IMG/VR virus record: IMGVR_UViG_3300007522_000064
Location: 1-23,656 of that record
DNA from: a virus
Length of the DNA stretch: 23,656 nt
Reading direction: 5' to 3' (one strand)
Positions 1 through 23,656 of this stretch are shown here, one piece after another. How positions within the stretch are numbered: position 1 is the stretch's first letter; the number at the start of each line of letters is the position of its first letter. The notes beneath the pieces were generated by a model. The model worked only from the letters and a program-made list of their open reading frames with translations, had not been told where the DNA came from and did no database searches. A program made the position numbers and the translations under genes.

Positions 1-4
1 CAAT

Positions 5-214
5 TTGCCCATTGAACAACAGAGTCTGGTATTCCGTCTGAAAAAACGTGCAGAGATCCGTAGACAAATTGCACACCGCAAGAGTGTTGCAGAAGGCAAG
101 ACTGATAGACTTGCTGATCTACTAGACGAAGCAGCCAAAGAGATTCTGATATTGCAGTCAACGTTGGCTGAAGCAACCAAGCATACCATTGGAAGGGACA
201 ACTTTCAACCATGA
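5..214 (+). CDS. Conserved small phage protein, 5' end uncertain
   Basis: The frame is open from the window edge. The first possible start inside is TTG at 5, so the gene may begin just upstream and be partial. The 69-residue product is basic at its N-terminus (LKKRAEIRRQIAHRKS) and predicted helical, with an acidic second half (ADLLDEAAKEI). The pattern resembles small proteins I have seen in many tailed phages, with no known function. It overlaps the next gene by four bases (ATGA at 211), which suggests translational coupling. No function is proposed. Confidence 0.7.
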   Translation: MPIEQQSLVFRLKKRAEIRRQIAHRKSVAEGKTDRLADLLDEAAKEILILQSTLAEATKHTIGRDNFQP

Positions 215-429
215 ACGAACGAATTAAACTACTTGCTGAGCAATGCCAACTCAAATCATACGGCATCAATGGCGAACTGCTTGATGTTGATTTTGATGAG
301 GAAAAGTTCGCCGAGTTGATTGTGGCGGAATGTCGTGATATGTTTGTAGTTGGTAGCGTTAGTTGGAATCTATTGAATGATAAATTAGAACATTTTGGAG
401 TTGAAGAACATGATCAAGCTGCAAGGTAA
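211..429 (+). CDS. Small phage protein, HFGVEE family
   Basis: A 72-residue protein starting MNERIKLLAEQC and carrying a KFAELIVAEC segment and an HFGVEE motif near the C-terminus. The 6338-6625 product has the same layout (MNKRIEELALQ, KFAVLLIEEC, HFGVEE), so the two are paralogues. The codons of the FGVEE motif contain GGAG, which lies nine bases before the ATG of the next gene and probably serves as its ribosome binding site. The start overlaps the previous stop. Function unknown; the family is common in tailed phages. Confidence 0.85.
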   Translation: MNERIKLLAEQCQLKSYGINGELLDVDFDEEKFAELIVAECRDMFVVGSVSWNLLNDKLEHFGVEEHDQAAR

Positions 430-1132
430 ATTGCCGCGAGAAGTATACGTTGCCTGTAGTGGCGGCGTAGACAGTATGGCGGCTGTTGACTTTCTAAGAC
501 GAAACCATGATGTGTTTGTGTTGCACTTTAACCACGGTACTACACACGGTCATAAGGCTCTAGAGTTTGTAGGCAACTATTGTGCAGACAACGACATTAA
601 ATTTTTAATGAACGGTCTATATCTAAGTCGCAAAAAGAACGCAGATGAAAGCCAAGAAGAATACTGGCGTTGGATTCGGTATGATTGGTTAGAACGTTGT
701 ACTGAGCGACAGGTTATTACAGCACATCATCTAGACGACTGTGTAGAAACTTGGGTGTGGAGCAGCATGCACGGACAAGCTAAGATTATCCCCTACAGTC
801 GTAACGATAGAATCCTGCGTCCGTTTCGCCTCACTCGCAAGCGTGATCTAAAACTTTGGGCAAGTCTAAACAATGTACCCTACATTGAGGATGACAGCAA
901 CACAGATGTATGCTACACTCGTAACTATATTAGACATGAGATGATGCCTCATGTATTGCGAGTAAACCCCGGTATTCATAAAACTATTGCAAAGAAAGTT
1001 AGAGACGATGAGCAAACCAATCGAACTCAGTCACTCGCAGTGGAACAACCTCTATCAACAACTTTGCCAAGACTATCCCCGCAGTGTAATGTTGATACGC
1101 AGTCGTATGCAAGCAAAGTTAGGATTTACTAA
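410..1132 (+). CDS. tilS: tRNA(Ile)-lysidine synthetase (TilS-like)
   Basis: TilS joins lysine to C34 of tRNA-Ile(CAU), changing both decoding and charging from Met to Ile. The PP-loop SGGVDS is at residues 17-22, an AHHLDDCVETW segment follows mid-protein, and a NYIRHEMMPH segment resembles the RN-IRHELLP region of TilS. At 240 residues it matches a catalytic-domain-only form; E. coli TilS is about 430. ATG 410 is preferred over TTG 395 because GGAG lies nine bases upstream. The gene overlaps the previous one by 20 bases. Its last 40 or so residues overlap the next gene in another frame and look unlike TilS, so a frameshift near 1000 is possible. Two CAU tRNAs in the array (13979, 18963) are candidate substrates. 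Confidence 0.88.
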   Translation: MIKLQGKLPREVYVACSGGVDSMAAVDFLRRNHDVFVLHFNHGTTHGHKALEFVGNYCADNDIKFLMNGLYLSRKKNADESQEEYWRWIRYDWLERCTERQVITAHHLDDCVETWVWSSMHGQAKIIPYSRNDRILRPFRLTRKRDLKLWASLNNVPYIEDDSNTDVCYTRNYIRHEMMPHVLRVNPGIHKTIAKKVRDDEQTNRTQSLAVEQPLSTTLPRLSPQCNVDTQSYASKVRIY

Positions 1133-1274
1133 TCGTGAATATAAAGACTGGGACGACAGCATAGGCAAACGTGGCGACCACAGTAAGAACTGCGTTATGC
1201 TGGACTTCTACAGTGAATCAAAACGTACATTCTTTATGATAAAATACAGCGATTGCATCCAAAAAAGAGGTTGA
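1008..1274 (+). CDS. Conserved phage hypothetical protein
   Basis: An 88-residue protein beginning MSKPIELSHSQWNNLYQQ and ending near FFMIKYSDCIQKRG. I recognise the general look (SQWNxLYQ, DYPRSVMLIRSRM, LGFTNRE) from tailed-phage hypotheticals but know no function. ATG 1008 is chosen over the longer frame from 987 because it begins the conserved-looking part. It overlaps the 3' end of tilS by 125 bases in a different frame, which is unusually long here, where overlaps are normally 1-20 bases. Confidence 0.75.
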   Translation: MSKPIELSHSQWNNLYQQLCQDYPRSVMLIRSRMQAKLGFTNREYKDWDDSIGKRGDHSKNCVMLDFYSESKRTFFMIKYSDCIQKRG

Positions 1275-1298
1275 CGTGCGTGTATAATATGCTATAAT
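1271..1298 (+). promoter_or_regulatory. Sigma70-type promoter upstream of 1328
   Basis: TTGACG at 1271-1276, a 16-base spacer and TATAAT at 1293-1298. A second TATAAT at 1283-1288 lies inside the spacer. It sits in the short gap before the 1328 gene. A doubled TATAAT of this kind is also found at 21443/21453. Confidence 0.85.
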
Positions 1299-1327
1299 AA
1301 CTATATAGAAACAAAAGAAATCTACAA

Positions 1328-1657
1328 ATGAAAGCACAAACACCAGCAGAAGGCATTCTTTTAATCAAAGATTGGGGTGCATCGAGGATGTATAAAGCTG
1401 TATGTGGCTGCGGCGATGACGATTGCACTCACACAATAGACATCGAAGCAGATGATTGCGCAGTGTCTGTCACGGTTTATACACGGACACGAACTAACTT
1501 TTGGTCTATGTCACGGTGGTCACATGTTTGGCAGTTGTTGACTAAAGGTCACGCTGATTTTGAAACTAGTATTGTGTTATCCGAGCAAGCAGCTCTTAAC
1601 TATGCCGAAACACTAAAGAAAGCAGTAAATGATGTCCAAAATTTCAAAAAGCCCTAA
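1328..1657 (+). CDS. Conserved phage hypothetical protein
   Basis: A 109-residue protein with an N-terminal cysteine cluster (CGCGDDDC) that could bind metal, followed by DIEADDCAVSVTVYTRTRTN and a WxxVWQLLTKG region. I recognise the middle part as conserved among tailed-phage hypotheticals, without known function. It is the first gene behind the promoter at 1271-1298 and overlaps the next gene by 29 bases. Confidence 0.85.
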   Translation: MKAQTPAEGILLIKDWGASRMYKAVCGCGDDDCTHTIDIEADDCAVSVTVYTRTRTNFWSMSRWSHVWQLLTKGHADFETSIVLSEQAALNYAETLKKAVNDVQNFKKP

Positions 1658-2192
1658 TCGTAACTCTTTCCAAAAAGAAAAGTTTCTCGAACGACGTGCC
1701 GAAGAGGGACGGACTCCGGACAATGATCCAGACACTCAATCCATGGTTGACTATTACGAAAGCTGGAATGTGTCTGCGGCCGAACAAGAAGCTGATCCTG
1801 AGTGGCAACGGAACAATATGGAATATGACATGCGCTCAACAGATTGGTTCCTTGCCAAGGCTCGTGCTAGAGAAGGTTATGCTCAAAATGTTTATGCAGC
1901 CATTTGTAATAATGACTTTCAAAAACTAGATGTTATTCTAATATTAAAAGAAGAGACTTGGGGAGCTTCGTGGCGCAGCGCCGGAGGTATTGTAGCCAAC
2001 ATGCGACAGGAAGGTGACTATATTAATTGGTACTGCTCGGGCATAGGCGATGGATTGGGCAACGGCGATGCTGACAGAACTAAAGGTTATGTACCTGAAG
2101 GATATGTTACTGACGAAATCAGATCGGATCTCCAACGTCTCGGCTGGGTATTGGTGCCTGGTGGAGATTGGGAAAACTTTGAAAAGGAATAG
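1629..2192 (+). CDS. Conserved phage hypothetical protein (YAQNVYAAICNN family)
   Basis: A 187-residue protein. The N-terminal 80 residues are polar; the rest carries a characteristic block (YAQNVYAAICNNDFQK, SWRSAGGIVANMRQEGDY, WYCSGIGDGLGNGD, GYVPEGYVTDEI) that I recognise from many tailed-phage hypotheticals. No catalytic motif is clear. Two ATGs in tandem (1629, 1632) could serve as start. It is likely co-transcribed with the preceding gene, and a possible terminator hairpin lies directly after it. Confidence 0.88.
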   Translation: MMSKISKSPNRNSFQKEKFLERRAEEGRTPDNDPDTQSMVDYYESWNVSAAEQEADPEWQRNNMEYDMRSTDWFLAKARAREGYAQNVYAAICNNDFQKLDVILILKEETWGASWRSAGGIVANMRQEGDYINWYCSGIGDGLGNGDADRTKGYVPEGYVTDEIRSDLQRLGWVLVPGGDWENFEKE

Positions 2193-2207
2193 GGTCAGAC
2201 CCTTTTC
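2181..2207 (+). terminator. Possible intrinsic terminator after the 1629 gene
   Basis: GAAAAGG (2181-2187) can pair with CCTTTTC (2201-2207), and inside it AGGGT/ACCCT forms a hairpin with a three-base loop, followed by a pyrimidine-rich stretch. The T-run is short and merges with the -35 box of the next promoter, so termination may be weak. Confidence 0.5.
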
Positions 2208-2209
2208 TC

Positions 2210-2238
2210 TTGACAAACGTTCGCATTTAGCTTATAAT
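2210..2238 (+). promoter_or_regulatory. Sigma70-type promoter upstream of 2269
   Basis: TTGACA at 2210-2215, a 17-base spacer and TATAAT at 2233-2238, 31 bases before the ATG of the 2269 gene. Confidence 0.9.
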
Positions 2239-2268
2239 ATACTATAGGAAGCAACAAGCGAGTTTAAA

Positions 2269-2610
2269 ATGTCATCTAAATATTATCATAATTGGAATCT
2301 ACGCAACAGCAGTCTTGCTCAGACTCTTGAACACTATCTGATGCGTGGATATCAGCCTGGCGGCTTTACTACAGCAGTACTTGCTGGGGACTTATTTGGT
2401 GCAGTTGGACAAGCTGATCATTGGAACAAGCCTGCTATTGGAGAAATTGCAGCAGTAGTTGTTAATACTTGTCCTAGTGCTGCAATGGGTAGTTATGCTG
2501 CTGTTGAAGACTGGTGTGCTAACAAAGACCAGCGTCGAAGCAAATATGTAACTTGGAAATTGTTACATGATCCAATAACACAATCGTACGATGAAGAAGT
2601 ACCGTATTAA
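2269..2610 (+). CDS. Conserved phage hypothetical protein (GYQPGGFTTAVL family)
   Basis: A 113-residue protein with a central block LEHYLMRGYQPGGF, AVLAGDLFGAVGQADHWN and a later WCANKDQRRSKY segment. The pattern is familiar from tailed-phage hypotheticals: a mostly helical small protein without catalytic motifs. It is the first gene behind the promoter at 2210-2238. Six further small genes follow closely on the same strand, so it probably heads an operon ending before 3983. Confidence 0.85.
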   Translation: MSSKYYHNWNLRNSSLAQTLEHYLMRGYQPGGFTTAVLAGDLFGAVGQADHWNKPAIGEIAAVVVNTCPSAAMGSYAAVEDWCANKDQRRSKYVTWKLLHDPITQSYDEEVPY

Positions 2611-2619
2611 AAGGAATAG

Positions 2620-2874
2620 ATGATGACTACATATAAAACAACTATTTTGCAAGTTTCGATACATCTTGAGGATGCAAATCCAATTTTTGGAGAAGGCAAC
2701 ACCTATGTTAGTATAAATGATGAATCAGGCGGACCGTTCCTTACTATTGAGCAACAAGACGACAGTAATAAACCCGGAAAAGTTCAAATGGACTATGAAG
2801 AATTTATGGCAGTTGCAGAAGCAGCCAAAATGCTGATGCATCAAATGTACATTGAGAAGGCAGCACAAGAATGA
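2620..2874 (+). CDS. Small hypothetical protein
   Basis: An 84-residue acidic protein: a predicted beta-rich N-terminal half (TILQVSIHLEDANPIFGEGN) and a helical C-terminal half (YEEFMAVAEAAKMLMHQMY). Tandem ATGs at 2620 and 2623 follow AAAGGAATAG, a good ribosome binding site. It overlaps the next start by four bases (ATGA). No family recognised. Confidence 0.75.
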   Translation: MMTTYKTTILQVSIHLEDANPIFGEGNTYVSINDESGGPFLTIEQQDDSNKPGKVQMDYEEFMAVAEAAKMLMHQMYIEKAAQE

Positions 2875-3086
2875 AACAAATTGATAAAGCGTATCAATAC
2901 AAAGTAACTCGAGAGTATAACAAGTCCGAATTTGACAGCCATATAGGAAGCAAGCTACTAACATGGCTTGCTAATAAAGACTATGATTTTGAATTTGAAA
3001 TTACATATCCAAGAGGCCAACATCTTGATGCTAACTATTACTTCAAAGATAGTAAACAAGCATTCCACTTCGAGTTAACAGTATGA
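2871..3086 (+). CDS. Small hypothetical protein
   Basis: A 71-residue protein rich in aromatic and charged residues, ending in a YYFKDSKQAFHFELTV segment. The 3752 product has a loosely similar arrangement (YEHTFHFELEEQALTF), so the two may be distant relatives; this is weak. It overlaps both neighbours by four bases, indicating coupled translation. Function unknown. Confidence 0.75.
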   Translation: MKQIDKAYQYKVTREYNKSEFDSHIGSKLLTWLANKDYDFEFEITYPRGQHLDANYYFKDSKQAFHFELTV

Positions 3087-3502
3087 ACATTCAACATTAT
3101 CCATTATTTGACACAAAGAAAGTAATCAAACACTACCAAGAGAAGGACCAAGTCCCTATCACGTATATCTGTACAACTGACCTTAACGCTAGCGATCGCC
3201 CTGTTGATATTTTCTATAGGCAAACTCCTCATCCTGAGTTTGGCAACCGTTATTTTGGGATGTTCATTAATTTTAACCATGGCGGTGTAATGATTTGCGC
3301 TGCAGACCAAGTTGAAGGTTTAGAGTTTGGTATGATTGACGTAGATGGTAAATACTACTACAGTCAATCACATCATGATTACAAGGTAGTAGGTGAGAAA
3401 ATGATTGACGGTGGCCGTGAGTACATTCGTACTAGCGGTTCAGTAGACGTATTTAAGATCCAAGATGGCAAATTTGTAAAACACGAATATGCCCCAGAGT
3501 AA
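3083..3502 (+). CDS. Hypothetical phage protein
   Basis: A 139-residue protein with predicted beta strands and no transmembrane segment. Visible blocks are PITYICTTDLNASDRPVDIF, GNRYFGMFINF and GMIDVDGKYYYSQSHHDY. I do not recognise the function. The start overlaps the preceding stop by four bases. Confidence 0.8.
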   Translation: MNIQHYPLFDTKKVIKHYQEKDQVPITYICTTDLNASDRPVDIFYRQTPHPEFGNRYFGMFINFNHGGVMICAADQVEGLEFGMIDVDGKYYYSQSHHDYKVVGEKMIDGGREYIRTSGSVDVFKIQDGKFVKHEYAPE

Positions 3503-3527
3503 ATGATTTTACCATAAGGAGAATAGA

Positions 3528-3752
3528 ATGTCAAATCATAAAAGATCCGCACAAGTAAGTTTCGACGATTCCCTAACTAAAGATGATTACGGATTAATTG
3601 TTAGTAAAGACGGTGAACTAAAGGGAATTTTTATTCCAGATGGCGCAGATGATGCAGATGAAATTCCAGAAAGCATTGTAGCATTATGCAGTCGATATTT
3701 CAATATTAATCCTAATGCTAAAGAACACGAAGATCAACCAAGGCTTCACTAA
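3528..3752 (+). CDS. Small acidic hypothetical protein
   Basis: A 74-residue protein with an acidic middle (IPDGADDADEIPESI). The start follows AAGGAG, a strong ribosome binding site. The stop overlaps the next ATG by one base. No family or motif recognised. Confidence 0.75.
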   Translation: MSNHKRSAQVSFDDSLTKDDYGLIVSKDGELKGIFIPDGADDADEIPESIVALCSRYFNINPNAKEHEDQPRLH

Positions 3753-3979
3753 TGACCCCGCAAGAACAATCCGATCATAAGAACAGCTGGAAGCCGGGCT
3801 TTATTGTCCGGCTTCACAGCGATCTAGATGTACAAGGTAAAACTTGGTGCAAACGTAATGTAGAACGCCATCAATGGAGTTTTACAACCTACACAGATGT
3901 ATATGAGCATACATTTCATTTCGAACTAGAAGAACAAGCTCTTACATTTGCACAACAATTTCCAAACTACGTTAATTAA
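3752..3979 (+). CDS. Small hypothetical protein
   Basis: A 75-residue protein rich in aromatic residues (WKPGF, HQWSFTTYTDVYEHTF) ending in a helix (EEQALTFAQQFPNYVN). It starts within the stop of the previous gene (TAATG) and is the last gene before the promoter at 3983, so it probably ends the operon. No function recognised. Confidence 0.75.
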   Translation: MTPQEQSDHKNSWKPGFIVRLHSDLDVQGKTWCKRNVERHQWSFTTYTDVYEHTFHFELEEQALTFAQQFPNYVN

Positions 3980-3982
3980 TAG

Positions 3983-4011
3983 TTGACACATTAGAAAATA
4001 TCTGTTATAAT
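3983..4011 (+). promoter_or_regulatory. Sigma70-type promoter upstream of 4044
   Basis: TTGACA at 3983-3988, a 17-base spacer and TATAAT at 4006-4011, followed by a 32-base A/T-rich leader with AAGGAG before the ATG at 4044. Confidence 0.9.
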
Positions 4012-4043
4012 TAAGTTAATATTATATTAATAAGGAGCTTAAA

Positions 4044-4475
4044 ATGAAAATTGGATTAAGTTACAGTCGTTGTATTCGCGACATTGTTGATGGTAAGGTA
4101 GCATTACGAGATGTGCTGGTAATTGTTGCTCGCACAGATTTTGATCCGCGTAACGACGAGCAGTGGCTTGGTATTTGGGAAGGATATGGCGGCGGTCAAA
4201 CGTTTGGTAGTCCGTACAGCAATCCCGAATGGATAGATTACCTTGTTGAAGATGAGCAGAAGTTCCGTGACGTTACACTAGAGTTATACAACTCAGGCAA
4301 ACTGCACCAACCGCGACAGTTTGGTGCTTGCGCCACTTACCGCTTGAACTATTACTGGCTAGACTGTGTAGTTCCGCAAAATGAGATGACACCTGCACAA
4401 CAAAAAGCGTGGGACAACTATCAGCTTATTACCGGGCTGACAAAAACGCCTGTAGCATTTAACAACAATTTCTAA
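4044..4475 (+). CDS. Conserved phage hypothetical protein (GLSYSRCIRDIVDG family)
   Basis: A 143-residue protein with the N-terminal signature GLSYSRCIRDIVDG, a VARTDFDPRNDEQW segment and a KLHQPRQFGA motif. I recognise this family as widespread in tailed phages without known function. It leads the operon driven from 3983-4011, and the next ATG overlaps its stop by one base. Confidence 0.88.
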   Translation: MKIGLSYSRCIRDIVDGKVALRDVLVIVARTDFDPRNDEQWLGIWEGYGGGQTFGSPYSNPEWIDYLVEDEQKFRDVTLELYNSGKLHQPRQFGACATYRLNYYWLDCVVPQNEMTPAQQKAWDNYQLITGLTKTPVAFNNNF

Positions 4476-4918
4476 TGACATTAATCAACGCAAAAACGGA
4501 TCACTACTTGAACTTTATCAAGGATGATCCAGTGCGTCCGCACTTGCAAATGGTGTGGCGTATTAGCAACGGTCGTGAAGTGTATGCTCTTGAAGATGAA
4601 GAAGGCGAACTACGAGCAATGATTTGTGTTGCGTATACGAAAGAAGTGCCCAAGGACGAAGGTGAGTTAGATCGGTTGAGTTGTGACGACGGTTACATTG
4701 CAGTCTTCTACACGGTGTGGAGTTATGCCAAAGGTGCAGGACGTGATATGGTGCTAACTGTAGCCAAGCATATCAAAGAAACTAAGCCAGTTAAGCGTTA
4801 TGTAACACTAAGCCCGCAAACTGAAATGGCTCGTAAGTTCCATTTAGCAAACGGTGCAACAGTACTACAAGTTAACTCAATGTCAGTAAACTATGAATAT
4901 GCTATGGAGTTACTATGA
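4475..4918 (+). CDS. GNAT-like acetyltransferase fold protein
   Basis: A 147-residue protein whose C-terminal half has the order expected of a GNAT fold: FYTVWSYAKGAGRDMVLTV (compare the acyl-CoA-binding loop), then VTLSPQTEMARKFHLANGA (the late strand and helix). Substrate unknown. GNAT proteins move acetyl groups from acetyl-CoA, but the acyl-CoA loop here is not a textbook match, so catalysis is uncertain. It is coupled to both neighbours by 1- and 4-base overlaps. Confidence 0.7.
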   Translation: MTLINAKTDHYLNFIKDDPVRPHLQMVWRISNGREVYALEDEEGELRAMICVAYTKEVPKDEGELDRLSCDDGYIAVFYTVWSYAKGAGRDMVLTVAKHIKETKPVKRYVTLSPQTEMARKFHLANGATVLQVNSMSVNYEYAMELL

Positions 4919-5166
4919 CATTACCTTATGAACGCTATCATGCTGTAACACGAACTGAGCAGTTCTTAAAAGAACTGTGCGATCCTAAGAAAACGCCCCG
5001 TGTACCTAAAGATATAAGACAGCAAGCATACCATTGCTTACATCACTATCCTAGCAAGCAGAATATGGACGTTGCAGCAACATTGTCGCCCACTGTGTTT
5101 GAAACAAACGATCCTATAGATAAATTAACATTACTAATTTTAGATTACGAAGAAGGTAGAAAATGA
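4915..5166 (+). CDS. BPSL0761 family protein
   Basis: An 83-residue protein. The N-terminal half (PYERYHAVTRTEQFLKEL, DPKKTPRVPKDIRQQA, LHHYPS) fits the BPSL0761 family, small proteins of unknown function common in proteobacteria and in some phages. Predicted mostly helical. The start overlaps the previous stop (ATGA) and the stop overlaps the next ATG. Confidence 0.8.
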   Translation: MTLPYERYHAVTRTEQFLKELCDPKKTPRVPKDIRQQAYHCLHHYPSKQNMDVAATLSPTVFETNDPIDKLTLLILDYEEGRK

Positions 5167-5660
5167 TTACACTTAAAGAATGGATGGAAATAGTTGATTA
5201 CCGGATCACTGAAGGCAGTATCTATAATCTCTACAGTCCTAATGCATATGCACTCAGCTCCTGGAATGGCGAGCATGATGGTTACAGTATGGAAATCATC
5301 TTTGATAATAAAACACACGTTGTATACTGTGTAGAAGCCTGCGACTTTAAGAATAACCGTGCGTATCGTGTGGTCAATCCTGAATACACAGGAGTTGATA
5401 AATTCGCGCAGGCGTGGGATGGTACTAACTGGATTGACCTAGATGTTGATGATGACTTTATCCAAAAGGCGTTAGCTATCAAGGCTGGTGAAGATTACGA
5501 CACTCGTGTTATTGTTCCAATTGAAATTCCTGATGCAGATCTGTTAGTCTACATGAAAATTGCACACGAACGTGATATTACATTTAACGAACTTGTAGAG
5601 ACTGCACTTAGGGAAGCAATTGAAAAATATTGTATAAACGATATGCCTGCACCTAGTTGA
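5163..5660 (+). CDS. Conserved phage hypothetical protein with RHH-like C-terminus
   Basis: A 165-residue protein. The N-terminal part (LKEWMEIVDYRITEGS, SWNGEHDGYSMEIIFD) is a block I recognise from tailed-phage hypotheticals. The C-terminal part, after DDDFIQKALAIKAGEDYDT, is a strand followed by two helices (DADLLVYMKIAHERDITF, NELVETALREAIEKY), which resembles a ribbon-helix-helix or small accessory DNA-binding fold. That reading is inference. Last gene of the 4044 operon before a 115-base gap. Confidence 0.8.
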   Translation: MITLKEWMEIVDYRITEGSIYNLYSPNAYALSSWNGEHDGYSMEIIFDNKTHVVYCVEACDFKNNRAYRVVNPEYTGVDKFAQAWDGTNWIDLDVDDDFIQKALAIKAGEDYDTRVIVPIEIPDADLLVYMKIAHERDITFNELVETALREAIEKYCINDMPAPS

Positions 5661-5746
5661 GATGAAGTAATGCAACAGAAGGTTACGAAAACGAAGGGTA
5701 CAGCGAAAACACTGGATGGAACCCTAATATTGTATTAGAAGTTTAA
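5661..5746 (+). pseudogene. Possible remnant of a small gene
   Basis: In this 115-base gap one frame reads EGYENEGYSENTGWNPNIVLEV to a TAA at about 5744. Its composition looks like coding sequence, but the frame has a TGA at 5663-5665 and no start. ATG 5662 (MK, stop) and ATG 5670 lie in other frames. It may be the tail of a gene that lost its start, or chance. Confidence 0.25.
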
Positions 5747-5775
5747 TAAGAACATAAAAGAAGGAAAAGATTAAT

Positions 5776-6354
5776 ATGCCAGATAATATCAAGTTTAATT
5801 TAAAGCAAAGTCCACTAACCTATGTAGGGGAATTTGATCAAGCAATTCGCGGCGCACTGACTGATGTATATTCAGCAGACCAAGTGTCAACAGATAAGTT
5901 TATTGCGAATTTTAATAACAGGTACAACACACATTGTGACCAATCAGACGCAGCCCGAGCATCGAGGGCTAATAGCGGGCGGCCACCAGGAATGCCGCCA
6001 CTGAAAAACGGGCGCTGTATTGTAGCAACTGAATTGGCCAAACAACGACTGTGGACAAAAACAGAATACGCTGATCTAGAACGCTGGGGTACAGAAGTAT
6101 TAGACGACACTTGGTACGGTCGTGCATTCCATCGCGGATACCCTGTGGTGGCGCAACATACATTTGTACCAGCAGTTAAAAAATCCAGCTCATTACGTGC
6201 CCGGTACTTTAAGTGGACATTTGAAAATGCCATTAGTCTTATGCGTGGTAAATCATTCTCTATTCTTAGCGTACCTGGTTCTGTTTTTTGGATTAGTGTC
6301 ATGTTTATAGTTGGTGTGTTTATAAGGCAGAACAGGCATGAACAAACGAATTGA
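5776..6354 (+). CDS. Hypothetical protein with C-terminal membrane segment
   Basis: A 192-residue protein. Residues 1-150 are polar and partly basic, with a SRANSGRPPGMPPLKNGR stretch. Near the C-terminus ILSVPGSVFWISVMFIVGVF is a likely transmembrane helix followed by a short basic tail. I do not recognise the family. A good ribosome binding site (AGAAGGAAAAG) lies before the ATG. The 3' end overlaps the next gene by 17 bases. Confidence 0.7.
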   Translation: MPDNIKFNLKQSPLTYVGEFDQAIRGALTDVYSADQVSTDKFIANFNNRYNTHCDQSDAARASRANSGRPPGMPPLKNGRCIVATELAKQRLWTKTEYADLERWGTEVLDDTWYGRAFHRGYPVVAQHTFVPAVKKSSSLRARYFKWTFENAISLMRGKSFSILSVPGSVFWISVMFIVGVFIRQNRHEQTN

Positions 6355-6625
6355 AGAACTTGCTCTACAGGCGGGGTACAAACCGTTACATGGGTTTGAT
6401 TTTGCGAATACGTTAGAAGAAACCTATTTGAAAAAGTTTGCAGTGTTGCTCATTGAAGAATGTGCCGAACTCAACAGGAAACAAAGTTACAACATAATGG
6501 GTGTGTTGGTGGATATGGCAGAACCCAACGCAGAGTTTGACCGGGTGTGCTTGAACACAGTGAACCATGTGCAAGCATACTTGAGCGGCGACGCCTTGAA
6601 ACAACATTTTGGAGTTGAAGAATGA
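6338..6625 (+). CDS. Small phage protein, HFGVEE family (paralogue)
   Basis: A 95-residue paralogue of the 211-429 product: same start (MNKRIEELALQAG), a KFAVLLIEECAEL block and a C-terminal HFGVEE. In both copies the bases TTTTGGAGTTGAAGAA encode FGVEE and place GGAG before the next ATG. The start lies inside the previous gene; the end overlaps the 6622 gene by four bases. Function unknown. Confidence 0.85.
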   Translation: MNKRIEELALQAGYKPLHGFDFANTLEETYLKKFAVLLIEECAELNRKQSYNIMGVLVDMAEPNAEFDRVCLNTVNHVQAYLSGDALKQHFGVEE

Positions 6626-6771
6626 GAAATCTAGCAATTGCTGAAATTTTAAAATTGATGCAACTCCTGCCCATCCATTACGACATTAAGCCGTGGGATC
6701 AATGGAGTAACCGAGACTTGTTAGAGTTTTACGGTAATTTGAGAATTGATGTGGAAACAGAGGAATATTGA
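6622..6771 (+). CDS. Small phage protein (LLEFYGNLRID family)
   Basis: A 49-residue protein starting MRNLAIAEILKLMQ and ending RDLLEFYGNLRIDVETEEY. The start overlaps the previous stop (ATGA), with GGAG in the upstream FGVEE codons as ribosome binding site. A broken second copy of the C-terminal part lies at 7418-7561, on the other side of the 6774 gene. Function unknown. Confidence 0.75.
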   Translation: MRNLAIAEILKLMQLLPIHYDIKPWDQWSNRDLLEFYGNLRIDVETEEY

Positions 6772-6773
6772 TT

Positions 6774-7421
6774 ATGGCAACCAAAAAGCAAAAAGAAGAA
6801 CTGATGCAAACGCTCAAGTTCACACCACGCACATACACATTGATGCTGTCCGGATACGGCGGCGAGATTGTTTTAGGAAGTGTGCCCCGTGAACAATATC
6901 AGTACTTTGTTGACAACGACATTGACATTGAAGAATTTGCGTGCGGCGGCGATGACCAAGCAGAAGTTCCAGAAGAAATGCAACCGTTCGAACCTGGCAG
7001 CTGGCACGAGTGTGATGATGTTGCACACGAATCTGGATGTGAGCTAAGTGAGCACAACTACATTACTGTAACTGATGAAGTTGGTAAACAGCACTGGCAG
7101 TCTAACTTAGGCTATGCAACACTGGAAGAAGCCGGAGTTTCATTTGACGAGTCAGACGAGTACTTGTGCGAGGACCGCGAGGACAGAGAAAATACAGTGG
7201 GCTTTGTTGGCCAAAGTACTGAGAAGGGTTGCTTCTTTGAAGGCAATTTAGAACTCACTGCACCGTTTGATCCTGCAAAACTTGCAATCAGTTACATCGA
7301 TATCGAAGGCTGGAGTTTGATCGGTGGTGTTACATATGATGGTATTGATATTGAAGGACATGATGGATACGACACTAGTGGCAAAGGTTCAGAGTTTAAA
7401 TTTTACGACACTGACAAATGA
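6774..7421 (+). CDS. Conserved phage hypothetical protein
   Basis: A 215-residue acidic protein. The blocks TLKFTPRTYTLMLSGYGGEI, EFACGGDDQAEVPEEM, WHECDDVAHESG and VGFVGQSTEKGCFFEGNL are recognisable from tailed-phage hypotheticals; predicted beta-rich. ATG 6774 is chosen over TTG 6768 because AGAGGAAT lies upstream at a suitable distance. It sits between an intact (6622) and a broken (7418) copy of the same small gene. Function unknown. Confidence 0.85.
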   Translation: MATKKQKEELMQTLKFTPRTYTLMLSGYGGEIVLGSVPREQYQYFVDNDIDIEEFACGGDDQAEVPEEMQPFEPGSWHECDDVAHESGCELSEHNYITVTDEVGKQHWQSNLGYATLEEAGVSFDESDEYLCEDREDRENTVGFVGQSTEKGCFFEGNLELTAPFDPAKLAISYIDIEGWSLIGGVTYDGIDIEGHDGYDTSGKGSEFKFYDTDK

Positions 7422-7561
7422 TGAAAAAATCTATTATGAAAAAGTTGCTGAACAGTCTGTAACCCGCTTGCGAGTGGATATGGATGGAGCAACGAAACTT
7501 GTTAGAATTTTACGGTAAGTTAAGAATTGATATTGAAACGGAAGAATATTATGAAGATTAA
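7418..7561 (+). pseudogene. Interrupted copy of the LLEFYGxLRID gene
   Basis: From ATG 7418 the frame reads MMKKSIMKKLLNSL and then TAA at 7460-7462. The same frame continues as EWIWMEQRNLLEFYGKLRID and on to ETEEYYED before TAA at 7559-7561. This second part closely matches the 49-residue product of 6622-6771, and overall length is about the same. An in-frame stop therefore interrupts what looks like a duplicated gene. The 13-residue N-terminal peptide may still be translated. The end overlaps the start of the 7551 gene. Confidence 0.6.
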
Positions 7562-8270
7562 GATTGGAAACTATACAAATTGGTTTGGACCCTACCAACT
7601 AGCAGAAAAATTGTGCTTCTGGGCTAAGCCTGTAGAAGGCGAATACGGTATAAAAAGCAAACCTGGCTGGGTGCACAACTTTGGTGAATGGTTAGCACAC
7701 GGCAGCGTAGAGCCCGACGCAAAAGTAGGTGATATTACCAGCTGGAATCGTGAGCGTCACACCACTTTATTATCAAAGTTGTTGAGTTGGATTCACAGCA
7801 AGCAGCATCGTACAATTGAGGTACGCATAGATCGATGGGATACTTGGAGTATGGATCATACTCTTGGCTACATCATCCTACCTATGCTTGTACAACTAAA
7901 AGCAACTAAACACGGTGCTCCTTATGTTGACTCGAAGGATGTGCCCAAAGAACTACATGGCAAGAAACTTACCAAGGAGCAGAAAAACCAAGGTGAAGTT
8001 GACAACAAACATTTCGAACGCTGGGACTGGGTGCTGAACGAAATGATCTTTGCTTTTGAAACTAAGGTAGGCGACGACCGTTGGGAAGAACAGTTTGAAA
8101 CTGGAGGAAGTGATCTACAGTGGAAGACACTTGAAGGCGGCATGAGCCAAATGATTGACGGTCCTAATCACACCAAAGTATATGATTGGGAAGGGCGCAA
8201 GAAATACCAAGAACGTATTTCAAACGGGTTTAGATTGTTTGGAAAATATTTTGAGAATTTGTGGGATTAG
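7551..8270 (+). CDS. Conserved phage hypothetical protein (NWFGPYQLAEKLCFW family)
   Basis: A 239-residue protein with a strongly conserved-looking N-terminus (GNYTNWFGPYQLAEKLCFW), GEWLAHGS, WDTWSMDHTLGYIILPML and KHFERWDWVLNEMIFAFE, and a C-terminal NGFRLFGKYFENLWD. I recognise the family as widespread in marine and soil tailed phages without assigned function; virion-associated or replication roles are guesses. ATG 7551 is preferred over TTG 7527 because it has AGAAG upstream and begins the family's usual N-terminus. Confidence 0.9.
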   Translation: MKIKIGNYTNWFGPYQLAEKLCFWAKPVEGEYGIKSKPGWVHNFGEWLAHGSVEPDAKVGDITSWNRERHTTLLSKLLSWIHSKQHRTIEVRIDRWDTWSMDHTLGYIILPMLVQLKATKHGAPYVDSKDVPKELHGKKLTKEQKNQGEVDNKHFERWDWVLNEMIFAFETKVGDDRWEEQFETGGSDLQWKTLEGGMSQMIDGPNHTKVYDWEGRKKYQERISNGFRLFGKYFENLWD

Positions 8271-8406
8271 TCTGCTAGCACTTGTACTAACAGGATGTTC
8301 TACAGCAATAGCAATAGTAGACGTTACTGCTAGTACAGTAATATATGCTGGCAAAACAGTAATCAATACTGTTGACGCTATCACACCAAATATAGTAAAC
8401 GATTAG
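8251..8406 (+). CDS. Small lipoprotein (NF038104-like)
   Basis: From TTG 8251 a 51-residue product: a short hydrophobic signal (ISLLALVLTGC) with a lipobox LTGC at residues 13-16, then STAIAIVDVTASTVIYAGKT and an AITPNIVND tail. This pattern fits small lipoproteins of proteobacteria annotated NF038104. It would be exported and lipid-anchored; a role in superinfection exclusion or lysis (compare Rz1) is inference. GGAA lies six bases before TTG 8251; TTG 8239 is an alternative start. It overlaps the preceding gene by 20 bases in another frame. Confidence 0.65.
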   Translation: MRICGISLLALVLTGCSTAIAIVDVTASTVIYAGKTVINTVDAITPNIVND

Positions 8407-8815
8407 GCACTCTCTAGGCACATCAGAACCCCATTTGGTCGAGGCAGCTCGACTCGCTAAAATCCTGCCGAGGTAAAGCTCGTTGCCGGTGGAGTAGCGT
8501 GTTCACCCCTTTGCGTCAAGCAAACATCTCCTAAACACTATAACACCTAGGAACGAGGTTATAGATAGCATACGTGCTATGTCAGTGCAGGTAAGGAAAA
8601 GACTAGAGTCCTTGGAGATGCATTTAAAATACCTGTTTCCAAAGTCTATGGCTGGATACGACTCACATGAAGTTATCCAAAAGTTAGATGGGACCTGTGA
8701 AGGTTCCGTCTGACTGAAATGATCTACATGAAATTATATTAAATCATTATTAAGAAGACAAAATACGATATGGCGATTAGCCATAGAGTTGTTTCGTGCA
8801 AACGAAACAATAATA
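8407..8815 (+). ncRNA. Candidate large structured non-coding RNA
   Basis: About 410 bases without a credible gene but with closely packed perfect or near-perfect stems. GTCGAG 8438-8443 / CTCGAC 8448-8453. CTATAAC 8538-8544 / GTTATAG 8558-8564, directly abutting ATAGCA 8565-8570 / TGCTAT 8575-8580 (loop UACG). CAGGTA 8588-8593 / TACCTG 8630-8635. TGGATA 8653-8658 / TATCCA 8674-8679. An 11-pair stem 8686-8696 / 8701-8711 with a GUGA loop. TATGGC 8769-8774 / GCCATA 8780-8785. A 9-pair stem 8789-8797 / 8802-8810 with a GCAA loop. No tmRNA, RNase P or group I intron signature was seen. Strand is inferred from the neighbours; ends and promoter are not defined. Confidence 0.6.
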
Positions 8816-8816
8816 G

Positions 8817-8845
8817 TTGACAATGATTCATAATGATAGTATACT
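8817..8845 (+). promoter_or_regulatory. Sigma70-type promoter upstream of 8873
   Basis: TTGACA at 8817-8822, a 17-base spacer and TATACT at 8840-8845, immediately after the GCAA-loop hairpin at 8789-8810. It should drive the 8873, 9112, clpP and BI-1 genes. Confidence 0.88.
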
Positions 8846-8872
8846 AAATAAACAAATAAGATTGAGATTATT

Positions 8873-9115
8873 ATGACTGGTATGTTTGATATTACTAATC
8901 CACAAGTTAAGGTATTAGTAGAACTTGCAAAAGAATGTGCGATATCTGATCCAATTGATTGGGGTGTATTGAGCATAACAGAAGACCAGGCCTATGTAAT
9001 GATGGCAGCTCATGTGCTAGAAATGGAAAGAAATAACTTGACAGATGCAGCAATCATTGTTAAACTAATGGTAGAGAACTTTGTTTTGAATCTCAAACTG
9101 TTAGGAAAAAAATGA
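8873..9115 (+). CDS. Small hypothetical protein
   Basis: An 80-residue, mostly helical acidic protein (VKVLVELAKECAISDPIDWG, AYVMMAAHVLEMERNNL). First gene behind the 8817-8845 promoter; it overlaps the next gene by four bases. No family recognised. Confidence 0.75.
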   Translation: MTGMFDITNPQVKVLVELAKECAISDPIDWGVLSITEDQAYVMMAAHVLEMERNNLTDAAIIVKLMVENFVLNLKLLGKK

Positions 9116-9339
9116 AAACTGTATTTGATAAAACAGCAATATTAACTAATACTCGCAATGCACAAAGCGTAGAAGCAGAAGTTGACGACGTGCGTGAGCA
9201 CGATTCACTAAATGCATTCGTTGCAAACACTAAAATCCATATGAAATGGAACGGTAAAATTTACGTAGGTAATATAGCAGGTATGGAATTTACCACACTT
9301 GGACCAAAACAACATACAACTAAACAAGGAAGATATTAA
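9112..9339 (+). CDS. Small hypothetical protein
   Basis: A 75-residue protein with a predicted beta-rich C-terminal half ([20 protein letters not shown]). Coupled to the previous gene by an ATGA overlap and ending one base before the clpP start, so it belongs to the same operon. No function recognised. Confidence 0.75.
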
Positions 9340-9340
9340 T

Positions 9341-9955
9341 ATGCTAGTACCAATGGTAGTAGAACAAACCTCAGCTGGCGAACGTAGTTATGATATTTAT
9401 AGTCGCTTGATGAAAGACCGTATCGTTATGCTTAACGGTCAAGTAGAAGATAACATGGCTAACTTGATTGTAGCGCAGATGTTGTTTCTAGAGTCAGACA
9501 ATCCTGACAAAGACATTAACTTGTATATTAATAGCCCAGGTGGTGCAGTAACAGCAGGTCTTGCAATTTATGATACTATGCAGTACATCAAATGCGATGT
9601 GCGTACTATTGTAATGGGCCAAGCGTGTAGCATGGGTTCATTCCTAGCACAAGCGGGTACAGCAGGCAAGCGGGTAGTACTACCGGAGAGTCGTACAATG
9701 ATCCACCGTGTTAGCTCAGGCACACGCGGCACTAGCGGTAGTGTACATGTACAAGAACTACAGTTTGAAGATGCTATCCGTTCAATGGAAGAGTCAAAGA
9801 AAATCAACGTTCGTTTGACAGAACTGTATGTTCGTCATAACTCAAAAGGTAAACAGTATGCTGAACTGTTTGAAACTATGAAGTTTGACACATTCTTAAA
9901 TGCAGCTGAAGCAGTTGAGTATGGTCTTGCTGATATGGTTGTAGATAAACGATAA
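9341..9955 (+). CDS. clpP: ClpP-like serine protease
   Basis: ClpP forms a tetradecameric chamber that degrades proteins fed by ClpA/ClpX. The 204-residue product has the whole fold: [38 protein letters not shown], and the catalytic Ser97 in GQACSMGSF, His122 in MIHRVSSG and Asp183 in [18 protein letters not shown]. Length matches bacterial ClpP (about 200). ATG 9341 follows AAGGA and is chosen because the longer frame would run into the previous gene. With all catalytic residues present it is probably active, alone or mixed with host subunits. In phages, ClpP-like proteins can also be prohead proteases, but no capsid genes are nearby. Confidence 0.93.
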
Positions 9956-9967
9956 AAGGAAATATAA

Positions 9968-10642
9968 ATGTACGCAACAACAAGTTATAGAGACGCTTCT
10001 GCAATCAATGAAGCAATGGGCAGAGTTTATTCTCAGATGGGCATTGCTGTGTTTATCAGCATGCTGGTCAGTTACTATGTAGGAACTAGCCCAGAGCTAT
10101 TGCAATTCTTTTTTACAGGAATGCTAAAATGGGTGGTTATATTTGCACCATTAGCCGCAATCCTTGTGATGAGTTTTGCCAGTGCTAATTTCAGCAAGTC
10201 GGGACTACAGATGTTTCTGTATGCGTTTGCTGGCTTAATGGGATTGAGTTTTGCTACAATCTTTGCAGTCTACACAATGGGCAGTATCTTTACAGCCTTT
10301 ATGGGTGCAGGGGTGCTGTTTGGCACTATGAGCATTTACGGATATTTTACTAAAAAGGATCTAAGCTCAATGGGACAGATGATGATTGTAGGATTAATTG
10401 CAATTATTATTGCCAGTGTTGTGAACATCTTTATTGGTAGTACACTAATGCAGATGGTTATCTCAGCTATTGCTATCATTGTGTTCTTGGGCTTGACTGC
10501 ATATGACACACAGCGTATCCGTGAAATGGTAAGTGTAGGTGGCGACACCGGCAAACAAGAAGTCATGGGCGCACTAACACTGTACCTAGACTTTATCAAC
10601 TTGTTTATTCACTTGCTACAACTATTTGGAAATAGGAAATAA
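9968..10642 (+). CDS. Bax inhibitor-1 / YccA family membrane protein
   Basis: A 224-residue protein with about seven predicted membrane helices, for example MGIAVFISMLVSYYV, MMIVGLIAIIIASVVNIFIG and AIAIIVFLGLTAYDTQRI. It ends in the family hallmark ALTLYLDFINLFIHLLQLFG. Bacterial members include YccA, which binds and restrains the membrane protease FtsH, and calcium-leak channels such as YetJ. The gene follows clpP by 12 bases, behind AAAAGGAAAT, so the two are co-expressed. Protection of phage proteins from FtsH, or control of membrane integrity, is inference. Confidence 0.93.
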   Translation: MYATTSYRDASAINEAMGRVYSQMGIAVFISMLVSYYVGTSPELLQFFFTGMLKWVVIFAPLAAILVMSFASANFSKSGLQMFLYAFAGLMGLSFATIFAVYTMGSIFTAFMGAGVLFGTMSIYGYFTKKDLSSMGQMMIVGLIAIIIASVVNIFIGSTLMQMVISAIAIIVFLGLTAYDTQRIREMVSVGGDTGKQEVMGALTLYLDFINLFIHLLQLFGNRK

Positions 10643-10644
10643 AA

Positions 10645-10830
10645 ATGTCTATTAAGTATGAAGATCACGTTCCACAACCTAAAGACCCTAGTAAGTTCCA
10701 CTTTTATGTAAGTCTTGCTAAAAGTGCAGTACGTATTGCTGCAGGTGGATTTTTAATTATGGGCAACTTTGTAGTTGCAGGTGCTCTGCTAATTGCAGCA
10801 GAAGTATTAGGTATTGTGGAGGAACTATGA
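10645..10830 (+). CDS. Small membrane protein
   Basis: A 61-residue protein with a polar N-terminus (KYEDHVPQPKDPSKFHFYVS) and two closely spaced hydrophobic segments (VRIAAGGFLIMGNFVVAGAL, LIAAEVLGIVEEL). Two bases after the BI-1 stop and overlapping the next gene, so it may act with the BI-1 protein; that is inference. Confidence 0.8.
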   Translation: MSIKYEDHVPQPKDPSKFHFYVSLAKSAVRIAAGGFLIMGNFVVAGALLIAAEVLGIVEEL

Positions 10831-11159
10831 CAGAGGTCCAAGATACAGTAGCAGCTCTTAAAGGTATCCCAACACGAGAAAAACTGATGGAGATGCTGCG
10901 CAAGGAAGTAGTTGAAGTAACATTCCTAAAACTTGACGGTGAGGAACGCAGGATGCCTTGCACTCTTAAGCCAAGCCTGCTACCAGCAGTTGCTAAAGAA
11001 GATCCGCTAACACAAAAGAAGGTTCGCGAGATTTCAGACAAGGTTATAGCAGTATGGGCAGTTGGATCGAACGGCTTTCGTAGCTTTCGATACGATCGTG
11101 TAACTAAGGTAGAAGTTTTACTTAACATGTGTATACTTGAAACAACAAGTAACGGTTGA
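10827..11159 (+). CDS. DUF2693 / WYL_2-like SH3-barrel protein
   Basis: A 110-residue protein. The core EVVEVTFLKLDGEERRMPCT, then VIAVWAVGSNGFRSFRYDRV, fits the small beta-barrel family DUF2693 (WYL_2), common in T4-like phages and of unknown role. The ATG overlaps the previous stop; TGGAGG is the ribosome binding site. Its stop lies inside the -35 box of the next promoter (11156-11161). Confidence 0.8.
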   Translation: MTEVQDTVAALKGIPTREKLMEMLRKEVVEVTFLKLDGEERRMPCTLKPSLLPAVAKEDPLTQKKVREISDKVIAVWAVGSNGFRSFRYDRVTKVEVLLNMCILETTSNG

Positions 11160-11184
11160 CAGCAGCCTCTTTCTATTGTATAAT
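11156..11184 (+). promoter_or_regulatory. Sigma70-type promoter with embedded inverted repeat
   Basis: TTGACA at 11156-11161, a 17-base spacer and TATAAT at 11179-11184. The 14-base left arm of an inverted repeat occupies most of the spacer (see 11165-11213). Confidence 0.9.
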
Positions 11185-11213
11185 GGTAATATAATAAAGC
11201 AATAGAAAGAGGC
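11165..11213 (+). promoter_or_regulatory. 14-bp inverted repeat over promoter and ribosome binding site
   Basis: GCCTCTTTCTATTG (11165-11178) is the perfect reverse complement of CAATAGAAAGAGGC (11200-11213). The left arm sits between -35 and -10; the right arm contains AGAGG, the ribosome binding site for ATG 11218. Readthrough RNA from upstream would hide the site in a 14-pair stem, while RNA starting near 11191 would lack the left arm and stay open. A DNA operator is the other reading. Confidence 0.7.
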
Positions 11214-11217
11214 ACAT

Positions 11218-11811
11218 ATGAAATATAACGATAAAGTAATACTTACAGATGTAGATGGTTGTCTACTCAATTGGGAATACGCCTTTATGTGCTGGATGGA
11301 ACAGCATGGACACACTGCGATTGAAGGTGGTAATCTGTTGTATGATATAGCGCAACAATATGATATCACACAAAGTCAAGCATGGCAACAGGTTAAAATT
11401 TTTAACGAGAGTGCTGTAATGGGATTTCTTCCTGCATTGCGTGATGCAATATACTATGTTAAACGTTTGCATGAAGAACATGGATATGTGTTCCGTTGCA
11501 TTACAAGTATGAGTCTTGATCCTAATGCTAAGAAACTACGCCAAATGAACTTAGAAAAGTTGTTTGGTAAAACAGCATTTGAAGAGCTCGTGTGTTTGGA
11601 TACCGGAGCAGACAAAGACGATGCACTTGCACCTTACAAAGATAGTGGCTTGTGGTGGATTGAAGACAAGATGTCAAACGCAGTTGCAGGACTTAACGTA
11701 GGATTGCGTCCGATATTAATCGAACACGGTTTTAACATGAACGACACTGTACCACCAGGTATTACTAAAGTTGTTAACTGGAAAGAAATTTATCATCTAA
11801 TCATTAACTAA
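11218..11811 (+). CDS. HAD-family phosphatase
   Basis: A 197-residue protein. Motif I is DVDG (Asp11 nucleophile, Asp13 general acid) in ILTDVDGCLLNWEYAF; motif II is CITSMS (residues 95-99); the metal-binding motif is WWIEDK (Asp150). This is the order of HAD hydrolases, and size and layout resemble phage 5'-nucleotidase or deoxynucleotidase-like members. Substrate unknown; nucleotide or sugar phosphates are possible. It has its own promoter and a leader with a ribosome-site-masking repeat, so it is probably timed separately from the upstream genes. Confidence 0.88.
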   Translation: MKYNDKVILTDVDGCLLNWEYAFMCWMEQHGHTAIEGGNLLYDIAQQYDITQSQAWQQVKIFNESAVMGFLPALRDAIYYVKRLHEEHGYVFRCITSMSLDPNAKKLRQMNLEKLFGKTAFEELVCLDTGADKDDALAPYKDSGLWWIEDKMSNAVAGLNVGLRPILIEHGFNMNDTVPPGITKVVNWKEIYHLIIN

Positions 11812-11863
11812 TAGTTTTATTGTCAAATGGCTAAATAAATTATAACAAAGGAAAGTAAGTTCA

Positions 11864-11953
11864 ATGAAACTAACGCTAACAACAGTAGAATATTCGACAC
11901 TAGGATCAAGTAATCCAGGTGCGGATGTCTGCGGGGTTTGCAAAGTTAAGTAG
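11864..11953 (+). CDS. 29-residue peptide with CGVC motif
   Basis: MKLTLTTVEYSTLGSSNP then GADVCGVCKVK, preceded by AAAGGAAAG at a fair distance and followed 20 bases later by a clear terminator. The CxxC near the C-terminus after a polar leader is reminiscent of modified-peptide precursors or redox and metal sites, but no maturation enzyme is visible nearby. It may simply be a small phage peptide. Confidence 0.45.
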   Translation: MKLTLTTVEYSTLGSSNPGADVCGVCKVK

Positions 11954-11973
11954 AACGTACTACTAAATTTTAC

Positions 11974-12006
11974 AAGCCCTTAGCAGAAATGTTAGGGGCT
12001 TTTTTT
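11974..12006 (+). terminator. Intrinsic terminator
   Basis: AAGCCCTTA (11974-11982) pairs with TAGGGGCTT (11993-12001; one G.U pair), followed by a run of T to 12006. It closes the HAD/29-residue-peptide unit and insulates the tRNA promoters. Confidence 0.88.
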
Positions 12007-12019
12007 ATGGAGGCACACT

Positions 12020-12067
12020 ATGACAGCAGAAGAATACTGGAAATGGATACATGCAAATGTTCAATAA
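12020..12067 (+). CDS. Very small ORF (15 residues)
   Basis: MTAEEYWKWIHANVQ behind a strong AGGAGG-like site (ATGGAGG, seven bases before the ATG). It could be a peptide, or the surviving start of a lost gene. Evidence is only the ribosome site and the plausible composition. Confidence 0.3.
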   Translation: MTAEEYWKWIHANVQ

Positions 12068-12081
12068 AGGCAAAAAAACAG

Positions 12082-12110
12082 TTGACAGAGTGAGAAAGTT
12101 CGCATATACT
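12082..12110 (+). promoter_or_regulatory. tRNA operon promoter P1
   Basis: TTGACA at 12082-12087, a 17-base spacer and TATACT at 12105-12110. First of three stacked promoters before the tRNA array. Confidence 0.88.
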
Positions 12111-12188
12111 AGTGACATACTGTAGCAATACAGCAGGCAATAGGTTAAAAAGTGTTGTAAAAATACAACAAAAAAGTTAGGAAATTAG

Positions 12189-12217
12189 TTGACATGTTCA
12201 TCGTAACATGTTATAAT
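12189..12217 (+). promoter_or_regulatory. tRNA operon promoter P2 with operator-like dyad
   Basis: TTGACA at 12189-12194, a 17-base spacer and TATAAT at 12212-12217. ACATGTT (12192-12198) and AACATGT (12205-12211) form a 7-bp dyad with a 6-base centre inside the promoter. Confidence 0.9.
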
Positions 12218-12275
12218 GAATACATAGCAACAAAGAACAGTAGTTTAGAGTTGCTAAGAAGATTAAAAATAACAG

Positions 12276-12304
12276 TTGACATGTTCATTGTAACATGTTA
12301 TACT
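12276..12304 (+). promoter_or_regulatory. tRNA operon promoter P3 with the same dyad
   Basis: TTGACA at 12276-12281, a 17-base spacer and TATACT at 12299-12304. The dyad ACATGTT (12279-12285) / AACATGT (12292-12298) repeats the one in P2; the centres differ by one base (CATCGT and CATTGT). P2 and P3 are 87 bases apart. Confidence 0.9.
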
Positions 12305-12314
12305 AAACACTAGT

Positions 12315-12344
12315 AAGCAGCAATGCTTGCACGTTCTTTAACAA
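12315..12344 (+). promoter_or_regulatory. rrn-like boxB hairpin and boxA antitermination site
   Basis: A hairpin AAGCA-GCAA-TGCTT (12315-12328) is followed three bases later by CGTTCTTTAACAA (12332-12344) and ATTTA. From memory, the E. coli rRNA leader reads TGCTCTTTAACAATTTA here, and has the same order of hairpin then boxA. In bacteria boxA RNA binds NusB-NusE (S10) and lets polymerase resist Rho on untranslated rRNA. A role for the phage tRNA transcript is inferred from sequence and position. Confidence 0.75.
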
Positions 12345-12361
12345 TTTAGATACAATATTTT

Positions 12362-12434
12362 AGTGCTAGTCGCAAGGCTAACACTGTAAGTAGAGTGGTG
12401 TATGCACCAACATACACCACTAAACTCTGCTTAC
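12362..12434 (+). other. Leader hairpins, probable processing stem
   Basis: Two hairpins follow boxA. The first is AGTG/CACT with TAGTC/GGCTA inside and a GCAA loop (12362-12385). The second is long: GTAAGTAGAG (12386-12395) pairs with CTCTGCTTAC (12425-12434; one U.G) and TGGTGTATG (12396-12404) with CATACACCA (12411-12419), about 19 pairs with a 5-base bulge. A stem of this length could be an RNase III-type processing site as in rRNA precursors. Its 3' strand can also pair with 12528-12534. Confidence 0.65.
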
Positions 12435-12534
12435 ACATACACACAAATGCTTAGGCCAGGCAGATGTAGCGGATTACAGCTGGGCTCAAAGTTCAGTGGG
12501 CAGGTTCAATTCCTGTGAGTGTGTATTTGTAAGC
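12429..12534 (+). tRNA. tRNA-like element, possible Leu(CAA)
   Basis: It has a T-arm (GCAGG-TTCAATT-CCTGT, 12499-12515) and an anticodon-like arm CTGGG-CTCAAAG-TTCAG (12480-12496) that would read CAA. The closing stem is far longer than an acceptor stem: GCTTACA-c-ATACACAC (12429-12444) with GTGTGTAT-t-TGTAAGC (12519-12534). The D region is about 15 bases too long and there is no encoded CCA. Either a very divergent tRNA or a tRNA-derived structural element. Confidence 0.45.
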
Positions 12535-12542
12535 AAAGTTTA

Positions 12543-12572
12543 TTCCTCAGTAGCTCAGTTGGTAGAGCGCAC
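12543..12572 (+). pseudogene. 5' half of a tRNA gene
   Basis: TTCCTCAGTAGCTCAG followed by TTGGTAGAGC is a textbook acceptor 5' strand plus D-arm, but the sequence turns A/T-rich (12573-12589) before an anticodon arm, and a complete tRNA starts at 12590. No matching 3' half (expected CTGAGGA) was found. Confidence 0.6.
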
Positions 12573-12589
12573 CATAAATTTAGTTTTAT

Positions 12590-12672
12590 TCCACGAGAGC
12601 CGCCGGGTGTGGCAGCAGACTGTTAATCTGTGTCGAAAGACTAGCTGGGTTCGAGTCCTAGTCGTGGAGCCC
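12590..12672 (+). tRNA. tRNA-Asn(GTT) with long variable arm
   Basis: Acceptor TCCACGA/TCGTGGA, anticodon arm GCAGA-CTGTTAA-TCTGT (anticodon GTT at 12622-12624), T-arm CTGGG-TTCGAGT-CCTAG and discriminator G as in Asn tRNAs. The variable region is long, with a hairpin GTC-GAAA-GAC (12632-12641), normally a mark of Leu/Ser/Tyr tRNAs. The last three bases are CCC, not CCA. Confidence 0.85.
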
Positions 12673-12687
12673 TTGATAAATATCTAT

Positions 12688-12768
12688 ATGTATAAATGTA
12701 TAGAATGTAGTAAATCTTTTGCCAGTATTATGGCACTAAGTGGTCACAGTTTAAAGACCCGTTGGTAG
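12688..12768 (+). pseudogene. Zinc-finger fragment, endonuclease remnant
   Basis: A 26-residue frame, MYKCIECSKSFASIMALSGH followed by SLKTRW, has the C-x2-C...F...L-x2-H pattern seen at the N-terminus of the 14134 endonuclease (C4, C7, H20). It sits between two tRNA genes and stops right after the finger. It is probably the scar of a tRNA-associated homing endonuclease gene. Confidence 0.5.
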
Positions 12769-12807
12769 TTTGGAAACGAACAGAACTGACGGAGATGAAG
12801 TTAATAT

Positions 12808-12899
12808 AGTGAGTTGGATGAGAGGTTTAAATCAGCACCCTGCTAAGGTGCAGTTCGTAGTAATATGGGCCGTGGGTTCAAATCCCACACTCACTGCCA
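12808..12899 (+). tRNA. tRNA-Ser(GCT)
   Basis: Acceptor AGTGAGT/ACTCACT, anticodon arm GCACC-CTGCTAA-GGTGC (GCT at 12842-12844), long variable arm as expected for Ser, T-arm GTGGG-TTCAAAT-CCCAC, discriminator G and encoded CCA. Confidence 0.95.
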
Positions 12900-12940
12900 G
12901 CCGTAAGGGTCACAGGGTTCGACTCCCTGACGCTCCGCCA
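12900..12940 (+). pseudogene. 3' half of a tRNA gene
   Basis: Directly after the CCA of tRNA-Ser(GCT) comes a variable loop, T-arm CAGGG-TTCGACT-CCCTG, acceptor 3' strand ACGCTCC, discriminator G and CCA, with no 5' half. This looks like a deletion fusing two tRNA genes. Confidence 0.7.
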
Positions 12941-13030
12941 AATATTATACTCTGGGTTACCCGAAGTATAATTATAAACTCTCCCTTGTATACGGAGTAT
13001 AATGTTATAAGTAGTATACAACTAAATTTA
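12941..13030 (+). other. Inter-tRNA hairpin
   Basis: ATTATACT (12944-12951) and AGTATAAT close a hairpin with an inner GGGT-T-ACCC stem. A related AGTATAAT lies about 33 bases further on. No gene here; possibly a processing or spacer structure. Confidence 0.5.
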
Positions 13031-13105
13031 GGTCTTAAAGTGTTCACGGACGCACACGACACTGTCACTGTCGAAGAAGGGGATCGTTACCCCTTAAGAC
13101 CGCCA
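13031..13105 (+). tRNA. tRNA-Asp(GTC)
   Basis: Acceptor GGTCTTA/TAAGACC, D stem GTGT/GCAC, anticodon arm CGACA-CTGTCAC-TGTCG (GTC at 13064-13066), T stem AGGGG/CCCCT, G and CCA. The T-loop ATCGTTA departs from the usual TTCxAxx. Confidence 0.9.
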
Positions 13106-13116
13106 AGTTAGTATAA

Positions 13117-13190
13117 GCGGGATTCGTAAAATGGTATTACCTTAGATTTCCAATCTAAAGTCAGGAGTTCGATTCTCCTATTCCGCTCCA
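13117..13190 (+). tRNA. tRNA-Gly(TCC)
   Basis: Acceptor GCGGGAT/ATTCCGC, anticodon arm TTAGA-TTTCCAA-TCTAA, canonical T-arm with TTCGATT, discriminator T and encoded CCA. Confidence 0.95.
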
Positions 13191-13232
13191 GTTTTAAGTA
13201 TACAGCACAGTCTGTATGATAAGTAAAATATG

Positions 13233-13306
13233 GCCCCGTTAGTTAAATGGTATAACTGCTGTTTTGTAATCAGCGGTCGGCAGTTCGATTCTGTCACGGG
13301 GCACCA
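13233..13306 (+). tRNA. tRNA-Thr(TGT)
   Basis: Acceptor GCCCCGT/ACGGGGC, D stem GTTA/TAAC, anticodon loop TTTGTAA (TGT at 13265-13267) with one mismatch at the top of the stem, encoded CCA. The 42 bases before it carry a small hairpin ATACAG/CTGTAT. Confidence 0.94.
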
Positions 13307-13313
13307 TATAAAA

Positions 13314-13383
13314 GCACACTCAAAGACTCTACATAGTAGAGGAACCGGTTAGCTCACCGGACATTTGACGAGCACGAGTGTGT
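13314..13383 (+). ncRNA. Long-stem inter-tRNA element A
   Basis: A closing stem GCACACTC/GAGTGTGT (8 pairs) encloses two perfect hairpins: CTCTAC-ATA-GTAGAG (13327-13341) and CCGGT/ACCGG (13345-13360), then about 15 unpaired bases. There is no T-arm or anticodon arm, so it is not a tRNA. Similar elements occur at 14871, 14934, 15630, 15847 and 15934. Confidence 0.55.
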
Positions 13384-13397
13384 CAGTAGAGTAAAAT

Positions 13398-13474
13398 GCC
13401 CCGGTGGTGAAATTGGTAAACACAGCGGTCTTAGAAGCCGTAAGCTGAGAGTTCGAGTCTCTCCCAGGGCACCA
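13398..13474 (+). tRNA. tRNA-Leu(TAG)
   Basis: Acceptor GCCCCGG/CCAGGGC with one C.A mismatch, anticodon arm GCGGT-CTTAGAA-GCCGT (TAG at 13432-13434), T-arm GAGAG-TTCGAGT-CTCTC, encoded CCA. The variable region is short for Leu. Confidence 0.9.
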
Positions 13475-13499
13475 ATATTTTTAACAACAAAAGGAACAT

Positions 13500-13727
13500 A
13501 TGAATGACAAGACACATAGCCGAATAGGACTTCTTGACAACGAGAAAATTGTTGACAACATCGGAAATAGGTTTACTATGGTAGTTATTGCTTCGCAAAG
13601 AGCAAGAGAGCTTGCAAGGCAACATAGATACAAAGATGATGGTACTCAATTTAATGCTCCTATTTCGGCATTGCTTGAAATTCAAAACAGTCAAATTGGC
13701 TTAGAGTATATTCGAAAAATTAGATAA
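13500..13727 (+). CDS. rpoZ: RNA polymerase omega subunit-like protein
   Basis: A 75-residue protein. The segment IVDNIGNRFTMVVIASQRAR then ELA matches the conserved N-terminal region of bacterial omega (compare NRFDLVLVAARRARQ in E. coli), and ISALLEIQNSQI fits the following helix (compare ALREIEEGLI). In bacteria omega clamps the beta' subunit, helps polymerase assembly and forms part of a ppGpp site. AAAGGA precedes ATG 13500. Its TAA stop ends one base before tRNA-Pro, so it is read from the tRNA transcript. Replacing host omega during infection is inference. Sequence similarity is clear but short. Confidence 0.8.
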   Translation: MNDKTHSRIGLLDNEKIVDNIGNRFTMVVIASQRARELARQHRYKDDGTQFNAPISALLEIQNSQIGLEYIRKIR

Positions 13728-13801
13728 CTCCGATTGGTGAAATGGTATCACTCTTGGTTTGGGACCAAGGAGCGCAAGTTCGATTCTTGCATCGGAGACC
13801 A
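13728..13801 (+). tRNA. tRNA-Pro(TGG)
   Basis: Acceptor CTCCGAT/ATCGGAG, anticodon arm CTTGG-TTTGGGA-CCAAG (TGG at 13760-13762), canonical T-arm and CCA. It begins at the base right after the rpoZ stop codon. Confidence 0.95.
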
Positions 13802-13806
13802 AAATT

Positions 13807-13881
13807 GGGGGTTTAGTGCTAATGGGAACACGCTGCCTTTGCAAGGCAGAGTTAAGGGTTCGATCCCCTTAACCTCCACCA
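13807..13881 (+). tRNA. tRNA-Ala(TGC)
   Basis: Acceptor GGGGGTT/AACCTCC (one G.U), anticodon arm CTGCC-TTTGCAA-GGCAG, T-loop TTCGATC, encoded CCA. Confidence 0.95.
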
Positions 13882-13888
13882 TTTACTA

Positions 13889-13970
13889 TGTCAATGCAGG
13901 CTTGCTAGCGGTACAGACATCAAGGCGTCATGTCATTCCGTAGCGAGGTTCAATTCCTCGATTGATACCA
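13889..13970 (+). tRNA. Degenerate tRNA or tRNA-like gene
   Basis: TGTCAAT/ATTGATA can form an acceptor-like stem and CGAGG-TTCAATT-CCTCG is a good T-arm followed by CCA. Between them a GACAT/ATGTC stem has a 9-base loop without U33, and no clear D-arm is present. No anticodon can be assigned. Confidence 0.4.
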
Positions 13971-13978
13971 CCTTATAA

Positions 13979-14054
13979 TGCGGGAAGGGTCCGGTCACCA
14001 CTCCGGTCTCATAAGCCAGGAGCATCCCAGGTTCGAATCCTGGACCCGCTACCA
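13979..14054 (+). tRNA. tRNA with CAT anticodon (initiator-like Met or Ile2)
   Basis: Stem GCGGG/CCCGC with an unpaired T.T at 1-72, a feature reminiscent of initiator tRNA. Anticodon loop CTCATAA (CAT at 14010-14012), T-arm CCAGG-TTCGAAT-CCTGG, encoded CCA. The anticodon stem has an extra A. Either fMet-like or a TilS substrate. Confidence 0.85.
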
Positions 14055-14058
14055 ATAA

Positions 14059-14097
14059 GGAAGTTTGGCTGAGTCCGGTTTATGGCACTAGTCTTGA
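14059..14097 (+). pseudogene. 5' half of a tRNA-Ser gene cut after the anticodon
   Basis: GGAAGTT, a Ser-type D region (TGGCTGAGTCCGG), anticodon stem CTAGT and loop CTTGA, ending exactly after the anticodon TGA (14095-14097). The zinc-finger endonuclease gene begins 36 bases later. GGAAGTT pairs 7 of 7 with the acceptor 3' strand AGCTTCC at 14849-14855. Confidence 0.75.
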
Positions 14098-14133
14098 TTT
14101 ATAGATTTGATAAATAATGTATAGGAGAAATAT

Positions 14134-14781
14134 ATGTTATTTTGCAAACACTGTAATAGAGAGTTCAAAAACGCTGGGGGTCTTGGATCACATGAACCTT
14201 TCTGTAAATTAAACAAAGACAGAGTTCAGAGAACAAGATCGCCTTTAGCTGGTGCTAAAAAAGGATGCATACCCTGGAATAGAGATCAAACCGCCGAAAC
14301 AGATAGTAGAATTAAAAGCGGTGAAGACCACTTGTTATTTGGCGTTAAATTTGGTGCATCCAAAACTGGTTATCACACCCAAGAAGCTAAAGACAAATTA
14401 TCGATTATTGCAAAAAACCGTGGCTTGGGTGGCTATGTAAAAGGCTCCGGGCGTGGTAAAAAAGGATGGTATAAAAATATATTCTGTGATTCCAGTTGGG
14501 AACTAGCATATGTAATATACACTTTGGACCACGGAAAATCCATTGAAAAAAACGAGCAATTTAGAACATACGATTATGAAGGCGTTGTAAAAAAATATCT
14601 GCCAGACTTTATAGTTGATAATAAAATTATAGAAATAAAAGGGTATAGGTCCCCACAGTGGGAAGCCAAGTTGAAATGTAACCCTGATATAGATGTTCTA
14701 TATAAAGAAGAAATGAAGCCAATTCTTGAATATGTAATCCAAAAACATGGCAAAGATTTTATAAAGTTATACGGAGGATAG
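14134..14781 (+). CDS. Zinc-finger / NUMOD3-like / PD-(D/E)XK homing endonuclease
   Basis: A 215-residue protein. Residues 1-25 form a finger (C4, C7, H20, C24). GYHTQEAKDKLSIIAKNRG (79-97) resembles the NUMOD3 DNA-binding motif. The C-terminal domain has the PD-(D/E)XK order: E123 in SSWELAYVIY, D158 in YLPDFIVDN, E167 and K169 in IIEIKGY. It would cut a tRNA-less allele and spread by repair, as mobile genes in phages do. It lies between the severed 5' half of tRNA-Ser(TGA) and a complete-looking copy whose 5' end overlaps its stop codon (TAG 14779-14781). Family assignment is firm; activity and target are inferred. Confidence 0.85.
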   Translation: MLFCKHCNREFKNAGGLGSHEPFCKLNKDRVQRTRSPLAGAKKGCIPWNRDQTAETDSRIKSGEDHLLFGVKFGASKTGYHTQEAKDKLSIIAKNRGLGGYVKGSGRGKKGWYKNIFCDSSWELAYVIYTLDHGKSIEKNEQFRTYDYEGVVKKYLPDFIVDNKIIEIKGYRSPQWEAKLKCNPDIDVLYKEEMKPILEYVIQKHGKDFIKLYGG

Positions 14782-14859
14782 GGGCGCAGGGCGCTGAGCG
14801 GTCTTGAAAACCGTCCCATCTAGGAATAGGTGAGAGTTCGAATCTCTCAGCTTCCGCCA
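14773..14859 (+). tRNA. tRNA-Ser(TGA), possibly reconstituted
   Basis: Anticodon arm GCGGT-CTTGAAA-ACCGT (TGA at 14805-14807), long variable arm, T-arm GAGAG-TTCGAAT-CTCTC, discriminator G and CCA. The 5' strand GGAGGAT, which includes the endonuclease stop codon, pairs 6 of 7 with AGCTTCC, and the D-arm is poor. Function of this copy is uncertain. Confidence 0.8.
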
Positions 14860-14870
14860 AAAATACTAGT

Positions 14871-14936
14871 TATTATAAAGCACTTTCTATCCGAAAGAAG
14901 ACATGTGGGTTCATCCATGAAAATTGCTTTATAATA
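14871..14936 (+). ncRNA. Long-stem inter-tRNA element B
   Basis: TATTATAAAGCA (14871-14882) is the perfect reverse complement of TGCTTTATAATA (14925-14936). Inside are CTTTC-TATCC-GAAAG and a CATG-flanked hairpin. No tRNA features. Confidence 0.5.
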
Positions 14937-14987
14937 CACTTTTCTGGACTGGGGATTCCTGGTTGACGTATAGCGTGGAGAGTGTAT
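14934..14987 (+). ncRNA. Long-stem inter-tRNA element F
   Basis: ATACACTTTTC-type left arm (14934-14944) pairs with GGAGAGTGTAT (14977-14987), 11 pairs with two G.U. It shares three bases with the right arm of element B and ends two bases before the Tyr-like gene. Confidence 0.45.
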
Positions 14988-14988
14988 C

Positions 14989-15075
14989 GGAAGTTGCCCA
15001 CTACAGCGGTCTGTAAAACCGTCCCTAAAGGTAGTGAAGTCAAGGCACGTGGAGCGTTACCATCAACTTCCACCA
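14989..15075 (+). tRNA. tRNA-Tyr(GTA)-like gene lacking a D-arm
   Basis: Acceptor GGAAGTT/AACTTCC (7 perfect pairs), discriminator A, CCA, and anticodon arm GCGGT-CTGTAAA-ACCGT (GTA at 15013-15015). Only 17 bases separate acceptor and anticodon, about nine short, so there is no room for a normal D-arm. Instead CACTAC (14999-15004) pairs with GTAGTG (15031-15036) around the anticodon arm. The T region (GTGG-AGCGTTA-CCAT) is atypical. Confidence 0.55.
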
Positions 15076-15077
15076 AT

Positions 15078-15194
15078 TTTGCGCTTTAGTGTAACGGCAA
15101 CACATCCCCGAATGGGCTGCTTAAACGGTTCGATTCCGTTGTATGTTGGACAAGCATCATTGAAGTATAGGGTTCGACTCCCTGGCGCAAATTT
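15078..15194 (+). tRNA. Hybrid tRNA-like locus with two T-arms
   Basis: TTTGCGC/GCGCAAA closes the locus; D-arm GTGT-AACGGCA-ACAC follows the 5' strand. Two complete T-arms are present: AACGG-TTCGATT-CCGTT (15124-15140) and TAGGG-TTCGACT-CCCTG (15168-15184). No anticodon loop with U33 is clear and there is no CCA. Probably a fusion of two tRNA genes, or a tRNA with an insert. Confidence 0.45.
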
Positions 15195-15199
15195 ATTTT

Positions 15200-15344
15200 T
15201 GGAGACTGAAACTTAACAGTTGATTCATTCCTAGCCCTGACACAGGGTGGCAGCTGGTCAAAGTTAAGCGGATAAAGTGGACGACATATAGGTAAGTGAC
15301 TCGGCTAACGCTGATATCGGCCGCCCGTGTGTAGGCTGTCTCCA
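15200..15344 (+). ncRNA. Structured 145-base element between tRNAs
   Basis: TGGAGAC (15200-15206) and GTCTCCA (15338-15344) close the region. Inside, CTTAAC and TTGA pair in order with TCAA and GTTAAG, around a CCCT/AGGG hairpin (15235-15247). No ORF or tRNA arms were seen. It may be a larger relative of the other long-stem elements. Confidence 0.4.
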
Positions 15345-15354
15345 TCCTTGTTTT

Positions 15355-15429
15355 GCATCCTTAGCTCAGGGGTAGAGCGTTTGATTTACATTCAAAGGGT
15401 CCGCGGTTCGAAACCGTGAGGATGCACCA
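15355..15429 (+). tRNA. tRNA-Val(TAC)
   Basis: Acceptor GCATCCT/AGGATGC, D stem GCTC/GAGC, anticodon arm TTTGA-TTTACAT-TCAAA (TAC at 15387-15389), T-loop TTCGAAA, encoded CCA. Confidence 0.96.
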
Positions 15430-15517
15430 AGTTTTGTAAGTGTTAGCAAGAGAAAGTCACGCTGTCTAGGTTTGTTCGAACTACCGAAACAGTAAAAGGC
15501 CACATTGGAAGAAAAAA
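15430..15517 (+). other. 88-base spacer, nothing assigned
   Basis: A small CTGT/ACAG and GTTCGAAC palindrome are visible, but no tRNA cloverleaf, ORF or long closing stem. It may hold tRNA debris. Confidence 0.3.
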
Positions 15518-15591
15518 ATCTCTATAGTTTAAAGGAAGAACGCCAGCCTTTCACGCTGGTAATGCGATGTCGGGATTCGCTAGGGATACCA
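15518..15591 (+). tRNA. tRNA-Glu(TTC)
   Basis: Acceptor ATCTCTA/TAGGGAT (one U.G), anticodon arm CCAGC-CTTTCAC-GCTGG (TTC at 15550-15552), encoded CCA. The T-loop GTCGGGA and a T.T at the top of the T stem are unusual. Confidence 0.88.
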
Positions 15592-15596
15592 AATAA

Positions 15597-15634
15597 TAAT
15601 GTAAAGCGGAGTTCGATTCTCCGTAGCGTTACCA
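15597..15634 (+). pseudogene. 3' half of a tRNA gene
   Basis: T-arm CGGAG-TTCGATT-CTCCG, acceptor 3' strand TAGCGTT, A and CCA, with no D or anticodon arm before it. Its last five bases begin the left arm of element C. Confidence 0.65.
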
Positions 15635-15716
15635 TATATAAACACATTTGATTCCCCTGTAGCTACCTTTGGGAGTTCGAAAGAATCAACGTAGCCAAAT
15701 GTGTTTATATATGGTA
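15630..15716 (+). ncRNA. Long-stem inter-tRNA element C (21-bp inverted repeat)
   Basis: Bases 15630-15650 are the perfect 21-base reverse complement of 15696-15716. The 45-base interior holds GCTAC/GTAGC. The left arm includes the TACCA end of the preceding tRNA fragment. The right arm ends in ATATGGTA, repeated after elements E and D. Confidence 0.65.
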
Positions 15717-15766
15717 TTATGAAGGAGTAATTACCTTCACCATATTCGGAAGTCATGACTCCGAAG
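15717..15766 (+). other. Two small hairpins between tRNA-like units
   Basis: GAAGG/CCTTC (15721-15738) and a near-perfect palindrome TTCGG-AGTC/GACT-CCGAA (15746-15764, one bulged A). No coding sequence. Confidence 0.4.
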
Positions 15767-15768
15767 AA

Positions 15769-15840
15769 TCCGTAGTCGTCTAATTGGCAAGACAGGCCCG
15801 TCACTGGCGCCCAATGCAGGTTCGAGTCCTGCCTACAATG
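15769..15840 (+). pseudogene. Decayed tRNA, possible Val(CAC)
   Basis: D-arm GTCT-AATTGGCA-AGAC, anticodon arm GGCCC-GTCACTG-GCGCC with U33 and CAC (15802-15804), and T-arm GCAGG-TTCGAGT-CCTGC fit a tRNA body. Only four of seven acceptor pairs form (GTAG/CTAC), and CCA is absent. Confidence 0.5.
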
Positions 15841-15846
15841 AGTTTG

Positions 15847-15926
15847 CATATTGAAACACATTAGAACACGCCCCTAGTACCCAGCATGTCGAATCAATGG
15901 CGGAATGTTGAGTGTATTTCAATATG
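15847..15926 (+). ncRNA. Long-stem inter-tRNA element E
   Basis: CATATTGAAA (15847-15856) pairs with TTTCAATATG (15917-15926); after one mismatch five more pairs form. It is followed by ATATGGTAT-type sequence (15922-15930), as after elements C and D. Confidence 0.5.
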
Positions 15927-15933
15927 GTATAAA

Positions 15934-16013
15934 AAACATACTTGATCCTAGACATAGTCTAGGTAGTAAGGACAGGACACCATCCGTTCAATGAAAAAGT
16001 CTCAAGTGCGTTT
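15934..16013 (+). ncRNA. Long-stem inter-tRNA element D
   Basis: AAACATACTTGA (15934-15945) pairs with TCAAGTGCGTTT (16002-16013) with one mismatch and one wobble. Inside is a perfect CCTAGAC-ATA-GTCTAGG hairpin (15947-15963), whose ATA loop recalls element A. Confidence 0.5.
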
Positions 16014-16064
16014 CCATATGGTATAAAAATATTCTGTCTAACTTGTCAACATATAAATAGTATT

Positions 16065-16658
16065 ATGATTTACACAGACAAGTTTGCCTTTATACATATT
16101 CCAAAAACATCTGGGATGAGTATAAAGAAAAGTATAAAACTAAATTGTCCTGATGCAATATACATGCCTAGGAATACATTTAGCACAGCAAACTTTATAC
16201 CTAGTGAAGATTGGCGTATAGTCATGCACTACCCCTACAGCTATTGGGAATTATATACTCAAGATAAATGGGTATTTTCAGTTGTAAGGAACCCATTTAT
16301 CAGAGCTGTTAGTTTTTATGTTTACTTAAAGACAACTTATACTTCGTCAAGCAAGTTTACTAGTTTAACCTTTGAAGAATTATATACTAAAAAAGAAAAT
16401 GCGCATATAGACATTTCAAGCACTTCTCAAACTAAGTTGTTAACTGGTAACAATAATAACATGGTCCCAAATATTTTTAAATATGAAGATGGCTATGCTG
16501 ACATTGAAGATATATTAGGTTTTAAGATATCTCAAAAAATTAATATTACTCCAGCATATAATTATTTAGACTACTACAACGAATCTCGAGAAAAGTTAAT
16601 CATTAACTTATTTGAAGAAGATTTTGAAAACTTTAATTACAGCACTATCTTAACATAA
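16065..16658 (+). CDS. Sulfotransferase family protein
   Basis: A 197-residue protein. FIHIPKTSGMS (residues 9-19) matches the 5'-phosphosulfate-binding loop and VVRNPFIRAVSFY (73-85) the 3'-phosphate-binding segment of PAPS-dependent sulfotransferases of the Sulfotransfer_2 type. It would transfer sulfate to a sugar or other acceptor, unknown here. The gene is more A/T-rich than the left-hand phage genes and has no obvious promoter. It is followed 14 bases later by the dioxygenase gene, so the pair looks like imported cargo inside the tRNA array. Confidence 0.85.
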   Translation: MIYTDKFAFIHIPKTSGMSIKKSIKLNCPDAIYMPRNTFSTANFIPSEDWRIVMHYPYSYWELYTQDKWVFSVVRNPFIRAVSFYVYLKTTYTSSSKFTSLTFEELYTKKENAHIDISSTSQTKLLTGNNNNMVPNIFKYEDGYADIEDILGFKISQKINITPAYNYLDYYNESREKLIINLFEEDFENFNYSTILT

Positions 16659-16672
16659 AAGGATACTATACA

Positions 16673-17530
16673 TTGAAAATTACTAGTATAAAAAAGAACT
16701 GGATTAGTGAAGTTAATGATATTGACTGCGGAAATCTTTCTAATACAGAAAAAGAAATAGTATACGATTTGTACGCAACTCAAAAGGTTGTTATTTTTAA
16801 AAATCAAAATTTAAATAATATACAATTAAAAGAATTTTGTAGTATATTTGGGAATGTTTGGGACAGCTCGAAAGAAAAATATAGCGGTCTAACTCAATCT
16901 ATAAATCAAGGGCACGAAGATAATTTTGTTGAAACAGTAAGTGAAAGCGGATTATTAAAGTCTGGAACAATTCCTTGGCATATTGATCTTACACACTTTC
17001 CTTCGCAACTTCTTCCTAATAGAATTTTATATGCTATTGAGTTAGAAGGAGCGCCCACAGGTACAAAATTTGTTGACACTATCCAGGGTTTACATTTAAT
17101 AGATAATTCAGTTCGAGAGTTTTTAAAAGAAGCAACAGCATTATGTAAGGCACCATACACAACTCCGTGGGACTGCTATGTGCGGCGCCCAGCTATAAAT
17201 TGGCATCCGGTACACAATGATTATGGATTAGTTGCTGATGAATTATTTACTCAATGGATAGATGGTCTTCCGGAAGGAACAAATTATATAGAGTGGTTTC
17301 GAAATAACATAATTAATAAAATGATAAGCGACGAAACCATGTATCTACATAATTGGAGTATTGGAGATTTAGTAATTTACGATAATTGGAGTACTATTCA
17401 TTATAGAGATGCGTTTATAGGGAAGCGTAAATTAAAAAGGGTTACTTGGGATCAAGATTGGTGCAAGTATATTGGAAATAAAAATATTGTATCTAAATTG
17501 TTAAAGAATCACTTGACAGATGATAAATAA
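16673..17530 (+). CDS. TauD/TfdA-type Fe(II)/2-oxoglutarate dioxygenase
   Basis: A 285-residue protein with the HxD motif (H103, D105 in PWHIDLTHFP), distal His243 in NWSTIHYRD and Arg256 for 2-oxoglutarate, the order of the TauD superfamily. TauD itself oxidises taurine to sulfite and aminoacetaldehyde; this substrate is unknown. The start is TTG 16673 behind AAAAGGA; no closer ATG gives the expected N-terminus. Paired with a sulfotransferase, a role in sulfated or sulfonated compounds is possible, but that is inference. A promoter for the next unit overlaps its 3' end. Confidence 0.88.
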   Translation: MKITSIKKNWISEVNDIDCGNLSNTEKEIVYDLYATQKVVIFKNQNLNNIQLKEFCSIFGNVWDSSKEKYSGLTQSINQGHEDNFVETVSESGLLKSGTIPWHIDLTHFPSQLLPNRILYAIELEGAPTGTKFVDTIQGLHLIDNSVREFLKEATALCKAPYTTPWDCYVRRPAINWHPVHNDYGLVADELFTQWIDGLPEGTNYIEWFRNNIINKMISDETMYLHNWSIGDLVIYDNWSTIHYRDAFIGKRKLKRVTWDQDWCKYIGNKNIVSKLLKNHLTDDK

Positions 17531-17541
17531 CTGTGTATAAT
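17513..17541 (+). promoter_or_regulatory. Sigma70-type promoter
   Basis: TTGACA at 17513-17518, a 17-base spacer and TATAAT at 17536-17541, lying across the end of the dioxygenase gene. It feeds a short unit that ends at the 17681-17713 terminator. Confidence 0.88.
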
Positions 17542-17568
17542 AAACACATACAACGAAATAAAAGAGAA

Positions 17569-17646
17569 ATGAAAATGACTACACAACAGAAACACATGCA
17601 GAAACATATTTGCATTCGCTGGTTTAGCGAAGGGGGTTCCTGTTGA
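17569..17646 (+). CDS. 25-residue peptide in a leader-like unit
   Basis: MKMTTQQKHMQKHICIRWFS then EGGSC, after AAAGAGA. The frame covers the first hairpin (TTCGCT/AGCGAA, 17615-17631) and ends before the terminator. It may be a leader peptide; amino-acid repeats typical of classical attenuators are absent. Confidence 0.4.
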   Translation: MKMTTQQKHMQKHICIRWFSEGGSC

Positions 17647-17713
17647 CGTCTTAGTTTTCATAACTAAAAGTTAAACAAAACCCCCGAAGTAGATAATACT
17701 CCGGGGGTTTTTT
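17615..17713 (+). terminator. Terminator with possible antiterminator pairing
   Basis: CCCCCG (17681-17686) and CGGGGG (17702-17707), with AGTA/TACT inside and T's to 17713, form a strong intrinsic terminator. GGGGGTT (17632-17638) is the exact complement of AACCCCC (17679-17685) and could compete with it. A TTAGTT/AACTAA hairpin lies between. This resembles an attenuator before the second tRNA cluster. Confidence 0.8.
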
Positions 17714-17741
17714 ATTGCGTAAAGGAAAAATAAAGTTTTAT

Positions 17742-17776
17742 GTATCGCTAGAGTAATGGCAGCACCTTAGTGTGCC
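17742..17776 (+). pseudogene. 5' half of a split tRNA gene, possible Gly(GCC)
   Basis: GTATCGC pairs 7 of 7 (two wobbles) with GCGGTAT at 18624-18630. A D-arm-like GAGT-AATGGCA-GCAC and TTAGT-GT-GCC follow, so the break lies just after a putative GCC anticodon (17774-17776), at the same place as in the tRNA-Ser at 14097. Confidence 0.5.
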
Positions 17777-17780
17777 TCTC

Positions 17781-18596
17781 TTAGAGTGTGCCCCGCAAGT
17801 CCGTAGTGAAACTAGGCATCACCGCGAACTCCAAATCCGCTATTTTCCGTTCAAATCGGAACGGACTTGCAGGGTACATTTTATCAAACTCTTCTATTTT
17901 TGCCATGAGATCAAGCAACGACAATGAACATTGCGTGTTTTTGCTTTGATTTGCTACATGTTGCATTAGTTGACAATTAGCAGGATGAGATATGATACAG
18001 GGATCGACATTATTTTTAAAACCGTGCGTTACGGAATACATATGATCTCTAGAAATACCGTTAATATTTTTAATCCCTTTTCTGGAACCAGGAGTTGAGT
18101 ACCAGCCATGATTTTGAATTAATCCAGAAGCAGTTTGAAACCAATCTGGATATGAACTAATACCAAAATTAAACCTACATTGGTAAGAATATTGTTTTTT
18201 GGTATCAATAATATCGGGATGAATTGTTTTTACAGTTTTAGAATACCAAGTTTTTCCAGTAAACTTACATTTACATAGATATATACGAGTATATTCACCT
18301 AAATATTCTACTGAAACTTTTTCATATTTGGCTAATAGCGTAGTTCTAATTTTTAGTTTAGTGCTATCGGATAGTATTCTACCAGTATTAAGATGGCTAG
18401 CCCGACATGACTTACAGCAGAATTTAGGATTGAGTGTATTTGTTTTACAATACAAACATTTTTTAATTTGTCGTTTTGTTGAATGCTTGGAAGAGCAAGC
18501 AACGGAACAAAATTTTCGTATGCAGTTTTTATTTGTCCTCAGAGGGAAAAACATTGATTGACATTGATTACATTTAAACATATGTTTATTTATCAT
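17781..18596 (-). CDS. HNH homing endonuclease with cysteine-pair fingers
   Basis: A 271-residue protein on the opposite strand to its neighbours. Residues 1-65 carry several CxxC pairs (C9/C12, C47/C50, C61/C64), suggesting zinc fingers. The HNH domain is at about 178-225: NGISRDHMYSVTHGF (H185), HPANCQLM (H204, N207) and NQSKNTQCS. This layout is typical of phage HNH homing endonucleases, which nick or cut DNA and spread by repair. ATG at 18596 is chosen because the longer frame would extend into a tRNA half. The gene lies between the two halves of one tRNA gene. Confidence 0.9.
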   Translation of the reverse strand: MINKHMFKCNQCQSMFFPLRTNKNCIRKFCSVACSSKHSTKRQIKKCLYCKTNTLNPKFCCKSCRASHLNTGRILSDSTKLKIRTTLLAKYEKVSVEYLGEYTRIYLCKCKFTGKTWYSKTVKTIHPDIIDTKKQYSYQCRFNFGISSYPDWFQTASGLIQNHGWYSTPGSRKGIKNINGISRDHMYSVTHGFKNNVDPCIISHPANCQLMQHVANQSKNTQCSLSLLDLMAKIEEFDKMYPASPFRFERKIADLEFAVMPSFTTDLRGTL

Positions 18597-18634
18597 TTCG
18601 TTGGGTCGGGGTTCGAGTCCCTGGCGGTATGCCA
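18597..18634 (+). pseudogene. 3' half of the tRNA gene split by the HNH gene
   Basis: Variable region, T-arm CGGGG-TTCGAGT-CCCTG (18607-18623), acceptor strand GCGGTAT, G and CCA. No anticodon stem matching the 5' half is visible, so something was lost or replaced. Confidence 0.65.
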
Positions 18635-18641
18635 AGTTTAA

Positions 18642-18716
18642 TGCTTCGTAGCTCAGTGGTAGAGCAAACGGCTGATAACCGTTAGGTCACTGGTTCAATC
18701 CCAGTCGAAGCAACCA
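18642..18716 (+). tRNA. tRNA-Ile(GAT)
   Basis: Acceptor TGCTTCG/CGAAGCA, D stem GCTC/GAGC, anticodon arm AACGG-CTGATAA-CCGTT, T-loop TTCAATC, encoded CCA. It opens an eight-gene run of regular tRNAs. Confidence 0.96.
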
Positions 18717-18717
18717 T

Positions 18718-18792
18718 GTGTTCGTAGCTCAGAGGAAGAGCATCTGGCTTTTAACCAGAGGGTCGAGATTTCGAAATTCTCCGGACACACCA
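18718..18792 (+). tRNA. tRNA-Lys(TTT)
   Basis: Acceptor GTGTTCG/CGGACAC, anticodon arm TCTGG-CTTTTAA-CCAGA, T-loop TTCGAAA, encoded CCA. One T.T mismatch in the T stem. Confidence 0.95.
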
Positions 18793-18799
18793 GATTTGA

Positions 18800-18873
18800 T
18801 GGGGGTTAGTTAAATGGTATAACAGCGGATTTTGATTCCGCTATCACAAGTTCGATTCTTGTACCCTCTGCCA
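18800..18873 (+). tRNA. tRNA-Gln(TTG)
   Basis: Anticodon arm GCGGA-TTTTGAT-TCCGC, T-arm ACAAG-TTCGATT-CTTGT, encoded CCA. The first acceptor pair is a T.T mismatch; a weak 1-72 pair is usual for Gln tRNAs. Confidence 0.95.
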
Positions 18874-18880
18874 GTGTTAT

Positions 18881-18957
18881 GTGCGTGTGTAGCCGAATGG
18901 TTAGGCCCGAGATTGCAAATCTCGATCATGCAGGTTCGACTCCTGTCACGCACTCCA
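18881..18957 (+). tRNA. tRNA-Cys(GCA)
   Basis: Acceptor GTGCGTG/CACGCAC, anticodon arm CGAGA-TTGCAAA-TCTCG, discriminator T as in Cys tRNAs, encoded CCA. Confidence 0.96.
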
Positions 18958-18962
18958 GTTTA

Positions 18963-19039
18963 GGTAATGTAGCTCAGTTGGTTAGAGCATACGGTTCATA
19001 CCCGTAGGGTCGGTGGTTCGAATCCACCCATTACCACCA
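18963..19039 (+). tRNA. tRNA with CAT anticodon (Met or lysidine-Ile)
   Basis: Acceptor GGTAATG/CATTACC, D stem GCTC/GAGC, anticodon arm TACGG-TTCATAC-CCGTA, T-loop TTCGAAT, A and CCA. A regular elongator-type tRNA. It is the better TilS candidate of the two CAT genes, but Met cannot be excluded. Confidence 0.95.
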
Positions 19040-19044
19040 AGTTT

Positions 19045-19121
19045 GCCCCTGTAGCTCAATTGGACAGAGTGTCGGTCTTCGAAACCGCGGGTTGGGAGTT
19101 CAAATCTCTCCGGGGGCACCA
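19045..19121 (+). tRNA. tRNA-Arg(TCG)
   Basis: Acceptor GCCCCTG/CGGGGGC, anticodon loop CTTCGAA in a CGGT/ACCG stem, T-loop TTCAAAT, encoded CCA. Confidence 0.95.
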
Positions 19122-19128
19122 GTTTTAT

Positions 19129-19203
19129 GGAGTTTGTGATGTAATGGTAGCATCAGAGATTGTGATTCTCTTTGCGTGGGTTCGATTCCCATCATTCTCC
19201 CCA
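19129..19203 (+). tRNA. tRNA-His(GTG)
   Basis: Anticodon arm AGAGA-TTGTGAT-TCTCT. A G at position -1 (19129) opposite C73 (19200) is encoded, the identity element for His. Two T.T mismatches in the acceptor stem. CCA encoded. Confidence 0.94.
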
Positions 19204-19208
19204 AGTTT

Positions 19209-19284
19209 GCAACTTTAGCTGATATGGTTATAGCGGTGTCTTGAAGCGACATTGAAGTAGGTTCAATTCCTACAGGTTGCACCA
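19209..19284 (+). tRNA. tRNA-Phe(GAA)
   Basis: Acceptor GCAACTT/AGGTTGC, anticodon arm GTGTC-TTGAAGC-GACAT, T-arm GTAGG-TTCAATT-CCTAC, encoded CCA. Last tRNA of the array. Confidence 0.94.
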
Positions 19285-19290
19285 TTATGG

Positions 19291-19318
19291 TTGACAGCGG
19301 CACAAACGGTGCTATAAT
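19291..19318 (+). promoter_or_regulatory. Sigma70-type promoter after the tRNA array
   Basis: TTGACA at 19291-19296, a 16-base spacer and TATAAT at 19313-19318, seven bases after tRNA-Phe. It should drive 19346 and the RNA ligase gene. Confidence 0.9.
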
Positions 19319-19345
19319 ATATATATAAAGCACAAAAAGCACAAG

Positions 19346-19732
19346 ATGAACTATAACCACTTAGTAGAACCAGTAAAAAGTTTTGAAGAATTGCAGGGAC
19401 AGATTCTTTGTAAAGTAGTAAATTTGGGCGGTGATGAACTACGGTTTCACCTAACTGAACAGCACTATGTGAGAATGTATCACAGTCAGGATTGTTGCGA
19501 GTCAGTGTACATCGAAGACATTGTAGGCGACTTAGATGACCTAGTAGGAACTCCACTGTTGCTGGTTGAAAAAGTCAGCAGCTACGAAGGTGAGAGTAGA
19601 TCTGAGGAAAGTGAAACTTGGACATACTATCGTTTTAGAACTATCAAAGGCAACGTAGACATTCGCTGGTACGGAAGTAGCAACGGATACTACAGTGAAA
19701 GTGTAGATATTGAAATTGTAGGTAAGGAGTAA
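19346..19732 (+). CDS. DUF7448-like conserved phage protein
   Basis: A 128-residue protein with MYHSQDCCESVYIEDIVGDL, then DDLVGTPLL, WTYYRFRTIKGNVDIRWYG and SNGYYSESVDIEIV. This pattern fits DUF7448, widespread in phages and of unknown function. Predicted beta-rich. First gene behind the promoter at 19291-19318 and directly upstream of the RNA ligase gene. Confidence 0.85.
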   Translation: MNYNHLVEPVKSFEELQGQILCKVVNLGGDELRFHLTEQHYVRMYHSQDCCESVYIEDIVGDLDDLVGTPLLLVEKVSSYEGESRSEESETWTYYRFRTIKGNVDIRWYGSSNGYYSESVDIEIVGKE

Positions 19733-19734
19733 AA

Positions 19735-20751
19735 ATGCGTAAACTAGCTTCTATTCGTAAAATTGATACTATTCGCCCAATTGAAGGTGCGGATGCTATT
19801 GAATGTGCAGTTATTGGTGGTTGGACTGTGGTTGTTAAGAAAGGCGAATTTGCCGCTGGCGACCTAGCAGTCTATTGTGAAATTGATTCATGGATTCCGC
19901 ATGCGCTAGCACCATTCCTCAGCAAAGGCAACGAGCCGCGAGTGTATGACGGTATTGCAGGCGAACGCTTGCGTACTATTAGACTGCGTGGACAACTATC
20001 GCAAGGATTGTTGCTGCCAGCAAACATCGGCGGTATTTGTGTTCTTGGTCTTGAAGTAGGAATGGATGTTTCTGCTATCCTTAGTATCACCAAGTATGAA
20101 GCTCCTATTCCTGCATGTCTTGCTGGTGAAGTTAAAGGTATGTTTCCAAGTTGGCTTCAAAAGACTGATCAAGAACGTATTCAGAATCTAAAGGAAGAAC
20201 TTGCATACTGGGCTAAAGAACAGCATGCTTGGGAAATTACTGAAAAGCTAGACGGTGCGTCAATGACAGCTTACTTGCGTGATGGAGAGTTTGGAGTTTG
20301 TTCACGTAATCTTGATCTCAAGCCAAGCGAAACTAACAGCCTGTGGAAAGTTGCAGTTGCCAATGATCTAGAATTAAAACTTCGTCGTGCTAATCGTAAT
20401 ATTGCATTGCAAGGTGAACTGATTGGAGAAGGTATTCAAGGTAATCCATATAAGAGCAAAGGACAAGATTTTTTCTTGTTTGACATCTACAATATTGATA
20501 CCAACAAGTACTTTACTCCTGCAGAACGAAAAGCATTCGTTGATGAGTTTGATATTAAACATGTGCCTGTTCTTGGAACCCTCACAATGGATGAGTCAAC
20601 TACCATTGCTGATCTGCTAATGTCTGCAGAAGGTAAGTCAGTTATGGGAATGGTTGGTTGTGAACGAGAAGGACTTGTGTTTAAGATTCTAGATATGCAA
20701 TGTTCGTTCAAAGCAATTTCTAATAAGTTCTTATTGAAAGGCGGTAATTAA
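19735..20751 (+). CDS. ATP-dependent RNA ligase (DRB0094/Rnl5-like)
   Basis: A 338-residue nucleotidyltransferase. Residues 1-120 form an OB-like N-terminal domain (RKLASIRKIDTIRPIEGADA, GDLAVYCEIDSWIP), as in the DRB0094 RNA ligase of Deinococcus. Motif I is EKLDGAS with the AMP-accepting Lys171; NIALQGELIG and FFLFDIYNI fit motifs III/IIIa; EGLVFK (312-317) is motif IV and SFKAIS (324-329) motif V. DRB0094 seals nicked RNA. Next to a tRNA array it could repair tRNAs cut by host anticodon nucleases, as T4 Rnl1 does; this role is inference. No polynucleotide kinase gene is visible here. Confidence 0.9.
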   Translation: MRKLASIRKIDTIRPIEGADAIECAVIGGWTVVVKKGEFAAGDLAVYCEIDSWIPHALAPFLSKGNEPRVYDGIAGERLRTIRLRGQLSQGLLLPANIGGICVLGLEVGMDVSAILSITKYEAPIPACLAGEVKGMFPSWLQKTDQERIQNLKEELAYWAKEQHAWEITEKLDGASMTAYLRDGEFGVCSRNLDLKPSETNSLWKVAVANDLELKLRRANRNIALQGELIGEGIQGNPYKSKGQDFFLFDIYNIDTNKYFTPAERKAFVDEFDIKHVPVLGTLTMDESTTIADLLMSAEGKSVMGMVGCEREGLVFKILDMQCSFKAISNKFLLKGGN

Positions 20752-20752
20752 T

Positions 20753-21067
20753 ATGGACAAAGTAATTAGAGACGGAAAAGTTGCTGTACTATACAGTCCA
20801 GGGCACGGCGCTGGTTGGAGCTCTTGGGGCCACGGCGACTATGGCAACAAAGCGCTGTTTGATCCTATGGTAGTACAGTGTGTTGAAACAGGAGACTTTG
20901 ATAAGTTGAACACTTACATGACTCTTTGGTATCCAGATATGTACACAGGCGGCATGGACAGTTTGGAAATTGCTTGGCTTCCAGAAGGTACATTGTTCCG
21001 TATAAATGAATATGATGGTAGTGAAAGTATTGAAGTAAAAGAAGAAATGGATTGGATGATAGCATGA
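20753..21067 (+). CDS. Conserved phage hypothetical protein
   Basis: A 104-residue protein: VIRDGKVAVLYSPGHGAGWS, LFDPMVVQCVETGD, LEIAWLPEGTLFRINEYDG and a C-terminal DWM. I recognise the family from many tailed phages and bacteria, without assigned function. It starts one base after the RNA ligase stop and overlaps the next gene by four bases. Confidence 0.85.
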   Translation: MDKVIRDGKVAVLYSPGHGAGWSSWGHGDYGNKALFDPMVVQCVETGDFDKLNTYMTLWYPDMYTGGMDSLEIAWLPEGTLFRINEYDGSESIEVKEEMDWMIA

Positions 21068-21258
21068 TGTATATTAATAAACGAGATGTAGAAAAGATTT
21101 TAGAAGTTATGAACAAGTTTCCAGACGCAGAATCCTTTGCGCTAGCACATGAAGCTAGTTCAGGTATTGGCAGTGTAATTACCCTTACTATTCGAACGCA
21201 AGTAAATGAGTTAGACGGTGAGTTTAATGTAGAAATTGCAGGCGTGGAAAATTGGTAA
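21064..21258 (+). CDS. Small hypothetical protein
   Basis: A 64-residue protein, MMYINKRDVEKILEVMNKFP followed by a beta-rich half (SVITLTIRTQVNELDGEFNV). ATG 21064 overlaps the previous stop and is preferred over TTG 21052. Its last base is the first of the next ATG (TAATG). Function unknown. Confidence 0.75.
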   Translation: MMYINKRDVEKILEVMNKFPDAESFALAHEASSGIGSVITLTIRTQVNELDGEFNVEIAGVENW

Positions 21259-21425
21259 TGAAAATTAAATTTGATAAACAAACAATGCCAGACGAACTGT
21301 ACAATTCGCTACTACAGCACTTTGTAAATGAAGCAGTAGGGCTTGGTGTAGAAGTAAACAAGTTTACCCAATTTAATGATTGGATTGTTGAATGTAATAT
21401 AGATGCAAAAGCATCAGTACATTAA
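21258..21425 (+). CDS. Small hypothetical protein
   Basis: A 55-residue protein, MKIKFDKQTMPDELYNSLLQ then HFVNEAVGLGVEVNKF. Start and stop fit the operon pattern; no family recognised. The next promoter begins six bases after the stop. Confidence 0.65.
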   Translation: MKIKFDKQTMPDELYNSLLQHFVNEAVGLGVEVNKFTQFNDWIVECNIDAKASVH

Positions 21426-21430
21426 ATAGG

Positions 21431-21458
21431 TTGACAACGGCCTATAATATGTTATAAT
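21431..21458 (+). promoter_or_regulatory. Sigma70-type promoter
   Basis: TTGACA at 21431-21436, a 16-base spacer and TATAAT at 21453-21458, with a second TATAAT at 21443-21448 inside the spacer as in the 1271 promoter. Confidence 0.88.
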
Positions 21459-21485
21459 GTACGTATAAACAAAAAGAGGCTCACA

Positions 21486-22016
21486 ATGGCAGATATTTGG
21501 GTAATCAGCGATACACACTTTAATCACGCAGGTATCTTGAACTTCACCGACTGTGACGGCAAGGCTACTCGTGGCGATCGTTTTACGGACGTGACGGATA
21601 TGGACGAGCAAATGATTACCAACTGGAACAGTGTTGTTAAGCCTGGTGACAAAGTCTATCACCTGGGTGATGTGTTGTTTGGTATGGACAAGCCGGCGTG
21701 GTTGGATGCTAACTTCAACAGATTGAACGGCAAAAAGCGTTTGGTTGTTGGCAACCACGACAACATCAAATTGTTGGGCAACTACTTCAGCGAAGTTATG
21801 CTGTGGAGAATGTTCCCCGAGTTTGGTTTGTTGCTGACTCACGTTCCTGTACACAACAGTACATTGGGCGAGAGTCATAGATTTGGCGAAGGCAGTATGT
21901 TAAATGTACACGGACACATTCACCAAAATCCTCCACCGTCGCCTAGCCACAGATGTGTAAGTGTAGAGCAAATCAACTACACACCTATCAACATTGACGA
22001 GTTAAGAGTACGATGA
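21486..22016 (+). CDS. Calcineurin-like metallophosphoesterase
   Basis: A 176-residue protein with all motifs of the family in order: SDTHFNH (D9, H11), HLGD (60-62), VVGNHD (88-92), LTHVP (H119) and VHGHIH (141-146). These bind a two-metal centre that hydrolyses phosphoesters. Small single-domain phage members of this kind are common. Substrate unknown; cyclic nucleotides, nucleic acid ends or 2',3'-cyclic phosphates are possible. It has its own promoter and an AAAGAGG ribosome site. Confidence 0.92.
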   Translation: MADIWVISDTHFNHAGILNFTDCDGKATRGDRFTDVTDMDEQMITNWNSVVKPGDKVYHLGDVLFGMDKPAWLDANFNRLNGKKRLVVGNHDNIKLLGNYFSEVMLWRMFPEFGLLLTHVPVHNSTLGESHRFGEGSMLNVHGHIHQNPPPSPSHRCVSVEQINYTPINIDELRVR

Positions 22017-22117
22017 GTGACTTTGGATTTTACCTAGTAGCAGGAGTGTTGATTGTATTGTTCTATGGTGAGCCAGACTTACATGACGCACTAATATCCT
22101 ATCTAATGAGGGACTAA
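22013..22117 (+). CDS. Small single-helix membrane protein
   Basis: A 34-residue protein, MSDFGFYLVAGVLIVLFYGE then PDLHDALISYLMRD. The first half is a likely membrane helix. The ATG overlaps the previous stop by four bases, in line with local practice. Function unknown. Confidence 0.6.
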   Translation: MSDFGFYLVAGVLIVLFYGEPDLHDALISYLMRD

Positions 22118-22201
22118 ATGTTTGAACATCGTCTGTATGACATTGAAAAGTGGGAACAGGGCAAGATTAGATCTTGCTCTGTACTCCATCTCGTGCTATA
22201 A
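22118..22201 (+). CDS. Small ORF overlapping a promoter
   Basis: A 27-residue frame starting MFEHRLYDIEKWEQGK, immediately after the preceding stop. The second half coincides with the ligase promoter and its palindrome, so the C-terminus may be incidental. Its start and local arrangement look genuine; it may be a truncated gene. Confidence 0.4.
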   Translation: MFEHRLYDIEKWEQGKIRSCSVLHLVL

Positions 22202-22202
22202 T
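22162..22202 (+). promoter_or_regulatory. Sigma70-type promoter with palindrome at -35
   Basis: TTGCTC (22174-22179), a 17-base spacer and TATAAT (22197-22202). GCAAGAT-TAG-ATCTTGC (22161-22177) is a 7-bp inverted repeat overlapping the -35 box and could be an operator for the DNA ligase unit. Confidence 0.65.
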
Positions 22203-22261
22203 ATATACATTGCAAGGATACATAGTCTTTGACAATCACTAGAAATAGAACCGGAACAATT

Positions 22262-23584
22262 ATGCGAACACAGCCACAAAGTATTATTTCATCGCTAGAG
22301 GATCATCCTAGTCGTCTTAACAAAGAAGGCATTCTTGAATCTGCAATGCAAGAAGGACTAGACGAGTTCTTTGAAGGTGTGCGTATGGCACTAGATGCTA
22401 TGATCACATTCGGTGTTAAAGCAGTTCCAGAACGTTCAGATGTACTTACAGGACAGGGGCTTGATTGGCCTACATTTAAAGTACTTGCCGATCAATTGAT
22501 CAACCGTGAGCTTACCGGACATGCTGCTCGTGATGCAATTGAACTTGCAATGAGTGTTGCTACCACAGCACAGTGGAACGGCTTTTATCGTCGTATCCTT
22601 ATCAAAGACTTGCGATGCGGTGTAAGTGAAAAGACTGTAAACAAGGTTGCTAAAGACTTCCCGCAATATGCAGTTCCTGTGTTCACTTGCCAACTTGCAC
22701 ACGACAGCGCCAATCACGAAAAGAAGATGACTGGTAAGAAACAGATTGAAGTTAAACTAGATGGTGTTCGAGTTATTACTATTGTCCGTATGGACGGGCG
22801 TATTAATATGTTTAGTCGCAATGGCAAAGAATTTCATAACTTTGGACACATTATTAAAGAAATTGAAACTGTAGCTAAATTTGATCCACCGCCATATGAT
22901 TTGGTTTTGGACGGAGAAGTAATGAGTGCTAACTTCCAAGACCTAATGAAACAGGTACATCGCAAGGACAATGTAACAGCAAGCGATGCTGTACTACATT
23001 TGTTTGACTGTGTTCCGTTAGATGAATTCCAAAAAGGTGTATGGAATAAGCCACAGAACGTCCGTAGTCAACTTGTAGTACATTGGGTTGCAAAACACCA
23101 GGCGTTCTTACAGCACGTACAAGCGCTTGAGTGGGAAGATGTTGACTTAGACACTGTAGAAGGTGAACAACGCTTTGTAGAGCTGAATAAAGCGGCTGTA
23201 GACGGAGGATATGAGGGTGTTATGATCAAAGATGTGGACGCAGGATATGAGTGCAAACGCAGTCATGCTTGGCTCAAAGCCAAACCATTCATTGAAGTAA
23301 CATTAAGTATTACCAATTTAGAAGAAGGAACTGGACGCAATGAAGGAAGACTTGGGGCTTTTGTATGTGCTGGGCAGGATGACGGCAAGGATATACGTGT
23401 TAATGTGGGCAGTGGTTTTTCAGATGAGCAGAGATCCACTTTTTGGCATACTCGGGATTCTCTTATTGGTCAGCTTGTTGAAGTTAGGGCAGATGCTGTA
23501 ACACAGAACCAAGACGGCACCTACAGTTTGCGTTTTCCGCGTTTTAAAACATTCCGCGGATTTGAACCTGGCGAAAAACTATGA
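22262..23584 (+). CDS. ATP-dependent DNA ligase
   Basis: A 440-residue ligase of the T4 gp30 type. Residues 1-150 form an N-terminal helical domain. Motif I is KLDGVR with the AMP-accepting Lys165; VLDGEVM is motif III, YEGVMIKD motif IV and WLKAKP motif V. The C-terminal OB domain carries TGRNEGRLGAFVC and VGSGFSDEQR. It seals nicks in phage DNA during replication and recombination. ATG 22262 (GGAAC upstream) is preferred over TTG 22229. The stop overlaps the next gene by four bases. Confidence 0.95.
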   Translation: MRTQPQSIISSLEDHPSRLNKEGILESAMQEGLDEFFEGVRMALDAMITFGVKAVPERSDVLTGQGLDWPTFKVLADQLINRELTGHAARDAIELAMSVATTAQWNGFYRRILIKDLRCGVSEKTVNKVAKDFPQYAVPVFTCQLAHDSANHEKKMTGKKQIEVKLDGVRVITIVRMDGRINMFSRNGKEFHNFGHIIKEIETVAKFDPPPYDLVLDGEVMSANFQDLMKQVHRKDNVTASDAVLHLFDCVPLDEFQKGVWNKPQNVRSQLVVHWVAKHQAFLQHVQALEWEDVDLDTVEGEQRFVELNKAAVDGGYEGVMIKDVDAGYECKRSHAWLKAKPFIEVTLSITNLEEGTGRNEGRLGAFVCAGQDDGKDIRVNVGSGFSDEQRSTFWHTRDSLIGQLVEVRADAVTQNQDGTYSLRFPRFKTFRGFEPGEKL

Positions 23585-23656
23585 AAGAAGTTGACAAGTT
23601 TTGCCAAAAGTACGATGCTTATGTGCGTGAAAGTAGTCGTATGCATCGCAGACTTA
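23581..23656 (+). CDS. Partial gene at the window edge
   Basis: ATG 23581 overlaps the ligase stop (ATGA). The first 20 residues, MKEVDKFCQKYDAYVRESSR, are charged and probably helical; the frame runs off the window. Too short to identify. Confidence 0.6.
   Translation, partial: MKEVDKFCQKYDAYVRESSRMHRRL

Follow-up and report, generated by a model that had tools for sequence, protein, structure and literature searches.

A homing endonuclease gene inserted in a phage tRNA-Ser gene beside a divergent, complete tRNA-Ser: a probable natural "home-and-rescue" arrangement

Homing endonucleases usually spare the gene that they target, being placed between genes or within a self-splicing intron or intein. 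Two precedents relevant to this work are already known, namely endonuclease genes that carry a divergent copy and phage endonucleases that act in tRNA arrays. The former are the mORFs of fungal mitochondria (in Allomyces atp6 and in Glomus atp6, atp9, cox2, and nad3), where the endonuclease gene comes with a divergent version of the part that it severs from its target (PMC3630166). The latter are exemplified by SegB of phages T4 and T6, which is a free-standing endonuclease in a tRNA array that cuts within tRNA genes (PMC13096335 and PMC2988022) and has a predicted late promoter in T4 (PMC2988022). Cutting an essential gene while supplying a restoring copy is also the principle of synthetic home-and-rescue gene drives, engineered with Cas9 in Drosophila (PMC7968924). 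Finally, unusual serine-type cloverleaves with non-standard arms have been described in allo-tRNAs and tRNA-Sec (PMC7590224).

The locus described here lies in an array of ~20 tRNA genes within a 23.7-kb virus record, the whole of which was analyzed and is referred to below as the window. Its layout, in which a tRNA-Ser 5' half is followed 36 bases on by an endonuclease gene with a second tRNA-Ser behind it, had been recognized in a first-pass annotation, the coordinates of which we confirmed (Table 1). As in mORFs, the endonuclease gene sits inside its target gene, a divergent copy of the missing part adjoins it, and the displaced native part is kept as a remnant: a 5' half for tRNA-Ser and two halves for tRNA-Trp in the window, and 3' remnants in two related loci (L022 and L034). 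Unlike mORFs, which concern mitochondrial protein-coding genes and only their 3' segments, the targets here are phage tRNA genes of several isotypes, the replacement at the 3' end of the endonuclease gene is usually complete, and at least two endonuclease families are involved. With SegB, the element shares being a phage homing endonuclease in a tRNA array with a late-promoter-like motif. However, SegB is a GIY-YIG enzyme encoded between tRNA genes, and the accessible portions of the SegB reports mention neither an orphan half nor a replacement tRNA. In contrast to the home-and-rescue drive, the window element is natural and endonuclease-based, and its copy is presumably resistant. We found no tRNA version with a complete replacement gene in the open-access PMC literature, subscription papers lying outside the search.

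Table 1. Coordinates of the endonuclease genes, native tRNA halves, and replacement tRNAs in the window
Feature	Position	Strand	Basis
Orphan native 5' half of tRNA-Asn	12543..12571	+	29 nt identical to intact tRNA-Asn of L107
Complete replacement tRNA-Asn, no endonuclease left in place	12590..12671	+	ARAGORN
Orphan native 5' half of tRNA-Ser(UGA), cut after A36	14059..14097	+	36-37/39 identical to uninterrupted tRNA-Ser genes in 12 contigs
T4-late-promoter-like GATAAATA (candidate promoter)	14109..14116	+	Lies between junction and endonuclease gene
Homing-endonuclease gene, 215 aa	14134..14781	+	Conserved motifs in 33 relatives; PHROG endonuclease families; structure model
Complete replacement tRNA-Ser(UGA), 5-bp/3-nt D-arm	14773..14859	+	ARAGORN; subgroup covariation; segment comparison
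Orphan native 5' half of tRNA-Trp	17741..17766	+	Flank 99.6% identical over 471 nt to L104 (intact tRNA-Trp)
Second, unrelated putative endonuclease (phrog_23051)	17781..18593	-	3' end antisense across replacement tRNA-Trp
Complete replacement tRNA-Trp(CCA)	17797..17870	+	ARAGORN; absent from L104
Orphan native 3' half of tRNA-Trp	18605..18634	+	Flank 98.1% identical to L104

The orphan 5' half reads GGAAGTTTGGCTGAGTCCGGTTTATGGCACTAGTCTTGA, its last base being A36 of the anticodon TGA. A 36-nt spacer with AGGAG at position 14124 separates it from the ATG of the endonuclease gene, whose TAG stop codon (14779-14781) falls within the 5' end of the complete tRNA-Ser(TGA). Scanning IMG/VR with the exact 24-mer TCCGGTTTATGGCACTAGTCTTGA returned 14 contigs, two from the window's own lineage and 12 with an uninterrupted tRNA-Ser, such as GGAAGTGTGGCCGAGTCCGGTTTATGGCACTAGTCTTGA-AAACTAGCG...GTGAGTTCGAATCTCACCGCTTCCGCCA. 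These 12 contigs are other phages rather than the window lineage with its site empty, and their uninterrupted genes combine an orphan-type 5' half with a complementary anticodon stem. An empty-site 5' half resembling 14773-14810, named in the first-pass annotation as the observation that would speak against its proposal, was looked for; the empty-site genes match 14059-14097 instead, which identifies the orphan as the native 5' half. The nearest relatives (L105, L107, and L109, with ~97% DNA identity to the window) did not include a same-lineage empty allele of the Ser insertion, since they have a different, also unusual tRNA-Ser(UGA), with no endonuclease at the site. Empty alleles occur elsewhere, in the 12 contigs for this site-specific insertion and in a pair of phages for that of a homolog from PhaxI (see below). 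Because the exact 24-mer of the orphan is found in 12 intact tRNA genes and dozens of relatives are laid out in the same way, this arrangement is more than chance.

The endonuclease has an N-terminal Cys/His motif and a C-terminal PD-(D/E)XK nuclease. In the alignment of 33 relatives, SSWELA, Y.PDF, and E.KG are invariant, which gives the catalytic pattern E...PD...ExK, and the protein matches PHROG endonuclease families; domain and PHROG searches detected no GIY-YIG catalytic domain. A structure model (pLDDT 82) has weak matches to PD-(D/E)XK nucleases, the best PDB match being Bax1 with an E of 0.04 and a low TM-score, and a PDB sequence search returned nothing useful. As to the domains originally proposed, alignments clearly show the nuclease motif (SSWE...PDF...EIKG), but the zinc finger corresponds to a sub-threshold Pfam match only and NUMOD3 was not detected by Pfam. 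We also considered a tRNA-targeting integrative island, which was ruled out since the element has no integrase and replaces the 5' side rather than restoring the tRNA 3' end.

How often this layout recurs was determined by an alignment-based search for endonuclease relatives, from which 80 loci were kept, 54 of them non-redundant at a protein identity of 93%. In genome contigs of bacteria and archaea, only four relatives were found. A recognizable orphan tRNA 5' half lies just upstream in ~35 of the 54 non-redundant relatives, some of these halves being degenerate and assigned by hand. The conserved stretch shared by the 30 Ser-type orphans extends from the D-loop (GG.TT.AA) as far as AGTCTTGA, after which T is present in 29 of them and TT in 27; their junctions were picked by the TTGA motif, and the independent evidence consists of D-loop conservation and the following T only. 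The insertion had been described as lying exactly after the anticodon. While the orphan does end after A36 of TGA in the window, this is incidental, since the Phe, Ile, and Gln junctions follow the bases TGA anywhere in the loop. An ATAAATA motif occurs no more than 45 nt after the junction in 24 of 34 loci (mean 1.5, maximum 6 in shuffles). At the other end of the endonuclease gene, ~37 of the 54 relatives have a complete tRNA, often overlapping the gene. This adjacent tRNA is Ser in ~32 loci, whereas 13 of the other 215 tRNAs are Ser in the scanned subset of loci, and non-Ser replacements match the isotype of the orphan (Phe/Phe in L062, Ile/Ile in L070, and Gln/Gln in L042). In most loci, the same-isotype tRNA starts approximately -5 to +18 nt from the endonuclease end; some relatives (L064, L067, and L069) have no replacement tRNA. 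Behind the replacement tRNAs of L022 and L034 there is a native 3' remnant, the acceptor of which is complementary to the orphan 5' half.

We considered whether endonuclease and replacement tRNA are strictly co-inherited. Their co-variation is weak, with a Mantel r of 0.20 (p=0.047) for the 5' half and 0.17 (p=0.064) for the whole tRNA, and there is one clear swap, L034 and L065 having endonucleases that are 90% identical but different tRNAs. Because of this, the pair is not a rigid unit, and our claim is reduced to adjacency. The orphan of L048 resembles the replacement 5' half of L051 (0.84 versus 0.45 for intact genes), as if one element had overwritten the replacement of another in a serial turnover.

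Occupied and empty alleles can be compared directly at tRNA-Met, where Kuttervirus PhaxI has a distant homolog of the endonuclease (gp006, ~25% identity). Between flanks that are 99.3% and 98.6% identical in ST-W77, 808 nt of PhaxI stand for 43 nt of native tRNA-Met; this insertion holds the endonuclease and a complete, different tRNA-Met, and the native gene persists as a 5' half made up of its first 27 nt. At the same tRNA-Met, CBA120 has an endonuclease annotated as HNH (orf221), and only the 5' half is swapped, the new one being joined to the native 3' half. Both endonucleases overlap the tRNA-Met that they replace, and both records annotate the pieces separately and describe no unit. KKP_3262-type endonucleases, which lie upstream of an intact tRNA-Ser with small D-loop differences only, represent a different arrangement. 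Within the window, a second site is seen at tRNA-Trp, with 839 nt where L104 has 20 nt. Relatives of its putative endonuclease overlap tRNA-Met in GAP32 and Serratia phage BF. For tRNA-Asn, three alleles exist in ~97%-identical relatives: native (L107, ~4883-4959), orphan plus replacement (window, 12543-12671), and another replacement (L109, ~5518-5598).

Other features of this and similar arrays were recorded. In the window, a complete tRNA-Glu-like gene with an odd T-loop precedes an orphan 3' half that has the same sequence as the 3' end of the intact tRNA-Glu of L104 (15518-15634); the remnant of a zinc-finger endonuclease N-terminus (MYKCIECSKSF...) is followed by tRNA-Ser(GCT) and then by an orphan Ser-type 3' half (12690-12940); and a tRNA-like gene has two nested T-arms, possibly another insertion scar (15084-15192). 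Long AT-rich stems around smaller hairpins lie between tRNA genes at 14869-14936 (z -2.8), 15633-15719, and 15849-15925. Elsewhere, a tRNA-Asp(GTC) of a 462-kb phage (L015, LR756500, ~4728-4870) has an insertion of ~70-90 nt between its D-arm and anticodon arm, and permuted tmRNA matches (Rfam RF04321) occur in phage tRNA arrays (L028, 2538-2744; L051, 5451-6036).

Although the tRNA-Ser behind the endonuclease does not fold to a cloverleaf by single-sequence folding, the alignment of its subgroup of seven tRNAs gives a class II cloverleaf consensus. Double changes are seen in 17 of 27 pairs and 95.8% of cells pair, a result matched by none of 500 shuffles, while slid controls collapse. Because this cloverleaf covaries, these replacement tRNAs are very probably functional RNAs. 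The D-arm, which had at first been judged poor, is indeed odd, but its 5-bp stem and 3-nt loop covary in relatives; the acceptor of the window tRNA has one mismatch. In general, the replacement tRNAs keep the anticodon-loop sequence and have a changed D-arm. At the gathering cut-off, Rfam (tRNA-Sec included) misses 14 of 23 endonuclease-adjacent tRNAs versus 30 of 215 others in the same loci (Fisher p=2e-6), a difference that is smaller when the comparison is with the few other tRNA-Ser (p=0.04), and two replacements score as Rfam tRNA-Sec. Non-standard serine-type arms are shared with allo-tRNAs, from which the replacements differ by a normal serine anticodon and, in the subgroup, by the 5-bp/3-nt D-arm. 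Unusual T-loops (ATCGTTA, AGCGTTA, or ATCGTAA, instead of the usual TTCRANN) were seen in Asp, Tyr, Gln, and Phe tRNAs, with examples at 13031-13105 and 14988-15074 in the window, in the tRNA-Gln behind the endonuclease of L042, and at 3504-3579 in L087; they are apparently recurrent in replacement tRNAs.

We consider it probable that these loci result from intron-less homing into a tRNA gene, which brings a divergent complete replacement tRNA, i.e., a natural "home-and-rescue". Most likely, the endonuclease would cut an uninterrupted tRNA-Ser at or near the anticodon loop, at the bases TGA, and recombination repair from a donor would copy in the endonuclease gene together with a complete divergent tRNA-Ser, using the D-loop-to-anticodon stretch as left homology and the T-arm or beyond as right homology. 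The native 5' half would stay as a dead orphan. The native 3' half would disappear, persist downstream of the new tRNA, or become part of it, and the window resembles the last of these outcomes. While the insertion itself would destroy the left junction as a target, the new tRNA would restore the lost function and its altered D-arm would probably protect it from the neighboring endonuclease, the D-arm being the natural guess for immunity because the replacement keeps the anticodon loop and differs in this arm. The promoter-like motif suggests late expression. One of the two options originally offered, a makeshift 5' half carried by the element, was essentially right, as empty sites match the orphan, but too narrow, since relatives carry a complete replacement tRNA. 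We lean, if only slightly, toward a wider generalization, in which unrelated endonuclease families would each cut a tRNA gene and carry a complete same-isotype tRNA, made resistant to the cutter by a redesigned D-arm or T-loop. Such elements would be widespread in large phages and would successively overwrite each other's replacements, odd tRNAs and half-tRNAs being the record of an endonuclease war.

The divergent replacements might instead be kept mainly because they resist host tRNA-cleaving defenses, the endonuclease being a vehicle only. Altered-loop phage tRNAs have been proposed to evade such defenses (PMC10264068), and SegB amplifies tRNA-Tyr against Septu (PMC13096335). We find this unlikely as the main explanation, for the replacements retain the sequence of the anticodon loop and change the D-arm, and defense alone explains neither the orphan halves nor the 3' overlap; it is nevertheless compatible with home-and-rescue and does not exclude it. 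Improbable, too, is a plain endonuclease insertion that inactivated one of two tRNA-Ser genes already lying side by side, without any rescue. Such an event would account for endonucleases that have no replacement (L064 and L067) and for the weak co-variation of the pair, and phage tRNAs may be dispensable. However, it is at odds with the position of the same-isotype tRNA at the endonuclease end in most loci, which holds for Phe, Ile, Gln, and Met as well, and with the PhaxI/ST-W77 and window/L104 pairs, in which the complete tRNA is part of the insert.

The remaining option offered at the outset, that the two true halves are joined at the RNA level, would make this a split tRNA, with the orphan 5' half and the downstream 3' half spliced or ligated and the adjacent 5' half acting as a spacer. 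It was based on acceptor pairing, which had been counted correctly (7 of 7 pairs with the orphan and 6 of 7 within the adjacent tRNA), and a phage RNA ligase gene is present at 19735-20751. The anticodon stem, left out of that count, points the other way, the downstream 3' strand forming 3 of 5 pairs with the orphan and 5 of 5 with the adjacent tRNA. Moreover, in 28 loci with both parts, the window orphan is the only one to pair 7 of 7 with the downstream acceptor, so that the halves are not conserved as a complementary pair; most orphans have no acceptor strand, and each of the 28 downstream tRNAs forms at least 6 of 7 pairs within its own acceptor. Since the downstream tRNA also covaries as a complete cloverleaf and L022 and L034 retain the native 3' half separately, as a remnant, we regard a split tRNA as very improbable. 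Comparison by segment offers another reading of the pairing in the window. The 5' part and variable arm of its tRNA are most like other replacements (19 versus 11 and 15 versus 8), whereas native tRNA-Ser is the slightly better match for the T-arm and acceptor (22 versus 20). In its simplest, suggestive reading, this tRNA would be a chimera, element-like at 14773-14832 and native-like at 14833-14859, produced by a T-arm crossover through which the incoming tRNA acquired the native 3' end. As for a group I or other self-splicing intron with a degenerate core, the anticodon loop is a classic group I intron site in tRNA genes, but we give this virtually no credence because, as had been noted for lack of space, only 36 nt precede the gene and none follow it, the window has no Rfam intron match, and the downstream tRNA is complete.

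Taken together, these findings describe a homing endonuclease whose target gene is truly destroyed and which has a divergent complete copy of it beside the cutter, the logic of synthetic home-and-rescue drives. Natural home-and-rescue would explain why the tRNA arrays of large phages contain half-genes and tRNAs with strange D-arms or T-loops that standard tools miss, and it predicts that each replacement tRNA should resist the adjoining endonuclease. The replacements also constitute a set of naturally minimized, probably functional tRNA-Ser cloverleaves.
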